Below, in pieces: positions 1-64,000 of a stretch of DNA of 64,000 nt. Both the position numbers and the translations under genes were made by a program. The stretch's first letter is position 1. Each line of letters begins with the position of its first letter. Source of the DNA: Chloroflexota bacterium (GTDB lineage: Bacteria; Chloroflexota; Anaerolineae; Anaerolineales; Anaerolineaceae); assembly GCA_021372725.1 (NCBI GenBank), contig JAJFTV010000073.1, positions 1-64,000 of the forward strand, read 5' to 3'. The notes beneath the pieces were generated by a model. That model worked only from the letters and a program-made list of their open reading frames with translations. It did no database searches and was not told the DNA's origin.

Positions 1-181
1 TTGCATATCATACTATGTTTAATGATAACGACCAATGTGGATTAATCCGTTGGAAGTTGGCTATTTATGATATAGTTATTCATCATATCATGGTTCCAGT
101 CGAATATTGGCAGATGATATTTTTTGCTCTCACCTGGACATTTTCATCCCCCGATAACGTGTTCAAAAACAGGAGATCAAA

Positions 182-814
182 TTGAGCCATTCTAAAAAAC
201 CACCGCTAATTCTGGGTATAGCCGGGGGCACAGGTTCAGGAAAAACAACCGTTGCACACAGCATTCTTGATCGGGTAGGCAGCCATCGAATCTCATTTCT
301 CCCCCAGGATGTATATTACCGTGATTTAAAGGAAATTCCGCTCGAGGAACGTGCAAAGCAGAATTTTGATCACCCCGATTCCCTTGAAACAGAATTGATG
401 ATTGAACACCTGCGCCTTCTCAAGCAGTGGAAGGCCATCGATATGCCCCAATATGATTTTACACAACATATTCGTACCGATCATGTTCTGCATATTGAAC
501 CGCGTCGAGTGATTGTTGTCGATGGGATCTTGATTTTCGCTGAACCCGCATTGCGGGAGTTGTTCGACGTGAAGATCTTTGTGGACACCGATGCAGATAT
601 ACGCTTCATCCGTCGGTTGCAAAGGGATATTATCGAACGGGGCCGAACCATGGACTCAGTCATCCAGCAATATTATCGCACCGTTCGGCCCATGCATCTG
701 GAGTTTGTCGAGCCTTCCAAGAGATATGCTGATGTCATCATTCCTGAGGGGGGAATGAATGTTGTGGCATTGGATATGGTCATTGCCCGTATCGAAGAAC
801 TGTTACAGGAATGA
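182..814 (+). CDS. udk: Uridine kinase
   Basis: Phosphorylates uridine and cytidine to UMP and CMP in cytosolic pyrimidine salvage. The 210-residue length fits the family. A Walker A loop (GGTGSGKT, residues 15-22), the DHPDSLE segment and the Walker B-like VVDGIL stretch are all visible, followed by the arginine-rich lid (RDIIERGR). The start is a TTG, chosen because an AGGAG ribosome site lies a few bases upstream and the P-loop sits at the expected distance. The last bases overlap the next gene in an ATGA junction, so the two are probably cotranscribed. The identification is secure; substrate preference is from family knowledge. Confidence 0.95.
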   Translation: MSHSKKPPLILGIAGGTGSGKTTVAHSILDRVGSHRISFLPQDVYYRDLKEIPLEERAKQNFDHPDSLETELMIEHLRLLKQWKAIDMPQYDFTQHIRTDHVLHIEPRRVIVVDGILIFAEPALRELFDVKIFVDTDADIRFIRRLQRDIIERGRTMDSVIQQYYRTVRPMHLEFVEPSKRYADVIIPEGGMNVVALDMVIARIEELLQE

Positions 815-1368
815 AAGAAGCCCCGCCTGCTGCTCCTGAAAACCGCAGGATGATCATCATCCGCATCCTGGTGCTGGTGTTTGTCATCGCGCTGACGATT
901 ATTCTGATCCTCAATCGTGACCGCATTCAGGGTCTGGAAAAGTACGGTTATCCCGGTCTTTTCCTGCTTTCCCTCCTCAGCAGTGCCTCGGTTCTTATCC
1001 CTGTACCGGGTGTGCTGGTGACGTCAGCCATGGGGGCGGTATTCAACCCTTTTTGGGTGGCAATCGTTTCAGGTTTGGGTGCGGGGTTGGGTGAAATATC
1101 CGGTTATCTGGCCGGTTTCAGTGGTCGCGGGATGATCCAAAAAATATCGTGGCATAAAAAACTGGAGGAATGGATATCCAAATATGGAGAAATCACCATT
1201 CTTGTGCTTGCTTTCATCCCGAACCCGATATTTGACATGGCCGGAATGACTGCGGGTGTCCTCAAGATGCCGGTCAGGCGTTTCCTGTTCTGGTGTATCC
1301 TGGGCAAGATTCTTAAGATGCTGGTCTTTTCCTTTGGCGGCGCCACCATCATGCGTTGGTTTTCATAA
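811..1368 (+). CDS. TVP38/TMEM64 (VTT domain) membrane protein
   Basis: A 185-residue integral membrane protein. The first hydrophobic helix is near residues 15-33. It is followed by the glycine- and proline-rich re-entrant segment typical of the VTT/SNARE-associated family (PVPGVLVTSAMGAVF, then GLGAGLGEISGYLAG) and by the FIPNPIFDMAGMTAG motif. DedA/TVP38 relatives are thought to act as lipid scramblases or undecaprenyl-phosphate carriers; the exact substrate cannot be read here. It overlaps the uridine kinase stop by four bases, which sets the ATG start and suggests an operon. It may be slightly shorter than the average family member at the N-terminus. Confidence 0.85.
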   Translation: MKEAPPAAPENRRMIIIRILVLVFVIALTIILILNRDRIQGLEKYGYPGLFLLSLLSSASVLIPVPGVLVTSAMGAVFNPFWVAIVSGLGAGLGEISGYLAGFSGRGMIQKISWHKKLEEWISKYGEITILVLAFIPNPIFDMAGMTAGVLKMPVRRFLFWCILGKILKMLVFSFGGATIMRWFS

Positions 1369-1379
1369 AACCGGTTCTC

Positions 1380-2840
1380 TTATCGTTTGCTGTGACGTAG
1401 ATTTCTTGCTCGTTCCTCCAGGAATTCCTTTCCGGCTTCGCTGATCCGTTTCCAGGCTTCCAGAACTTCTTCCACATCCCGGTCGGTTTCCGGCAGCTCA
1501 CCGTAGCGGATCTTGATGTAGGCATTTGTGATGGTTTCAAGATCAACGTGGTTGAGAGGGAACAGATTATCCATACGGGGAAGAAATTCCAGCGGGGTGA
1601 CGGAACGCGGGCGGGGCTTTCCCATCTTCTCGCATAAATCCATCAGTTGTCCGTAGGTGAAACGAATTCTTGCCGCAGCAAACAAACTTTTAGCGCTGGA
1701 TCGCCTTTTTATTCTTCCTCTCGAGGGAAAGAGGTTTTTCAACGGGTTGTTCTTTTTTAACGGGGTCTCAATTTGGGAGGAATCCTCTTCCCCGACCAAC
1801 TCCCGTCGCCAGGGATGCCATTTGAGTTGAATGATGGCGATCAAAACCAGGAGCAGGAGCACACCAATCATTGCATACAGGCGGGGATCAATGCGAACAG
1901 CATTGGCAGCCTCACCTTGCAGATCATCCAACATTTGTGAGCCCATATCCAGCTCATTTTCATTTAGAACATTTTCCAGGTTGGGTGAGATCAGCTTGAG
2001 TAAAAACTGAAAGATAGTAATAACCACCCAAATGAGGGGGGATGCGACAACCACCAATGCCCCGCTGATAAACTGGACCAAAAGGGTGAGACCCTGGCCA
2101 AGTAATTTGGCTACATCCAGGTTGATGATTAGGCTGAAGATCAGGCTGAGGAAAATCACACCCAGCGCGGTACCGCCAATTCCGGCTGCCCACCGCAAGT
2201 TGAACCCGGGCAGCCTGCCGCCGTTGTTCTCACTCAAATCAGCAATTCGGGCCAGACTTAATCCTGCCAGACTGGACAGCAAAAAGACAAAAAACGAGGG
2301 CAGGAACACTTCCAATTGAAAATGTCCAAATATGACTGCAAAGATGGCGAAAATGACGATGATCCACCGAAAGTTTTCAGTCATATCACTTGCGCTGACT
2401 GGATACCTTGTCAACTGTACACCACGCAGCATGGCCATCAGACTGAACAGCAACACCCAGAAAGCAAATGTCGTTTCGGGCGAGACGTCTTCCAAAAAGA
2501 TCTGTGACATAAATTGATCAAGTGTCATGCTGGTATTGGCCAGGAATAGAAACTTGAGACCCAGAAACACAGTGATTAAAATCCAGAGTGTGAACAACAG
2601 ACGTTCAAGGCTGATTTTTAACTTGAGTGAATGAAGTAGACGTGAGAACAGGTAGCTTCCGACATAAATCATTCCCAATACAAGGAAGCTCTCTCCCCAA
2701 CTGGCCTGTTTTTCCGAGAGAGCGATAAACCAGACCAGCATCAGCAGCAGCTCATTGAGGATGCGAAACAAGTTGGCCAGTTCAGACCACAGTCCATAGC
2801 GAATCACGGGCTTCAGGTTTTTGAGCAGCCCGTGATTCAT
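1380..2840 (-). CDS. DUF4129-domain membrane protein
   Basis: A 486-residue protein with about ten hydrophobic helices in the first two thirds, then a cytoplasmic C-terminal tail. The tail from about residue 400 (RFTYGQLMDLCEKMG, PRPRSVTPLEFL, then a YGELP motif) matches the DUF4129 domain usually found at the end of transglutaminase-like membrane proteins. It is the third gene of a minus-strand operon after MoxR and DUF58 genes, overlapping the DUF58 stop by four bases. Such operons are associated with cell-envelope or secreted-protein maturation, but no biochemical role is established. This copy has no transglutaminase domain; one sits in a separate gene near 21 kb. Confidence 0.8.
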   Translation of the reverse strand: MNHGLLKNLKPVIRYGLWSELANLFRILNELLLMLVWFIALSEKQASWGESFLVLGMIYVGSYLFSRLLHSLKLKISLERLLFTLWILITVFLGLKFLFLANTSMTLDQFMSQIFLEDVSPETTFAFWVLLFSLMAMLRGVQLTRYPVSASDMTENFRWIIVIFAIFAVIFGHFQLEVFLPSFFVFLLSSLAGLSLARIADLSENNGGRLPGFNLRWAAGIGGTALGVIFLSLIFSLIINLDVAKLLGQGLTLLVQFISGALVVVASPLIWVVITIFQFLLKLISPNLENVLNENELDMGSQMLDDLQGEAANAVRIDPRLYAMIGVLLLLVLIAIIQLKWHPWRRELVGEEDSSQIETPLKKNNPLKNLFPSRGRIKRRSSAKSLFAAARIRFTYGQLMDLCEKMGKPRPRSVTPLEFLPRMDNLFPLNHVDLETITNAYIKIRYGELPETDRDVEEVLEAWKRISEAGKEFLEERARNLRHSKR

Positions 2841-4045
2841 TTTTCGCTCTCCGGCTGGGTAACCTGGTACGGCATGTGGATGATCTGTATTCCGGGCAGT
2901 CTGGGAGGAGGTGCAGTATCCAGCGTGATCAGAGTGGTATTGGAACGGTATCGTTTTAGCCGCATCAACGTTTCACAAAGGCTGGGTGTGACGACTGCGG
3001 TGATGATGACAAGTGAAGCTCCAAAAGGCAGGCGCGGCAGGGCGCGCGTTAAAAATGTTTCGAACGGTGAGGTGACCAGCAAGGTAATGCGGGCCAACGA
3101 CTCGAGCAAATAAGGAAGCTGTTTTTGGGCGTGGCTGGGTTGGATAATGAATGGCTGATCCGAATGCGCCAGGCAGCTATTCGAGATAAGCCCCACAGAA
3201 TACCCTTGCTGGACGTTCTGGTAGCAGATGGTGCCGGCCAGTTTGATGAGATGCTCCGAAAGCTGGTGATTGTTCCCCAGCCAGGGCTGTGCCGATGTGG
3301 CGATATTCAAACAGACCACCATTACCTTGGAATTGACCGGTTGGTACACTTTTACCTGCAGTTCACCTGTTCGGGCTGTTGCAGGCCAATGGATGCGCCG
3401 GAATTCATCCTCTGGATGATAGTTTCTTACTCCCAGCGGACGGTTTGGATCCTCAAAAATCTGTCTGTGCGAACGGTGATCGCCCATTGGATTTTCGGTT
3501 TCAATCTCCAAGGCTTTCATGGACAGCAGTTCGGGAAATACGATCAGGTGCTCTGTTTTTTCATCTGTTTGGCGCTGCTCGTACAAACCGAACAAATCGC
3601 CGGATGCCATTTCAGTGGGCCCGATGGGATACACGCCGCGCTCCCTGAATTCCAGGTCGTAATTGCGGGTGATTTTTTCATGTGATCGCAAACTGAAAAT
3701 ATTGATCAGCCGGCCAAAAGCCGGCAGGTGCGATGCCTTCAGGATTTTTTCATCACTTGGGCCTGCAGCCAGGGGCCACATATCTGAAATACGCAGCCAT
3801 GAAATGGGGAGACGTTTTCGATTTTCCACCTCGATACGCAGCCCGGTATGTTCGCCAGGAAAACCGCGCCGGTAATGTATTCGCCGGCGATAATATACGT
3901 TATCCAGTGAATGCTTGCTCCACAACAGGGCGATACCCAGAAATACGGCAATCGCGACCGATATGGTCACCAGCCAGCCGTTGGAAGTAAAAGCTCCCAG
4001 GAAAAACAGGATGATAAGCAGCGGGAACCAGATGTTGGGGGGCAT
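2837..4045 (-). CDS. DUF58 domain protein (MoxR partner)
   Basis: A 402-residue protein with two adjacent N-terminal membrane helices (about residues 5-40), then a beta-rich region and the DUF58 core, which includes GDLFGLYEQRQ, a central PLGVRNYHPEDEFRRIHW segment and a VWA-like fold (VKVYQPVNSKVMVVCLN). DUF58 proteins work with MoxR AAA+ ATPases. I place the start at the ATG two bases after the MoxR stop, because a GGAG site precedes it and the predicted membrane helix then begins at once. A longer frame starting inside moxR is also open. It overlaps the DUF4129 gene by four bases. Confidence 0.87.
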   Translation of the reverse strand: MPPNIWFPLLIILFFLGAFTSNGWLVTISVAIAVFLGIALLWSKHSLDNVYYRRRIHYRRGFPGEHTGLRIEVENRKRLPISWLRISDMWPLAAGPSDEKILKASHLPAFGRLINIFSLRSHEKITRNYDLEFRERGVYPIGPTEMASGDLFGLYEQRQTDEKTEHLIVFPELLSMKALEIETENPMGDHRSHRQIFEDPNRPLGVRNYHPEDEFRRIHWPATARTGELQVKVYQPVNSKVMVVCLNIATSAQPWLGNNHQLSEHLIKLAGTICYQNVQQGYSVGLISNSCLAHSDQPFIIQPSHAQKQLPYLLESLARITLLVTSPFETFLTRALPRLPFGASLVIITAVVTPSLCETLMRLKRYRSNTTLITLDTAPPPRLPGIQIIHMPYQVTQPESEK

Positions 4046-4046
4046 A

Positions 4047-5000
4047 TCAGCGCTCCACCGGCACCGGTACCACTCCAATCACATCCGAAATCAATTCGTT
4101 GGCATCACGGCCGCGCAGTTGTGCCTGGGCCGAGATGATCATTCGATGGCTGAGCACATAAGGAGCCAGGTATTTTACATCGTCCGGCAGAACAAATTCG
4201 CGGCCCTGTATGGCTGCCCAGGCCTGAGCGGTCTGGTATAAGGAGAGCGTTGCACGCGGGCTGGCACCCAACTGAATTTCGCTATTTTTACGGGTGGCTC
4301 TGGCTACCTGAACGATGTAATCGCGTACCGAATCTTCCACCCGGATGGCTCGCCGCTCGTCTTGAAGCTGAATGATCTCCGCCGGGTTGGTGACGGGTTG
4401 CAGCGCAGGCAGGGGATCGGCTGCCCTGAAGCGCTCCAGAATTGCATTTTCCTCAACTTGACTTGGATACCCGATGTTCAAACGCAAGATGAAACGATCT
4501 ACCTGGGCTTCGGGAAGAGGAAAAGTGCCTTCCAGCTCGATTGGGTTCTGTGTAGCCAGGACAATGAATGGTCTTTCCAGACTACGGGTAACCCCGTCAC
4601 CGGTCACCTGGCGTTCCTGCATAGCTTCCAAAAGGGCGGATTGTGTACGAGGTGTAGCCCGGTTGATTTCATCAGCAAGCACGATCTGGCTCATGATTGG
4701 CCCGGGGCGGAATTCAAATTCCTGTACTTTCTGATTAAACCAACTAAGGCCGGTTACATCGGAGGGCAGTAAGTCCGGCGTGAACTGGATGCGGCGGAAG
4801 CTGCAACCCAGCGATGCCGCCAGGGCACGCGCCAGCGTGGTCTTGCCGGTGCCGGGTACATCTTCGAGCAGAACATGACCCTCGCAAAGAACTGCCACCA
4901 TGAGTAACTGGATTTCATTTTCTTTCCCGACAATGACTTTCTGGATATTCTCGGTAATTTTCTTCGTTGTTTGCTGAATCAATCTTGTACTTCCTTCCAA
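4047..5000 (-). CDS. MoxR-family AAA+ ATPase
   Basis: A 317-residue ATPase of the MoxR group, which acts as a chaperone-like assembly factor. The Walker A sequence (GTGKTT), the Walker B segment (IVLADEINRA, with the MoxR-specific DEINRA), sensor 1 (ATQNP) and the arginine-finger region (PLPEAQVDRF) are all present, and the C-terminal lid (ASPRAT) follows. It leads the operon with DUF58 and DUF4129 genes. The start is uncertain: a TTG at 5000 and a second TTG at 4982, which has a better-placed GGAAG site, are both possible. The family call is secure; the client protein is unknown. Confidence 0.93.
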   Translation of the reverse strand: MEGSTRLIQQTTKKITENIQKVIVGKENEIQLLMVAVLCEGHVLLEDVPGTGKTTLARALAASLGCSFRRIQFTPDLLPSDVTGLSWFNQKVQEFEFRPGPIMSQIVLADEINRATPRTQSALLEAMQERQVTGDGVTRSLERPFIVLATQNPIELEGTFPLPEAQVDRFILRLNIGYPSQVEENAILERFRAADPLPALQPVTNPAEIIQLQDERRAIRVEDSVRDYIVQVARATRKNSEIQLGASPRATLSLYQTAQAWAAIQGREFVLPDDVKYLAPYVLSHRMIISAQAQLRGRDANELISDVIGVVPVPVER

Positions 5001-5169
5001 TATAGGGCTGGTCTTCTCTCGACGGATGAGGAGAGATGCTGTTAAACAAGCAAGACTGATTATAAAGCATTACCTGATTTTGATATTAAGACCCTCCTGA
5101 AAAGGGGAAACACTTAGTGGAAGATCGAATTATCCGGGGATCTTTACGCATTTCCTGAATTTTATTATG

Positions 5170-6603
5170 TCAGAGGTGAAGTATGGATTCGAATATATTA
5201 AATATGTTTACCATCGCCAGGGTATCCAACTCGCAATACTTTTCCAATCTCTCAACTATTTGTTCCTTTTCGCTTTGATCCAGGTTGCCGAATACGATGT
5301 TCCACCAGGCCATACTTGCCTGATCCCCTTTATTAATCGCCAATTCTTCGTAGGATAGTTCAGGCACCATCACCGGTAGCACGTTCTTAATCGACCAACT
5401 GCCTTTAAAGCCTGGGTGCAGGTAATACCCCTGATTTACAATCTCACCCAGATCGTAAATTCTTGCATTCACATCCATCAGGAAGTGAGCATATTCCGGG
5501 TGGATTTTCGCCATCTCCTTGTTCATTGTCATCTCGAAGGTCTTGTTCCAGACGATGACAGTACCCACTTTTCCAATGTCGGCGCTGAGCTGCTCGAGCA
5601 GGGACAGGGACGGATCATCGGAAGTGATCGAGACATGCTCGGTATGAGATACCTCTCCACCAGGTTTATCCATCCTGTGAAGAGAGTATTGAAAAACGAC
5701 TTGCTGCTGGGGGTGATAACCATCATATTGAGGAATGGCGGAGATGCAGGTTTCATAATCGAGGAAGTAAATCGGGTATTCAATCCTCTCCATTTCAGAT
5801 TGCAACGAGAATCTGTCGATATATACCGATTTGGTCCGCGCCCGATCCGCGACCAGCCTTTGTTTCTGATTGAGATCAAAGGATACGGGAATATCTTTCG
5901 CTTCGCGGATGCCCATCTTCAAGAGTTCAATTTTCTTCTTCTGTCCGAGTCGCGGGATGTCGTAGATTGAAAATTCGGGCAAGCCCGGGTGGCAAATATC
6001 CGGGCAAGGGCATTCATTGGGCGTCAGGCAGTGGGCGAGGGAGTCAGGATCCGCAGTCTGGACAGCGCTCAAGGCATCCCGGCGAAGAAGCCCGATTTCG
6101 GGCAACAAATTGTTCACTTTATCGGTAACGTCATCCGATACGAAGAGTCGGGCAAGATCCAATTCACCAGAACGGATATATTCCTTGTTCAGGTGAAGCA
6201 AATAGAAATGGTCAATATTGATTTGATTTTTCAGTATCGATGCCTGGTAGGCAACATCGCACAGATTTTCTTTGTCCAATGCCGTACCGGATTTGATCTC
6301 GTAGAGATCATAAGTGTCTGTCTCAGGTTTGTAGATTAGCGCATCCAAACGGGCTTCGAAAGGGCCGTCACAAAAGGTTTGCTGCCAGAGTAATTTTTGT
6401 CCGGGATTTTGAGGGAGGATAATTGAATCAAGATATTCTCTGCCAAGTCCTTCCACCTGATAACCCTGATCAATAAGGTGTTGGTCAAAATCGGAGAGTG
6501 ATAATTCGATTCTGCCATTTTTCTTCGCCCACAAATGGCGCGGGGCTTCACAATAGAGAAGAAAGTCGGATTTGGAGATCCTTGTGTCTGTTGTGTTGCT
6601 CAT
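5170..6603 (-). CDS. Cas4/RecB-like nuclease fused to DUF2779 DEDD exonuclease
   Basis: A 477-residue two-domain protein. The N-terminal half looks like a PD-(D/E)XK nuclease of the RecB/Cas4 type: Asp87 and the EIK triad at 102-104 form the catalytic core. One cysteine near the start (Cys18) plus Cys198, Cys200 and Cys204 would complete a Cas4-type iron-sulfur cluster. The C-terminal half is DUF2779, an RNase H-fold exonuclease with DYET at 282-285 and a late YCELDTLAM motif. It stands alone between MoxR and the CHAD gene, with no cas genes nearby. A DNA repair or processing role is inferred. The domain calls come from motifs I can see. Confidence 0.8.
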   Translation of the reverse strand: MSNTTDTRISKSDFLLYCEAPRHLWAKKNGRIELSLSDFDQHLIDQGYQVEGLGREYLDSIILPQNPGQKLLWQQTFCDGPFEARLDALIYKPETDTYDLYEIKSGTALDKENLCDVAYQASILKNQINIDHFYLLHLNKEYIRSGELDLARLFVSDDVTDKVNNLLPEIGLLRRDALSAVQTADPDSLAHCLTPNECPCPDICHPGLPEFSIYDIPRLGQKKKIELLKMGIREAKDIPVSFDLNQKQRLVADRARTKSVYIDRFSLQSEMERIEYPIYFLDYETCISAIPQYDGYHPQQQVVFQYSLHRMDKPGGEVSHTEHVSITSDDPSLSLLEQLSADIGKVGTVIVWNKTFEMTMNKEMAKIHPEYAHFLMDVNARIYDLGEIVNQGYYLHPGFKGSWSIKNVLPVMVPELSYEELAINKGDQASMAWWNIVFGNLDQSEKEQIVERLEKYCELDTLAMVNIFNIFESILHL

Positions 6604-6661
6604 CGGGCATCAATCCTTTTGGATATTTATGGAAATGTATAAATTTCTGTTACATTTGAAA

Positions 6662-7672
6662 TCAAACTTTCAAGTCAGTCGTAGAATTGCCTGAAGCCAG
6701 AGGTAAGTGGATTTTATCCAAAAGATCATCCCACAGCTTGTCTTCCTTCCATTTCAACCAGATTTGCGTAAACTGGACGTAGGTTTGATCTCTTTTTTCA
6801 CTTACATCCACCGCAAACTGCTGTAAACCGGGCAGGAGTGGCTCGACCGGGGTCATGCTGCCATAATATGCTTCTGTGCGCCGGGTTTCGATTTCAATAA
6901 ATTCGGGCACAAATTGCTTCCAGACATCCAGGTCATGGATGCTGCCCAGCAATTCCTGCGTCAGGCGGACTGCCTGGAATGTTGACTTCAATTTATCGGG
7001 GTAAATGGGCGCAAAAATCTCGATTGTATAGCGAAGGCCCTTGGCGGCAATGCGCATCTTGTGCAGCTCCTCCACCTTTTCGGGTTGAAGAACAATTTCG
7101 TCGTACTTCAGCAAATTATTGAGTTCCCTTTCAATGGCAAGCAAGGCAAGCCGGTAAAGCTCTGCCGGATAGGCAGGCTCATCATTTTGTCCGGATTTTG
7201 TGCGGGAAAGCATGGATTGAATTTCAGCCAGGACGCCACTTTTTTCCAAATCCTCCAGCCGTTGGATGGTCTTTTTCTGCAGTTTCTCCCTGCGTTGTGC
7301 AAGCCGCAATTCAAGCCGTATAATCCCTGGCAGGAAATTTTCATCCGCCAGCCCTCTGCCGTAATTTTGCACAAATTCGATCTGGACATCCAGATCTCGT
7401 ACCTCGCCGAAGGATCTGGCGGTTTTTCTGATCTGTTTTCGCCAGGTTTTGGCAATTTTCCCCGGAAAACAGGGTTCAAACATGCGCAGGGTGGTGCTGA
7501 TCCGGCGGGAGAAAACCCGCAGTTGATGAATTGGCTCAATGTCTGTGGAATTTTTTGCACCATTGATTTCACCCATGAATGAGCTGATATGCCGGGAAAG
7601 CTGTTGATAGCCATACCTGCAGACGGCCGTATCTGCCTTTCGGCAGTTTTTGGGGGTTGAGTTTGATTTCAA
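6662..7672 (-). CDS. CHAD domain protein
   Basis: A 336-residue all-helical protein. The CHAD signature is visible early (DIEPIHQLRVFSRRI) and repeats in the second half (EELHKMRIAAKGLRYTIE), with the conserved histidines and arginines that make up a basic, polyphosphate-binding surface in studied members. I start it at a TTG at 7672, because GAGGGG lies six bases upstream and the upstream kinase-like gene stops 16 bases before it; the frame stays open further upstream but overlaps that gene. It ends a run of phoU and two kinase-like genes. That setting suggests polyphosphate or phosphate handling, but no direct evidence is seen. Confidence 0.87.
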   Translation of the reverse strand: MKSNSTPKNCRKADTAVCRYGYQQLSRHISSFMGEINGAKNSTDIEPIHQLRVFSRRISTTLRMFEPCFPGKIAKTWRKQIRKTARSFGEVRDLDVQIEFVQNYGRGLADENFLPGIIRLELRLAQRREKLQKKTIQRLEDLEKSGVLAEIQSMLSRTKSGQNDEPAYPAELYRLALLAIERELNNLLKYDEIVLQPEKVEELHKMRIAAKGLRYTIEIFAPIYPDKLKSTFQAVRLTQELLGSIHDLDVWKQFVPEFIEIETRRTEAYYGSMTPVEPLLPGLQQFAVDVSEKRDQTYVQFTQIWLKWKEDKLWDDLLDKIHLPLASGNSTTDLKV

Positions 7673-7688
7673 AGTCCCCTCGGGTTGG

Positions 7689-8393
7689 TTACTCTGAATC
7701 TGGTTTCTGTGGAGGAAACAAATGGCTGATGTTCGTCTGCAATTGCGAAAAAATGGCGGGAATACTCTGGTCAGCATCGATGGTGATGAACCCATATTCC
7801 CCGGCCATACTGTCGAATTGGTCGCGCAGTTTTTTCTGATAAATCCTGTAACTGTCATAGAGGTTGTCGGCGTAGTGCATATCCATGCCGGATTCCCAAT
7901 AATTGAGGCCACGTCCATGAATGATACGAGTCACAAGATTGTCAATATCGGCACGTAAAAACAAGACAATGTCCGGTTTAAGCGCGAAACCATATATTTT
8001 GCGAGCCCAGTTCGGATCGGCGCCGCGCACAATATCCCTTGCGATGACCGAATAAAAATATCTGTCGGAAAGTACAACCAGACCAGCTTTCAGAGCCGGG
8101 ATGATCTGTCTTTCCAGTCTGTCTGCGAAATCAGTTGAGTAGAACAAAGCCATGCTCAACGGGCTTAAGGTATGCCCTTCCTTGGCGGCTGCCAGGCCAG
8201 GTTGGGTCAAAGGTGAACGTTTAAGGCCGGTATCGGAAACCGCATAACCTTCTCCCTCCAGCCACTGCCGCAGCAGCTTAATCTGGGTTGTTCTCCCGAC
8301 GCCATCATTCCCTTCCAGAACGATCAACTTTCCCTGCAGATCTAGATGGGATAGATAAGGGAAACCTGCCCCGTAAAACTTTGCTTCAGCCAT
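7689..8393 (-). CDS. Thymidylate-kinase-like protein, altered P-loop
   Basis: A 234-residue P-loop protein related to thymidylate kinase and the second of two tandem paralogs. The loop reads GNDGVGRT at residues 28-35, so the usual catalytic lysine is an arginine (AGA codon). The DRYFYSVIARD segment replaces the DRY..S..AYQ nucleoside-binding motif of true dTMP kinases. The start is the ATG at 8393, after an AGGAAAAGG stretch, and it overlaps the previous paralog by eight bases. Position between its paralog and a CHAD protein suggests a role other than dTMP phosphorylation. It may be a pseudoenzyme or a specialised kinase; I cannot tell which. Confidence 0.78.
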   Translation of the reverse strand: MAEAKFYGAGFPYLSHLDLQGKLIVLEGNDGVGRTTQIKLLRQWLEGEGYAVSDTGLKRSPLTQPGLAAAKEGHTLSPLSMALFYSTDFADRLERQIIPALKAGLVVLSDRYFYSVIARDIVRGADPNWARKIYGFALKPDIVLFLRADIDNLVTRIIHGRGLNYWESGMDMHYADNLYDSYRIYQKKLRDQFDSMAGEYGFITIDADQSIPAIFSQLQTNISHLFPPQKPDSE

Positions 8394-9144
8394 TTCCCTT
8401 TTCCTCTCCACTACCGTTTTGAGGGAGTATGCGGTTCAACCTGCGCTGCTGCAAACGCAGAGCCTGTGCATCGGGGTGTGGCAGACCTTTCCAGCCGTGA
8501 ATGATCGTGCTGACAATCTTCCGCATTTGCCGCTGCTGCACTTCAACCGGCAGCGTCCCGTCGATAACGGTCAATCCAAATTCATCCACCATTGCATCGT
8601 ATTCATTGATTATTCGCTGCTGAAAAATACGAAAGCTGGAGATGCGATTATCGGATAATCCCAGATCCATGCCGGCTTCATAATATTTCAATTTGGCTCG
8701 TGAATTGGTGATTCTTTCAACCGCCACATCCAGTGGGACTTTGAAATAAAACACGATATCCGGCTGGACAGCAAAAGAGTACAGGTTGCGAACCCATTCG
8801 TGGTCGACACCCCGTGCAACATCGCGTGCAAAAGCAGTAAACGCATACCGGTCAGCCAGGACGATCCCCCCGGCTTTGAGGATGGGACGGATAAAGTTCT
8901 CCCAACGATCTGCAAAGTCGGTACTGAGCAGCAGACTGTATGTGGTGGGCGTGAAAGATTTTTCGTTTTTGCCCATTTTTGTGGTGCTCTTCACCAATAT
9001 CGAAGAATTCCATTCAGTAAAGAAAACCGATTTGCCTAAGGATAGCAGCCATTTATGAAGCAAATCGATCTGAGTGGATTTACCACTTCCGTCAATTCCT
9101 TCTACGACAATCAATTTTCCTGGAAATCGTTCTTGTGAAAGCAT
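8386..9144 (-). CDS. Thymidylate-kinase-like protein
   Basis: A 252-residue P-loop kinase of the thymidylate kinase superfamily. The Walker A GIDGSGKS at 16-23 is intact with Lys22. The second motif is ADRYAFTAFARDVARG instead of the DRY..S..AYQG found in dTMP kinase, followed by PDIVFYFKVPLDVAVERI, which corresponds to the fold's core strand. The start is the ATG at 9144; a TTG nine bases upstream is also possible. It lies 16 bases after phoU and is followed by a paralog with an altered P-loop. Because the substrate-binding motif differs, I would not name it tmk. Confidence 0.8.
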   Translation of the reverse strand: MLSQERFPGKLIVVEGIDGSGKSTQIDLLHKWLLSLGKSVFFTEWNSSILVKSTTKMGKNEKSFTPTTYSLLLSTDFADRWENFIRPILKAGGIVLADRYAFTAFARDVARGVDHEWVRNLYSFAVQPDIVFYFKVPLDVAVERITNSRAKLKYYEAGMDLGLSDNRISSFRIFQQRIINEYDAMVDEFGLTVIDGTLPVEVQQRQMRKIVSTIIHGWKGLPHPDAQALRLQQRRLNRILPQNGSGEEKGNG

Positions 9145-9160
9145 GCTTCCCAACTATGAA

Positions 9161-9865
9161 TTATTCGGGGATCACTATTTCTGAATCATCACCCTCATCG
9201 TCGTAGGTATCGATTTCCATCAACTCACCTGTGGCGGTGAAGACTGTGCGTTCACAGATATTCACCACCCGGTCAGCCATGCGTTCGATGTTATGTGCCA
9301 CCCACAGGAGATAATTGGAACGATCAATCATATTGCGGTCATTCATCATTTGTTCCACCGCAAAGCGATAGACTTTGTTATACAACGCATCAACTTCGTC
9401 ATCCTGAACGGGGATTCGTCTTGCCTTGTCAACGTCTTCCTCGATGAATGCGATCAAACCCTGGTGGAGCATATCCACTGCGATGCGACACATTTCTTTC
9501 AGGTCATCCGCTGGAAGCTCCATGTCTGTATCGCCGAGGAGTTTGGTGACTTTGCCGATCCCTTTGGCATAATCACCCATTCTCTCGAGTTCGGTGGCGA
9601 TTTCCAATAGTGAAGCCAGTAAACGCAGGTCATGTGCCATTGGCTGTTGGGTAGCCATCGTGATCAGAATGGCATTTTCAATCGAGAAGCGCTTTTCATT
9701 GATTTGCAGGTCATTTTCCAATGTGATTTGAGCGCCGCGTGTATCATGAGCAATCAGGGTGTCAACGGCTACAATCATTGCCTGCTCCACCATGCTTCCC
9801 AGTAAAAGGGTTTCGTTTCTGATCTTTTCCAATTGCTTGTTGAAGGTTTCCCTTAGAGATACCAT
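9161..9865 (-). CDS. phoU: PhoU-family phosphate regulator
   Basis: A 234-residue helical protein with two similar PhoU repeats, each carrying a long heptad pattern: RETFNKQLEKIR with LGSMVEQAM in the first half, and LHQGLIAFIEEDVDKARRI with DDEVDALYNKV in the second. PhoU dimers link phosphate uptake (PstSCAB) to the PhoR sensor and keep phosphate intake in check. Metal-binding E/D motifs (ELERMGDYAKGI, IERMADRVVNI) are in place. The start is the ATG at 9865, since AAAGG stands eight bases upstream; an ATG 21 bases earlier is the alternative. No pst or phoR gene is nearby; instead it leads the kinase-like/CHAD genes. Confidence 0.93.
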   Translation of the reverse strand: MVSLRETFNKQLEKIRNETLLLGSMVEQAMIVAVDTLIAHDTRGAQITLENDLQINEKRFSIENAILITMATQQPMAHDLRLLASLLEIATELERMGDYAKGIGKVTKLLGDTDMELPADDLKEMCRIAVDMLHQGLIAFIEEDVDKARRIPVQDDEVDALYNKVYRFAVEQMMNDRNMIDRSNYLLWVAHNIERMADRVVNICERTVFTATGELMEIDTYDDEGDDSEIVIPE

Positions 9866-9912
9866 ATTTAAAACCTTTCGCTGCATTATTTACACATTAT
9901 TATTATAGTTGA

Positions 9913-11130
9913 TTATTTCTCAACCATCTCCCACAAAATTTGTTCGAATTGCCCGGTAAATCGGGCTCGATCAAAATGATCCAGTATATAACGTCGTCCT
10001 GATTCACCCATCTGCCTGATCTCAACGCGTTTTTCGTACATATCAAGAATGACATCGGCTAAAGCCCGTGCATTTCCGGGGGGTACGAAAACCCCTGCGC
10101 CTGCCTCTTCGACCACGGAACGAATCACACCATCAATGGCCAGTATGACCGGCCTGCCGGCTGCCATATAATCGAACACCTTGTTGGGATAGGTCGTCTT
10201 GTACAATTCGATCGGTTTCAGGATTGCAATACAGGCATCTGCCATGGCAAACACTTCTTTCATTTCGCTCTTGGCAACCGGTTCCAAAAAGGTGACGTTC
10301 TCCAGTCCGCGGGCTTGAACGTCGCCTACGAGGGCAGGCTTTTCCTTGCCATCGCCAACCAAAACCACCTGAATTGCGGGAGTATCTTTTATCAGGCTGG
10401 CTGCATCCACCACGATTCCCAGATCATTGGACGGTCCGTGGGCGCCTGCATACATGACAATAAATTTTCCTTCCAATTTGAGCTTTCTACGGATGGCAGT
10501 GGTATCCAACTCAGGGTCAAACATGCTGGCATCCCCACCGTTAGGTATCAAGGCCACCTCACGTGCTCCATGAGATTTGACATGTCCGACATATCCGGGG
10601 GAATTTACTACCACCTGGTCAGCCCGCCGGTATAAAAATCCTTCCAGCCATTTCGATAGTCCAATCAGTGTACGATTTTTCAGAACGCCCATCGCGACGG
10701 CAAAATCAGGCCAAAGGTCGCGCACTTCGAACAGAAAAGGGCGTCGTTTTAGAAATGCCAGCAGCCAGGCGCTGAAAGCCTGGAAGATTGGCGGTGACGT
10801 TCCCCAGATGACGTCCACATTTCTCACCTGCAATCCTGCCAGAAAAGAAGAGAACATGAAGCTGAAAAAGCTCACCAGCCTCTGGAAAAATCCCTTGTGC
10901 AGGGCTGCATAGCTCCAGCTATGGATGACGGTAATACCGGGCTCCGGCTGGCTCGTCTGCTTCCAACGTAAACCGGGCCGCCGTTTAACGCCGGTAAGAT
11001 AGCTTGTGGTACCGGTAATGATGGTTACGCAGTGCCCGTGCAAAGCCAACTGGCGTGCCATCTCGATGTGCCGGGTACCTCCCGCCTCATCAAGCCCGAC
11101 AAACGCCTGGTGGATCAATAATATATGCAT
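9913..11130 (-). CDS. GT4-family glycosyltransferase
   Basis: A 405-residue GT-B glycosyltransferase. The N-terminal Rossmann half opens with a short hydrophobic strand and GGTRHIEMARQLALHGHCV, a nucleotide-sugar transferase start like that of WbuB-type enzymes. The C-terminal half carries the GT4 donor site (YAGAHGPSNDLGIVV, LVGDGKEK, then YPNKVFDYMAAGRPV and GRRYILDHF). It probably adds a sugar to a lipid-linked surface polysaccharide. It directly follows the heparinase gene with only a single base between them, so both probably sit in one minus-strand operon with the oxidoreductase gene. Sugar specificity cannot be read. Confidence 0.88.
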   Translation of the reverse strand: MHILLIHQAFVGLDEAGGTRHIEMARQLALHGHCVTIITGTTSYLTGVKRRPGLRWKQTSQPEPGITVIHSWSYAALHKGFFQRLVSFFSFMFSSFLAGLQVRNVDVIWGTSPPIFQAFSAWLLAFLKRRPFLFEVRDLWPDFAVAMGVLKNRTLIGLSKWLEGFLYRRADQVVVNSPGYVGHVKSHGAREVALIPNGGDASMFDPELDTTAIRRKLKLEGKFIVMYAGAHGPSNDLGIVVDAASLIKDTPAIQVVLVGDGKEKPALVGDVQARGLENVTFLEPVAKSEMKEVFAMADACIAILKPIELYKTTYPNKVFDYMAAGRPVILAIDGVIRSVVEEAGAGVFVPPGNARALADVILDMYEKRVEIRQMGESGRRYILDHFDRARFTGQFEQILWEMVEK

Positions 11131-11131
11131 A

Positions 11132-13186
11132 TCAATGATCCACCGATGGTGAAAAGATCCATCGCGTTTGTATCTCGAGCGGTGCGATGCTGTGAATTGT
11201 TAACAGGATGGACAAGGCCGGCTCCAGTTTTGAGTAAGCGGGTGACCACCAGCCGTGGATGGATCGGGCATCCCCTGTACCGTAAACGATCTCGCCGGCG
11301 CGGGCGATGCATAAATTTCCACAGTTCATTTTGGATGTTTCCTCTCCCAACACTGCCCCATTGCTCTCGGCACCAGCGCTGGCTGTCATACAAACAACTG
11401 CTTTTCCTACCGGTGTTTCCAACTGTATGGAGCCATTCTTTTCATCTACCATAAAGGGCCAGTCATGAACCAACCAGTGCAGGCAAAAGCAATGCTCATC
11501 ATTCCGTCGGCCTGTTGGCAACAGTTCGTCTTTCACCAGCCATTCCAGAGCGGAAATTCTCTCCAATGTTCGCCGGTGAAGAATACCCGGCTTTTGGTAG
11601 CCGCTGTGTTCAGCGGTGATTTTGTCATGTTCAGGGGTTTCTGCCTGAATAATCCTTGCCTGCGCCCAATCCAGCCATAAAAACCGTCCAGCCCGCTTCA
11701 TCTGATCCTGCCCATCCACCATGATGGTGTTGTGCACAGCCGTCCCGGCCAAAGCATTGTCCCAGGGGGAAGCAGCATGGTATCGATAGGTACCGGCATC
11801 CATCGCGATGTTCTGCCCTGACCACCAGAACTCCACATGCAATTGGTCAGCATGCGAAGGACGGTCGTGAAAATGAATGGCTCTCAATGAAGCCCAGTTT
11901 TTGGCATCGCCAAGGCGGTGAACACCTGATGATCGAACCCGGTCTCTATTTTTCCTTTCAGCGGGTAACGGGATTCCAAGCCACAAACATTGCTCATCCC
12001 ATGGGCCGGCGGGAAGAACCTCAATACCTCCAAATGCCAGCCCGGCTGCCTGGACAACAGGACGGTAATCGTAATAAGCTCCGCCGGCCAGGGGTAATAT
12101 ATGTGCGCCATCGTTTGCTCCCAGATTGGGGCACAGTCCGCTGACAGGATCTACCTGGGCTGCCAGCCAATCAACTGCCGCGGTAAGCTTGCGCAAGGAA
12201 TTCTTCGTATAGCCGTATTTAGCTGTAATTTCTGTCAGATTTCCTTCCTCCAGCATTCGTTTCTCCACGGCATGAGCCCAGAGCGCTGCATCCAGCATTA
12301 AGCGGTGATAGTTTATGCTCTGCTGCATGTAAATGCCATCTTCATCAATTTGCTGTTCCAACGCCCGATTGAGCGTTCGCCAGCCTTGTTTTTGCCAGTC
12401 AGGCGATTCGCTCACTTCAGGCAGAAGCCATCCGGCCGTCAGCAGGCCAACCGCTTCGCAAATCAAATGATTGTTTTTTTGTGACCGAGCATAAATCATG
12501 GTGGATGGTATTCGACAGGCATGTTCATAGATGCTGCACACCAATGCATAGATGCGTTCCGGGGTTGACAAGGTCGAGTCATAAAATATCTGCCAGCCAA
12601 ATCCAAGAGCCATAATCCGCAATGCCACTTCCTGACCACTGGCCCAGTTTGGCCCGAGATTATACGGATTGAGCCGTTGAAAAGTCTCGAATCCTTCCCA
12701 AAATGCCTGACTGCATCGTTCATCATGGGTCATACGGTAGGCACGACCCAGGCTAAAAACCCAGCCCATGCGGACGGGTTCCCAAATGTCCTTGATATCC
12801 CCGCTGACCAGTTTTTGCGCTTCTGTCCAGTGGACAGGGGGTGTATGTGGATTGAGATCCAATGGAACAGGTTCTGCTCCAAACAGCCGCACCTTGCCCT
12901 CGATGATTTCACGCGTTTCATCAAGTACCTGTCCGACACCTTTTTCTAGCATCCAGCGTAATTCTTCAGATTCGGGCGGACTGACAATTGCATGCGGGGG
13001 ACGTTGGGCTGCCTGTCGAAGAAGATCCATCGTCTGTGGATCATCGGCGGGCGAAACAGCAGGAGTTACACGCCGGAAATGACCGCTGACCAGTCCAAAC
13101 CGGTAGAGTGAATTTTGTAAGATGGCTGGTACGCCCAGCCGGTATGCAGCCTCTGCAGCCGTCTCCAAACGGCTCAACAACTTCAT
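11132..13186 (-). CDS. Heparinase II/III-family polysaccharide lyase
   Basis: A 684-residue protein with the alpha/alpha-toroid plus beta-sheet layout of heparinase II/III and alginate lyases. The toroid part carries the motif YARSQKNNHLICEAVGLL near residues 232-250. The downstream half has the FHDRPSHADQLHVEFWWSGQNIAMDAGTY segment typical of the family. No signal peptide is obvious, so it may act in the cytoplasm on polysaccharide intermediates, as in many O-antigen and exopolysaccharide clusters where such a lyase sits beside a two-domain oxidoreductase. It overlaps that oxidoreductase gene by four bases (ATGA) and is followed one base later by the GT4 gene. Confidence 0.87.
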   Translation of the reverse strand: MKLLSRLETAAEAAYRLGVPAILQNSLYRFGLVSGHFRRVTPAVSPADDPQTMDLLRQAAQRPPHAIVSPPESEELRWMLEKGVGQVLDETREIIEGKVRLFGAEPVPLDLNPHTPPVHWTEAQKLVSGDIKDIWEPVRMGWVFSLGRAYRMTHDERCSQAFWEGFETFQRLNPYNLGPNWASGQEVALRIMALGFGWQIFYDSTLSTPERIYALVCSIYEHACRIPSTMIYARSQKNNHLICEAVGLLTAGWLLPEVSESPDWQKQGWRTLNRALEQQIDEDGIYMQQSINYHRLMLDAALWAHAVEKRMLEEGNLTEITAKYGYTKNSLRKLTAAVDWLAAQVDPVSGLCPNLGANDGAHILPLAGGAYYDYRPVVQAAGLAFGGIEVLPAGPWDEQCLWLGIPLPAERKNRDRVRSSGVHRLGDAKNWASLRAIHFHDRPSHADQLHVEFWWSGQNIAMDAGTYRYHAASPWDNALAGTAVHNTIMVDGQDQMKRAGRFLWLDWAQARIIQAETPEHDKITAEHSGYQKPGILHRRTLERISALEWLVKDELLPTGRRNDEHCFCLHWLVHDWPFMVDEKNGSIQLETPVGKAVVCMTASAGAESNGAVLGEETSKMNCGNLCIARAGEIVYGTGDARSIHGWWSPAYSKLEPALSILLTIHSIAPLEIQTRWIFSPSVDH

Positions 13187-15333
13187 GCGATGGTTTCACG
13201 CCTCCGGCTGGAAAGGGAGCGTACCGCCTGGAAGGTGGCTTTGGAAACAGCCGAGATTTCGTTGTATGGTATGGCCGGTATACCACTGCTCACACTATCA
13301 AGAAAGGAGTTCCAGGCCTGACGTTGACCCTTGTTTTGTCCACCACGGCTGTTTATGGTGTGGCGATTCCCGCCTGAATACAGGTGCAAGCGGCGAAAGT
13401 CGTCCAACACTGCTGATCTTCCGGCGCAGAATACTTCCAGATGCTCCTTGGGTAACATGCGGTCACCATTGGCAATATAACTTACCACACCCAGTGATCC
13501 GTCAGCAAATTCGAGCGTGATGGATACGTTGTCCTGCCGATAGCGCTCTCCGTCAGGCAGCCCGGTCGCACTGACTTCCGTTGGCAGGTACCCGCACAGA
13601 AACGTCAGAAAGTCGATAAAGTGACATCCCTCGCCGATGATGCGTCCTCCGCCTTCCTCAATATTATGCAGCCAGTGTGTAAGGGGCAATTCACCGGCAT
13701 TGATCCGGTAGTGCATCCACAGCGGTTCAGCCCGGCCGGCAAGAAACTGTTTCAATTCCATCCCCAAGGGAGAAAAACGGCGGTTGTAGCCAACCATGAA
13801 TAGCGGACTGCCTTCTTTTCCCATCACCGGCTCAAGTTTGGACAGTTCATCTTCTTTGATGGCAGGCGGCTTCTCGCAGTAGACGTTTTTACCATTCGAC
13901 AGAGCGATGATTGCCTGGCGGGTATGTTCATTGTGACGGGTAAGCAGTACCACCGTATTGATTTCGGGATCCATCAGCACCGCATCCTCGCTGGATGACG
14001 ACTGTTCGAAACCGTATTTGCGAGCGGATGCCGTGGCGTGAAGCCCGGCCGCCGAGACGATGGTCTTGAACCGGCCGCGGCCGATATTCTTCATTGCCGG
14101 TAGAAAGACGGCGTTGGCATAATTCCCGGCTCCCAACACACCGATCACGTATTTGTCGGCGCTGGAATGTGCGGCAGGTACGCCCCCCGGTATGCTGACG
14201 ACCCGCTCGACCGGCCCTGAATCCGGGTAGGTAAGCAACACGCCCATGAAGGGTTCGTCTTTTTTACCGGTGATCAATTCATAGGCTACGGCCCCCTGGT
14301 CAATCGGAATTCGATGGGTGATGAGTGGTTTCACGTCCACCGCGCCACTCGCCAGCAGATCCACAAAAGCCTCCAGATTGCGGCCTTCCGTCCAGCGCAC
14401 CTGGCCGATCGGGTAATCGTGCCCGCTTTCTTCATACAACGGGTCATAACGTCCCGGCCCATAGGAGCGTGAGACAGTAAACTGCAATTCCTTGTCATAA
14501 TAGGGACGGCGCGGGATACCCATGCCCACGGCACCCACCGCCACCACGCGCCCATGGTCACGGGCCAGCGCACCGGCCAGTTCAACCGGATCATTCGATT
14601 GGGTATCCGCGCAAATTAATATACAATCAAAACCGTTGGGGTACAAACCTTGCCCGGCTTCAACGGCCAGGCTGCGCTGTACGGCCTCGAACCCCATTTG
14701 TTGAGCCAGCGATACCCGTTGGGGGTTGGTATCCACCCCGAAGACATGGCAGCCCGATGCGCGTGCCAGTTGAACGGCCAACAATCCCAGCAACCCCAAA
14801 CCGATCACTGCCACGTTCTCACCCAGGCGGGGTTCTGCCAGACGCAGCCCTTGCAGGGCAATGGCACCCAAAGTGGTGAATGCGGCCGATTCTTCATCCA
14901 CATTGTCCGGCAGACGAACCAGCAGGTTCTGCGGAACCAACACGTACTCGGCATGGACGGCATAGCCACTGCCTGCACATGCCACGCGGTCTCCACATTT
15001 AAAGCCTCGCAAACCATCTCCGCATTCCACAATTTTCCCCGCCGATGAATATCCCAATGACATGGGTTGATCCAGCCGGTTGAGTGCGGCCAGCAGTGCG
15101 GGGCCCACGCCTTCCTGGCGTGTCTTGCGGAGGACCTGTCGGACCAGGTCAGGCCGGGAGCGAGCCTTGCCGGCCAGACTCTTTTCGGCAAATTCGACCA
15201 CCATGCGTTCTGTTCCGGCTGAGACGAGTGAGGTCTTATTCCGTACCAGAGCCATGGCAGGGCGTATCTGCGGGACCGGTGTATTTTCTATCCGTGTATT
15301 CCCGTCACGCATGTCTTGAAGAAGTTGTTTCAT
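13183..15333 (-). CDS. Two-domain zinc dehydrogenase / Gfo-Idh-MocA oxidoreductase
   Basis: A 716-residue fusion. Residues 1-350 are a medium-chain alcohol dehydrogenase domain (GYSSAGKIVECGDGL, then NVAVIGLGLLGLLAVQLARASG as the NAD-binding Rossmann turn). From about 390, VIGVLGAGNYANAVFLPAM starts a Gfo/Idh/MocA domain with the catalytic EKPPA motif. Proteins with this arrangement accompany heparinase-type lyases in polysaccharide clusters and are thought to modify sugar nucleotides or uronic acids. A strong GGAGGAGC site just before the ATG fixes the start. It is the first gene of the three-gene minus operon with lyase and GT4. Confidence 0.9.
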   Translation of the reverse strand: MKQLLQDMRDGNTRIENTPVPQIRPAMALVRNKTSLVSAGTERMVVEFAEKSLAGKARSRPDLVRQVLRKTRQEGVGPALLAALNRLDQPMSLGYSSAGKIVECGDGLRGFKCGDRVACAGSGYAVHAEYVLVPQNLLVRLPDNVDEESAAFTTLGAIALQGLRLAEPRLGENVAVIGLGLLGLLAVQLARASGCHVFGVDTNPQRVSLAQQMGFEAVQRSLAVEAGQGLYPNGFDCILICADTQSNDPVELAGALARDHGRVVAVGAVGMGIPRRPYYDKELQFTVSRSYGPGRYDPLYEESGHDYPIGQVRWTEGRNLEAFVDLLASGAVDVKPLITHRIPIDQGAVAYELITGKKDEPFMGVLLTYPDSGPVERVVSIPGGVPAAHSSADKYVIGVLGAGNYANAVFLPAMKNIGRGRFKTIVSAAGLHATASARKYGFEQSSSSEDAVLMDPEINTVVLLTRHNEHTRQAIIALSNGKNVYCEKPPAIKEDELSKLEPVMGKEGSPLFMVGYNRRFSPLGMELKQFLAGRAEPLWMHYRINAGELPLTHWLHNIEEGGGRIIGEGCHFIDFLTFLCGYLPTEVSATGLPDGERYRQDNVSITLEFADGSLGVVSYIANGDRMLPKEHLEVFCAGRSAVLDDFRRLHLYSGGNRHTINSRGGQNKGQRQAWNSFLDSVSSGIPAIPYNEISAVSKATFQAVRSLSSRRRETIA

Positions 15334-15571
15334 GCTCCTCCGTAGTTTTTTGATTGAGATGGCTTGCTAACAATGGGTAATTGTATAACGGATTTGGGCG
15401 TTGTGGGAAACTTTCTATCAATTCTTGCTTTATGGTCAACGATCATACCAAATCAATGATCCCATTGTGCAACACATATTATAATAATTCAATCCGGTGT
15501 GTCATGATCCATTTTTCATAACCTGATCACAATATTTGGCCTCACAATTTATATATCATGAGGATAAGAAC

Positions 15572-16294
15572 ATGATGAGGAATACCAGAGATCGAATGTT
15601 TGAGAAATATAATACTTACCGCAGAAGGCCGACAATTGAAGACCCGGAAACCCGGAAAATGAAATATAAATCTTACCAAAGGACACTGGGACCCTGGCTA
15701 CCGGTTTCGAAAGGGAAAACCATTTTAGATATTGCTTGCGGGGAGGGAGCGCTCCTCTCTTTCTTAAAAGAATTGGGATACCATAACCTTTCCGGTTTCG
15801 ATTATTCGCCTGAAAACGTACAGATTTGTCACCATCTTGGACTGGATTTTGTTCAGCAATACGATGCCTTGAAAATAGATGAAATCTATCCGGCGGAATC
15901 ATTTGACATGGTATTCATTATTGCATTCCTGGAACACATCCCGAAAGAAAGAGCTGTGGATTTTCTGGAACAGGTAGCTCAAAAGATAAAACCCGGCGGA
16001 GAAATTGTGATACAAACTCCCAATTTGGGCTCGATTTTGGGGTTGTATCCTTTTTATAATGATCTCACTCATGAATTTGGGATCACTGAAAAGTCCGCGG
16101 TCGACCTGATGCTGATGGCAGGGTTCAAATTGGAAAATATCGAAATTAGACCTGTATGGACTGCGATTACCCCACAGGGTTACGTACGTGAAGTGTATTG
16201 GAAATTGCTGCATTCTCTCATTTATCTGGGTGCGGGTTCTTCCCGGCCGAAAATCCCAACCCCAAACATATTGTTTAGAGGAATAAAGGGCTGA
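15572..16294 (+). CDS. Class I SAM-dependent methyltransferase
   Basis: A 240-residue methyltransferase. Motif I (ILDIACGEGALLSFL, near residues 50-65) binds S-adenosylmethionine. LSGFDYSPENVQICHHLG follows, and then DMVFIIAFLEHIPKERAVDFL and KPGGEIVIQTPN (motifs II and III). The ATG at 15572 is chosen because GAGGAT precedes it; an in-frame TTG 36 bases upstream lacks a good ribosome site. It converges on the GT87-like gene with only 12 bases between the two stops. Such enzymes often methylate sugars or cap polysaccharide chains, which fits the cluster, but the substrate is not known. Confidence 0.88.
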   Translation: MMRNTRDRMFEKYNTYRRRPTIEDPETRKMKYKSYQRTLGPWLPVSKGKTILDIACGEGALLSFLKELGYHNLSGFDYSPENVQICHHLGLDFVQQYDALKIDEIYPAESFDMVFIIAFLEHIPKERAVDFLEQVAQKIKPGGEIVIQTPNLGSILGLYPFYNDLTHEFGITEKSAVDLMLMAGFKLENIEIRPVWTAITPQGYVREVYWKLLHSLIYLGAGSSRPKIPTPNILFRGIKG

Positions 16295-16306
16295 GGAGTA
16301 TTTTCC

Positions 16307-17383
16307 TTATTCATCAACCCGCTGTTCATCCTGTTGGTCATGCTCCAGCTTTTGGAGCTTATAGAATTTGATCTTCCCCAAACTGGCGCACCGGACAGGG
16401 GCCAGCCTGAGCACCCTGAATACACCGGGCGAGATCTGCCAGATGTAAAATGCCGTCAGCAGCAGCAGAAAGCCCAGCGGCATTTGAGGATAACCCAACA
16501 ACAAGGCACCCCAGCTCAATAGTGGCAGCCAGTTGGGCAGGAGCATCAGCAGAGCGGCAATATCCCATGGCTGAAAGTATGGCGCCGAAACAAGCCAGGC
16601 TGTGATCAATGCCAGCAGTCGTGCCTGGCGGTTCAGCGGCAGGATCAGAGGAGGAATGAGCAACAGCAATCCCCAGGCTCCGATATAATCCCAGGTTGTG
16701 AAACTGGCTTCATCGTTGGGCGGGATTGTTTTCAAACGCACAAAAGTTTGTGCCAGCCAGTCCGGTTGGATTAAGAAACTGATTACAACGACAGCCGCCG
16801 GCACAATCAACGCCATCCAACAGGCGCGCCGATGGCTTGGCGGGTCATCCGTGTCAGACAGGAGTGCGAAAAGCCAGATCAGCCCTGCGATCAACCCCAC
16901 CTGCGGTTTAATGACTGCGATTGTCAGACCCAACCCGGCCAGCAGCCAATTCCGTTTGGACAGCCCCAGCCACATCAGCGCGATGCCGAAGCACAGTACA
17001 CCCGAAATTTGACCGAAGTACAGATTGACGAACATCTGGTAGGAGAAGATCAATGCTGCGGATTTGCCGGTAAAAAGACGGGCTGCAAAAAACATTCCAC
17101 CGATATTAAAAAGCTGCCAGGCCAGTGCGCCGAGATTGAAAGGCAGGCTTGCAAACGGATAGAAGAGCGGGATACCCCACAGCCCGTAATAATAACCTTG
17201 TAAATCCCCGCCGCTGGCGCGGGAAAAAAGTGCAAAGTCCATTAACAAGCCCGGGATGGGGCGCCGTGACAGCAGAACAATCATACCCGCCCCGAAAATT
17301 ACTGCAGTGGTGAGGGTGGCCAACTCGACCAGCGTCAGCCGGCGTGTCAGGCGGGCTTTCAGTTCAACAGGATCCAGCGTCAT
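16307..17383 (-). CDS. GT87-like (DUF2029) membrane glycosyltransferase
   Basis: A 358-residue membrane protein with about nine to ten hydrophobic helices. The first loop contains MDFALFSRASGGDLQGYYYGLWGIPLFYPF, similar to the aspartate-bearing first extracytoplasmic loop of GT-C polyprenol-phosphate sugar transferases (DUF2029/GT87), which use lipid-linked mannose. A GGAG site seven bases upstream supports the ATG. It lies between a methyltransferase and a Wzz-like gene, so a role in surface glycan assembly is likely but not proven. It overlaps no neighbour in its own direction. The family call is moderate because GT-C proteins are divergent. Confidence 0.68.
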   Translation of the reverse strand: MTLDPVELKARLTRRLTLVELATLTTAVIFGAGMIVLLSRRPIPGLLMDFALFSRASGGDLQGYYYGLWGIPLFYPFASLPFNLGALAWQLFNIGGMFFAARLFTGKSAALIFSYQMFVNLYFGQISGVLCFGIALMWLGLSKRNWLLAGLGLTIAVIKPQVGLIAGLIWLFALLSDTDDPPSHRRACWMALIVPAAVVVISFLIQPDWLAQTFVRLKTIPPNDEASFTTWDYIGAWGLLLLIPPLILPLNRQARLLALITAWLVSAPYFQPWDIAALLMLLPNWLPLLSWGALLLGYPQMPLGFLLLLTAFYIWQISPGVFRVLRLAPVRCASLGKIKFYKLQKLEHDQQDEQRVDE

Positions 17384-17582
17384 GGATTTACTCCGGAAAA
17401 TGGATATGCATATTGTAAATCAAATGAACTCTGCTGCTGCCTTACAAATGCATGACAGACGGATTCAACCACGCGTCTTCCCGTGTATAATGGGGTATCA
17501 TGCGCCTGAAATCTTACATGCAAAGAGAAAACCGTTGAATTCATTTGCAAATTCCTCTCGCAGCTCTGCCGATCCAATTCCG

Positions 17583-18323
17583 ATGGATATCCTGCAAATC
17601 GCCTTACGCCGTTGGTGGGTGATTGTTTTAGGAATGTGTCTGGGGGGCATGCTGGGTATGGGTCTGCATCTTCTCATCCCGCCTGTCTACCAAACCAGAG
17701 CCGTTATTTCAGCCGGGGTCGATTTCGCCCGCACCGGAAAATTGACCGATGTGGAAGAAGATTACATCATTAAAAAAGTGGGTGATCTGATCGGTTCGGA
17801 TGCTGTCATCGAAGAAACGATAGAGCTGGCTGCCGCACAGGGCATTAATCTGGACAGGCGAACTTTTGATGAAATGCACTTCCTTCAACGTAGCTTCAAT
17901 GACTGGCTGCTGGTGGTGCGGGCTGAGGATCCACAGCAGGCAACGGTTCTGGCCAACCTGTGGGCAGACGCCGCCTGGTCGGCGCTCAGTGAAGCGTCTT
18001 TGCATCTCATCAAACTGGATTCGTATGAAAAATACCTGGATTCGCAAATTACCTGTCGCGACCTGCAGCTTACCACAGGTTTGCGTTCAATCTGTTTCCT
18101 CGCCTCTGTTGCTGACATAAATTCCCAGATCGATGAAACTGTGTCAATCATGCAGACTGAACGTTTGGCTGCCCGGGGGTTGGTGAGTGGCACTGTCATC
18201 AATCTGACAGAATATGCCACCGTCCCCGCAGCTCCAAAAATTTTGGGGCGCAACACGCTGACATTGGCGGGGGCTTTGCTGGGAGGGTTGCTCGCTTGCC
18301 TGTTTCTTTTTGTAAGGAAATGA
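17583..18323 (+). CDS. Wzz-like polysaccharide chain-length determinant
   Basis: A protein of about 246 residues with one membrane helix at each end (residues 10-30 and 220-243) and a periplasmic helical domain between, the plan of Wzz polysaccharide co-polymerases. Near the end, a PxxP-like run (VPAAPKILGRNTLTLAGALLGGLL) precedes the second helix, as in the family. The start is not certain: ATG at 17583 has no clear ribosome site, and a TTG at 17535 after AAAGAG is a possible alternative that adds 16 residues. It is followed one base later by a metalloprotease gene, so the two are likely cotranscribed. Confidence 0.75.
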   Translation: MDILQIALRRWWVIVLGMCLGGMLGMGLHLLIPPVYQTRAVISAGVDFARTGKLTDVEEDYIIKKVGDLIGSDAVIEETIELAAAQGINLDRRTFDEMHFLQRSFNDWLLVVRAEDPQQATVLANLWADAAWSALSEASLHLIKLDSYEKYLDSQITCRDLQLTTGLRSICFLASVADINSQIDETVSIMQTERLAARGLVSGTVINLTEYATVPAAPKILGRNTLTLAGALLGGLLACLFLFVRK

Positions 18324-18324
18324 C

Positions 18325-20289
18325 ATGGAACCCTGGTTGAAATGGGTGTTGATTATTTTAGTGGTGTTGGTCCTGGCGACATGTTGTTGCGTTGCAGTAG
18401 CCGCAATTGCCGGCTATTTTGCCTTTGACTGGTTCGATGATTCCGGGCTGGATCCAAATGTTCAGGAAACGGCTGAGATGATTGTCGATCCGGTCAGCAG
18501 CAATGCAGAAAACACACTCGAGCTGCTTGACTCCAGCCATGTGCCTGAAAATGATCTGGTTGAACTGGCAGAACGTCTGTTGGGGCAGCAGGATATCCCC
18601 CTGGTTCTGGATACTCCCCCCGTGGCATATCAGTTGGGAGATGCCGAAACCTTCTGGGCAACGGAGATGGAAAGCAACGAAAATTTTGAGATCGATGCCC
18701 GGCTGGAATATATTACCCCCCATGCCTATTTCTGGATCGAGCAGGGCCTTTCCTTTGACGGCGATGCGCTTGCCACGCTGGCGGACACATTTGAAAATGA
18801 GATCTACCCCCAGACGAGGGCTGTGTTTGGCAATGAATGGTCACCCGGCATCGACAATGATGTGCATCTTTATATCCTGTATGGGAAGGGTCTGGGATCC
18901 AACATTGCAGGGTATTTTTCATCCCGTGATTCTGTTCACGTTCGTGCTTTTAAGTACTCCAATATGCACGAAATGTTCTTTTTCAATGCGGATACGGTTG
19001 AACTGGATGATGAGTATACCTTTGGCGTGCTGGCACACGAATTCCAGCACATGATCCAATGGAATGTGGATCGCAATGAAAGCACCTGGATGAATGAAGG
19101 CTTGTCAGAGTTGTCCACCTATCTGAATGGTTATGATGCAGGTGGTTTTGATTTGTTGTTTATGCTTAACCCAGATAGGCAACTTACCTACTGGCCTGAT
19201 GACCCCAACGCCACCAGCGCCAGCTATGGGGCGTCTTTTCTCTTCATGGATTATTTTTACTCCCGCTTTGGTGAGAATCTGACGAAACAATTGGTAGCGA
19301 ATAACGAGAATGGTCTGGAAAGCATCGATCTCGTCCTGGCAGAAGCCGGATTGCCTGAAACCGCTGATGACCTGTTTCAGGAGTGGGTGATTACCAATTA
19401 CCTGCATGACGGCTCCGTCGGTGATGGCCGTTACACGTACGACAACTACCCCAACGCACCGGCGGCAAAAGATACCGAGACCATCGATGACTGCGACGGC
19501 AGTCTTCTGCAGCGGGCGGTTCGCCAGTATGGGACCGATTATATTTCGATCACCTGCCCCGGCACTTATCAACTGATGATCGAAGGATCCACCGAGGTGG
19601 GTGTGCTGCCTGTCCATGCCCACAGCGGGGAGCAAATGTGGTGGTCCAACAAGGGAGATGAATCGGATATGACCCTGACCCATCAGTTTGATTTGACCGG
19701 CGTGACAGGCGATGCCTTGCTGGAATACTGGGCCTGGTACGATATCGAAAAGGACTATGATTACCTGTATGTCGAAACCTCGTTAGACGGTGAAACCTGG
19801 GAAATCGTTACCACCCGGCGCGGCAGTGATGAAGACCCGAGCGGCAACAGCTATGGCTGGGCTTACAACGGCGAGAGCGATGGCTGGGTACAGGAGCAGG
19901 TGGATTTGGGCAGGTTTGCCGGTCAAAAAGTGTGGGTACGGTTTGAGTACATTACCGATGCGGCAGTAAACGGTGAAGGTTTTGCGTTGGACGATATGCA
20001 GCTCACAGCAATGGAATATGAACAGGACTTTGAAACCGGTGACGGAGGCTGGGAAGCGGCCGGGTTTGTCCACATCAGCAACAATATTCCGCAGACTTAT
20101 GCCGTCACCCTGGTAACCATCACAGGTGACGATACGACTGTTGAGCGGCTGGATTTGGATGACATGAACCGGTGGCAAGGAAACGTGGAAATCGGCAGCG
20201 ATGTGAAAGAGATAGTGCTGATGGTAAGCGGTCTGGCACGTTTCACCAATCAACCGGCGGGTTACAATCTCAGCCTTACCCCACAATAG
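18325..20289 (+). CDS. Membrane-anchored M30 (hyicolysin)-like zinc metalloprotease
   Basis: A 654-residue extracellular protease held by an N-terminal helix (residues 5-33). The zinc site is HEFQH at 238-242, and WMNEGLSE at 255-262 provides the third ligand (Glu258). That spacing and wording match M30-type peptidases. From about residue 440 there is a jelly-roll-like domain resembling those of immune inhibitor A (LLEYWAWYDIEKDYDYLYVET, then WVRFEYITDAAVNGEGFALDDMQL). The ATG starts one base after the Wzz-like gene, so it may process surface or exported material made by this cluster. Proteolytic activity is inferred from the intact zinc residues. Confidence 0.85.
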   Translation: MEPWLKWVLIILVVLVLATCCCVAVAAIAGYFAFDWFDDSGLDPNVQETAEMIVDPVSSNAENTLELLDSSHVPENDLVELAERLLGQQDIPLVLDTPPVAYQLGDAETFWATEMESNENFEIDARLEYITPHAYFWIEQGLSFDGDALATLADTFENEIYPQTRAVFGNEWSPGIDNDVHLYILYGKGLGSNIAGYFSSRDSVHVRAFKYSNMHEMFFFNADTVELDDEYTFGVLAHEFQHMIQWNVDRNESTWMNEGLSELSTYLNGYDAGGFDLLFMLNPDRQLTYWPDDPNATSASYGASFLFMDYFYSRFGENLTKQLVANNENGLESIDLVLAEAGLPETADDLFQEWVITNYLHDGSVGDGRYTYDNYPNAPAAKDTETIDDCDGSLLQRAVRQYGTDYISITCPGTYQLMIEGSTEVGVLPVHAHSGEQMWWSNKGDESDMTLTHQFDLTGVTGDALLEYWAWYDIEKDYDYLYVETSLDGETWEIVTTRRGSDEDPSGNSYGWAYNGESDGWVQEQVDLGRFAGQKVWVRFEYITDAAVNGEGFALDDMQLTAMEYEQDFETGDGGWEAAGFVHISNNIPQTYAVTLVTITGDDTTVERLDLDDMNRWQGNVEIGSDVKEIVLMVSGLARFTNQPAGYNLSLTPQ

Positions 20290-20306
20290 AAAGTTTGATC
20301 CGAAAT

Positions 20307-20400
20307 TGTCATTTTGAGCGCAGCGAAAAATCCGCCCAAGGTCAAATTTCCATATCAAGCCAATTAGTCACCAGCTCCACGGGCGGATGCTTCGCTATCG
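20307..20400. repeat. Possible degenerate interspersed inverted repeat
   Basis: Between the protease and YtxH-like genes, a left arm containing TTTTGAGCGCAGCGAA and GGATTT-type sequence is partly mirrored about 60 bases later by GGGCGGATGCTTCGCT. The arms are imperfect. The wording looks like the short dispersed repeats seen in intergenic regions of related genomes, but only one copy is in this window, so it cannot be confirmed. Confidence 0.35.
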
Positions 20401-20437
20401 TAAGTATTTATTTTCAGAGACAGGAATAAAAAGACGG

Positions 20438-20665
20438 TTATTTATGTTCAATTTTCTGGGGGCTGCGCAGATCCTGAAGTTGTAATTCGAGTTCACTCCG
20501 CCGTTGCAGCGCTGCCATACGGATGTCGTCGGCAGTCCGTTTGTAGTACGTCTCAATCTCCTCCCGCAAGCGAGGGCCGGAATAGGGGGCTAATATTATC
20601 GAAAGGCCGGCTCCTGCGATGGCTCCCAGAACCGCACCCAACAAGAATTTGCGAAATTTTGCCAT
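20438..20665 (-). CDS. YtxH-like small membrane protein
   Basis: A 75-residue protein with one glycine- and alanine-rich helix (FLLGAVLGAIAGAGLSIILAP, residues 6-26) followed by a charged helical tail (PRLREEIETYYKRTADDIRM). This is the YtxH/gas-vesicle-GvpP-like layout, a family of small general-stress proteins of unclear action. GGAGG lies five bases before the ATG at 20665, so I use that start and not the in-frame ATG four codons earlier that contains the same GGAGG. It is transcribed away from the transglutaminase gene. Confidence 0.75.
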   Translation of the reverse strand: MAKFRKFLLGAVLGAIAGAGLSIILAPYSGPRLREEIETYYKRTADDIRMAALQRRSELELQLQDLRSPQKIEHK

Positions 20666-20770
20666 GTGAACCTCCATATATAATCTTTACATCCTCTATT
20701 GTAAGGTATTTTACTGCTCCTTCAAAGATATCATTTGACGATGGGAACGTTTTTATTGTACACTCAAAGA

Positions 20771-23095
20771 ATGACAGAAACAGAACAGAGATGGTTCGAT
20801 ATTCCGGCCGTTTTGCTTTTCATGATGACTTTATGGCTGATTGGTCTGCGCATCCAGGTTACTGACTGGACGGAATCCCTCTCTCTCGTCCAGTTTGCCA
20901 TGATTCTGGGGGCTGTGATCGGCCTGACACTGGGGTCATCCATGTTTAACAAGCCGGCTGTTATTTGGATGACTGCCGCTTTTTCCTTGATCTCGTTGAC
21001 CTGGTTTTTTACCATGTTAATGCCTTCGGAAATGATCTGGGCAGAAAAACTGATTGGCTTGAGCCAGCAAATTCGAATTTCACTGGGACATTTTATTCGC
21101 AACGAGAGTATCCGAGGATCAGAATTGTTTATGACATCTCTGATCTTTACATTCTGGTGGCTGGGGCTTATCACAGGATATCAACTCACCCGCACCGGCA
21201 AGCCATGGATCCCGCTGGGTGTTCTGTTTATCACCTTTCTTGTCATTGATTATTATCCGCCTGTGGTTCGTTCCCGGTATGTGTATAGCGGGATGATTGT
21301 TTTGCTCCTGTCACTCCTGATGGGGCGGCTTTATTTCCTCCAATCACAGGTTCGTTGGAAGGAAAAGCGGGCCATGGTGGATTTTGGGGCGGGCTATGAT
21401 ATTTCACGAGGTTTTGTCATCTCAGCGCTTTTGCTGGTTTCAGTTGCCTGGGGTATTCCCGGTGTAGTCCGTATGCTGACACCCGGCACAAAAGAGCAAC
21501 AAAAATTTGTGGATTTCTGGGATCCGCTTCAAGAGCGCTTCGCCAATGTGGTCTCTGAGCTGAAAGCACCTCGTACAGCCAGTGCCGATTTCTTTGGCAA
21601 GAGTCTTTCTCTTGGAACCGAGATTTCTACCGATGAAACGCCTGTTTTCCGGGTAAGTGCTTCCGCTGCGCGTGCGCGCGGTTTTCGCTATTATTGGCGC
21701 GGTTACAGCTATGACAAATACGAGAACGGCGGCTGGTCAAATACAATCGAAGATTACACAACGCTCAAACCTTCCGATTGGCCTCAGCCGCTTCCGGATT
21801 GGGATGCGCACCAAAAGGTGGAACTCACCTATACCTGGCTCTATCCGCGCTCGCGTATCCTCTATATCCCTGGCAACCCGTTATCCGTTTCCCGTCCGGT
21901 GGATTGGATTTCCGAAAGCAATACCGACGGCCATGACGGTATTTCGATCATTGCCAGTTCGTCCGTCTATAAAGATGAAACAGTGGACGCTGAAGCCTGG
22001 GTCAGCGTACCCACTGCCTTCGATCTGCAAATGGCAGGGCAGGATTATCCTGAATGGATAACCCAACGCTACCTTCAACTTCCTGAGGATTTGCCTGAAT
22101 CCATTCCCGGTTTGGCCATGCAGATTACCGCTGGCATCGATAACCCGTTCGAAAAGGTTCAGGCCGTCACACAGTATCTGCGGGAGAATATTCAATACAA
22201 TGGCATTGTAGAGGCAGCTCCCTCGAGCGAGGATCCTGTTGCCTGGTTTCTGTTTGAAACCAAAGAAGGTTTCTGTAACTATTATGCCTCTGCAGAGGTA
22301 TTGTTATTACGATCGTTGGGGATTCCTGCCAGAATGACAGTCGGTTTCGTGCAGGGGGAGGAACAGGAAGAATCGAACACCTATCTGGTTAAATTGAAAC
22401 ATGCCCATGCCTGGCCTGAAGTTTACTTTCCGGGTATCGGCTGGGTGGAATTCGAGCCTACCGTAATCCAGACGCCTCCGGAGCTTTATTACGAGAATTT
22501 CTCACAAATGGAACTGGGCCCCAATGCCTATGAAGGGCTCAATGAAAACCTCTTCGAACGATACGGGATGGGACGTTTTGAGGAATATGCCGGAGAAGGG
22601 GTTTATGATGAGCTGCTCTACCTGCCAAAAATATATTACCCCTGGCGGGAGTGGGGAATTTTTGCAGCGGTGCTTCTTATGGTTGGGTTCATTTTTTGGT
22701 TTCAGAAATTTAGCACATCACCCTTATATGATCGAAGACTGCCTGTGCTTCTTGAAAACTTGCTTCAAAAACGGGGTTGGGGAACCCCGGATTGGTTGAG
22801 ATTCCTTTCCAACAGAGCCGCATTGAGCCCGATAGGACGATATTTTTCCGAGATTCCCTGGATGCTGCGCTTGTTGGGAGTTGATTTGTCCCCCGGGCAG
22901 ACCCCTTCTGAGCAAGTGAATATTTTGATTGAAAAGCTGCCGGAAACCAGGCTGCAGGCATCCATCCTTTTACGTGAATATGAGATCTTTTCCTTCAGCA
23001 GCCATCCGAGTGATCTGGAACGTGCCCGTCAGGCGCATTCCCGTCTGTGGGTTCAGGTTGTGTTGGCCAGAATTAAAAAGCTGCTGCAAAGATAG
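20771..23095 (+). CDS. Transglutaminase-like membrane protein with DUF4129 tail
   Basis: A protein of about 774 residues. Six or seven helices form the N-terminal half (DUF3488 type). The transglutaminase-like core follows, with the catalytic cysteine in ETKEGFCNYYASAEVLLLRSLGIPARM and the histidine in KLKHAHAWPEVYFPGIGWVEFEPT. One more helix is followed by a C-terminal DUF4129-type tail. Such proteins usually sit with MoxR and DUF58 genes, which here lie about 16 kb away. The ATG at 20771 is chosen; TTG at 20735 and ATG at 20741 are in frame upstream and remain possible. No clear Shine-Dalgarno is seen. Enzymatic products are unknown. Confidence 0.88.
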   Translation: MTETEQRWFDIPAVLLFMMTLWLIGLRIQVTDWTESLSLVQFAMILGAVIGLTLGSSMFNKPAVIWMTAAFSLISLTWFFTMLMPSEMIWAEKLIGLSQQIRISLGHFIRNESIRGSELFMTSLIFTFWWLGLITGYQLTRTGKPWIPLGVLFITFLVIDYYPPVVRSRYVYSGMIVLLLSLLMGRLYFLQSQVRWKEKRAMVDFGAGYDISRGFVISALLLVSVAWGIPGVVRMLTPGTKEQQKFVDFWDPLQERFANVVSELKAPRTASADFFGKSLSLGTEISTDETPVFRVSASAARARGFRYYWRGYSYDKYENGGWSNTIEDYTTLKPSDWPQPLPDWDAHQKVELTYTWLYPRSRILYIPGNPLSVSRPVDWISESNTDGHDGISIIASSSVYKDETVDAEAWVSVPTAFDLQMAGQDYPEWITQRYLQLPEDLPESIPGLAMQITAGIDNPFEKVQAVTQYLRENIQYNGIVEAAPSSEDPVAWFLFETKEGFCNYYASAEVLLLRSLGIPARMTVGFVQGEEQEESNTYLVKLKHAHAWPEVYFPGIGWVEFEPTVIQTPPELYYENFSQMELGPNAYEGLNENLFERYGMGRFEEYAGEGVYDELLYLPKIYYPWREWGIFAAVLLMVGFIFWFQKFSTSPLYDRRLPVLLENLLQKRGWGTPDWLRFLSNRAALSPIGRYFSEIPWMLRLLGVDLSPGQTPSEQVNILIEKLPETRLQASILLREYEIFSFSSHPSDLERARQAHSRLWVQVVLARIKKLLQR

Positions 23096-23101
23096 ATTTT
23101 C

Positions 23102-24115
23102 TCACAACCGCTTGACCATTTCTTTGAGCTTTCTCAGACGGGCGTTTGCCAATCCGGGCAGGACGCCCGTCAGATAAAATGCCCCAACCCCTTCCAGACA
23201 GAAAGATGCGGCGATATTCCCGTGCAGAGCGGCCTCCAGAGGGTCATAGGAATTCTGGTAACCTGCCATAAAGCCTCCACAGAAGGCATCACCGCAGCCG
23301 GTGGCATCAACACTTGTTACCGGGTAGGCCGGCAGACTCCAGCGTTTTCTGGAAAGACAGTCATACAGGAATTGTCCGTCTTTACCACGCTTGACGATAA
23401 TCAACTCCAAACCGTAACCAGAGAGCCCCTCGATCATTTCCCACACATTTGTCGTGCGACCCTTGAACAGGTTGATCAGGTTTTCTTCCGAGGTATGAAA
23501 AATTTTGATGTTGGACAGCAATCCCGGCAGTACATCCCAACCTGACGCCTTCATGTAAGACGCATCTGCATTCAGCGAGATATTGTTGACATGTCCCTGT
23601 AGATGGGCAATCAACGTGGATTGTGATTTGCTTTCCAGCGCACAAATATGCGCCGCTGTGGCATCCAGATAATCAGCAGGGATCTGGTTGATGGAAATCG
23701 GGGCGCTTGATCCCTGGTGGTCAGTTTTCTGACGTTGGCTGGCAGGTATAAATCCCAGCAGTGCACGCGGGATGGCTATCCCCATTTGTGCAAACTGTGA
23801 GATCGGGTTTAACGATTGGTAGCGTTTGTTATCCAGGTAAAAAATAAAAGAACGCAGGTCAATGGATTCCGGGAGGATGGACAGTCCCCGAATATCAAAG
23901 CCGGCCTGGTTGAAGCGGTCAAACCATTCCTGTGGGAAATCTTCTCCGACACTGCCTACCATCCCCAGACCGCTGTCCCACAATGATAATCCCGCCGCCG
24001 TATAAAGCAGACTTCCGCCCGGGATATCAAAATATGATTTTTCCTGGGCGGTTACGATAAAATCTCGCTTGAGGATACCGGCAATGACATACCGGATCAG
24101 ATGAAAAGTATCCAT
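23102..24115 (-). CDS. PfkB-family carbohydrate/nucleoside kinase
   Basis: A 337-residue ribokinase-fold kinase. The N-terminal glycine pair motif is present as FDIPGGSLLYTAAGLSLW, and the C-terminal PfkB signature contains the anion hole and catalytic aspartate (DATGCGDAFCGGFMAGY). It transfers phosphate from ATP to a sugar or nucleoside; the substrate cannot be told from the sequence. The gene converges with the transglutaminase gene, six bases apart. There is no transporter or catabolic gene beside it, so no pathway is suggested. Confidence 0.87.
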   Translation of the reverse strand: MDTFHLIRYVIAGILKRDFIVTAQEKSYFDIPGGSLLYTAAGLSLWDSGLGMVGSVGEDFPQEWFDRFNQAGFDIRGLSILPESIDLRSFIFYLDNKRYQSLNPISQFAQMGIAIPRALLGFIPASQRQKTDHQGSSAPISINQIPADYLDATAAHICALESKSQSTLIAHLQGHVNNISLNADASYMKASGWDVLPGLLSNIKIFHTSEENLINLFKGRTTNVWEMIEGLSGYGLELIIVKRGKDGQFLYDCLSRKRWSLPAYPVTSVDATGCGDAFCGGFMAGYQNSYDPLEAALHGNIAASFCLEGVGAFYLTGVLPGLANARLRKLKEMVKRL

Positions 24116-24201
24116 GAATGGGGGTAGTCAAGAAATAACCTGAGCTTCGGGTGCTTTTTCGCCGGTTTGAAGTTCAGGCGGTTATTGCAGGAACTGGCCG
24201 A

Positions 24202-24402
24202 TCAATCCTTGTTGGTTACTTCCGAGATGAGCCGCATGAAAGTCAAAAAGCCCAGGCCCAATTTAACGCCGTCGTTTGCTGTCAGGGCGGGGGTCGCGTG
24301 CTTTTTTTCTGATTGCTGTACGATGATAAATGATGCCAAAACCCCGGCAAGTAAACCCACTAATCCCCCCCAAAGAAATGTTTTCTTTTTCCAATTTTCC
24401 AT
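24202..24402 (-). CDS. Small single-helix membrane protein
   Basis: A 66-residue protein with a single transmembrane helix (LWGGLVGLLAGVLASFIIVQQ, residues 9-29) and a short tail. AGGAGC lies six bases before the ATG at 24402, which I take as the start. It is followed upstream (26 bases away, same strand) by a second membrane protein, and the two are probably cotranscribed. I do not recognise a family. The layout resembles YtxH-like proteins, but the helix is the only clear feature. Confidence 0.6.
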   Translation of the reverse strand: MENWKKKTFLWGGLVGLLAGVLASFIIVQQSEKKHATPALTANDGVKLGLGFLTFMRLISEVTNKD

Positions 24403-24428
24403 GTTGCTCCTTTTATTCATCACTCTGA

Positions 24429-24872
24429 TCAGGAAAAATTCCGCACCCTGTTCGATTTTTTCTTAAACAACGTTGAAAAACCATGCCATTTGCTTTTTAT
24501 GTTGATCACCGGTTCTGCTACCTTGTCGCTCAAATTGTGGGTGACGGCTTGAACATTTTGAAGAAATTCGATCACTTTTTGTCCATACACGGGTGCGTTA
24601 TGGAGCAATTTGGAGGCAAGGTAAATCAAACCGACTAAAATGACCAGAAAGAGAAATGCTGCAAACAGAGTCGGGATGGAAAGAAAAATAACCGAAACAC
24701 CGGCCCACTTGCTATTAAATTCACCGCTCATATCGCGGGTGGTCAGGAATACAGCCATGACACACAGAAAAAGGGCGATCAAAATACCTGCGGTGAGGGG
24801 TACCCAAATCTGCCAGAGAGTCTGTTTTTTATGAATTCTTTTCACAACCGTTGATTGATCGATTTCTTCCAT
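24429..24872 (-). CDS. Two-helix membrane protein of unknown function
   Basis: A 147-residue protein with two hydrophobic helices (about residues 21-45 and 62-88) and a basic C-terminal tail (KSKWHGFSTLFKKKSNRVRN). I do not recognise a domain. The tail contains a short helical stretch (VIEFLQNVQAVTHNLSDKVAEPV) like those in small envelope proteins that pair with YtxH-like partners. It precedes the small single-helix gene by 26 bases on the same strand. The open frame, length and membrane pattern support a real gene, but there is no functional clue. Confidence 0.6.
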   Translation of the reverse strand: MEEIDQSTVVKRIHKKQTLWQIWVPLTAGILIALFLCVMAVFLTTRDMSGEFNSKWAGVSVIFLSIPTLFAAFLFLVILVGLIYLASKLLHNAPVYGQKVIEFLQNVQAVTHNLSDKVAEPVINIKSKWHGFSTLFKKKSNRVRNFS

Positions 24873-25448
24873 GCCAGTATTGTAGCATAAGATAAGCCTG
24901 GAAATTACTGATAAAGAGGGTGTTTTCTATAAAACATAGGAACTGATTCGATCGTGTAATTTTGAAAAATAGAATTTTTCAACACATTTTTACACAGATA
25001 GTGTAAAAACTACAGATTATTGAAATGTAATGTATAATTATGAAAATTATATATTGGAGATTGTTTGTAGCTGTCTGTCTTTTATTATTCTTCGTCAGTT
25101 ACCGACTGCACTTCAAAACCGGTTATTGATCTCACTCTTTGATGGAGTGTTTGGCTGAATGCCAGTAAGGCTATCAAAAAATAGGAAAACAATGGCCTGT
25201 AAGCAAATGCCATAAAATGTCAAAGTAAGGTTAAGAAAGATTAATGGGCTTGAATATTTTGATAATTCTAAAGTTTTCAGGTCGATAAATCTGGACATAT
25301 TTCATCAAAAACGGATTATCCATGCAAACAAGATCATTTTCAACGGATAGATAAACCATCGAAGAAACTGTTTGCTGGATAGTGTAAATTTTCCGGAATT
25401 TTAGACGCAGCCGCCCTGTCGAAGGATATGTGAGGCTGCGTTGTTGTT
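24873..25448. other. AT-rich intergenic region upstream of recX
   Basis: This 576-base gap is unusually AT-rich. It holds two adjacent perfect palindromes (annotated separately), a TATAAT at 25033-25038, and a short frame beginning at 25040 (29 codons, hydrophobic, no ribosome site) that is probably not a gene or is a decayed signal-peptide fragment. Just before recX, eight-base arms ACGCAGCC (25405-25412) and GGCTGCGT (25434-25441) form a hairpin with a 21-base loop that would end at the recX start region. No convincing protein gene was found. Confidence 0.6.
24962..25009. promoter_or_regulatory. Two adjacent perfect palindromes (candidate operator)
   Basis: The first palindrome has nine-base arms TTGAAAAAT (24962-24970) and ATTTTTCAA (24974-24982) with loop AGA. 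The second has nine-base arms TTTTTACAC (24987-24995) and GTGTAAAAA (25001-25009) with loop AGATA. They are four bases apart, and a TATAAT lies 24 bases downstream. The arrangement looks like protein-binding sites or short RNA hairpins; the regulated gene is not clear because recX is about 440 bases further on. Confidence 0.5.
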
Positions 25449-26129
25449 ATGGAAAGCAAAATTACTGCATTAAAGGCACAAAAGAGAGATCCTTCCCGGA
25501 TCAATGTATACCTGAATGGTAAATTTGCGTTTGGAATTGACCGTTTGGTGGGTGCCTGGCTGACTGTGGGTCAGGTGATGGACGCAGAAAAGATAGAAAA
25601 ACTTGTTCAGGCCGATACGCTTGAAAAAGCATATCAAAAAGCGCTGAATTTTCTTGGCTACCGTGTCCGTTCAGAAGCTGAAATCCGGCAAAAATTACAT
25701 GAAGCCGGATACGATGAGGAATTAATCGACCACGTCATCACCAGATTGCTGAATTCCCGGCTGGCTGGTGACTCAGCCTTTGCGCAGAATTGGATCGAAA
25801 ATCGATCCAATTTTCGTCCCCGCAGCCGGCGGATGTTGCGAATGGAGCTTCGCCAGAAGGGCGTCGAGGAATCGGTGATCGATGAAGCGCTTGAAAATGC
25901 CCCGGATGAAACTGAAATGGCCCGCAAAGTGGGACAAAAATATGCAAACAGGCTCCATGATGCAGACAAGGTTGTCTTCTGCAAAAAAATGACGGATTAT
26001 TTGCTGCGGAAAGGTTTTGATTTTTCCATTGCCAGGGATTTGGCGATGCAGTTATGGGTAGAAAATAAGGAAGAATCTGACATTCCCTTAAGACTTGTGA
26101 ATAATGAGGAAAATGATAATGATTATTAA
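25449..26129 (+). CDS. recX: RecX-family regulator of RecA
   Basis: A 226-residue helical protein. The RecX repeats are visible (EKAYQKALNFLGYRVRSEAEIRQKLHEAGYDEELIDHVITRLL, then SRRMLRMELRQKGVEESVIDEAL), which wrap the RecA filament and limit its activity. The N-terminal part begins ITALKAQKRDPSRINVYLNGKFAFGI, an extension typical of longer family members. It overlaps the ribonuclease Y gene by a few bases, so the two are likely cotranscribed. No recA lies in this window, and no LexA-type operator was recognised. Confident family call. Confidence 0.92.
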   Translation: MESKITALKAQKRDPSRINVYLNGKFAFGIDRLVGAWLTVGQVMDAEKIEKLVQADTLEKAYQKALNFLGYRVRSEAEIRQKLHEAGYDEELIDHVITRLLNSRLAGDSAFAQNWIENRSNFRPRSRRMLRMELRQKGVEESVIDEALENAPDETEMARKVGQKYANRLHDADKVVFCKKMTDYLLRKGFDFSIARDLAMQLWVENKEESDIPLRLVNNEENDNDY

Positions 26130-27654
26130 TACTGAAATCTGGATCATCATTATAGTCGCCGTTGTGATATTGGCTGCTTTGGCGGTCTTCTTAATCACAC
26201 GGAGTTTAATGAATAAATTTAAGGAGGATCAAAAAAATAAGGCTGATAACATTATTCAGTTGGCAAAAGAAAATGCTCAGGAAATAGAAATTACAGCCCG
26301 CGATAATGCTCTAAAAATTAAACAGGATGCAGAATCTGAACTGGCTCGCCGCCGAACGGATATGGATCGCGAGGATGAGCGTATCTTAAAACGCCGTTCT
26401 GATTTGGACAGCCGTATGGAACGCCTGGAACAACGCGAGGCTAACATTAATAAACGGCAGAGCGTAATAGACAAGCGCTCCAATGAAATAGACAAACAAC
26501 ATCAAAGGATGCTGGAAGAGCTTCAGCGTGTAGCCCAGATGACTACGGACGAGGCCAGGCAGGAGCTGCTTACCAATGTTGAGACGGAAACTCGCAAGGA
26601 TATGGCGCGGATTATTCGCCAGATCGAGCTTGAGGCACGTTTGGAAGGGGAGAAAAAGGCACGTGAAATCATCGCCGATTCCGTACAGCGCATTGCTTCG
26701 GATCACATTGTAGAAATTACCACTTCCTCTGTCACGCTGCCCAACGAGGAGATGAAAGGGCGCATCGTGGGCAGAAATGGCCGAAATATTCGCGCTTTCG
26801 AACAGGCTGCCGGTGTGGATGTGATTGTGGATGATACCCCGGAAACAGTTACCATTTCATGTTTTGACTCAGTCCGGCGCGAGATTGCTCGCCGGGCTCT
26901 GGATCGCCTGATCCTGGATGGGCGTATTCATCCCACTCACATTGAAAAAGTGTTGGAAGAGGAACGCAAGGAAGTGGAAAAAGCGATCAAGGAAGCCGGT
27001 GAAGAGGCCGCCTTTGATGCCGGTGTTGTGGGTCTGCACCCGGAGATTATCAAGAAGATTGGCCGTTTGAAATATCGCACTTCCTATGGGCAAAATCAAC
27101 TGGCTCATGCTGTGGAGACTGCCAGAATCTCATCCGCCATTGCTTCGGAGTTGGGGGCCAATTCAGATGTTGCCCGCCTGGGTGGTTTCCTGCATGATCT
27201 GGGGAAATCAATGGATCACAATGCTGAAGGTACTCACGCTTCATTGGGGGCTGAGTTTGCCAAACGGTATGGTATCCACAAACAAGTGGTAAATATCATC
27301 GCTTCACATCATCACGAAGTGGAACAGGAATGTGTGGAGGCCGTCATTGTAGAAGCGGCGGATGCCATATCAGGGGCCAGGCCTGGGGCCCGCCGTGAGG
27401 ATTTGGAACAGTACATCAAACGCCTGAAAGTATTGGAAGAAATTGCCAATTCGTACCAGGGCGTCAGTGAAAGTTATGCCATTCAGGCAGGTCGTGAGGT
27501 TCGTATCATTGTGAAACCCGAGGATGTGGACGATCTGGGAGCCATCCAGCTTTCACGCGATATTGCCAAACAAATCGAGGAAAGTATGCAGTATCCGGGT
27601 CAGATAAAGGTGACCGTTATTCGTGAGACCCGGGCTGTGGATTTTGCAAAGTAA
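26119..27654 (+). CDS. rny: Ribonuclease Y
   Basis: A 511-residue membrane-anchored endoribonuclease that initiates mRNA decay. It has an N-terminal helix (IIIIVAVVILAALAVFLI), a long coiled coil (about 30-190), a KH domain (GRIVGRNGRNIRAFEQAAGVDVIVDD) and an HD domain with its metal histidine-aspartate pair (FLHDLGKSMDHN). The ATG at 26119 is selected because GAGGA lies eight bases upstream; the frame also opens at 26104 and 26113. It overlaps recX by 11 bases and converges with the MBL-fold gene, overlapping it by 38 bases. Confidence 0.95.
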   Translation: MIINTEIWIIIIVAVVILAALAVFLITRSLMNKFKEDQKNKADNIIQLAKENAQEIEITARDNALKIKQDAESELARRRTDMDREDERILKRRSDLDSRMERLEQREANINKRQSVIDKRSNEIDKQHQRMLEELQRVAQMTTDEARQELLTNVETETRKDMARIIRQIELEARLEGEKKAREIIADSVQRIASDHIVEITTSSVTLPNEEMKGRIVGRNGRNIRAFEQAAGVDVIVDDTPETVTISCFDSVRREIARRALDRLILDGRIHPTHIEKVLEEERKEVEKAIKEAGEEAAFDAGVVGLHPEIIKKIGRLKYRTSYGQNQLAHAVETARISSAIASELGANSDVARLGGFLHDLGKSMDHNAEGTHASLGAEFAKRYGIHKQVVNIIASHHHEVEQECVEAVIVEAADAISGARPGARREDLEQYIKRLKVLEEIANSYQGVSESYAIQAGREVRIIVKPEDVDDLGAIQLSRDIAKQIEESMQYPGQIKVTVIRETRAVDFAK

Positions 27655-28282
27655 GAAACGGATTTGATTGAATTTGTTCCCGGATTGTTGAATTCTCACC
27701 ATGCCCGCTGTGCAGGATCGTGTCCGGCGGCATGGTGAGAATATGTGTGCGAATGCTGTTCATTAGCGCAAAAAAGTCACCCCCGTTTAAATCCGTTCTG
27801 CCAATACTGTATCTAAAAATCAAATCCCCACAAAATGCGACTGCTTCTTCTGCATCATAATATGTTACGTGGCCGCGGGTGTGGCCGGGTGTTGGCAGCA
27901 CTTTGAAGGTGTACGCTCCCAGTGTGATCGATTGATCATCTTGTAGTAATACATTTGGGCTTGCACTCATATCCACTACGCAGCCGGCCATACCGGCTTC
28001 TCCCCCGTCCTGCCAAAGATCAAAATCCCTTTCATGGATCAGCATATCCACCGGATATGAAACAGAACGGATAAGCTGGGAGGCTCCTGCGAAATGGTCG
28101 AAATGACCATGAGTCAGCCAGACAGCCTGAAGGGTCAACTTTTCTTGCCCGATTTTATCGATGACCTCCGCGACATTAAAGGACGGGTCAATCACCACAG
28201 CCTGACGGGTCTGGCTGTCCGAGATCAGGTAGGTGTTGTTTTCAAGTGGGCCAAGAATAAATTTGTCAATTTGTAGAGTCAT
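27617..28282 (-). CDS. MBL-fold metallohydrolase (glyoxalase II-like)
   Basis: A 221-residue metallo-beta-lactamase-fold hydrolase. The metal-binding HGHFDHFAG motif (residues 59-67) is intact, and the later histidines of PTPGHTRGHVTYY, the FCGDLIFRYSIGR aspartate region and SGHGENSTI complete the binuclear site. Family members hydrolyse thioesters such as S-lactoylglutathione or related compounds. It ends inside the last 38 bases of rny on the other strand and starts against the MFS gene at an abutting base. The substrate is not determined. Confidence 0.88.
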   Translation of the reverse strand: MTLQIDKFILGPLENNTYLISDSQTRQAVVIDPSFNVAEVIDKIGQEKLTLQAVWLTHGHFDHFAGASQLIRSVSYPVDMLIHERDFDLWQDGGEAGMAGCVVDMSASPNVLLQDDQSITLGAYTFKVLPTPGHTRGHVTYYDAEEAVAFCGDLIFRYSIGRTDLNGGDFFALMNSIRTHILTMPPDTILHSGHGENSTIREQIQSNPFLTLQNPQPGSHE

Positions 28283-29421
28283 CAGGTTTCCTTTATTTCT
28301 CCATGTCCCTTGTTTTTGAACTGCCTTGAGGCAGCCAGGTTTATTATAAAAGTAATCCCTACCAACGAAAGTGCGACTGGATAAACCAGTTGAGGCCTGA
28401 TTTCATAGAGTAAACCTGCCAACAATGGCGCAAGAATTACGGCGATTGAGTTACAACTGGATACGATCCCGTAAGCCAGCCCCATATCAGCCGGCGGAGT
28501 AAGCGTTCTGGCTATTGCCATGTACATTGACTGGTAAATACGATAACCCCCGCGCAGGAAGAAGCCGATTGAAAACCAGCCCATACCGGTTCCCTTCCAC
28601 ATCGTTAACGAAAACACGGATAGAAAAACATGGCCAATCAGAATTCCGACAAAAGGACTCTTTCCGCCAAACGCCAGTGAAATAACCGCATTCCCCAGGC
28701 TTCCGATTGAGCCCAATTGACCAATTTGAGAAAGTGTGAGCTTGTGAACATTTTGCAGGTAATTTGATGTTAATGGTTCGGCCAGGTAACCGGAAAATAT
28801 ACTGATAAAACAGACACTCAACAGCAGGACGAACGAGCGGTTTTTCAGCAGGTTATGCTTCGGCTGGCTGCTGTCACGAGGTTCAATTTGGTCGGGCCGT
28901 GTGAAGAAAATGATGGAGGTGGAGACAGCAAACATGATTGTGGAAATTCGGTAGATCAGGCTTAGACCGGATCTTTCACCAATTTGACCACCGATGGTCG
29001 GGCCAATCAATGCCCCGATATAGTATGCGGCTGAGACAACAGTCAGTGCTCGGGATACACTCAGTTTTCCGCGAATTTTGGTGATATAACTATTGGTCGC
29101 GGCGTTACATGCAGAAAGACCATACAGAATATAACCAATCGAAAAGACAGTCAGCGAAGGGGCAAACGCCATGATCAATGTACAGAACGTTCCCAGAAGC
29201 CATGAGAACATCATCACTTTTCGGGTGCCGATCCGGTCAGCAAGGTAACCGCCCGGTATCTGAACGAGTGTCATTGCCAGCCCGTTCAGACCCAGGATGG
29301 TGCCAATCAGTATGGGTGAAGCACCCAATTCCTGCAGGTAGAGTGGCTGGAAATAAAAGAATGTCCCTTCACCAATTCCCCAAATGAAAAATGACAAGGC
29401 GATCAGGATGAAGTCGCGCAT
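28282..29421 (-). CDS. MFS transporter
   Basis: A 379-residue major facilitator protein with about twelve predicted helices. The signature loop between helices 2 and 3 is present as GGYLADRIGTRKVMM (residues 57-71). It opens at MRDFILIALSFFIWGIGEGTFFYFQPLYL, without a signal peptide. Its stop abuts the MBL gene start and an alpha/beta hydrolase lies four bases upstream, so three genes may form one unit. The cargo cannot be read; drug or metabolite export are both possible. Confidence 0.87.
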   Translation of the reverse strand: MRDFILIALSFFIWGIGEGTFFYFQPLYLQELGASPILIGTILGLNGLAMTLVQIPGGYLADRIGTRKVMMFSWLLGTFCTLIMAFAPSLTVFSIGYILYGLSACNAATNSYITKIRGKLSVSRALTVVSAAYYIGALIGPTIGGQIGERSGLSLIYRISTIMFAVSTSIIFFTRPDQIEPRDSSQPKHNLLKNRSFVLLLSVCFISIFSGYLAEPLTSNYLQNVHKLTLSQIGQLGSIGSLGNAVISLAFGGKSPFVGILIGHVFLSVFSLTMWKGTGMGWFSIGFFLRGGYRIYQSMYMAIARTLTPPADMGLAYGIVSSCNSIAVILAPLLAGLLYEIRPQLVYPVALSLVGITFIINLAASRQFKNKGHGEIKET

Positions 29422-29425
29422 ACTG

Positions 29426-30196
29426 TCAGGCTTTGGATACCCGGATGACGAATTGGGCTATGTTTTCAAAAACGATCTGCCGGTCTGTATCCAGTGTTAC
29501 CACGTGACCGCTGTTCTGGACAATCAGAATACTCTTGTCCTGGCTTCCCAGGTCTTTGTAATGAAGATGAACATGCTCTTCCGGAACGCTGCCGTCATGA
29601 GCTGATTGAACCAGCAGGGCAGGCGCCTTTACCCTTGGAGCGCTTTCGTGCATGCACTTGCCAACTTTTGCCAGTTCCGGAATGCTGGCAGTGGGCCAGC
29701 CGGGATAAGAGGTATGACCCACGGCGTTGGCAGGATCATGCCAGTCGCTTTTTCCTTTGCCAAGCATTGGAACAAAAAGTTTGATGATGGGGATAAATTT
29801 CACCCGCCATTCGCCTGGCAGCCGGTAAGGAGTTGAAATGGCGACCAGGCCGTCCACGTCATATCGTTCAGCGGCAATCATCGAAAGCATGCCGCCCATG
29901 GAAAGTCCGATGACGAAAATCTTCGTGCAGGTTTCCTTCAAAAGGCAGATTCCATCCTCCACCGAACACAACCAGTCTTCCCATGTACAGCGGTTCAAGT
30001 CTTTGGGGCTTGTAGCATGCCCTGCCAGACGGATCCCTAATACGGTCCATCCGTACGGTCTCAGAAAGTCACCCAGCAGACGCATTTCGCGCGGGGTACC
30101 GGTAAAACCGTGTACCAGCAGGCAGCCGGTCTGGTTTCCTTGAAAAAGGAACGGCTCAGCGGTAGGAAAAATGAGTTGTTGCGAATTGGTTCCCAT
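29426..30196 (-). CDS. Alpha/beta hydrolase (Est30-type carboxylesterase)
   Basis: A 256-residue serine esterase. The oxyanion HGFTGTPREM stretch, the nucleophile elbow GLSMGG, an acidic residue in LVQSAHDGSVPEEH and the final GH(VVTLD) histidine together form the triad of Est30-type carboxylesterases. The hydrolase is cytosolic with no signal peptide. It ends four bases before the MFS gene on the same strand, suggesting cotranscription. The substrate is probably a short- or medium-chain ester but this is family knowledge only. Confidence 0.87.
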   Translation of the reverse strand: MGTNSQQLIFPTAEPFLFQGNQTGCLLVHGFTGTPREMRLLGDFLRPYGWTVLGIRLAGHATSPKDLNRCTWEDWLCSVEDGICLLKETCTKIFVIGLSMGGMLSMIAAERYDVDGLVAISTPYRLPGEWRVKFIPIIKLFVPMLGKGKSDWHDPANAVGHTSYPGWPTASIPELAKVGKCMHESAPRVKAPALLVQSAHDGSVPEEHVHLHYKDLGSQDKSILIVQNSGHVVTLDTDRQIVFENIAQFVIRVSKA

Positions 30197-30210
30197 AGTG
30201 AAATGAGGAA

Positions 30211-31314
30211 TTATATTCTAAACAGGTCTCGTGGCAGGCTGGTCAGGCATTCACCGCCTTCTTCCCGCACGACGACATTATCTTCAATCCGGATGCCAAA
30301 CTTTCCGGGGACATAAATACCCGGTTCAACCGTGAAGGTCATCCCGGTCTTTAACTCCATGGTATTTTGGCCTGTCATGTAAGGTGGTTCATGAACTTCC
30401 ATCCCCAGCCCGTGGCCTGTTCGATGGGTAAAATATTGTCCGTAGTCTGCTTCGTCGATCACGTGCCGGGCTGCATCATCCACCGCGGAAGCAACTGCAC
30501 CGCTTTTCGCAGCCACCTTGCCCGCCTTGTTCGCTTCAGCGACGATTTTGGCAGCCATTTCCAGCTCGGGGGCAATCTCTCCGACCGCCAAAGTACGGGT
30601 GATGTCAGAACAATATCCTTCGTAACGCGCGCCCCAATCCACCACAACCAGGTCTCCGCTGGTCAGTCTTCGCTCACCGGGGTTGGCGTGCGGGTTGGCT
30701 GCGTTGGGGCCGCTGGCGATGATGGGCAGGAACGGGAAGTTGGGATCGGAACCGTGTTTCAACAACTGTGCAACCAGTTCGGATGCCACCTCTTTTTCTG
30801 TCATGCCCACCCTGATATTCGCCAGCATGGCTAAAAATGCATCCTGGGCAATCCCGGCAGCCTTACGCATTTTTGCGATTTCACCATCATCTTTCTGCAT
30901 GCGCATTGTGTCCAGTTGGGCGGATGCAGAGATGAAACGGGTGGATGGTGAGGCCTCTTCCAGCAAACGCAGCTCTCTCACCCGTAGTTGTAGCGGCTCA
31001 ATGGCATATTTTTTATCTGCCAGACCCGTACTTTCGCAAGCCTGTTGGAAAACCTGCGGCCATTGATCGGGATTTTCACCATAGGTGAAGGATTTGATAT
31101 TCAGCGTATTTTCTTTGAGTTTTCCTGCTTCGAACTCCGGAAGGATCAGAACAGGCCGTCTGCCTTTGCCGAGCAGGAGCACTTTCGGGCGTTCATCCAG
31201 ATGGTAATGGAGTCCGGTCAGGTAGGTAAAGGTCGCTCCGGGTATAAAAGCTGCGCCATCAAAATGGTCTTGATCCAGCAAAGAATACAACAGTTTTAAT
31301 CGTTGCTCATACAT
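30211..31314 (-). CDS. M24-family (Xaa-Pro type) aminopeptidase
   Basis: A 367-residue pita-bread metallopeptidase. The C-terminal half has the five metal ligands in VVDWGARYEGYCSDITRT, HRTGHGLGMEVHEPPYM, GMTFTVEPGIYV and GIRIEDNVVV. The N-terminal half is a creatinase-like domain. GGAGG lies five bases before the ATG at 31314, so I shorten it by nine codons relative to the longest open frame. It starts about 90 bases before the tRNA promoter. It would remove amino acids N-terminal to proline. It ends 14 bases from the hydrolase start. Confidence 0.92.
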   Translation of the reverse strand: MYEQRLKLLYSLLDQDHFDGAAFIPGATFTYLTGLHYHLDERPKVLLLGKGRRPVLILPEFEAGKLKENTLNIKSFTYGENPDQWPQVFQQACESTGLADKKYAIEPLQLRVRELRLLEEASPSTRFISASAQLDTMRMQKDDGEIAKMRKAAGIAQDAFLAMLANIRVGMTEKEVASELVAQLLKHGSDPNFPFLPIIASGPNAANPHANPGERRLTSGDLVVVDWGARYEGYCSDITRTLAVGEIAPELEMAAKIVAEANKAGKVAAKSGAVASAVDDAARHVIDEADYGQYFTHRTGHGLGMEVHEPPYMTGQNTMELKTGMTFTVEPGIYVPGKFGIRIEDNVVVREEGGECLTSLPRDLFRI

Positions 31315-31416
31315 GGCATTCCTCCATCCATCCGGTTTCATGGGTTATAGCCTGCGGCCGTATAGGAATTGGTCTTATTATAATTCATGACTGGGAAAGC
31401 CTTGAGATAAACTTTC

Positions 31417-31445
31417 TTGACATTCAATCCTGCTTGGGGTACAAT
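31417..31445 (+). promoter_or_regulatory. Promoter of the tRNA-Ala pair
   Basis: A perfect TTGACA (31417-31422) and a TACAAT (31440-31445) are separated by 17 bases, the ideal spacing for a housekeeping sigma factor. The tRNA begins 18 bases after the -10 box. This is among the cleanest promoters in the window. Confidence 0.85.
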
Positions 31446-31463
31446 TTCGCTCACCCTCCAAAA

Positions 31464-31536
31464 GGGCCTGTAGCGCAGTTGGGAGCGCGCATCAATCGCA
31501 CTGATGAGGTCGAGGGTTCGAATCCCTCCAGGTCCA
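31464..31536 (+). tRNA. tRNA-Ala (anticodon CGC)
   Basis: A 73-nt gene that folds completely. The acceptor stem pairs G1-C72 through G7-C66, with one G-T. The D stem is GCGC/GCGC, the anticodon stem CATCA/TGATG holds loop ATCGCAC, and the T stem GAGGG/CCCTC holds TTCGAAT. The anticodon CGC reads GCG (alanine). The discriminator is A and no CCA is encoded. A strong promoter precedes it. It and the next gene probably arose by duplication, since their D arms are identical. Confidence 0.95.
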
Positions 31537-31590
31537 CTGGCTTGACGGACCTGAGCGACAAGTTTTTTGTTTTGCGTTTTACATTTGAAT

Positions 31591-31663
31591 GGGCCCATAG
31601 CGCAGTTGGGAGCGCGTCTCAATGGCATTGAGAAGGTCGAGAGTTCGAATCTCTCTGGGTCCA
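31591..31663 (+). tRNA. tRNA-Ala (anticodon GGC)
   Basis: Another complete 73-nt fold: acceptor GGGCCCA/TGGGTCC, D stem GCGC/GCGC, anticodon stem TCTCA/TGAGA with loop ATGGCAT, T stem GAGAG/CTCTC. The anticodon GGC reads GCC and GCT (alanine). It follows the CGC gene by 54 bases in the same orientation and probably shares its promoter. It is followed by a short T run that could end transcription. No CCA is encoded. Confidence 0.95.
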
Positions 31664-31727
31664 CTTTTTACCTCACTCAGGGTATAATAACTCTGGGTGA
31701 ATTTTTAAAAATTGAAGATCATAATAT

Positions 31728-31972
31728 TGCGGCAGGAGTAGTAGATCATCCGGCAGCGAGCCAGGAGTGAGAGGTGTGAGCCTGGCAAGGTGCATCCGGA
31801 GCACACCCGGGTCGAACTCGCCTGCCAGACCAAAGCAGAAGCGGTGAAAACCAGTAGTCGCTTCCGGGAAGGCCCGTTACAGCCAACCAGAGCGGTCCGG
31901 TTGCCCCGGACAAGCAGGGTGGTACCGCGGAGTCTTCCTTCGTCCCTGATTGGACGAAGGAATTTTTATTTT
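31728..31972 (+). promoter_or_regulatory. T-box leader for leuS (leucine-specific)
   Basis: The conserved T-box AGGGTGGTACCGCG is at 31916-31929. It is followed by a terminator hairpin whose arms (TTCCTTCGTCC, 31935-31945; GGACGAAGGAA, 31952-31962) precede a T-rich tract. Upstream is the large stem I with an AGTAGA-like start and AG-rich bulge. In the specifier loop the triplet CTC at 31817-31819 (context GAACTCG) is a leucine codon, matching the leuS gene 68 bases downstream. Uncharged tRNA-Leu with a GAG anticodon would bind and prevent termination. A TATAAT at 31683-31688 may be the -10 box; no clear -35 was seen. Confidence 0.93.
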
Positions 31973-32039
31973 ATGGATTTGAGTTGAACGAAAAAGCACT
32001 TTCGCAAAAATGCGTGAGGAGTCTGGAGGAGAAGAAAAT

Positions 32040-34490
32040 ATGACAAACATACCTTTTTATGATCCATCCGAAATTGAGCCGCGCTGGCAGGAAAAATGGG
32101 AGCGGGAAGGACTTTATCACGCCGATATTGACCCGTCAAAGCCCAAGCATTATGCGCTCACCATGCTCCCATACCCATCCGGTGATTTGCATATCGGTCA
32201 TTGGTATGCGATGACCCCGCCGGATGCCAGGGCGCGTTTTAAACGGATGCAGGGCTACAATGTGATGTTCCCCATGGGTTTTGATGCTTTTGGGCTGCCG
32301 GCTGAAAATGCAGCTATAAAACATAATATCCATCCCAAGAAGTGGACTTACAAGAATATCGGCCGCATGGAGAAACAAATGCGCAGCATGGGAGCCATGT
32401 TTGACTGGCGCAGGGAAGCCATCAGTGCGGATCCCAAATACTATAAGTGGACACAATGGTTTTTTATTCAATTGTTCAAGAATGACCTTGCCTATCGGAA
32501 GATGTCGCCGGTGGATTGGTGTCCGCATTGCAATACAACCCTGGCGCGCGAACAGGTGTGGGGGGAGGATCGGCACTGCGAACGCTGCGGCACACCGGTG
32601 ATCAAGAAAAATCTCGATCAATGGTTCTTCAGAACCACCCGTTATGCCGAAGAATTGCTCAATTACGATGCCATCGACTGGCCGGATGTTGTGCGCGTGC
32701 TGCAGACAAACTGGATCGGCCGTTCTGAAGGCGCATCGGTAGTGTTCAAAACCGAGAAGGGTGCGGAAATTGAAGTATTTACGACCCGGCCTGATACGTT
32801 GTGGGGAGCTACATTCATGGTGCTTGCTCCGGAACATCCGCTGGTTGATGAATTGACTTCCCCCGCTCAACGCCCGGCGGTGGGTGAATATAAAGCCCAG
32901 GCTATGCGGCAGTCGGACATCCAGCGTGAATCAACCGATAAGGAAAAAACCGGTGTGTTTACCGGCGGATATGCCATCAATCCTGTTAATGGTGAGCGGA
33001 TTCCGGTCTGGATTGCCGACTATGTGCTGATGACTTACGGTACTGGTGCCATTATGGCCGTACCTGCACATGATCAACGCGACTTTGAATTTGCCAAAAA
33101 ATTTGGGATCGAGATTCGTGTGGTTGTGCAGCCTGCGGATATGCCTGAAATCAAGGCAGAAAAGATGACTGAGTCTGTGCCGGCTTTTGGCACGTTGGTC
33201 AACTCTGGCCCTTTGACCGGTACTCCCGGTGACCATTCCTTCGATGCTGCCATCGATTTTGTAGAAAAACGTGGGACTGGTAAACGTACAATCACCTATC
33301 GTTTACGCGACTGGTTGATCTCGCGCCAGCGTTATTGGGGCGCTCCCATTCCCATGGTGCATTGCCCTCACTGCGGTATCGTACCGTTGCCGGAAGATGA
33401 GTTGCCCTTGCTGCTGCCCGATGATGTGGAATGGCGCCCAACCGGTGAAAGCCCGCTTAAACTGCACCCCACCTGGCGTTTTACCACCTGCCCGGTTTGC
33501 GGAGAGCCCGCCGAACGGGACACAGATACCATGGATACCTTTATGTGTTCATCCTGGTATCATCTGCGCTATTTGAGCCCCAATTACGACAAGGGCCCGT
33601 TTGACCCGCAGGAATACGACTATTGGATGCCTGTTGATTCTTATACCGGCGGCATCGAGCATGCCACCATGCATCTCATCTATACCCGCTTTTTCCATAA
33701 GGCTTGCCGCGATATGGGCATCACACGCGGATCTGAACCCATGATCCATTATCGCAACCAGGGGATGATATTGGGTGAAGATTCCGAAAAGATGTCAAAA
33801 AGCCGCGGGAACGTGATCGCGCCGGATGCCCTGGTCAAAGCCTATGGCGCTGATGCGGTTCGTGCCTACCTGGTTTTCTTTGCACGCTGGAAGCAGGGTG
33901 GCCCGTGGAGCAGTACCGGCATCGATGGCGTCTCAAGATGGTTGCGGCGTGTCTGGGCTACCATCCTTGAGCCGGCTGCAACCGGCAAACCGGATGCCTC
34001 TTCAAGAAAAGCTCTGCGCCGAAAACTGCATCAGACTATTCAAAGTGTGGGCCAGGATTACGAAAATTTTGAAATGAACACCATCATCTCTTCCTTGATG
34101 GAACTGATGAACGATCTGACCAAATACAAGCAGGAGGGAGGGTTTGGAACACCGGAATGGGATGAAACGGTCAAAAATTACCTGCTCCTGTTGGCCCCCA
34201 TCTGCCCCCACATCACCGAGGAACTCTGGTCATTGACCGGGCGGAAATATTCCATTCATACCCAAGTCTGGCCAAAAGTGGATGAAACAGCCCTGCAGGT
34301 GGATGAAATGGAGCTGGGTATCCAGGTGAACGGTAAACTTCGTGACCATATCACCGTCGCGGTGGATCTGGATGAGAAAACCATCAAACAAATCGCCGTC
34401 CAACGTGAGACTGTACTCAAATTCACGAAAGGTAAATCCCCGCACAAGGTGATTTACATCCCCGGCCGTTTGGTGAATATTGTTATTTAG
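32040..34490 (+). CDS. leuS: Leucyl-tRNA synthetase
   Basis: An 816-residue class I synthetase that charges tRNA-Leu with leucine. The HIGH-type motif (DLHIGHWYAM, near residue 50) and the KMSKS motif (EKMSKSRGNV) are intact, and an editing domain (CP1: TTRPDTLWGATFMVLAPEHPL) precedes two zinc-like clusters (CPHCNTTLAREQV and CPHCGIVPL). GGAGGAG stands before the ATG at 32040, so the longer frame starting ten codons upstream is rejected. A leucine-sensing T-box controls it. It is followed 21 bases later by the ThiS-like gene. Confidence 0.96.
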   Translation: MTNIPFYDPSEIEPRWQEKWEREGLYHADIDPSKPKHYALTMLPYPSGDLHIGHWYAMTPPDARARFKRMQGYNVMFPMGFDAFGLPAENAAIKHNIHPKKWTYKNIGRMEKQMRSMGAMFDWRREAISADPKYYKWTQWFFIQLFKNDLAYRKMSPVDWCPHCNTTLAREQVWGEDRHCERCGTPVIKKNLDQWFFRTTRYAEELLNYDAIDWPDVVRVLQTNWIGRSEGASVVFKTEKGAEIEVFTTRPDTLWGATFMVLAPEHPLVDELTSPAQRPAVGEYKAQAMRQSDIQRESTDKEKTGVFTGGYAINPVNGERIPVWIADYVLMTYGTGAIMAVPAHDQRDFEFAKKFGIEIRVVVQPADMPEIKAEKMTESVPAFGTLVNSGPLTGTPGDHSFDAAIDFVEKRGTGKRTITYRLRDWLISRQRYWGAPIPMVHCPHCGIVPLPEDELPLLLPDDVEWRPTGESPLKLHPTWRFTTCPVCGEPAERDTDTMDTFMCSSWYHLRYLSPNYDKGPFDPQEYDYWMPVDSYTGGIEHATMHLIYTRFFHKACRDMGITRGSEPMIHYRNQGMILGEDSEKMSKSRGNVIAPDALVKAYGADAVRAYLVFFARWKQGGPWSSTGIDGVSRWLRRVWATILEPAATGKPDASSRKALRRKLHQTIQSVGQDYENFEMNTIISSLMELMNDLTKYKQEGGFGTPEWDETVKNYLLLLAPICPHITEELWSLTGRKYSIHTQVWPKVDETALQVDEMELGIQVNGKLRDHITVAVDLDEKTIKQIAVQRETVLKFTKGKSPHKVIYIPGRLVNIVI

Positions 34491-34511
34491 CTGCTGCCGA
34501 AAGGAAACCTT

Positions 34512-34718
34512 ATGCCTGTAACCGTTTACCTTCGGAAAGAGAAACATGTCATCGAAGAAACCGGGTTGTCTGTAAATGACCTGTTAAGGAAAATGGATCT
34601 TTCGCCGCAGGCCTACCTGGTGGTTCGAAATAAATCGCTGCTGACCGGCAGGGAAATCCTTAAGGACGGGGACGAGGTACGCATCATTGCCGTCATCTCG
34701 GGAGGCAATTTGCATTGA
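34512..34718 (+). CDS. ThiS/MoaD-like sulfur carrier (TtuB-type)
   Basis: A 68-residue ubiquitin-fold protein (MPVTVYLRKEKHVIEETG start, DGDEVRIIAVISGG end). Ubiquitin-like sulfur carriers end in Gly-Gly, which is adenylated and thiocarboxylated. Here Gly64-Gly65 is followed by Asn-Leu-His, so the tail must be trimmed or the protein works differently. The codons GGA GGC of Gly-Gly serve as the Shine-Dalgarno for the next gene, which starts TTG nine bases later. The next gene is a TtuA-like enzyme, so this is most likely its sulfur donor for tRNA thiolation. Confidence 0.85.
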   Translation: MPVTVYLRKEKHVIEETGLSVNDLLRKMDLSPQAYLVVRNKSLLTGREILKDGDEVRIIAVISGGNLH

Positions 34719-35632
34719 AATGCCGGAAGTGCCGTGAAACGGCTGTCATTAATATGGCACAGCACAAACTTGCACTGTGCCGGGAACATTACCTTGAATG
34801 GTTCGTTCAGCAAACAGAACGCGCCATTCACAAGTATGCCATGTTCCCAAAACAGGCACGCCTGTTGGCAGCGGTCTCCGGTGGTAAAGATTCCCTTGCG
34901 TTGTGGGATGTGCTCAGCAAGCTGGGTTATGCGGTAGATGGCCTTTATATTCATCTTGGCATTCCAGACAACTCTTATTCCGATGAATCCTGCCGCAAGG
35001 CAGTCCAGTTTGCCGAACAACATGGATTGAATCTAACGGTTGTGAATCTAAAGGAACAATATGGTTCTTCTGTGATCGAACTGGCCGGGCGCTCACGCCG
35101 CGGCCAGTTGCGACCCTGCGCGGCCTGCGGGCTGGTAAAACGCTATATCATGAACCGCACCGGGTTGGATGGCGGTTACGATGTACTGGTGACGGGTCAC
35201 AATCTGGACGATGAGGCTGCTGTACTGCTGGGCAATACTCTTCATTGGTCAAAAGAACTGTTGCCCCGCCAGTCACCGGTTCTGGTTGGCATGGACGGTT
35301 TTATCCGCAAGGCTAAACCAATCTGCCGTTTTTATGAGCGTGAAACCGCCGCATATACTTTGCTCGAAGGGATTGATTATGTAGATGAGGAATGCCCTTA
35401 TGCTTTGGGGGGGACATCTTACCTGTACAAGGATCTTCTTAACCGCCTCGAAGATGAGCAACCGGGCAGCAAGCTGTCATTCTATCAAAATTTCCTCAAT
35501 GCCCGTGCGGGCGGATTTTTCAATGTTGATGCAGTTGATCGCCCGGTGGAGATGAAAAATTGTATCCACTGCGGGCAGCCAACCTTCACCGAAACCTGTG
35601 CATTTTGCCGTCTTGTTTACGAAGAAGAATAG
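34715..35632 (+). CDS. TtuA-like tRNA thiolase (TIGR00269 family)
   Basis: A 305-residue ATP-pyrophosphatase. An N-terminal zinc finger (CRKCRETAVIN...LCREH), the PP-loop SGGKDS, cysteines for an Fe-S cluster (PCAACGLVKRYI and a later EECPY), and a C-terminal zinc finger (CIHCGQP...CAFCRLVYEEE) are all visible. This is the arrangement of TtuA, which makes 2-thio-5-methyluridine in tRNA with sulfur from TtuB. The start is TTG at 34715, overlapping the ThiS-like gene by four bases. A strong terminator follows 87 bases after its stop. The tRNA position it modifies is inferred from homologs. Confidence 0.88.
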   Translation: MKCRKCRETAVINMAQHKLALCREHYLEWFVQQTERAIHKYAMFPKQARLLAAVSGGKDSLALWDVLSKLGYAVDGLYIHLGIPDNSYSDESCRKAVQFAEQHGLNLTVVNLKEQYGSSVIELAGRSRRGQLRPCAACGLVKRYIMNRTGLDGGYDVLVTGHNLDDEAAVLLGNTLHWSKELLPRQSPVLVGMDGFIRKAKPICRFYERETAAYTLLEGIDYVDEECPYALGGTSYLYKDLLNRLEDEQPGSKLSFYQNFLNARAGGFFNVDAVDRPVEMKNCIHCGQPTFTETCAFCRLVYEEE

Positions 35633-35718
35633 AAGTGCAGTATTTTGCTTAAGGGAGAAAAGCCAGTCACACTTGTTGTCAATGAATAATTGAAGTAACG
35701 AATATATCAGTTTATGTC

Positions 35719-35752
35719 GAACAGGCTACCTTGCTCCGTTGGTAGCCTGTTC
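35719..35752. terminator. Strong hairpin terminator after ttuA-like gene
   Basis: Twelve-base perfect arms GAACAGGCTACC (35719-35730) and GGTAGCCTGTTC (35741-35752) surround a ten-base loop. A short T-containing tract follows on the plus strand. It lies between two convergent genes and may serve both, though the T tract is weak in either direction. Confidence 0.8.
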
Positions 35753-35776
35753 TTAACACTGCGCATCCCTGTTGCG

Positions 35777-36532
35777 CTACGGATTGATTAAATCGACTTC
35801 AGCCTGTAAGGTTGTTTTCAGGGTTGAAAATTCGATCCCCTGACTGGTGGCGTAGTCTTTGATCACTATGGCGGGTGCAGGCATTGAACTTCCCAGTATT
35901 TCCTCTATTGCTCCCTGGGTTACTCCCCAATCCAGCAGATCCTGAAAAGTGGTTTTCCCGCTTATCGTCCCATCTACTATTACGTGTTCGGTGGCGAGAG
36001 GTGTTGGTTCTGATACAAATTTAGTTGAAGAAGCAGGCGTATCCGTTGCATTCAATTCAATTATATGGGTTTCCAGATAGGCAGCCTGTTCAGTGGTCAT
36101 ATTTCCTTTTTCGACAAGGATGGCTCCCGCTTTCTTTAGTAAATAAGTGTTCTCATTCACCAGATCAATGGGTAAACCTTTATAGAATGCTACAAACAGG
36201 CGAACCGAGGAGGTACCAATTTCTTGTGGAGCATCAGCAAATTGGGTTTCGAGATCTTTTAATTCGAAAGTGTTTGCATCTGTATCACGGGGAATTCCAA
36301 AGGCTGAAGCCAAATCTTTAATGGGGATTTGGAATAGTGAGGAAATTTCTCCCAACGTATAGGATCCCCGAATATCTGCAGGATTATATTCTCCCGCTTC
36401 GTCCCCTTCAAGATAGACTGCCGGTATTTTGGTAGTGGTCGTGCTCCACCAATTCATCATGGAACTAAAGGTAATTCCACCAAACATGAGTGCAAGAACA
36501 AGTATTGCAAGGGGTAAAGAGGTGAGTTTCAT
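35777..36532 (-). CDS. Membrane-anchored repeat protein linked to NapH-like ferredoxin
   Basis: A 251-residue protein with an N-terminal helix (residues 5-28). The rest has two related segments: IRGSYTLGEISSLFQIPIKDLASAFGIP in the first half and DGTISGKTTFQDLLDWGVTQGAIEEILG in the second. Both have the I-x-G...T-hydrophobic-hydrophobic-x-hydrophobic...GIP-type pattern that resembles small helical repeats found near electron-transfer proteins. It starts two bases after the upstream ferredoxin gene, on the same strand, so it is probably a partner of that membrane iron-sulfur protein. No catalytic residues were recognised. Confidence 0.6.
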   Translation of the reverse strand: MKLTSLPLAILVLALMFGGITFSSMMNWWSTTTTKIPAVYLEGDEAGEYNPADIRGSYTLGEISSLFQIPIKDLASAFGIPRDTDANTFELKDLETQFADAPQEIGTSSVRLFVAFYKGLPIDLVNENTYLLKKAGAILVEKGNMTTEQAAYLETHIIELNATDTPASSTKFVSEPTPLATEHVIVDGTISGKTTFQDLLDWGVTQGAIEEILGSSMPAPAIVIKDYATSQGIEFSTLKTTLQAEVDLINP

Positions 36533-36534
36533 GA

Positions 36535-37401
36535 TTATTTCCCTCCAAATGCAGAAAAATCAACAGTTGATGCAACGGGACATTTGGCTTCTGACGTACA
36601 CTCCAGACAACTGATGCATTGGTGATCACGGACGATGGTCTTGTCGGAGACTTTGATATTCATCGGGCAGGTTATATCACAGATGCCATCCAGTTTGCAG
36701 GTGGAAGGCACCCTGCGGATACGGAAAATGCGAAACAGGTTGGAGATCCCCAATACTGCACCGTAGGGACAAGCATATTTACACCAGGGTCTTTCGACAA
36801 AAAGAGAAGCCAGCAGCACCACACCCAGAACAATCAATCCTGTTATGGCGACTTCATCACTCCAAAAATTGAACAAGGCAAAATACGGATCGATGTTTGA
36901 GAATAACAAGGTTCCACTCGCCGCTGTCATATAAATTACCCAGGCCAGTACGATGTAACGCAAATAACGAAGATATCGATCGATTTTTGCCGGAATGAAG
37001 TGATTATAACGACGCTTTTTGAACAGTTTACGGCCAATTTTGCCTATCCATTCCTGTATGGTACCAAATGGGCAAATCCAGCCGCAAAAAACCGGGCCAA
37101 ACAAGATAGCCAAAATAAAACCAATAACCATTAATACGAATGAGGAACTATGAATTTTTTGAACAAAGGTGCCTTCAGTAATGAATTGATAAATACTCAC
37201 TACGCCGCCGAATGGGCAAACTGCGTGCAGGGAGGCATTCGACAGGATGGGGATTCCAGAATTGTTACCATCTTCGGAAAGAGTATGATTAATTGCTATC
37301 AGAGCGATCAGTATAAAAAAGAATATCTGGATTAGCGAGCGTATCCAGATGCGCTGTCTGGTAGATTTTTTCCACCATTTTGTCAGGGATGAATTTTTCA
37401 T
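36535..37401 (-). CDS. NapH/CcoG-like membrane 4Fe-4S protein
   Basis: A 288-residue electron-transfer protein with about five helices. It has two CxxxCP-type clusters around the membrane part (CGWICPFGTIQEW and CKYACPYGAVLG) and a C-terminal ferredoxin region (CKLDGICDITCPMNI, then CISCLECTSEAKCP). This is the NapH/NosR/CcoG group, which passes electrons from quinol or links to a periplasmic partner. It is cotranscribed with the repeat protein downstream, two bases apart. The electron acceptor is unknown; a nearby nap or nos gene was not found. It lies upstream of the glnA terminator. Confidence 0.83.
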   Translation of the reverse strand: MKNSSLTKWWKKSTRQRIWIRSLIQIFFFILIALIAINHTLSEDGNNSGIPILSNASLHAVCPFGGVVSIYQFITEGTFVQKIHSSSFVLMVIGFILAILFGPVFCGWICPFGTIQEWIGKIGRKLFKKRRYNHFIPAKIDRYLRYLRYIVLAWVIYMTAASGTLLFSNIDPYFALFNFWSDEVAITGLIVLGVVLLASLFVERPWCKYACPYGAVLGISNLFRIFRIRRVPSTCKLDGICDITCPMNIKVSDKTIVRDHQCISCLECTSEAKCPVASTVDFSAFGGK

Positions 37402-37551
37402 TTGCCAATTTCCTTTTCATAAAAACAGAGTTGGAGCAATTCGATATTGAGATATTAACAAGGAAATTTGAACGAATTGAGTAGAAATTATGTACATTTT
37501 GTGAATTTATTGATGGTGGACATAAGCAATTTATTGATAGGTTAAAAGAAA

Positions 37552-37582
37552 AGAGGTTGCCTGTTATTTGCAGGCAACCTCT
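37552..37582 (-). terminator. Rho-independent terminator of glnA
   Basis: Twelve-base arms AGAGGTTGCCTG (37552-37563) and CAGGCAACCTCT (37571-37582) flank a seven-base loop. On the minus strand the hairpin is followed by a T-rich stretch (TTTTCTTTT). It is 41 bases after the glnA stop, so it ends glnA transcription before the ferredoxin gene. Confidence 0.85.
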
Positions 37583-37622
37583 GGTTTCAATATCAATTTC
37601 GACGAAAACTGGAATGAGTGTA

Positions 37623-38963
37623 TTAGGCAGTCTCCAGATAGCGTGCTACTTCCCAATCCATTACTTTGATGCGGTAGTCATCCCACTCGGCCATTTTGGC
37701 GCGCATAAATGCTTCGTACATGGATGGCCCAAGCGCATCCTTTATCACTTTATCTTTTTCCAGTTCCTGCAACGCATCGATCAATGAACCAGGTAATTCA
37801 ATGATACCTTTCTCGTGTCGTTCCTCAGGTGTCAGTTCATAAATATTGACATGATTCAGCGGTTCAGGTGCAGGGCGATTGCTGTCAACCCCGTCCATGG
37901 CGGCGGCAAGCAATACCAGGAAAGTCAAGTATGGATTGCTGGAGGGATCGGGGAAGCGCACTTCGATGCGTGTAGCCTTTTCCATGCCTGGCGTGTAACG
38001 CGGGATGCGAACGAGCGCAGAGCGATTGATCTGTGCCCAGCCCACATAGACAGGGGCTTCATAACCCGGTACGAGCCTTTTGTATGAATTGACTGAAGGG
38101 GCTGCGATGGCGGTCACTGCGCGCGCATGGCTAAGCGAACCTTCGATAAACTGGTATGCCACCTTGGAAAGATGGTAGCGGTCAGCGGCATCGAAGAATA
38201 TATTCCTGCCTGCTTCATCCTGGATTGACAGGTGGCAGTGCATACCCGAACCGTTGATGCCAAAGATGGGCTTGGGCATGAAGGAAGCAATCAGTCCATG
38301 CTGGGCGGCAATCGCTTTGACGGTGTATTTCATGGTCAGAACATTGTCGGCAGTGCGGAGGGCGTCAGCAAAGCGAAAGTCGATCTCGTGCTGACCCAGT
38401 GCCACCTCATGGTGTCCGAATTCCACTTCCAGCCCCATGCTCCTCAAGGCAAGCATCAGTTCGGTGCGTACCCGTACCGCATCATCGTTGGCCGAGAAAT
38501 CGAAATAACCGCCTACATCAAAGGGAACAGGGTGAATACTGTCGCCATTTTGTTGTTTGAAAAGGAAAAATTCCGGCTCCGGACCCACATTGAGCGTCCA
38601 GCCACGTTTTTCTTTCAGGTCTTTCAAGGCCCGTTTCAGGCAGCCGCGTGGATCTCCCGGGAATGGCTGCTGATCTTCCTGATAGATGTCGCAAAAAAAG
38701 CGTGCCCGACGCATATCTGGAGGTGACCAGGGCAGCACTGCATAAGTGTCGATATCCAGTTTCAGGTGCATGTCACTTTCCTGGATACGGGAAAACCCCT
38801 CAACCGAAGAGCCATCAAACCATACCCCATTGCGGAGAGCATTCTCAAGCTGATTGACGGGTGCATCCACACTTTTTACACTGCCGGTTACATCCGAGAA
38901 CTGGAAAGACACAAATTTCACCTGGTCTTCCTTGACACGTTCAAGAATCTCTTTAATATCCAT
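37623..38963 (-). CDS. glnA: Glutamine synthetase (type I)
   Basis: A 446-residue enzyme that makes glutamine from glutamate, ammonia and ATP. The N-terminal VWFDGSSVEGF motif, the metal-binding glutamates (NVGPEPEFFLF), the HCHLSIQDEAG stretch and the ATP-binding EAPVYVGWAQINRSALVRIP segment are intact. The tyrosine adenylylation motif of the GSI-beta type (NLYDLPP) is replaced by NIYELTPEE, so regulation by adenylylation is unlikely. AGGAG upstream of the ATG at 38963 sets the start. A leader of about 400 nt and a clear promoter precede it. It ends at a strong terminator. Confidence 0.96.
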   Translation of the reverse strand: MDIKEILERVKEDQVKFVSFQFSDVTGSVKSVDAPVNQLENALRNGVWFDGSSVEGFSRIQESDMHLKLDIDTYAVLPWSPPDMRRARFFCDIYQEDQQPFPGDPRGCLKRALKDLKEKRGWTLNVGPEPEFFLFKQQNGDSIHPVPFDVGGYFDFSANDDAVRVRTELMLALRSMGLEVEFGHHEVALGQHEIDFRFADALRTADNVLTMKYTVKAIAAQHGLIASFMPKPIFGINGSGMHCHLSIQDEAGRNIFFDAADRYHLSKVAYQFIEGSLSHARAVTAIAAPSVNSYKRLVPGYEAPVYVGWAQINRSALVRIPRYTPGMEKATRIEVRFPDPSSNPYLTFLVLLAAAMDGVDSNRPAPEPLNHVNIYELTPEERHEKGIIELPGSLIDALQELEKDKVIKDALGPSMYEAFMRAKMAEWDDYRIKVMDWEVARYLETA

Positions 38964-39363
38964 ACGAAACACTCCTTTAATTAAAGCAATTAAAACAATA
39001 TCAGGTGCGGTACACCTTATTGGTTGATGATGGGTACCCTTCCTGGTTTGCCGCACATTTCTGTGCTCTGCTTCACTGTGCTGGCCTTATGCCTTCCGTT
39101 GCCGGGGGGTTTTCAGCAAGCACTTCGCTGGAAGGAAATCGAAGCCCGTGAACAGGCCTCAGAGGCATCCGCTGATCTCTCGATTTTCTCCTGACAATTC
39201 TCCCCTGGTCAGGATTAGCTCTCTCTTTGCAGAGAGGAACCTCCACCTCGTCGTCTGCATAATGATTTTTCTCGTTTTTGAGAAAAATCATTCGCAGATT
39301 CAGTCGCTTAATTTCCCGTTATTCAATTGTATTAATAAACATGAGACGCAATTCGCCTCACAA
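38964..39363 (-). ncRNA. Long structured 5' leader of glnA
   Basis: The glnA promoter places the transcript start near 39363, leaving about 400 untranslated bases. The leader contains several clear hairpins: an 18-base-pair imperfect stem (39255-39298, core arms 39261-39273 and 39280-39292), a GCACAT...GTGC hairpin at 39053-39065, an AGGTG...CACCT hairpin at 39003-39017, and a possible pseudoknot in which GGAAGG (plus strand 39130-39135) in a hairpin loop pairs with CCTTCC (39092-39097). No protein frame has a ribosome site. It could be a riboswitch or regulatory RNA; I do not recognise a known class. Confidence 0.55.
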
Positions 39364-39369
39364 TCAAAA

Positions 39370-39399
39370 ATATTACCACATTCAAATACCTGGTGTCAA
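39370..39399 (-). promoter_or_regulatory. Promoter of glnA
   Basis: Reading the minus strand, TTGACA (plus-strand 39394-39399) is followed by an 18-base spacer and TAATAT (39370-39375). Transcription should begin around 39363. The promoter lies just beyond the stop of cydB, so glnA is transcribed independently. Confidence 0.85.
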
Positions 39400-39415
39400 G
39401 ATGTCTATACAAATT

Positions 39416-40432
39416 TCAATAAACCAATTCCTCAGCTTTGACTTTCTCCGAAATTCGTTTTCGGAAAACCCGAAATGTCCATGCATTGTAGATCAGCATG
39501 ATGGGCAGGAATATTCCGGCAACGATGGTCATCAGACGTAATGCATAGTCCCCCGAGGCCGTATTGTATATGGTCAGGCTCCAGGCCGGATTTGTGCCGG
39601 ATACCAGCACGCGCGGGAACAAACCTGCCATAAAGAACAGCGCGAATAAAAGGACTGCTGCGGTAGTCAGTACAAATACCCATCCGGATTTTTTAAGCCG
39701 GATGATCCAGCCGGTGGTAACCAACAGCACCAGCATGACAATCGCGAGGGCCAGGTTCCAGCCGTTGCCCATAAAATCGGTCGCCGAGTAGGAAGCGATC
39801 GTAAATCCGCCAAATGCCACAAATAAAGGCAGCCAGAGTTTGCCGGTCACTTTTTGCGCTTCGCTCTCCAGCTCACCGCTAACCTTTATGGATAGATAAG
39901 CCGCTCCATGCAGGGTGAACAACAGCAGCGATACCAATCCACCCAGCAATGCATAGCCGTTCAACAGGTTCCAAAAACCGCCTACATAATTGAGATTTGC
40001 ATCCAGTGGAACACCACGCACAAAATTGGAGAAGGCCACACCCCACAGGATGGCCGGTACAATGCTTCCGCCGAAGATGGCCCAATCCCAAAATGAACGC
40101 CAGGACGGATTTTCGCTTTTATTCCGAAATTCAAATGCCACACCTCTGAAAATGAGCGCGATCAGGATCAGAAAGAGCGGGAGATAGAAACCGCTGAACA
40201 GCGTGGCATACCACTCCGGAAACGCAGCAAAAATCGATCCGCCTGCGGCGATCAGCCAAACCTCGTTGCCGTCCCAATGTGGGCCGATGGTGTTGATGAT
40301 GATCCGCCGCTTCATATCGGTTTTGCCCAGGAATGGCAGGAGAATACCCACCCCAAAATCAAATCCTTCCAGGACAAAATAACCTGCAAATAAAAATGAA
40401 ATGATGAGAAACCAGACTGTGTTCAGATCCAT
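39416..40432 (-). CDS. cydB: Cytochrome bd oxidase subunit II
   Basis: A 338-residue membrane protein with about nine helices, the partner of CydA in the bd-type quinol oxidase. The opening LNTVWFLIISFLFAGYFVLEGFDFGVGIL is the conserved first helix, with the Gly-Phe-Asp-Phe-Gly-Val-Gly motif. It is followed by GPHWDGNEVWLIAAGGSIFAAFPEWYATLFSGFYLPLFL, another signature. It reduces oxygen to water using quinol and resists hydrogen sulfide and low oxygen. It starts two bases after cydA, so they form one operon. Confidence 0.95.
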   Translation of the reverse strand: MDLNTVWFLIISFLFAGYFVLEGFDFGVGILLPFLGKTDMKRRIIINTIGPHWDGNEVWLIAAGGSIFAAFPEWYATLFSGFYLPLFLILIALIFRGVAFEFRNKSENPSWRSFWDWAIFGGSIVPAILWGVAFSNFVRGVPLDANLNYVGGFWNLLNGYALLGGLVSLLLFTLHGAAYLSIKVSGELESEAQKVTGKLWLPLFVAFGGFTIASYSATDFMGNGWNLALAIVMLVLLVTTGWIIRLKKSGWVFVLTTAAVLLFALFFMAGLFPRVLVSGTNPAWSLTIYNTASGDYALRLMTIVAGIFLPIMLIYNAWTFRVFRKRISEKVKAEELVY

Positions 40433-40434
40433 GA

Positions 40435-41808
40435 TTATTCTCCTGTTTCTTCTTCAGTAACCAGGTTATCAACATTTTCATCGCGTGGGCCCAATTTCGC
40501 GAATTTGACAAGCAGATAAACGTCCACCACCAACAGCCCGCCATAGACCACTGTAAAACCAATCAGCGAGATGAGTAATGTGGTGATCGTTTGGTTGGAG
40601 ACGCCATCGACGGTTTTCAACAGCCCGAACACCACCCACGGCTGCCGGCCCATCTCGGTCAGGATCCAGCCCGAAGAGTTGGACAGGTATGGCAGGATTG
40701 CTGCCAATGGAAAGAATTTAAACAGGAACATTTTTTCCAACGGTTTCTTGCGGATGATCTGAACCCCGCTGTAGAACAACAGCAGCAGCAGCAGCAGGCC
40801 AACACCTACCATGATCCTGAAGGCATAATTGGTGACATTAATCGGCGGGATGTAGTCACCGGGGCCAAATCTGGCTTCGTAATCCGCCTGGAGCTGATTG
40901 ATCCCGACCACTTCACCGGTAAAATTCAAATTGACGAGCAGACTGAGACCGTAGGGGATACGGATATCGACGATATTCCGTTTGTTTTCCTGATCCGCGA
41001 TGGTGAAAAGCGAGAGAGATGCCGGTGCACTGGTTTCCCAGTGTGATTCCGATGCGATCATTTTCATTGGATTGGTATCCATGATCGCCAATGCCTGCTG
41101 GTGGCCGATCAGGCCCAGAAAGATCACCGCTGCCAGCCCGATCCAGGTTGCCAGTTTGTATGATTTTTGGAAGCCTTCGACCTCGTTCTTTCGCCACAGG
41201 TGATAAGCGCTCACCGCAAATACCAGCAACATCCCAGAAGCCAGAGCCGACGAGACGGTATGCAGAAACTGGAGTGAAAAGTTCCGGTTCGTGATCAGAG
41301 CCATAAAATCAGTCATCACCAGCTTCCCATCTTCAATCACATATCCCACCGGATACTGCATAAACTGGTTTGCCATCAGGATCCAGAAAGCTGAAAGCAC
41401 GGTGGCGATTGCCACCAGCCAGATCGACATGGCATGCAGTTTTTTGGAGATGCGATCCCAACTGAAGTGCCACAGCCCAATAAAGACAGATTCAAGGAAG
41501 AAGGCCAGCAGGGTTTCAATGGCAAGCGGCACACCGAAAATCCCGCCTACAAAGCGCGAATACTCCGACCAGTTCATTCCAAATTGAAACTCCTGCACAA
41601 GACCGGTCACGACACCCATGGCGAAGTTGATGGTAAACAGCTTGCCCCAGAATTTAGCCATCTTTTTATAGGTTTCATTCCCTGTGCGGACGTAAAGCGT
41701 TTCGATAATCGCCACAAACAGGCTCAGCCCAATGGTGATTGGAACAAAAAAGAAGTGGTATATGGTTGTAAGTCCAAACTGGATTCTTGAAAGTGTGATT
41801 GGATCCAT
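40435..41808 (-). CDS. cydA: Cytochrome bd oxidase subunit I
   Basis: A 457-residue membrane protein, the haem-bearing subunit of cytochrome bd. The first helix region (SRIQFGLTTIYHFFFVPITIGLSLFVAI) holds the axial histidine, and the later EMGRQPWVVFGLLKT motif is diagnostic. The length is at the shorter end, suggesting a short Q loop. GAGGAGA precedes the ATG at 41808, so the longer frame starting 28 codons upstream is rejected. It leads the cydAB operon. The assembly genes cydDC are elsewhere in the window. Confidence 0.95.
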   Translation of the reverse strand: MDPITLSRIQFGLTTIYHFFFVPITIGLSLFVAIIETLYVRTGNETYKKMAKFWGKLFTINFAMGVVTGLVQEFQFGMNWSEYSRFVGGIFGVPLAIETLLAFFLESVFIGLWHFSWDRISKKLHAMSIWLVAIATVLSAFWILMANQFMQYPVGYVIEDGKLVMTDFMALITNRNFSLQFLHTVSSALASGMLLVFAVSAYHLWRKNEVEGFQKSYKLATWIGLAAVIFLGLIGHQQALAIMDTNPMKMIASESHWETSAPASLSLFTIADQENKRNIVDIRIPYGLSLLVNLNFTGEVVGINQLQADYEARFGPGDYIPPINVTNYAFRIMVGVGLLLLLLLFYSGVQIIRKKPLEKMFLFKFFPLAAILPYLSNSSGWILTEMGRQPWVVFGLLKTVDGVSNQTITTLLISLIGFTVVYGGLLVVDVYLLVKFAKLGPRDENVDNLVTEEETGE

Positions 41809-42079
41809 ATCATTCTCCTCTGTGATGAATCTTTGCGAAATAAAGATTTCGGCAATGAATAATCCAATTAATTTTGTAACTCGTATTGGCATCCCCTTAC
41901 AGATGCGTTACGTTTTCAAGATTGTTTCAGGTTCTGCCTGACATAAGACTGGATTAATTATAACATTCTCGTCACCGTATAGGGTAGGATTTATCGGAAT
42001 TATCTTCAATGTGATAATTTTGATTGTGCGGTTGCCGACCCGTGATGCCATCCGTCACTCGCAAAATTCTCCTTCACAC

Positions 42080-42088
42080 TGGTATAAT
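42080..42088 (+). promoter_or_regulatory. Extended -10 promoter of prfA operon
   Basis: TGG followed by TATAAT forms an extended -10 box about 40 bases before the prfA ATG. No good -35 hexamer was seen at the usual distance, which is common for extended -10 promoters. Confidence 0.6.
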
Positions 42089-42129
42089 CCTTCCTACAAT
42101 ATCGCAATAACCAAGGATTTGCACGAACT

Positions 42130-43203
42130 ATGTTTGCAAAAGTAGAAAGCATTCTCGATCATTACGACGAAATCAACAAACTCCTCGAAGAGGTGGGTGA
42201 TGATTATCAAAAAGCAGCCGAACTTGCCCGCGAACGCGCTGAACTGGAGGAGATCGTCAAACAGGGGCGTGCGTACAGGCTCAACATCCAACACCGTGCC
42301 GACGCTGAAAAGCTGATCGACAGCGACGACGCAGAGCTGCGCGAGCTGGCCGCAATGGATCTGGAAGAAGCCCAGAAAAACATCACCGAGCTTGAAGGTT
42401 CACTTAAACGGCTTTTAATCCCGCGTGACCCGCGCGACGAGCGCAACGTCATCATGGAAATCCGAGCCGGCACTGGCGGTGATGAGGCCGCGCTGTTCGC
42501 AGCGGAACTCTTCCGCATGTACAACCTGTATGCCGAAAAACAAGGCTGGAGTGTTGAAATTCTATCCGCCAATGAAATTGGCATCGGCGGCTACAAAGAG
42601 ATCGTCTTCATGGTCAAGGGACGCGGCGCTTATTCAAAGCTCAAGTTTGAAAGCGGTGTGCATCGTGTGCAGCGCATCCCCACCACCGAATCCTCCGGCC
42701 GCATCCACACCTCCACCGTCACCGTGGCGGTGCTGGCTGAAGTTCAGGAGGTGGACATCAATATCCCCGAGTCGGACATCCGCATGGACGTCTACAAATC
42801 GGCCGGCGCCGGCGGACAGAACGTGCAGAAGAATATGACTGCGGTACGCATCACCCATATTCCGACCGGCATGGTGGTCTCTTGCCAGGATGAGCGTTCG
42901 CAGCTTCAGAACCGGCTGCGCGCCATGAGCATTCTGCGGGCCCGCCTGTATGAGATCGAGGCGCAGAAGCTTTCGAATGAACGTGAGGCTGAACGCCGCT
43001 CGCAGGTGGGTTCGGGCGAACGTTCGGAAAAGATCCGTACCTATAATTTCCCGCAGTCGCGCGTCACCGACCACCGCATCAATCTGTCCAACTTCAATAT
43101 CACCGGCGTCATGAACGGCGATATCAATGAGTTTATCGATGAGCTCTCCCTGCGCGAGGAATCGGAGCGGCTGGCGATGTTGGGGACGGAGGATGACGAA
43201 TAA
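42130..43203 (+). CDS. prfA: Peptide chain release factor 1
   Basis: A 357-residue factor that recognises UAA and UAG and frees the nascent peptide. The catalytic GGQ lies in [13 protein letters not shown]. The codon-recognition motif is PTT ([18 protein letters not shown]) where most bacteria have PAT; both fit the PxT pattern of RF1. Domain order is normal. It overlaps the methyltransferase gene by 11 bases, and that enzyme methylates the GGQ glutamine, which is the usual operon. The family call is secure. Confidence 0.95.
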
Positions 43204-44140
43204 CCGGCAGGGCATAAACCCAAAGGTAAATTCATCGGTCAGCGATTCGGCTGCCGGTGAGGTGACGTTCAAGCCAATCACCCTGGCAGACTGGCTGGCC
43301 CGGTCTTCGTTGAGGCTTTCAGCTTCAAATAGCGAACTTGCTTTGCCCAATGCTGTGGCTGATGCCCGGCTGCTGGCCGCAAAAATATTGGGTTTCCCCA
43401 AGGCGCACCTGATGGCTCACCCTGAAATGTATATAACGCCTGGTCAGCTTGCAGATCTCGAAGCCAGCCTGGAGCGTCTGCTCGCTGGAGAAGCGCTGCC
43501 TTATGTGCTGGGCGAGTGGGAGTTCTACGGTCACAGGTTTACCATTAGTCCCCAAACACTCATACCGCGCCCGGAAACGGAGCTGATCATAGAATGTGTA
43601 CTTTCCCGGGCGAAAGGCCAGGGAATCAGGCGTGTTGTTGATGTAGGCACCGGTTCGGGCTGCATTGCCGTCACTTTGGCGCTGGCCCTGCCGGACGCGC
43701 ACATCACCGCAACGGATATTTCGCAAACCGCGTTACAGGTGGCGCAGTCGAACATGTTCCGGTACGGCGTGCAGAGGCAGGTGGATCTTGTGCAAGGCGA
43801 TTTGCTGGGTGCGTTTACGCCATCATCCTTTGATGTTATTTGCGCCAACCTGCCGTATATCCCTTCGGAACGGCTATCGCATCTGGCCGTAGCGCAGCGG
43901 GAACCCCGGCTGGCGCTGGATGGAGGTTTGGACGGGCTTGACCTGATTGCCCGCCTGATCCCGCAAGCTGCCCGGCTGCTGATACCCGGCGGGCTGGCGC
44001 TGCTGGAAATCGACGATACCCATACAGAGGCTGTGTTCGAACTGGCAGGGCAGGCCTTCCCCGGCCGCACCCAGGTGTTGAACGATTATCAAGGAAAACC
44101 ACGCCTGCTCAGGCTGGAAAAATGCGGGGAGCAGGGTTGA
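43193..44140 (+). CDS. prmC: Release factor glutamine methyltransferase
   Basis: A 315-residue SAM-dependent enzyme that methylates the GGQ glutamine of release factors. Motif I ([22 protein letters not shown]) and the catalytic NLPY motif ([17 protein letters not shown] in many bacteria) are present. An N-terminal helical domain that recognises the release factor comes first ([23 protein letters not shown]). The ATG at 43193 is preceded by GGAGG at a short spacing and a GGGGA a little further. It overlaps prfA by 11 bases and tsaC by one. Confidence 0.92.
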
Positions 44141-44787
44141 TGGAACAGAAAAACATGAACACACTTTGCATCCCTTTTGTTGACGAGAGCTCCGTTCAGC
44201 AAGCCATCCGGGTGCTGCAAGCCGGCGGCGTGATTGCCTTTCCCACCGATACAGTGTATGGCGTGGGGTCGTCTGCCTTCGATGGGGAGGCTATCGAGCG
44301 GTTGTACGTGATCAAGGAACGCTCCAACCTGAAGGCCATCCCGGTCTTGATCGGCTCTGCCGACCAACTGGATCAGGTGACCGCACAGATACCGGAGTAT
44401 GCCCGCCGGCTGATTGAGCGGCTGTGGCCGGGAGCGCTGACCGTCATCCTGCCCATTCATGCCGGGCTGCCGGCCAGCCTCTCACCGGCGCCCACGGTGG
44501 GGGTGCGCATGCCCGACCACGACCTGCTGCGCCGGTTGATCACCCTGGCCGGGCCGCTGGCGGTCACCTCGGCCAACCTGAGCGGGATGCCCAACAGTGT
44601 GACGGCGCAGGATGTGCTGGTGCAGATTGGCGGACGCATCGGGCTGCTGCTGGACGGCGGCCCCACGCCGGGCGAGATCCCCTCCACGGTGGTGGACTGC
44701 ACCGGCGTGAAGGCGCGCGTGCTGAGACAGGGGAGAATTGGCAGAGAGGAGCTGGAGGCTGTGCTGGGGGAGGAGCTGGAGAAATAA
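44140..44787 (+). CDS. tsaC: L-threonylcarbamoyladenylate synthase (YrdC/TsaC)
   Basis: A 215-residue YrdC-fold enzyme that makes threonylcarbamoyl-AMP for the t6A modification of tRNA. The family motifs FPTDTVYGVGSSAFD, YVIKERSNLKAIPVLIG (KxR...KP-like), PGALTVILP and SANLSGMPN are clear. I start it at the ATG that overlaps the prmC stop (TGATG); an upstream ATG at 44122 is in frame but overlaps prmC further. It is the last gene of the prfA-prmC-tsaC operon. After it the sequence becomes AT-rich and changes style. Confidence 0.93.
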   Translation: MEQKNMNTLCIPFVDESSVQQAIRVLQAGGVIAFPTDTVYGVGSSAFDGEAIERLYVIKERSNLKAIPVLIGSADQLDQVTAQIPEYARRLIERLWPGALTVILPIHAGLPASLSPAPTVGVRMPDHDLLRRLITLAGPLAVTSANLSGMPNSVTAQDVLVQIGGRIGLLLDGGPTPGEIPSTVVDCTGVKARVLRQGRIGREELEAVLGEELEK

Positions 44788-45021
44788 AGGGGGAAAACCT
44801 GCTCCAGACAAACAATCGATCTTAATCTGTACGTGAAATTTATTCCATAATTTTAAAATTGATCTATAATTAATTTATTCTATTTATTCGGTTGTAATTT
44901 TTATTTTTCATTTCAAACCCTTGATGGTTTAAAGGTTCGGCAATGAATTTCTCATAGGAAATGAGAAGGCCTGTTTAGCAAGCCTGTTCGACTTGCTTCT
45001 GATTCAAGTCAGGGTAAATAT

Positions 45022-45666
45022 ATGCCAGGGTACATTACGCTTAATTGTCCTGCGTGCGGCAAACCGGTGCAATTACATTTGTATAAAAAGCAAATCGTTT
45101 GTCCGAATTGCGGGTATGAGATTTTACTTAAAGTGGGGAGTGAAATTTATAAAATCATTTCGGATTTGGCTATTATCAAACTGCCAAACGAATTGGATGC
45201 AATGAGGAAGCAACGCAGAGAGCTTGTGGCTTTTATTCAACAATGCGACACGGATGCCAGAACCATCCGCCGGAAGGAAAGAGCTCTGGCTCTGGCTCGA
45301 TTATGTTTGGTTCTTTTTGCAGCAATGATTGGATTTTATATTTTTTTCAACACCGTTGTAGATATGGAAAAAACGATATTGGTGTGTAATGCCTGCCTGT
45401 TCAGGATCGCGAATATCCTGAACGGCTGCCTGAAGAGCCAACCCAGAGGTCAATTGTTTACAGGCCTTTATTATGCTTCCATGATCTGGTTGCTGTTTCT
45501 ATTTATCGTTTTTGCAATAAGGGCACGGAACCTGCCTGATAAGTATGTGAAAGACGTGTTGAAAGAAAAGCAGGAAGCCATCGAGCAGCTTGTGGAGTTG
45601 AAGAAGCAGATCGAGGAAAAGGAACTGCTGCTGGAGGAATATCGCACCGCGATGATGATTATGTAG
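45022..45666 (+). CDS. Zinc-ribbon two-helix membrane protein
   Basis: A 214-residue protein. Cys9, Cys12, Cys27 and Cys30 form a zinc ribbon. Two helices follow (about 94-116 and 150-172), and the C-terminal tail is a coiled coil (KEKQEAIEQLVELKKQIEEKELLLEEY). It lies 60 bases upstream of the KAP NTPase gene, on the same strand, so the two may act together. It sits at the edge of the AT-rich stretch. I do not recognise a named family; a membrane partner of the NTPase is a guess. Confidence 0.6.
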   Translation: MPGYITLNCPACGKPVQLHLYKKQIVCPNCGYEILLKVGSEIYKIISDLAIIKLPNELDAMRKQRRELVAFIQQCDTDARTIRRKERALALARLCLVLFAAMIGFYIFFNTVVDMEKTILVCNACLFRIANILNGCLKSQPRGQLFTGLYYASMIWLLFLFIVFAIRARNLPDKYVKDVLKEKQEAIEQLVELKKQIEEKELLLEEYRTAMMIM

Positions 45667-45726
45667 GGGAGGGGATAAGTTTTATTACATTTAGTGGAGT
45701 TATAGAAAAGAAATTGGTGATTGATC

Positions 45727-47886
45727 ATGCAAAATATCTATTCATCTGATGCACCCATATTAGATCCAGAAATGGATCAATTTGGTAGATACCCATTTGC
45801 TCAAAGAATTTCTCAAACAATTATTTCTCGCCAAGAAGCCAGTTGCCTGGTTCTAGCAATCTATGGAAAATGGGGTGAAGGCAAAACAACGGTTTTAAAT
45901 TTTATTGAAAATGGCCTAAGAGAAGAATCGCGAATTGTACCTATACAGTTTAATCCTTGGCGGTATCTTTCAGAACAAGAATTAATTTCGAGTTTTTATT
46001 CGACATTAGCAGAAAATTTAGGGAGATCATTATCCAATTCAAAAGAAAAAGTCGGCGATTGGATTCAAGAATATTTAACAGCACCTGCTGCAATTTTTGA
46101 TCGTAGTGTTGCTGCTAAAGAATTTGGCTATCTATTATCAAAAGTACAACTTGAGGAACTTCGAGATCGTATCTGCAAAATTTTGAGAGAAGAAAATAAA
46201 ACAGTTGTTGTGTTAATAGATGATATCGATCGATTGGATAAAATTGAAATACATTCTATATTTCGTTTGGTCAAGCTTTCAGCAAATTTTGAAAAATTAG
46301 TTTATATTTTAGCTTTTGATGATGAGATGGTGGCTGATGCTTTACAGGAAAAATATGGAACAAATAATACTGATGCTGGAAAAAAATTCTTGGAAAAAAT
46401 TATCCAAGTTCCACTAAATCTACCCATTATAGAACATCAAAGTTTAAGGAATTTTTGTTTCAAGGGTATAGATGAAGCATTGAAGCAAGCTAATATTGAA
46501 TTATCTGTGGATGATGTACATCATTTTGTGTCGGGTTTTAGTAGTGGTATTGAGATTCAATTAAAAACGCCACGAATGGCAATCAGATATATTAATGCTT
46601 TAAAATTTTCATTGTCTATGGTTAGAGGAGAAGTCAATATTGTTGATTTTCTGCTTATTGAAGCAATTCGTGTTTTCTATCCTGATATTTATAGTTTTAT
46701 CTGCAATAGCCAAGAAGTATTTCTTGGAAAATCGTTAGAATTTTATGATTCGTCACAAGTAGAAAAGGATAAATTGCGCAAGATTGTTGATAAAATATTT
46801 ATTGATGTACCAGAAGCGGTTCAAGGATCGATAAAGGGTTTATTAATTTCATTATTTCCTAGATTGCAATCAATTTATGGAAATACTTCTTATCTTTCAG
46901 AATGGGATAAAAGATGGGAAACGGAGAAGCGAATTTGTTCGGATAGATATATTAAACGATATTTTTCATATTCCCTTCCCATTAATGATATTTCGGATCA
47001 GGAAATTGAAGCAATTATTTCCTTATTAAATACTGCTTCACAAGAAGAAATTATTAATAGCATAAACACATTAATAACTCCACAAAATTCAGAAGCCTTG
47101 ATATCTAAATTACTGATATTTACTGAAAATTTACCATCAGATTCGTCAAAACAACTTGCATTAGCACTTTCTAATTTTGGTACCAAATTACCTAATCCTA
47201 AACAATTTTCCGAATTTAATACGCCATTTTCCAGAGGCGCGATGTTGATTTCTCATCTTGTCGAGAATATAACTCCGAAGGAAGAACGATTTGAATTCGT
47301 AAACCAAATAATTGAGAAAAGTCAACCACTAACTTTTGCTAGCGAAATTATTAGTTGGTTACGAACTGATAATAGTCGATATCCAAATGCTTTTTCTGGA
47401 AGTGAGAAAGATGAATTAGCTAATGATTTAGCTAAAAGAATTGAGAAAGAAGCCAATAACGGCTTATCAATATTTGATGAATTTCCACGACAAGCACCGT
47501 TATTAATGACATATTGGAGTACAAGGGTTTCTAGCGAACGAGCAAACCACTATCTGCAGAATTTTATTGAGGGGAATGCTAAAAATATAGCGAAGGTTTT
47601 ATCTAGTTATCTTCCTACAACTTACACTTTAATGACAACTGATGCACCTCATCTGGGTGATTTTGAGAGAGATCAATATAATTCCTTAATTAAAGCTTTT
47701 GATCCTACTATTATTTATAATGAGTTACAGAGAATATATAGTAACAGTTTGTTTAGTGAAGAATATCCTTTAAATGAATTTGAAGATGTGAATATAAGAA
47801 TTGCTAGCCAGTTCATGTGGTTACATAAATATGTTGAATCTCAGTCTTCCGAAGAAAGCGCTACTAAAGATACCCATGCTAAGTAG
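45727..47886 (+). CDS. KAP-family P-loop NTPase
   Basis: A 719-residue NTPase. The Walker A loop is GKWGEGKT at residues 47-54, followed by the KAP-specific FNPWRY (76-81) and a Walker B-like VVVLIDDIDRLDK (about 160-172). KAP proteins usually carry membrane helices between the two motifs; I see none here. Its base use is much more AT-rich than neighbouring genes, which suggests transfer. Family members include PifA, which excludes phages, so a defence role is a reasonable but unproven idea. Its stop codon belongs to a REP hairpin, so the C-terminus may be altered. Confidence 0.82.
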   Translation: MQNIYSSDAPILDPEMDQFGRYPFAQRISQTIISRQEASCLVLAIYGKWGEGKTTVLNFIENGLREESRIVPIQFNPWRYLSEQELISSFYSTLAENLGRSLSNSKEKVGDWIQEYLTAPAAIFDRSVAAKEFGYLLSKVQLEELRDRICKILREENKTVVVLIDDIDRLDKIEIHSIFRLVKLSANFEKLVYILAFDDEMVADALQEKYGTNNTDAGKKFLEKIIQVPLNLPIIEHQSLRNFCFKGIDEALKQANIELSVDDVHHFVSGFSSGIEIQLKTPRMAIRYINALKFSLSMVRGEVNIVDFLLIEAIRVFYPDIYSFICNSQEVFLGKSLEFYDSSQVEKDKLRKIVDKIFIDVPEAVQGSIKGLLISLFPRLQSIYGNTSYLSEWDKRWETEKRICSDRYIKRYFSYSLPINDISDQEIEAIISLLNTASQEEIINSINTLITPQNSEALISKLLIFTENLPSDSSKQLALALSNFGTKLPNPKQFSEFNTPFSRGAMLISHLVENITPKEERFEFVNQIIEKSQPLTFASEIISWLRTDNSRYPNAFSGSEKDELANDLAKRIEKEANNGLSIFDEFPRQAPLLMTYWSTRVSSERANHYLQNFIEGNAKNIAKVLSSYLPTTYTLMTTDAPHLGDFERDQYNSLIKAFDPTIIYNELQRIYSNSLFSEEYPLNEFEDVNIRIASQFMWLHKYVESQSSEESATKDTHAK

Positions 47887-47928
47887 GGTGCGTTCGGTTG
47901 CGGAACGTCTTCGTTCCGAGAACGCACC
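47887..47928. repeat. REP hairpin, copy 1
   Basis: Outer arms GGTGCGTTC and GAACGCACC enclose an inner hairpin (CGGAACG / CGTTCCG). The 42-base unit, with flank GTAGG before it and ATTCCCTTAT after it, is identical to the copy at 48446. The TAG inside the GTAGG flank is the stop codon of the KAP gene. The trailing flank matches the last codons of the RAYT gene. Confidence 0.9.
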
Positions 47929-47939
47929 ATTCCCTTATA

Positions 47940-47999
47940 TTGAACCTCCGGCCTCTTGCACCCCATGCAAGCGTGCTAACCGATCTATACTATTCCTCT
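47940..47999 (-). pseudogene. Truncated tRNA-Pro (GGG) remnant
   Basis: On the minus strand, a D arm (GTAT..GCAC), an anticodon stem CTTGC/GCAAG with loop ATGGGGT (anticodon GGG), and a T-stem half GGAGG followed by TTCAA can be traced. The tRNA stops in the T loop, where the REP flank begins. The 3' acceptor half is missing, so it is a remnant. One D-stem pair is mismatched. Confidence 0.65.
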
Positions 48000-48072
48000 A
48001 TTAGGAGCTTGCCTTTATTCTAGCATAAAGAGCACACGACTGAAAATTGTGGTGTCATTAATCAAAACAAAG

Positions 48073-48131
48073 ATCCGAACTCAGATCATATACTTCGGAG
48101 GTATACGTTCTATCCATTGAACTACGAGGAC
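48073..48131 (-). pseudogene. Truncated tRNA-Arg (CCG) remnant
   Basis: On the minus strand it starts GTCCTCG, TA, then a perfect D stem GTTC/GAAC and an anticodon stem TATAC/GTATA with loop CTCCGAA (anticodon CCG). A T loop TTCGGAT follows, but after it the expected CGAGGAC acceptor half is absent and replaced by unrelated T-rich sequence. It is therefore broken just inside the T arm. Confidence 0.7.
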
Positions 48132-48274
48132 ATAACGCTAAATTCCCCAACTCCTGTCTTATCCTTGAAAAGGTTACGGACTAACCATTCGTTAAGAATC
48201 ATGCTCGCTTTGGGGATGCGAATGGTATGTATGCTATTAATTATCCTGCTCTCACGGTTGACATCTGTATGATC

Positions 48275-48346
48275 TGGGGGTTCTACTTGCCTGAGAGTAC
48301 ACGGTTCACAACCGTGAGGTCGGCGGTTCAAATCCACCCACCCCAA
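48275..48346 (+). pseudogene. Degenerate tRNA-Val (CAC)-like gene
   Basis: An anticodon stem CACGG/CCGTG with loop TTCACAA (anticodon CAC, valine) and a T arm GGCGG/CCACC with TTCAAAT are present. The D stem TACT/AGTA pairs, but the D loop lacks the GG pair, position 26 is missing and two of the seven acceptor pairs are mismatched. It might still be made, but I regard it as probably non-functional. Confidence 0.55.
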
Positions 48347-48445
48347 CATGACAGGCTTTAAAGAGACCTTTTTCACTGCGGGAGGAATATTAATTGAAAT
48401 GTGAAGACAAGCGTACATTATGGGACAAGTCAGAAGTGATAGTAG

Positions 48446-48487
48446 GGTGCGTTCGGTTGCGGAACGTCTTCGTTCCGAGAACGCACC
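48446..48487. repeat. REP hairpin, copy 2 (RAYT 3' side)
   Basis: An identical 42-base copy of the hairpin after the KAP gene. It sits six bases beyond the RAYT stop codon, and so marks the 3' end of that element. It is inverted relative to the long hairpin at 49337-49378 beyond the RAYT 5' side. Confidence 0.92.
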
Positions 48488-48493
48488 ATTCCC

Positions 48494-49039
48494 TTATTCG
48501 TCATATTTCACATCAAAATGATTTGTCTCATCAGGTTCCCATTCGGGCAGGTAATATCCCTTACGAACATAATCATGAAAGCTTGACCATGGCCAATCGG
48601 TAACGCGCTCAACCATTCCATGCTTCACAGGGTTGTAATGAATATACTCGATATGATGATACAAATCTTCTTCATCGCGTATCATGTGCTCCCAGAAACG
48701 ACGCTGCCAGATCGCTGCTTCTCCCCGCTTTTGTCTTGATTCATTCCGCATTTCGCCAGGTCCAATGATCCGCAGATATTGCATTGTGAATGATTTCTTT
48801 ATTTCTTTCCAGCGTAAAGAATAATCTGTGTCCGATTCCGGAAGTGTCCATATACAATGGATATGTTCCGGAAGAAGACAAATGGCATCTGTTGTGAATG
48901 GGTGACGTTTGCAAACTTTTATCCAGGCTGAGTGTAGTAAGGATCTGGATGTTTCATTCGCAAGAATTGGTATCCGGTCGAATGTGACAACCGTAAAGAA
49001 ATATGTTCTGCCAAAAAATGCTCTTCTATAATCAGGCAT
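48494..49039 (-). CDS. REP-associated tyrosine transposase (RAYT)
   Basis: A 181-residue Y1 transposase of the IS200/RAYT type. The HUH motif is PEHIHCIW (His59, His61) and the catalytic tyrosine is in HHIEYIHYNPVKHGMV (Tyr132). It acts on single-stranded REP hairpins to copy or move them. Copies of such hairpins flank the gene on both sides here, in inverted orientation, which is the textbook RAYT/REP setting. The first twelve bases of the gene are repeated twice upstream as the start of a tandem unit. It is likely active or recently active. Confidence 0.93.
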   Translation of the reverse strand: MPDYRRAFFGRTYFFTVVTFDRIPILANETSRSLLHSAWIKVCKRHPFTTDAICLLPEHIHCIWTLPESDTDYSLRWKEIKKSFTMQYLRIIGPGEMRNESRQKRGEAAIWQRRFWEHMIRDEEDLYHHIEYIHYNPVKHGMVERVTDWPWSSFHDYVRKGYYLPEWEPDETNHFDVKYDE

Positions 49040-49383
49040 ATTGGATATTATACAAAGGATTAAAAATAGTGCAGATGGGGAGAATTACGCAAATGGTTTT
49101 TAGTATTTGGTGCGTTCAAAGTTCGAACACACCCTACGATAATCAGGCATATTCGAAATTATACAGAAAGATCAAAAATGTTGGATGTGAACGAATATTT
49201 ACGGAAATGGTTGTATGGTATTTGGTGCGTTCAAAGTTCGAACGCACCCTACGATAATCAAGCTTATTGGAAATTATTCAGGGAGAGTAAAAATCATGTT
49301 TGTGAGGAGATTAACGGAAATGGTGATTGAATGTTCGGTGCGTTCTCGGAACGAAGACGTTCCGCAACCGAACGCACCCTACG
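49028..49383. repeat. Three tandem copies of the RAYT left end with REP hairpins
   Basis: Three diverged direct repeats run 49028-49138, 49139-49253 and 49254-49383 (111, 115 and 130 bases). Each begins with ATAATCAGGCAT or a near match, which is the reverse complement of the RAYT start, and ends in a REP hairpin followed by CCCTACG. The first two hairpins are short (nine-base arms, 49109-49133 and 49224-49248). The third is the long two-part version (49337-49378). The pattern suggests repeated duplication of the element end. Confidence 0.9.
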
Positions 49384-49463
49384 AATATTCATTGAGTTAA
49401 CTAATTTCTCAAAAAAGTGAGACAATCGTAGATTGATACATATAACATCGATAAGAGGAGTAG

Positions 49464-49970
49464 ATGAAACCTTTCTATCGTATTTCATTGCTTATTACGC
49501 TGATCTTTTCATTCTCTGCATGCATCCCACAGCCGACCGCATTACCCTCCACTGAGACTTCAACCGGTGACCAGCTTGCTTTCACGGCATTAACCGCTTT
49601 CCTCGATGCTTTGCACAACGGTCGATACGCCGAGGCGGCCGGGTTGTATGCCGGCAGTTATGAAGTCTTGCAGGGCTATAACTCCGGCATCGACCCTGAT
49701 GACTATGCTTCTTTATTGCAAAGCGCCTGCACTATCAATGGCTTTCAGTGCCTGCGGGTGAAAAGCGCCAATCTGGAGGAGAAAGTCTCCGATAAGGAGT
49801 ACGTCTTCGAGATCGAATTCCTGAACGCCGACGATTCCCTCTTTGTGCGCGGCGCCTGCTGCGGCGGCAATGAGACGGATTCTCCACCGCAGTCTGTGTT
49901 CTATTGTAGGGTAGCAAAACTGGAAAACGGCGAGTTTAGGGTAGTGGATCTGCCGCCGTATGCTCCCTGA
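49464..49970 (+). CDS. Predicted lipoprotein
   Basis: A 168-residue exported protein with a lipobox (FSFSAC, cysteine near residue 20) after a hydrophobic signal segment. A mature region of alpha and beta elements follows, with several cysteines (CTINGFQC, GACCGG) that could form disulfides. GAGGAG lies upstream of the ATG. It is not like any family I know. It lies between the repeat cluster and the PLP enzyme gene, and base composition returns to the window average here. Confidence 0.75.
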   Translation: MKPFYRISLLITLIFSFSACIPQPTALPSTETSTGDQLAFTALTAFLDALHNGRYAEAAGLYAGSYEVLQGYNSGIDPDDYASLLQSACTINGFQCLRVKSANLEEKVSDKEYVFEIEFLNADDSLFVRGACCGGNETDSPPQSVFYCRVAKLENGEFRVVDLPPYAP

Positions 49971-50117
49971 TGGATGGCAGAGAAAATCAGCATGCAGTTG
50001 CAAGCTTTTGGAAAAATTTACCCGGGGATAAAGGGGTGGGGTGAAAAATTGGAAGAAACGGTTACAATTTGGGAGTCAAATCAGAAAAAAGTTTATTGTT
50101 ACCAAGGAGCCCTATCC

Positions 50118-51149
50118 ATGTTGTCACCACGCAAGAAAATATCGTTCTTATATCCACAACCCACACCCATCGACTATTTGCCCACGTTATCCAGGGAATT
50201 GGGTGTTGAGCTGTACATGAAACGGGATGACCTCACCCCGTTCGGCGCAGGCGGGAACAAGCTCCGCAAGCTTGAATATCTGCTTTACGATGCCCTCCAG
50301 CAGGGCGCCACCACGCTGCTGACCGTCGGAGGGGCGCAGACCAATCACGGACGGCTGACCGCCGCTGTTGCCGCCAAATACGGCCTGAAATGCGTCATTG
50401 TCTGCATCGACGACTACCCCGGCGAGATCAGTGCCAATCTGCTCCTGGATACCATCATGGATGCGGAAGTGGTTCTCAAAAAGAATGACGGGCGTGACAG
50501 TTCCGTTCAGTATGCTGAAACCGTCGCAGCCGTCAATGCCCGCCATGAAGCCGCGGGCGAGGTGGTATACGAAATACCGGTGGGCGGCTCCAATACCATC
50601 GGCATGCTGGGCTACTATGAGTGCGCCGAAGAAATGACGGCTCAAGCCAAAGCGATGGGGCTTGATGACGCAACGGTCATCACCGGCGTGGGCAGTATGG
50701 GGACGTACCTGGGGCTTTACTGCGGGCTGAAAAATGAAGGCTCTCCTTTGTCGCTGACGGGCATTGCCATCTCTCCCTTCACGGAAGAGAAAGAGAGACG
50801 CATTATCGAAATCTTTAACCAGGCAAAGCAGGATTACCAGTTCACAATCAGCGCATCCCGTCAGGATTTCCACATCGAGACCGGTTATACAAGAGGCGCT
50901 TACAATAACCCCGATCCGGTTGTACGCAGTGCGATCTACCGCATGGCACGCGCAGAAGCCATCATCCTGGATCCCTGTTATACGGGTAAAGTCTTTGCCG
51001 GAATTTTGGACATGCTGGCGGAAGGCAAGATCCATAAAGGTGAAAAACTCATCATGCTGCATACAGGCGGTTTGCCGGGTATCTATACCAGGCACCATCG
51101 AATAGAATTCGAAAAAGAGCTGATGGACCATGTCACGATCATCGATTAA
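50118..51149 (+). CDS. D-cysteine desulfhydrase / ACC deaminase-family PLP enzyme
   Basis: A 343-residue fold-type II PLP enzyme. The lysine that binds PLP is in GAGGNKLRKLEYLL, and TVGGAQTNHGRLTAAVAAKYG is the phosphate-binding and substrate loop. Members degrade D-cysteine to pyruvate, sulfide and ammonia or split 1-aminocyclopropane-1-carboxylate. AAGGAG precedes the ATG at 50118, so I use that start; the frame is open for another 48 codons upstream, but this part reads as noncoding. The exact substrate cannot be told from the sequence. Confidence 0.87.
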   Translation: MLSPRKKISFLYPQPTPIDYLPTLSRELGVELYMKRDDLTPFGAGGNKLRKLEYLLYDALQQGATTLLTVGGAQTNHGRLTAAVAAKYGLKCVIVCIDDYPGEISANLLLDTIMDAEVVLKKNDGRDSSVQYAETVAAVNARHEAAGEVVYEIPVGGSNTIGMLGYYECAEEMTAQAKAMGLDDATVITGVGSMGTYLGLYCGLKNEGSPLSLTGIAISPFTEEKERRIIEIFNQAKQDYQFTISASRQDFHIETGYTRGAYNNPDPVVRSAIYRMARAEAIILDPCYTGKVFAGILDMLAEGKIHKGEKLIMLHTGGLPGIYTRHHRIEFEKELMDHVTIID

Positions 51150-51207
51150 CTATCGTTGATCAGGTTCGGTAATATAGATAAACCATCACATCCCAAAAAC
51201 ACGAAGA

Positions 51208-51396
51208 GCTGTCTCAAAAGTCAAATTCAAACTTTTGAGTGTTGATTCTTTATTTCTGTGAGGTTTTTGAGCCGCAATTCGGCTCAAAAACCTCACAGAA
51301 ATGGGGGATAGATGGGAAATAAGGGATTCCACATTTTGGCATAAAAATAGACCATCAATGGAAATAAAAAAAATGGCTGTCTACTTTTGAGACAGC
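51208..51396. mobile_element. MITE-like element with 14-base terminal inverted repeats
   Basis: The ends are GCTGTCTCAAAAGT (51208-51221) and its reverse complement ACTTTTGAGACAGC (51383-51396), giving a 189-base element. Inside it is a perfect 22-base-pair palindrome (arms 51253-51274 and 51280-51301, loop CAATT). Its left end can fold alone (CTCAAAAGT/ACTTTTGAG), and its right end forms a terminator. There is no coding capacity and no clear target duplication. The ends resemble those of some IS families, but no intact relative is in the window. Confidence 0.75.
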
Positions 51397-51398
51397 CA
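51374..51398 (-). terminator. Terminator of PRC-barrel gene (MITE right end)
   Basis: On the minus strand the nine-base arms TGGCTGTCT and AGACAGCCA enclose loop CAAAAGT, and eight T follow directly. It is about 29 bases after the PRC-barrel gene stop, so the right end of the MITE-like element seems to serve as that gene's terminator. Confidence 0.8.
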
Positions 51399-51426
51399 CT
51401 TTCTTTACCGATAATCCTGCCAGCTT

Positions 51427-52035
51427 CTACGGCAAGCTGTGAACGTGCCGCAGCTCCCTGATCTCTTTTTTCGACAGGTTAAGGAAAATCGCATCGCTTG
51501 TGAAATGGTCGATGGCCGTAACGGGAACGTTCACCTCCCTTGGGCCCAACAATGAACCTTCATTAACCACAAAATGGGTGATGCTTGTGGTATTGGGATC
51601 GATCAGCATTCTTTCCAGCTTTCCTACGCGCCCGTCCGATGCCTCGATATAAGTGTTTTGATCGAAGGACAGCTTGCCCTTTGGAATCGATTTGTTCTCG
51701 ATCACGATTTGCCGCGTGACAGGGTAGCTATAATAAGTCCCCTTTTCACCGTGAACCACGTTATCCATGTGTCGCATGACGACATCCCGTTCGCAAAATA
51801 TTTCAAATCCTGACAGGTCGTCTTTGTTGCAGCATAAACTGATCGTGTTCTCCCCTGTGCCTGAAATCATCCCTATCGGGACGAGCCGCTCAATTTGCTC
51901 CTTGGTCCTTTCTTTTACCACCAGGTGGGTCACCCGCTGGTCTTTTGGATCGATGATCAATTCCTGTGACTGCCCGCATTCACCATCCAGGCAGCTCACC
52001 TGTGCATTTAACGGTATTTGAATATGAATTTCCAT
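51427..52035 (-). CDS. PRC-barrel domain protein
   Basis: A 202-residue protein with two PRC-barrel-like halves, each a short beta barrel. The first contains VSCLDGECGQSQELIIDPKDQRVTHLVVKE and the second YIEASDGRVGKLERMLIDPNTTSITHFVVNEG, so the two segments are alike. Such domains bind RNA or small ligands, or occur in stress-related proteins. The cysteines near the start (CLDGECG) are conserved-looking but of unknown role. It ends before the MITE-derived terminator. The function cannot be stated. Confidence 0.82.
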   Translation of the reverse strand: MEIHIQIPLNAQVSCLDGECGQSQELIIDPKDQRVTHLVVKERTKEQIERLVPIGMISGTGENTISLCCNKDDLSGFEIFCERDVVMRHMDNVVHGEKGTYYSYPVTRQIVIENKSIPKGKLSFDQNTYIEASDGRVGKLERMLIDPNTTSITHFVVNEGSLLGPREVNVPVTAIDHFTSDAIFLNLSKKEIRELRHVHSLP

Positions 52036-52226
52036 TTACTTTCCCCTGTTCCAGTTTCTAAAATAAAACTTGATCAAGACGACACCAGATATTCTCCAAC
52101 AACAGAATTACTCTCAACTCTTTACTTCTATACCTACTTATAGAACACGATGATTAATTTATGCTGAATTTATTCTAACAATATCATGAGATTATTCAGA
52201 ATTTCCGGAATTGGGCAAAAAAGTGG

Positions 52227-52279
52227 ATGCAGATGTTGCATGTTGCACGGTTCGGGTCCGTGAGGCCGGCGGTTCAAAT
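52227..52279 (+). pseudogene. Truncated tRNA-Pro (CGG) remnant
   Basis: A D arm (GCAG..TTGC), an anticodon stem CACGG/CCGTG with loop TTCGGGT (anticodon CGG) and a T stem half GGCGG followed by TTCAAAT are present. Unrelated sequence follows where the rest of the T stem and the acceptor should be. The 3' part is nearly identical to the Val-like remnant at 48.3 kb. The rest of the 429-base gap (52036-52464) holds only AT-rich sequence and a TATAAT at 52413-52418. Confidence 0.65.
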
Positions 52280-52464
52280 TGGATGGAATTGTGAATGCTC
52301 CAGGTAAAGCTGCATGTTTTTGATGGCAAGCCTGCTACAGAAAACGTCCATCAGGGAAGAAACCTGAAGAAAATTGCCGCAGATTATGCAACGTCCTGGG
52401 GCAATGAGCGGGTATAATCAACCCACTAAATCATTGTCTCATAAACGTCTACCAAGAGGTATCC

Positions 52465-53937
52465 ATGCCGGGTTTTACGCCAGGGCGGCGTTGGCAGCCA
52501 GCCTATTATCCGTTTCATAGAAGTTCGCTCCCGCAAAGCATTATGGTCGCGGTTGAACGGACTGTTAAAGGAGCACTGTTTGGCTGCCGGATGTGCGGAA
52601 ACTGCCTGCTGCAGGAAACTGCCTTTATTTGCCCCATGGAGTGCCCCAAAGGGTTGCGGAACGGCCCCTGCGGAGGTTCCACACCTGAACACTGTTACGT
52701 TGACCCAACCCGACCCTGCATCTGGTACAAAATTTACGAACGCGCAGAAAAGATGGGACGCTCCGGGCGCCTGCTCGAAATTTTTCCCCCGCTCGATTGG
52801 GACAAAGTGGGTGCTGATCAATGGTTCGGCGTGATTGGCGCGTGGAATAAAAAGGGAGGGCTGAAAGCCACGTTGAGTCTGCTCAAGGCGCCGGCTGAAG
52901 AGCGCAAGCAGGCTTACGAGCGTTTTCTGTATGATCTCCGCCAGCCTTCCTGGTGGCAGGGTGACGCACTCGCTCATGTTTCTTCACGATCGGAACCGGC
53001 ATCTTCTTTGCAGGAAAAACTGTGCCTGGGTCAATTTGTTGTCACCGCTGAAGTCTCCCCGCCAATTTCTGCTTCACCCGATGAGTTTGTTAAAAAGCTC
53101 ATGTTGTTGAATGACACTATTGATGCCGTCAATTTTACCGACAATCCATCGGCTACCTCAAGAATGTCACCGCTGGCCTGTTCCGTGCTGTGTTTGCAAA
53201 ATGGGCTCGAACCCATCATGCAGATTGCCGCACGGGATTACAACCGCATGGGCGTTCAATCCACCGTACTGGGGGCTTCCGCCCTGGGTATCCGCAATAT
53301 TCTTTGCCTGACCGGCGATCATTCAAGTCTGGGGCCGCAACCCCACAGCCGGATGGATATCTGGGATATTGACTCAATCCAATTAATCTGGATGCTGCGA
53401 AGGATGCGGGATGAAGGCCATTTTTTGGATGAACGCGAAATAAAATTTCCCCCTTCCATCTTCATCGGGGCAGCCGGCTCGCCCAACTCCTCCACGTTAT
53501 CTATTCAAGTCCAGCGGGAAACAAAGAAGATCAACGCAGGTGCGCAGTTCTTCCAGACAAATTTAATTTACGATGTTGACCTTTTTGAGCAGTACCTGGC
53601 GCTGTTGGACCGATCCGGTTTGCTGGGGCAGGTGTATATTCTGGCGGGAGTTGCCCCGATTCGCAGCGTCAAGGCAGCCTACATGATGAACAAGGTGCCT
53701 GGAGTCCATATACCAGAAACGATCATCAAACGGATGGAATCAGCCAAAGACCCGAAAGAAGAAGGCGTTCAGGTGGCGATGGAGATCATTGAGAAAGTCA
53801 AGAAATTCCGGGGTGTTAATGGATTTCACTTCATGGCCGTGGGATGGGAATCCATTGTTCCGCGATTGATTCTCGAGAGCGGGCTCCAGGATCTTCGGTT
53901 GAGGCGCACAGCAGCCGGGAATCTGTCCACCGGTTAA
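52465..53937 (+). CDS. MetV-MetF fusion: methylenetetrahydrofolate reductase with N-terminal iron-sulfur domain
   Basis: A 490-residue fusion. The N-terminal region is the MetV-type MTHFR C-terminal domain, with cysteines 41, 44, 47, 56, 60, 69, 77 and 85 (GCRMCGNCLLQETAFICPMEC, GPCGG) that bind iron-sulfur or zinc. From about residue 185 comes a MetF TIM barrel (FVVTAEVSPP, NFTDNPSA, ILCLTGDH, GAAGSPNSST, FFQTNLIYD). Acetogens have these as separate genes. It would reduce methylenetetrahydrofolate to methyl-THF, for methionine or the Wood-Ljungdahl route. AAGAGG precedes the ATG. No other Wood-Ljungdahl gene is nearby. Confidence 0.87.
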   Translation: MPGFTPGRRWQPAYYPFHRSSLPQSIMVAVERTVKGALFGCRMCGNCLLQETAFICPMECPKGLRNGPCGGSTPEHCYVDPTRPCIWYKIYERAEKMGRSGRLLEIFPPLDWDKVGADQWFGVIGAWNKKGGLKATLSLLKAPAEERKQAYERFLYDLRQPSWWQGDALAHVSSRSEPASSLQEKLCLGQFVVTAEVSPPISASPDEFVKKLMLLNDTIDAVNFTDNPSATSRMSPLACSVLCLQNGLEPIMQIAARDYNRMGVQSTVLGASALGIRNILCLTGDHSSLGPQPHSRMDIWDIDSIQLIWMLRRMRDEGHFLDEREIKFPPSIFIGAAGSPNSSTLSIQVQRETKKINAGAQFFQTNLIYDVDLFEQYLALLDRSGLLGQVYILAGVAPIRSVKAAYMMNKVPGVHIPETIIKRMESAKDPKEEGVQVAMEIIEKVKKFRGVNGFHFMAVGWESIVPRLILESGLQDLRLRRTAAGNLSTG

Positions 53938-54034
53938 CCATTCACGCCATTCCCGGCATGATTCCAGGGGGTTGGAAAAATTCCATGTGAAAGAAATCTT
54001 CACGGCCTCCTCCGCAGGCGTTTATCTTTTTCTT

Positions 54035-56395
54035 CTATCCTTTCCTTCTCCACCACCAGACTCCCAGACCCAGCAGAATCGCCGCTCCGGCAGCGATGAT
54101 TGCAGCTACCAAGCCACTCCCTGGCTCGTCATCAACAACCGGCGACTCCATCACAGCCGGTGCCGGGGTGGGGGCATCCACCTCCTCTTGCACCGGCTGC
54201 GAGGTCGGATCGGGGTCTACACTTTCCGGCACTGTAAAACCCGCGCTGCTCTCGCCATCAGTGACGATCTCATACGCCTGTCCGTCGATGACCAGGATCA
54301 CCCGCTCGCCCAGGGCCAGCGCAGCAGCCACGTCCTCTCGTGAGCCGGCCAGCGCAAAGTATTCATCCGATAGAAACACAGCCTTCCGGGTTTCCATGCT
54401 GTCGGGGTCGTAGGCGGTGTCGATCCACACGCCGTCACTCAGCAAAAAGGTGCGTGACCAGACGGTTTTCACCACGCCACTGCCGGAAACCATTGGAGCG
54501 ATCTCGGCCTGGGCAAGCTGTCCTTCTTGATCGGCTTTCTCCACCGCCTGCTGCCCGCTGACCACATTGGGGGCGGCCATCGACTGCTGGTAGGCGTCAC
54601 GCGCCAGATCTTCCTGCCCGGCTGCCCCCAATGCTGAAGGCTCGGTCACCAGGTAGGAAGTGTACTCGGTGACAATCCCGTAACGGATGCTGAGTGCCAC
54701 AATCTGATCGATGGTTTCCTGGTCGGGGCCGTGCAGCCTGACCTGGCTGAGCAGGTACCCGATCTTGCGGGCAGCCCACAGGCGCGGCAGGCCGGACAGG
54801 GTGACATCCTCACTACGGGTGTCCTTGCCGAATTTCTGATCCTCGAAGGCAAAGGTCTGCTTCTCACCGTTTACCTCGCCGGTCAGGGTGATGTCTGTCT
54901 CACCGCCCTTGCGGTAGCGGCCGGTCACAATCACCTGCACGCCGGCGAACAAATCAGGCAGCGGCTGGGGGTACACATCATAGACGGCCAGATCACCAAA
55001 ATCAAGCTCGATGTTGGTCAAAACGGGTGTGCTGATGCGGGCGAAAAAGCCTGACAGCACCTCGTCCAGCGGCTCGCCCGGCTGAACATAGCTGCTCAGG
55101 CCGTGATGTTCCTGGCTGAGCGAATCGAGCAGAAAGGTATCGACATCATAACCCACGCCAAAGGCAAACAGACGGATGCTGTTGGTGGCCTGGCGCTCGA
55201 AATTGTCCAGAATTTGCGCACTCTCTACTACGCCCTCGGTGGGCAGCCCGTCGGTCAGGAAGATCAGGTAGGCAGGCCGTTCGGGGTCGGCGATGGCTGC
55301 CGTTTCGAGCAGAGCGCGGTTGATATCGGTGCTGCCGGCTGCACTCATGCGCCCAACCCATTTGACGGCGTCATCCGCATCCGAAGCGGGTGACAGGCCA
55401 TGCGCATAGGTTTCGATGCCGGTGCTGAAGACAGTCAGATAGAAGCGATCCTGCGGGTTGAGATGCTCCAGAATATAGACCAGGGCGGCCTGGGCCTGCT
55501 GGAATTTCTCACCTTCCATGCTGCCGGAGCGGTCGAGCACCAGCAGTACGTCTTTGGCACTGACTTCGGCTTCCTCTTCCGGCTGCGGTGCCAGCATCAG
55601 CATGAAAAATCCGTCCGGGTCAAGCTTGTCATCGGGGTCACGGTAGGTGAGCAGGTGCAAGGCCTGGCTCTCGCCGGTGGAATAGTACAGGGCGAAATCC
55701 TTGTCCGGGGTCACATCCTCGTCCTCGTAGCCTGCTTTCACGCGATTTTCGTCTTGGCGCACGATATCCACCGTATGGGTGGGTGAATATACTGCCCGGA
55801 TGGGCTGTTTGCTGCGGATATCCACACTGACTTTGACGCTTTCCAGCGGCTGGGAAGAGAACTTCTCGGTACCCAGCGGGTAAGTGTAGCGGATCAGACC
55901 GTTATCGGCTGTCAGCGCCTGGGTGTATTCCAGCTCGATGCGGCGTTCATCAGCGGGCTGGATGGGGAAGATGCTGGCTTGCAGCGCCCCGCGGCCGGCG
56001 TATTCCAGCAGGGCAGGATCTCGCATTTGGCGCACGATCTTCTCGTAAGTCTGGCGGGCTTGTGCGGCATCCAGCACTTTGCCTTCCACCGGCTCACCGT
56101 CGATCCACAAGGTAAAGCTGCTGACGGCGGCGTCTTCCGGCAGGGGGAAGATATAGGTACCTTCGATGGCCCAATCGTTGGGGTTGTAAAAGACCTGGTC
56201 TACATGGGTGGTGGCGATCTGCTCATCGATGGTCACCGTCACGTGGTGATAGCGGATTTCGAGCTGCTGCATGGGCGGCATGATTGGGTCGGGAGGCGGG
56301 TGGGGGATGATGATACCATCCGCCTGTACCGTGCCGGCCAGCATGGCAGCCATCACAAGACTGAGCAAAAGTGGGAACAGGAAACGGGTTTTCAT
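54035..56395 (-). CDS. VIT and VWA domain surface protein
   Basis: A 786-residue protein with a signal peptide and a C-terminal helix (GLVAAIIAAGAAILLGLGVWWW) before WRRKG, so it is anchored in the membrane. The VIT domain (about 45-180, with YNPNDWAIEGTYIFPLPEDA) is followed by a VWA domain whose MIDAS is DRSGS (VLLVLDRSGSMEGEKFQQ). Inter-alpha-trypsin-inhibitor-like proteins of this type bind other proteins or stick to surfaces. No sortase motif was recognised. It is transcribed alone, opposite to the MetV-MetF gene. A proline- and threonine-rich linker precedes the anchor. Confidence 0.9.
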   Translation of the reverse strand: MKTRFLFPLLLSLVMAAMLAGTVQADGIIIPHPPPDPIMPPMQQLEIRYHHVTVTIDEQIATTHVDQVFYNPNDWAIEGTYIFPLPEDAAVSSFTLWIDGEPVEGKVLDAAQARQTYEKIVRQMRDPALLEYAGRGALQASIFPIQPADERRIELEYTQALTADNGLIRYTYPLGTEKFSSQPLESVKVSVDIRSKQPIRAVYSPTHTVDIVRQDENRVKAGYEDEDVTPDKDFALYYSTGESQALHLLTYRDPDDKLDPDGFFMLMLAPQPEEEAEVSAKDVLLVLDRSGSMEGEKFQQAQAALVYILEHLNPQDRFYLTVFSTGIETYAHGLSPASDADDAVKWVGRMSAAGSTDINRALLETAAIADPERPAYLIFLTDGLPTEGVVESAQILDNFERQATNSIRLFAFGVGYDVDTFLLDSLSQEHHGLSSYVQPGEPLDEVLSGFFARISTPVLTNIELDFGDLAVYDVYPQPLPDLFAGVQVIVTGRYRKGGETDITLTGEVNGEKQTFAFEDQKFGKDTRSEDVTLSGLPRLWAARKIGYLLSQVRLHGPDQETIDQIVALSIRYGIVTEYTSYLVTEPSALGAAGQEDLARDAYQQSMAAPNVVSGQQAVEKADQEGQLAQAEIAPMVSGSGVVKTVWSRTFLLSDGVWIDTAYDPDSMETRKAVFLSDEYFALAGSREDVAAALALGERVILVIDGQAYEIVTDGESSAGFTVPESVDPDPTSQPVQEEVDAPTPAPAVMESPVVDDEPGSGLVAAIIAAGAAILLGLGVWWWRRKG

Positions 56396-56580
56396 GGCTT
56401 CCTCCTGGGATTATACGGGTTCGTTATGTCATTAACGTCAGCTAGCGGGGGGAAGTTCCCGTAGGTCATTCGTTGTATAGGATGGACGATTTTGGTCAGG
56501 GAGTAAACCCTGCCCGTACCAGGCCGCCTTGGAAAATATTGTAGGGGCACCCTTTTGCAGATGCCCTGCCCCGATATTCT

Positions 56581-58317
56581 TTACCTGCCGGCGGATGTAT
56601 CATGCAGAAACCGGTAATACCCGTCCAATTCCATGAGACTGGCGTGTGTCCCCCGCTCAATGACCCGCCCCTCACGCAGGACGAGTATCTCACCCATGTT
56701 TTCCATCCGCACCAGATTATGCATGATCCACACAGTTGACCGCCCTTTAAGGGTCTTTTCCAGCATGTCCAATACCTGCTGCTCACCGGCGGGGTCCAGG
56801 TGAACGGTTGGCTCATCCAGCAACCAGATGGGCCGGTTTTGCAGCAGAGCCCGGGCGATCATCAGGCGCTGCTTTTCTCCGCCGCTGATCTTCAGTCCCT
56901 CGCCCAACCAGGTGTTCAACCCGTCGGGAAGTGTGTCCAGCCATTCGCCAAGCTGGGCCTGCTCCAAGGCTCGAATGAGCTGTCCATCCTCAGCGTCCGG
57001 CTGCGCGATCAGCAGGTTTTGGCGCAGCGTCCGCCCGAACAGCCAGCCGCGCTGGGAAACAGTACTGAACAGATGGCGTACATCGGTCGTCTGGTATTGG
57101 TGGATATCTTCCCCCCCCAAAAATATTGTCCCCGGGGGAGCATCCCACAGCCGCAGCAGCAGGTTGATTAGGGTCGATTTGCCCGCGCCGGATGGCCCCA
57201 CAATCGCCAGTTGTTTTCCGGGAGACAGTTCAAAGGAAATATCCTGCAAAACTTCGGTATCCTCGGATGGGTACTCAAAATCCAGATGACTGACGGTGAT
57301 CGAGACCGAACCAGATGGCAGGGGGAGTGCATCCGTTGGATCCTGGACGGCAGGTGGGATAGTTTCCAGGCTGAACAGCCGGTTGGAAGCCTGCAGGCTG
57401 AGATCCAGGTTTTGCGTTGCCAATCCCAACGGCGCGACGGCCTCAAAACTGGCCAATGCCAGCAGCACCACCACAGCCAGCAGAACCCCCTCCAACTGGC
57501 CATTCACCACCAATGGAATGGCGACAATCAGCACCAGAAAAGCCGTCAGATTCGGCAGCAAGGTGTTGAGCGCTTCAGACAGTCCCTCCCTGCGCGCCAG
57601 ATTGATTTGCGTGGTCTCGAATTGTTGTTGGAGCTTCTTGAATTGATCCAACCTGTTAGCTTGCATACCGTAAACCAGCAGATCCCTCTGCCCCTGAATA
57701 TTTTGGCTGATTGCCGCACTAAGCTGACCGCGTAATGCCGGCAGGGTTGTGCGGGATTTTCTGCTTGCCAGCCGGGAGATCAATGGAACCAGCAGACCGT
57801 TTGCCAGCAGACCTGACACCAATACCCAGGCCAGTTGTGTGCTGAACCTGCCGGTGAACAGCCCCATCCCGACGGTGACCAAACCGGCTGTCACCACCGG
57901 TGAGACCACCCGCACGAAGAAATTTTCCAACAAATCCACGTCGGCTGTGGCACGGCTCAGTAAATCGCCGCTGTCAAACTGCAACACGGCAGCCGGCCAG
58001 ATCCTTTCGAGGGTATCGTACACCCGGCGGCGCAGCCCGGATAACAGTCTCAGGTTGACATCGTGCGAGGTTAGTCTTTCCAGGTAACGGAACACGCCCC
58101 GGCTGATACCAAAAAACCGAACCCCCACGATGGACACTTGCAATACCGCAATGGAGGGCTGCAGGGCGGCGCGGGAGATGAGCCAGGCTGACGTTCCCAT
58201 CAACCCGATACCGCTGGTGATGGTGGCAAACCCGAACAGGATGGAAAGAACCACCTGGCCGCGAAATTTTCCCAGCAATCCAAGCAGGCGAAACACATCC
58301 TTCGCGTCGCATTTCAT
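56581..58317 (-). CDS. cydC: Thiol-reductant ABC exporter subunit CydC
   Basis: A 578-residue ABC half-transporter, partner of CydD. The permease region of six helices is followed by an ATPase domain (Walker A GPSGAGKSTL, signature ISGGEKQRL, Walker B PIWLLDEPTVHLD). CydDC exports cysteine and glutathione and is needed to assemble cytochrome bd, which is encoded at 39.4-41.8 kb. The ATG at 58317 overlaps the CydD stop (ATGA), and GGAG precedes it, so the 13-codon longer frame is rejected. It is the last gene of the creatininase-cydD-cydC run. Confidence 0.93.
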   Translation of the reverse strand: MKCDAKDVFRLLGLLGKFRGQVVLSILFGFATITSGIGLMGTSAWLISRAALQPSIAVLQVSIVGVRFFGISRGVFRYLERLTSHDVNLRLLSGLRRRVYDTLERIWPAAVLQFDSGDLLSRATADVDLLENFFVRVVSPVVTAGLVTVGMGLFTGRFSTQLAWVLVSGLLANGLLVPLISRLASRKSRTTLPALRGQLSAAISQNIQGQRDLLVYGMQANRLDQFKKLQQQFETTQINLARREGLSEALNTLLPNLTAFLVLIVAIPLVVNGQLEGVLLAVVVLLALASFEAVAPLGLATQNLDLSLQASNRLFSLETIPPAVQDPTDALPLPSGSVSITVSHLDFEYPSEDTEVLQDISFELSPGKQLAIVGPSGAGKSTLINLLLRLWDAPPGTIFLGGEDIHQYQTTDVRHLFSTVSQRGWLFGRTLRQNLLIAQPDAEDGQLIRALEQAQLGEWLDTLPDGLNTWLGEGLKISGGEKQRLMIARALLQNRPIWLLDEPTVHLDPAGEQQVLDMLEKTLKGRSTVWIMHNLVRMENMGEILVLREGRVIERGTHASLMELDGYYRFLHDTSAGR

Positions 58318-60092
58318 GCGATGTCTCCATCTGTTTGAGGATCCGGTTTTCGCCAAAACGGGGTGTCGCCGGATGACAGATTGGTGAGGGTTGGGTTGTA
58401 TTGCTCACCCTGCATATCCACCGGCTGCCCGGTTCTCGTCAGGATACGGCCCTCTTCCAGCACCAGCACCTGGTCAGCCCAAGCCAGCATTTGGGAATGA
58501 TGGGCAATAATCAGTGTTGTACGTCCTTTGGACAGTTCGCGGATCGATTTCTGGATGGCATCGGCATTTTGGGCATCGATATAGGTTGAGGGTTCGTCCA
58601 GCAGTAAAAGCGGGGCATCACGATAAAAGGCACGCGCCAGAGCCAGGCGCTGAGCCTGCCCGCCGCTCAAACGGACTCCTCTTTCACCGGTGTGTGTTTC
58701 ATATTTATCCGGCAGGCTTTCGATAAATTCGTCCAGACGTGCCAGCCGGGCTGCCCGGCGAACGCGTTCCATGTCCGGCTTTACGCCCATGGCAATATTG
58801 GCGGTGATGGTCGAATTAAGCAAAAAGGGTGATTGGGGCACCCAGGCAATCCATTTACGCCAATCCTCAGGGTTGACCATCTGGATGGATTGTCCGTCCA
58901 GCGTGATGACGCCCTGATCCGGCTCGATAAAGCGCAGCAGCAGGTTGAAGAGGGTTGATTTTCCCGCCCCGCTGCGCCCCGCCAGAGCCGTCACCGTCCC
59001 TGGTTGCAGTGTAAAGGAAATGTTTCGCAGGGCTGCTTCAGGGCGGTCGGGATAGATAAAGCACACATTTCGAAATTCGAGCGGGGCTGCGACAAGTTTT
59101 TCAACCGGAACGCAATTTTCCACCGGATTGGAGCGCCAGTCCGGTTTGTCCAGGATATCAAATAATTGGCGGGCAATCGTCACGCCGCTGATACCGGCAT
59201 GGAAACGCAGACCCAGGTTCCGCAGAGGTTGGTAGAAATCCGGGGCAATGACGAGGATGAACAAGGCTTGCTGAAACAACATTCGACCTTCCAGCAGGCG
59301 TAAACCGATTTGCACGGCGATGATGGCTGTACTGAGTGTGGCCAGCATTTCGAGAGCCAGCGCAGACAAAAAGGTAACTTTGAGTACATTCAGTGTAGCC
59401 ACCCGGTATTGCTCGCTGACCCGGGTGATGTTCTCGCCCTGTTCACGGGTGCGGTTAAGGATCTTCAGAGTGGTCAAGCCTTGCACAGTATCCATGAAGT
59501 ACGCCCCCAGTCGTTTGAGCGTCTTCCACTGTCTTTGGGTCAGTTTTTCGGCTGTTTTGCCGATCAGAATCATGAAGAACGGGATGAGTGGAGCAGTTAC
59601 CAGCAGGATAACGGCGGAAAGCAGATCGATTGGAAAAACTGCCACCAGAATGGTGATGGGAATGGCCGCGGCCAGCACCAACTGGGGGATGTACTGCCCA
59701 TAATACGTTTCCAGCGTTTCAAGACCCTGCATGGCCAGGGTGGTCAGTTCGCCGCTGTGCGTTTCCTGCGTGTACACCGGCCCCAGATCAAAGATCTTCT
59801 CCATCAGGCGTATCCTTAAACGGCCGTTAATCGATACGGCCATCCTTTGAGCACTGGTGTGCTGGAAATATCGGAGGATGGCCCTGAGAATGATCACTCC
59901 CAGCAACCAGGCCAGAGGACTTTTTTCATCTTCGAGCGTCTGGTGATTCAGGAATACACCGGCGATCACGCTGCTCAGCAGCCAGGCTTGTAGCACAATC
60001 AATACACCGTTGAGCCAGCCGGTCAGCAGCGTGATGGTGAATGGAAAAAACGATTCCCGAATTTGATCCAGTAAATTCTTGCTGATATTCAT
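58314..60092 (-). CDS. cydD: Thiol-reductant ABC exporter subunit CydD
   Basis: A 592-residue ABC half-transporter. Six helices (first at TITLLTGWLNGVLIVLQAWLLSSVIAGVFL) precede an ATPase domain with Walker A GRSGAGKSTL, signature RLSGGQAQRLALARA and Walker B LLLLDEPSTYID. It forms the CydDC heterodimer with the downstream gene, which it overlaps by four bases. The start is the ATG eight bases after the creatininase-family stop; a longer frame overlapping that gene is also open. It exports thiols needed for haem insertion into cytochrome bd. The call is secure at family level. Confidence 0.93.
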   Translation of the reverse strand: MNISKNLLDQIRESFFPFTITLLTGWLNGVLIVLQAWLLSSVIAGVFLNHQTLEDEKSPLAWLLGVIILRAILRYFQHTSAQRMAVSINGRLRIRLMEKIFDLGPVYTQETHSGELTTLAMQGLETLETYYGQYIPQLVLAAAIPITILVAVFPIDLLSAVILLVTAPLIPFFMILIGKTAEKLTQRQWKTLKRLGAYFMDTVQGLTTLKILNRTREQGENITRVSEQYRVATLNVLKVTFLSALALEMLATLSTAIIAVQIGLRLLEGRMLFQQALFILVIAPDFYQPLRNLGLRFHAGISGVTIARQLFDILDKPDWRSNPVENCVPVEKLVAAPLEFRNVCFIYPDRPEAALRNISFTLQPGTVTALAGRSGAGKSTLFNLLLRFIEPDQGVITLDGQSIQMVNPEDWRKWIAWVPQSPFLLNSTITANIAMGVKPDMERVRRAARLARLDEFIESLPDKYETHTGERGVRLSGGQAQRLALARAFYRDAPLLLLDEPSTYIDAQNADAIQKSIRELSKGRTTLIIAHHSQMLAWADQVLVLEEGRILTRTGQPVDMQGEQYNPTLTNLSSGDTPFWRKPDPQTDGDIA

Positions 60093-60099
60093 GGCAGAG

Positions 60100-60780
60100 T
60101 TAGAACTCAAGCAGTTGCAGAACATCCTTCAGCAGTTCATTAAAAAGATCCTGCATGATCTCATCACTGGCTGAATACTTGCCGCCGAATACTCCGTCAC
60201 CATATAACTCGCGTGTCCGCCGCGCATCGAGAATCCCCTGATAAGAAGGGGGAATTTTCTCTTTGTCCGGCACATCACCCACGCGTACAAACGGAAAATT
60301 TTCACTCCATGAGGCATGGAAAGGTTTCAGATCGTATTTTCGTGCTGTGGCCTCGGCTGTGTGTGAAAGCCACCAGGCGTACCAGGCTGTTTTCAAATCG
60401 GGGTATTGATTGTTGATCTCGATAATCTTTTGCAGGGCAGGCTGGTTACCACCATGTCCGTTCAGGAAAAGGATGCGCCGGAACCCGGCGTGATACAGTG
60501 AATGGATGACATCCTCAATCACACCCAACAAGGTTTCCACCCGCAGGGTGATGGTCCCGGGATACTCCATAAAATAAGCCGAAAAGCCGAAATTGATCGG
60601 CGGAGCAATCAGCACACCGGTCGATGCTGTGGCAGCATCCGCAAGAGCCTGGGGAATTTTCGTATCCGACAGCAGGCTGAGATATCCGTGCTGCTCGCAG
60701 GCACCAATGATGACAATGATACGGTCATCCCCCTGGAGATAGGCTTCTACATCCATCCAGTTCATGTCTTCCAAACGCAT
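60100..60780 (-). CDS. Creatininase-family amidohydrolase
   Basis: A 226-residue metal-dependent hydrolase. The first metal motif is IIGACEQHGYLSLLSDT and the second FLNGHGGNQPALQKI, both with the histidines and aspartates expected for creatininase-like enzymes. Members cleave small cyclic or linear amides, including mycofactocin-type steps. The start is at 60780, with a ribosome site in AGGAG just upstream. It is followed seven bases later by cydD, so it is likely in the same operon, though the link to thiol export is unclear. Confidence 0.87.
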   Translation of the reverse strand: MRLEDMNWMDVEAYLQGDDRIIVIIGACEQHGYLSLLSDTKIPQALADAATASTGVLIAPPINFGFSAYFMEYPGTITLRVETLLGVIEDVIHSLYHAGFRRILFLNGHGGNQPALQKIIEINNQYPDLKTAWYAWWLSHTAEATARKYDLKPFHASWSENFPFVRVGDVPDKEKIPPSYQGILDARRTRELYGDGVFGGKYSASDEIMQDLFNELLKDVLQLLEF

Positions 60781-60901
60781 CGTGAGCTCCTTTATGATAG
60801 TTTGTGGTGAAATTTTTATCCGCTACGAAGGCATATTTCTTGCATATATTTATGGCATGGTTATCGGACTGCATATATAATATACCTTGACTCCGGAAAA
60901 G

Positions 60902-60930
60902 TTGACATAAGAATTTGTATTCATTACACT
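60902..60930 (+). promoter_or_regulatory. Promoter of the FHA gene
   Basis: TTGACA (60902-60907) and TACACT (60925-60930) are 17 bases apart. A strong AGGAGG lies five bases before the ATG at 60958. The promoter serves the FHA gene, which is divergent from the creatininase gene. Confidence 0.78.
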
Positions 60931-60957
60931 ATAAGGAATACACAAAAGGAGGATGAC

Positions 60958-61599
60958 ATGGATTCTGCATATCGGCTGGTGATGCGTACAGGGCCTACAG
61001 TGGGGAAAGTATTCCCTCTTGAAAAGACTGAAATATTCATCGGCCGAGACCTGGCCAATGATATCTCCATTAATGATCCCGAAGTGTCCAGGAGGCATGC
61101 ACGTATTTTTCTGCAGGGTAATAATTTTATCCTGGAGGATCTGGGTTCCACGAACGGAACGATGGTCAGCGGGCAAAGGTTGATGGGCCCGTATGTGCTG
61201 CGACCCGGTGAGTTGATTGTATTCGGAGAACAGGTAAGCTTGCTGTATGAAGCGATTATGCCGGAAACAGACGCGACCATTGTGGCGAACGTTCCCCGGC
61301 CACAAGAACAGCAAAATGTTGTTCAACCTGCACCTGTACCTGAGCCATATCCGGAACCGCAACCGGCACCCTCGTTCCAGCCTGCTTATTCCGGCCAGAT
61401 ACCTGCCCAGCAGGAATATTACGAAGAAGAGGTTGTTGAGAAAAAGAAATTCCCTGTCTGGGTTATTGTTTTGATTATTATATTGCTCCTGGTGATCTGC
61501 GTTTGTGTGGTGGGTCTGATATGGATTGATTCCAATTCCATGTGGTGCCAGGTATTTGGTTTTATTTTCGATGTTATTACTCCCGGAGCCTGCCCGTAG
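60958..61599 (+). CDS. FHA-domain membrane protein
   Basis: A 213-residue protein. The N-terminal FHA domain (residues 4-95) reads phosphothreonine peptides; the GRDLANDISINDPEVSRRHARI core and the GSTNGT motif are intact. A proline-rich linker follows, and a C-terminal helix (VWVIVLIIILLLVICVCVVGLIW) anchors it. It suggests serine/threonine kinase signalling, but no kinase gene is present in the window. A good promoter and ribosome site precede it, and an AI-2E transporter gene follows 33 bases after its stop. Confidence 0.9.
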   Translation: MDSAYRLVMRTGPTVGKVFPLEKTEIFIGRDLANDISINDPEVSRRHARIFLQGNNFILEDLGSTNGTMVSGQRLMGPYVLRPGELIVFGEQVSLLYEAIMPETDATIVANVPRPQEQQNVVQPAPVPEPYPEPQPAPSFQPAYSGQIPAQQEYYEEEVVEKKKFPVWVIVLIIILLLVICVCVVGLIWIDSNSMWCQVFGFIFDVITPGACP

Positions 61600-61632
61600 A
61601 ATACATCATGCCCGGCAATCTCGAATATCAAT

Positions 61633-62928
61633 ATGGATGAACCAAAAGACAACCAACTGCCTGAACCCCAATCGAAACGTTGGAGCGGTACCACAAAACT
61701 GATTGTCGGGCTGTCAATCGTTGCGGTGCTGGGTTTGCTTTTTGTGCAGCTACGCTCCTGGATTGGCATGTTTATCCTGTCGTTTGTCATCGCATACCTG
61801 TTTTACCCGCTTGCCAATCTGGTACACAAACGCCTGAAATTGCCTTGGGGAATTTCAGTGGGTTTGTTTTACATCCTGCTGGTTCTTATCTTGCTGAGAC
61901 TGCTGACCTGGGGCGGATTTGCATTTGTTCAACCGGTCACCAACCTGGTTAATTTTGTACAGGATGCGATCAACGAAGTTCCCCAATTCCTGGATAATCT
62001 GACCAAACAGACTTTGGTTTGGGGACCGTTCCAGTTCACCTTTGACGAAAAGACTATTGATAATGTAACAAACCAGATTTTGGGATTAATCCAGCCGATC
62101 ATTTCTCAGGCTGGTTCACTCGTCGGTTCATTCGCCAGCGGGGCAGCTAATCTGGTTTACAGGATCGCTTTCATGTTGTTGATCTCTTACTTCGTCCTGG
62201 CAGAAACCAAAGGCCAGCCGGACAAGATGATCGACATATCGATCCCGGGTTATCAGGAAGATTTCCGACGCATGGGTGTAGAGCTGAGCCGCATCTGGAA
62301 TGCTTTTCTGCGTGGTCAGCTCAGCCTGGTGCTAATCGCCATCATCGGTTACAGCATCATCCTGAATGTACTGGGCGTGAAATACGCCTTTGGGCTGGCT
62401 CTGCTGGCGGGTCTGGCTCGCTTTGTGCCTTACGTAGGACCCTGGGTAACGTGGGTTACCTATTTTCTGGTCGCATTGCTGCAAGGGTCGACGATTTTTG
62501 GCCTTGAACCATTCCCTTATGCCATCATGGTTGTGATCATCGCACTGGTTTTCGATACCTACCTGGATAATTTTGTTTTGCCAAAGGTATATTCCAATAC
62601 ATTGAGGGTGCATCCGGCGGCAGTTCTGGTTGCCATCCTCGTTTCAGCCGCCTGGCTTGGATTTATCGGGATTATTCTGGCAGCTCCGGTTCTGGCAAGC
62701 GTTAAGCTGCTATGGGATTATGCCTGGCAAAAAATGTGGGATCGCGACCCCTGGGCTAACATTCAAACCACAACGGATAAGCCTGTAAACGTGCCATTTG
62801 TGTCACTGTATAATGGAATCGTGTCCTGGATTAAGAAAACCTTCAAGAGAAAACCGAAAACCGGCCAAGTTGATAAAAATGAAAATTTGGATGAAAAGGA
62901 AAAAACGGCAGATCAAAATGAAAAGTGA
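61633..62928 (+). CDS. AI-2E family transporter
   Basis: A 431-residue membrane protein with about eight helices (first pair near 20-60) of the AI-2E/PerM family, with SFVIAYLFYPLANLVHKRLKLPWG at the start, then GLALLAGLARFVPYVGPWVTWV and VFDTYLDNFVLPKVYSNTLRVHP toward the end. Some family members move autoinducer-2 and others are sodium/proton antiporters; the substrate is not known here. A lysine-rich soluble tail ends the protein. It overlaps a small gene by 11 bases downstream. Confidence 0.88.
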   Translation: MDEPKDNQLPEPQSKRWSGTTKLIVGLSIVAVLGLLFVQLRSWIGMFILSFVIAYLFYPLANLVHKRLKLPWGISVGLFYILLVLILLRLLTWGGFAFVQPVTNLVNFVQDAINEVPQFLDNLTKQTLVWGPFQFTFDEKTIDNVTNQILGLIQPIISQAGSLVGSFASGAANLVYRIAFMLLISYFVLAETKGQPDKMIDISIPGYQEDFRRMGVELSRIWNAFLRGQLSLVLIAIIGYSIILNVLGVKYAFGLALLAGLARFVPYVGPWVTWVTYFLVALLQGSTIFGLEPFPYAIMVVIIALVFDTYLDNFVLPKVYSNTLRVHPAAVLVAILVSAAWLGFIGIILAAPVLASVKLLWDYAWQKMWDRDPWANIQTTTDKPVNVPFVSLYNGIVSWIKKTFKRKPKTGQVDKNENLDEKEKTADQNEK

Positions 62929-63100
62929 AATGGAACCGAAAATTGAAACACTCGCAGAAGTGGAAGATCTTATCGCATGGAAATCGGAAGAACCGGATGG
63001 AGAAGTGGTTTACCACCTGGAGCTAAATCTGGTGACCCTGCATTTCTTTCAGGAGGAATGGGACAATTTTTTGCTGCTGGTGAAACAATTGGTCAAATAA
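62918..63100 (+). CDS. Small acidic protein of unknown function
   Basis: A 60-residue protein starting ATG AAA AGT, overlapping the AI-2E gene by 11 bases. It is acidic and folds plausibly as a small alpha/beta unit (EVDLIAWKS-like helix, then EVVYHLELNLVTLHFFQEEWDNFLLLVKQLV). No family is recognised. The overlap and the terminator immediately after it support translation as the last gene of the FHA/AI-2E unit. Confidence 0.55.
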   Translation: MKSEMEPKIETLAEVEDLIAWKSEEPDGEVVYHLELNLVTLHFFQEEWDNFLLLVKQLVK

Positions 63101-63121
63101 TAATGATCTAAAAATTCGTAT

Positions 63122-63147
63122 GGCTGTCTTTTGCATAAAGGACAGCC
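63122..63147 (+). terminator. Terminator after FHA/AI-2E operon
   Basis: Seven-base arms GGCTGTC (63122-63128) and GACAGCC (63141-63147) with a 12-base loop are followed by GCTTGTTTT. It lies 21 bases after the small gene stop and probably ends the operon. Confidence 0.7.
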
Positions 63148-63289
63148 GCTTGTTTTCGGCCTGGATATGTGTCAGGTTTTTCTTCGCCTGGCTTTTGAAT
63201 ATGCCAGGTTTAACTTTATCTCTGTCGTATTTTCCAAATCAGAACGGTATAATGGCTTTCGTTGAAACTCCAAATCATTTCAGGAGAAT

Positions 63290-63889
63290 ATGTATTCCAT
63301 TTCGATACAAGCAGGTGGCCAATCAACACGGATGGGCAGCAACAAAGCATTGATCCTTTTTGAAGGCCTTCCGCTCGTCCAACGTGTGCTTGTTCGCGTT
63401 CGCCTGTTATCTGCGGACGTCTTTGTAACGACCAATTCGCCGGACGGATTTCCAGACCTGGGTACGGTGTTATACAGGGATGTGTACAGCGAAGCATGTG
63501 CTTTGTGTGGATTGATTACTGCTTTTCACTATGCACAAAATGACGTGGTTGCAGTCGTTGCCTGCGATATGCCATTCATTGTGCCGGCTTTGATCGCGGC
63601 AGAATGCGAGTTGTTACTCAACATGGGTGTGGATGCCGTCATTCCGCGCACAAGGAACGGGTTGGAACCCTTGCTGGCGGCATACAGGGTTTCCACCTGT
63701 CAACCGGCAGCGACTGAAGCATTGAAAGCCGGGAAAAGGCGAATGATTTCCTGGTTTGATTCCGTAAAGATTCATGAAATTGGAGAAGATGTCATCCAAT
63801 TATTTGACCCTGACATGCGGTCATTCATCAATATCAATACATTGGAGGATCTGCATCAGGCGCAGTGGATGGCAAAGAATTTTGATTGA
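63290..63889 (+). CDS. mobA: Molybdenum cofactor guanylyltransferase
   Basis: A 199-residue nucleotidyltransferase. The signature GGQSTRMGSNKALI (residues 9-22), the metal-binding aspartate in VVACDMPFI, and RNGLEPLLAAYRVS are those of MobA, which attaches GMP to molybdopterin. AGGAGA precedes the ATG, and a TATAAT at 63248-63253 may be its -10 box. It implies a molybdoenzyme in this organism, but none is in the window. A new gene starts about 100 bases downstream. Confidence 0.9.
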   Translation: MYSISIQAGGQSTRMGSNKALILFEGLPLVQRVLVRVRLLSADVFVTTNSPDGFPDLGTVLYRDVYSEACALCGLITAFHYAQNDVVAVVACDMPFIVPALIAAECELLLNMGVDAVIPRTRNGLEPLLAAYRVSTCQPAATEALKAGKRRMISWFDSVKIHEIGEDVIQLFDPDMRSFININTLEDLHQAQWMAKNFD

Positions 63890-63991
63890 ATTGCCTAATA
63901 TTTGATATTATCGCCTTTGTCAAAAAACCCTGGTTCAATTGCTGATAGGACAAGCGGCGTATAATAATTAAAAGACTTATCTTCAGGAGTT

Positions 63992-64000
63992 GATGATGGA
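63992..64000 (+). other. Probable start of a gene cut by the window end
   Basis: AGGAG (63985-63989) is followed by ATG at 63992 or 63995, a typical start site. A TATAAT lies at 63960-63965. Only a few bases are visible, so nothing can be said about the product. Confidence 0.4.

Follow-up and report, generated by a model that had tools for sequence, protein, structure and literature searches.

The RAYT gene and its REP hairpins

The window, the whole stretch of 64,000 nucleotides that was analysed, corresponds to contig C149 of a host draft genome of 3.55 Mb in 200 contigs. The locus studied here is a REPtron, in which a RAYT (TnpAREP) gene lies between inverted GTAG REPs and is accompanied by an array built from its own left end. 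The gene (48494..49039, minus strand) encodes a protein of 181 aa. The NCBIfam model REP_Tyr_transpos (NF047646) matches this ORF at 2.2e-54 with 183 bits, against a cut-off of 80, and the solved E. coli TnpAREP (PDB 4er8) matches at 5e-41; a Pfam search with the protein gave no match. The HUH motif, H59-x-H61, and the catalytic tyrosine, Y132, are all invariant among nine aligned relatives. Y132 occupies the aligned position of Y115 in 4er8, the catalytic tyrosine of the E. coli enzyme. The motifs EHIH (a variant of DHLH), WEH and YIHYNP correspond to those listed for TnpAREP subclass 2.2 (PMC6006769), and, judged by these motifs and by a long REP with an irregular stem, the protein fits that subclass. 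A score above the family cut-off, an HUH motif with a single tyrosine, inverted flanking REPs and cognate REPs elsewhere in the genome together mark it as a RAYT. The gene is present in a single copy in its own genome and there falls short of an autonomous insertion sequence, for which multiple copies or empty sites would be expected; some relatives do carry multiple copies. The relatives in which the same protein occurs include records under the names Leptolinea, Anaerolinea and Anaerolineaceae, which makes the host Anaerolineaceae-like.

The long REP, GTAGGGTGCGTTCGGTTGCGGAACGTCTTCGTTCCGAGAACGCACC, measures 46 nt including its GTAG foot and is present in three identical copies at the locus. 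The copy on the 3′ side of the gene (48442..48487, plus strand; foot at 48442-48445) is complementary at 46/46 positions to the outermost upstream copy (49337..49382, minus strand), and on both sides of the gene the REPs face it in inverted orientation, which bears out the original prediction that hairpins of opposite orientation bracket the RAYT gene. The third copy (47883..47928, plus strand), which that prediction omitted, is a direct one and lies inside a 57-nt repeat (47882-47938 and 48441-48497, 57/57 identity). This repeat takes in the rayt stop codon, as its reverse complement; the right end of the element has therefore been copied too. Short REPs are found at 49109..49137 and 49224..49252, both on the minus strand, and share their lower stem with the long REP. 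Folded as single-stranded DNA, all three REP versions are far more stable than shuffled sequences, and the long REP at 48442-48487 forms an irregular stem of -16.9 kcal/mol (z -5.7).

A genome-wide REP count, proposed with the original prediction, found other copies: five further perfect-armed REPs lie outside the locus, against 0 for a reversed-pattern control, with a GTAG foot in three and variants of it in two. One dispersed REP (G000:C129:8635-8694; L022, L040) has a different long loop and is preceded by CCTGATAATCGCAGGG, a sequence close to that of the CCTGATTATCGTAGGG junction in the window array, either by chance or as a moved junction. We also note two degenerate tRNA-like sequences in the interval between the direct long REPs (47939-48441), one at 48060-48131 (minus strand; Rfam, 34 bits) and one at 48277-48345 (plus strand; 25 bits, under the curated cut-off), neither of which is reported by ARAGORN. 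A KAP-family P-loop ATPase with a PADLOC PifA match of 1e-75 is encoded at 45721-47886 on the plus strand, and the GTAG foot of the REP at 47883 supplies its TAG stop codon.

The array of left-end units

Upstream of the gene lie three units, each composed of a REP, a promoter-like spacer and a version of the first 12 nt of rayt, all on the minus strand. U1 (49028..49137) carries a short REP, a spacer with TGTATAAT and the first 12 nt of the gene itself. U2 (49138..49252), which abuts the REP of U1, carries a short REP, a spacer and ATGCCTGATTAT (12/12), and U3 (49253..49382), which abuts the REP of U2, carries a long REP, a spacer and AAGCTTGATTAT (10/12). In the direction of the gene, the array runs from long REP-spacer-AAGCTTGATTAT through short REP-spacer-ATGCCTGATTAT, twice in succession, to the gene. 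The three units had been predicted upstream of the gene and are present; because U1 is the left end that belongs to the gene itself, the extra copies number two. The prediction that every unit opens with the first twelve bases of the gene holds for U1 and U2 and fails for U3, in which the start codon is lost. U2 encodes, across its junction, a 16-codon ORF, MPDYRRVCSNFERTKY. A TGTATAAT-like box lies shortly upstream of the start codon position in all three spacers; a promoter scan of the array gave results near shuffle level.

The repeat is not due to chance (self-BLAST E=4e-43). An assembly artefact was considered and ruled out because the units differ from each other, by 16-32%. The spacers of U1 and U2 are 80% identical, those of U1 and U3 70%, and those of U2 and U3 73%. 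No left-end units were found elsewhere in the host's own genome, where they are confined to the RAYT locus. The three upstream REPs share one direction rather than alternating with inverted REPs in tandem, and the array is for this reason BIME-like and not a BIME.

The predicted change from short to long hairpins is also observed, the two inner REPs being short and the outer one long. Were the long REPs as old as the closest units (85% identical overall), 46 identical positions would be expected with a probability of ~0.85^46, or ~6 in 10,000. The long REPs are identical while the spacers are only 70-80% identical, and they therefore look younger than the spacers; we infer that they arrived, or were homogenised, later than the units, and the shift from short to long is probably a later replacement. 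Such a late arrival or homogenisation resembles the REP replacement that is termed orthoswitch in passages of PMC3686654.

Left-end copies and mobile RAYT elements in other genomes

RAYT loci were gathered from relatives and from other phyla. A first pass found an extra 5′-end copy within 1.6 kb at 10 of 149 distinct RAYT loci and 5′ copies at 23 of 526 neighbour ORFs, rates that looked similar. Under stricter criteria and with more loci, the counts were 16/227 RAYT loci (7%, a figure that ignores the shared ancestry of the loci) and 10/406 neighbour ORFs of at least 150 codons, with a Fisher p=0.011 that is only a guide because the loci are not independent samples. Two of the ten copied neighbour ORFs are themselves RAYTs, which leaves 8/404 non-RAYT ORFs, and the remaining eight also seem to be situated on REP repeats; copying therefore follows the REPs and not the rayt gene as such. 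At L182, for example, an adjacent gene has had its 5′ end captured likewise. Left-end copies were found in Chloroflexota (the window, L046, L172, L182 and L197), Planctomycetota (L133; the weaker first-pass L092 failed the stricter test), Methylococcales (L110, L113, L272, L279, L284, L311, L321, L326 and L357) and one MAG of Polarisedimenticolaceae (L157). Almost no left-end units distant from rayt genes were found in other genomes.

The edges of these copies are tied to the REPs. A script placed the 5′ edge no more than 6 nt from a GTAG hairpin in 12 of 16 cases; the window, whose alignment is interrupted by differing loop lengths, shows the same by eye. At the 3′ edge of the copy, the next REP has its GTAG foot within 7 nt in 9/16, and likewise in the window. 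Within the CDS, the 3′ edge falls at +12 in the window, +94 in L046, +104 in L172, +233 in L272 and +290 in L321, endpoints whose differences indicate independent events. The L272 copy is 98% identical over 352 bp and its origin is therefore recent; L321 and L113, at 96% and 95%, are likewise recent. In two loci, L326 and L357, the REP whose foot meets the fragment belongs to another family. Inspection by eye revealed short junction microhomology (~0-3 nt) and no common dinucleotide, CT or CA, at the CDS breakpoints. A right-hand CDS remainder is found within 1.5 kb downstream neither in the window nor in the other left-end cases; weak downstream protein matches at L311 are chimeric genes, and that at L279 is a full tandem copy.

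The original prediction offered the array as a clue to how BIME-like arrays grow, which is a fair reading because duplication of the left end is real and recurs at other RAYT loci with REP-foot junctions. Its other suggestion, that the array may show how RAYT elements spread, divides: the units have not spread in the host's own genome, while whole elements occupy several sites in relatives. Two RAYT copies with unrelated flanks are 98.7% identical over 755 bp in G198 and 97.2% identical over 649 bp in G334, and four copies in G313, again with unrelated flanks, are ~92-95% identical. Both ends of the G334 copies consist of the shared inverted repeat AGCGCGGTAGG/CCTACCGCGCT, and the left edge in G313, AGCCNN-GTAG, recurs at the edge of several left-end copies. 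A search for the empty sites of four mobile copies found none, no relative's sequence spanning a junction. These near-identical copies suggest that whole RAYT elements with REP-defined ends move in relatives, contrary to reports of no mobility. In the passages concerned, those reports find no evidence of tnpAREP mobility (PMC8266576) and no formal evidence of autonomous mobility (PMC6006769), and state that RAYTs do not copy themselves (PMC8049555); RAYT duplication is considered in part of PMC3686654. Relatives that carry such copies at unrelated sites are natural systems for testing RAYT mobility.

Several other arrangements were observed in these genomes. L311 (G313) holds chimeric transposase genes at 2148-2652, in gene orientation, and in a second copy further downstream, in which a REP, the leader and the N-terminal part of RAYT (MSNYRR..) stand in frame with another Y1 core (NHVH, YIELNP). 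At L320 (G334) a RAYT copy lies beside a repeat resembling an integron attC site, which is present in many Methylomonadaceae genomes. L255 (G174:C29:1-2237) is an array of REPs and inverted REPs with the leader and the first ~20 nt of rayt, and no rayt gene was found on that stretch. L253 (G160:C13, ~1500-1710) is an internally deleted RAYT element consisting of a REP, 5′ CDS, a short remainder and an inverted REP, at a site that differs from those of other copies.

Origin of the array and relation to known systems

We lean towards a reaction in which the RAYT protein cuts 5′ of the REP foot and links the end so released to a 3′ end within the rayt gene. The protein would bind the folded REP on the coding strand and cut immediately 5′ of the GTAG foot, and the REP 5′ end would be joined to a 3′ end opened within the 5′ part of the rayt CDS, in a single-stranded circle or between sister strands. 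The product would be a REP-promoter-5′ CDS segment placed directly before another REP. Such joining gives exactly the observed junctions, and it is from these sequence junctions that we infer the link to the enzyme. TnpAREP in vitro is described in parts of PMC8266576 as cutting single-stranded DNA 5′ or 3′ of the REP, with GTAG as guide, and TnpAREPs as cleaving at CT, or at CT and CA. The 16/227 left-end copies, REP-foot edges, varied endpoints, recent copies and joins to other REP families speak for the enzyme; against it stand CDS edges that share no CT or CA, unlike the in vitro cuts, microhomology that fits slippage, units that are nearly always near rayt, and the copying of neighbour ORFs. 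In the window, one event probably took place after codon 4, followed by tandem copying of a ~113-nt unit, as two junctions fall at the same base; later, the outermost short REP would have been replaced by the long REP also present on the right side.

The main rival is replication slippage or illegitimate recombination, in which a fork meets a REP hairpin, the nascent strand slips at a homology of a few nt and a segment is copied twice with RAYT uninvolved. This is possible, if on the unlikely side. It draws on the short junction microhomology, on copies that are tandem and mostly local, and on the like copying of REP-adjacent ORFs; moreover, had codons 5-6 of the window gene once been CGTAGG, the gene and the REP foot would have shared 6-7 nt. 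A stalled fork, however, should give copies that end at the hairpin foot nearer to it; those observed span the whole REP and extend up to 6 nt past the GTAG foot. The edge of the Methylomonadaceae copies (AGCC before GTAG) is that of whole mobile RAYT copies, and slippage within one locus does not yield the joins to another REP family seen at L326 and L357.

We consider it improbable that a RAYT element inserted into an older RAYT, so that the left end of the older copy stayed upstream and its right part came to lie downstream. In favour of this, relatives show movement of whole RAYT elements, and adjacent RAYT genes occur in L279 and L311, but the absence of a right-hand CDS remainder in the window and in the other left-end cases speaks against such nesting, and to produce the three units of the window the same base would have to be hit repeatedly. 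Selection for the array as a regulatory leader, with a -10-like box, a start codon and a hairpin in each unit to tune rayt, has even less to recommend it: the TGTATAAT-like box recurs in all three units and the 16-codon ORF of U2 is still open, but the start codon is gone in U3, the spacers have diverged to 70-80%, the promoter scan lies near shuffle level, and selection accounts for keeping an array, not for its origin.

Left-end copies joined at REP feet are a defined and testable product of the supposed RAYT reaction, and their presence near ~7% of related genes suggests how REP hairpin arrays grow. A bolder extension, which we regard as rather doubtful, is that the RAYTs of this clade still transpose and regularly cleave the genes encoding them behind the left REP, with the resulting modules joining arrays and fusing to transposase cores. 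If that were true, in-frame fusions of modules to other transposase cores, as in L311, would give new transposases.

Among the closest known systems is the REPtron/RAYT type of E. coli (TnpAREP subclass 2.2), with which the window locus shares the protein family, the YIHYNP tyrosine motif, the WE motif, inverted GTAG REPs on both sides and a long REP with an irregular stem. In contrast to that type, the window locus combines short perfect and long irregular stems over a common lower stem at one locus, in a REP-poor genome of a Chloroflexota-like host. Like IS200/IS605 single-strand transposition, the system involves an HUH tyrosine enzyme, hairpin ends and a guide tetranucleotide, and an IS200/IS605 end joined to an internal site would yield junctions of the window type; the window ends, however, are inverted REPs, whereas those of IS200/IS605 are two hairpins of the same strand sense. 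The tandem REPIN/REP clusters of Pseudomonas (Bertels and Rainey 2011, PMC3116915) likewise repeat REPs with their flanks at regular spacing, but are described, in the passages concerned, as arrays without rayt coding sequence. Captured rayt 5′ ends find no mention in the main-text passages of the literature on RAYTs and REP arrays that were covered. In excerpts of Nunvar et al. 2010 (PMC2817692), four cases are reported in which rayt 3′ ends were captured between REPs, and a RAYT reaction is proposed for BIME growth. As in the window, a piece of rayt recurs in a REP array together with the REP next to it; unlike those cases, the window repeats the 5′ end, with a promoter-like spacer and start codon, upstream of the gene, and such copies occur in several phyla. 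Capture of the rayt 3′ end is thus already published, and the recurrent 5′ version adds to it.
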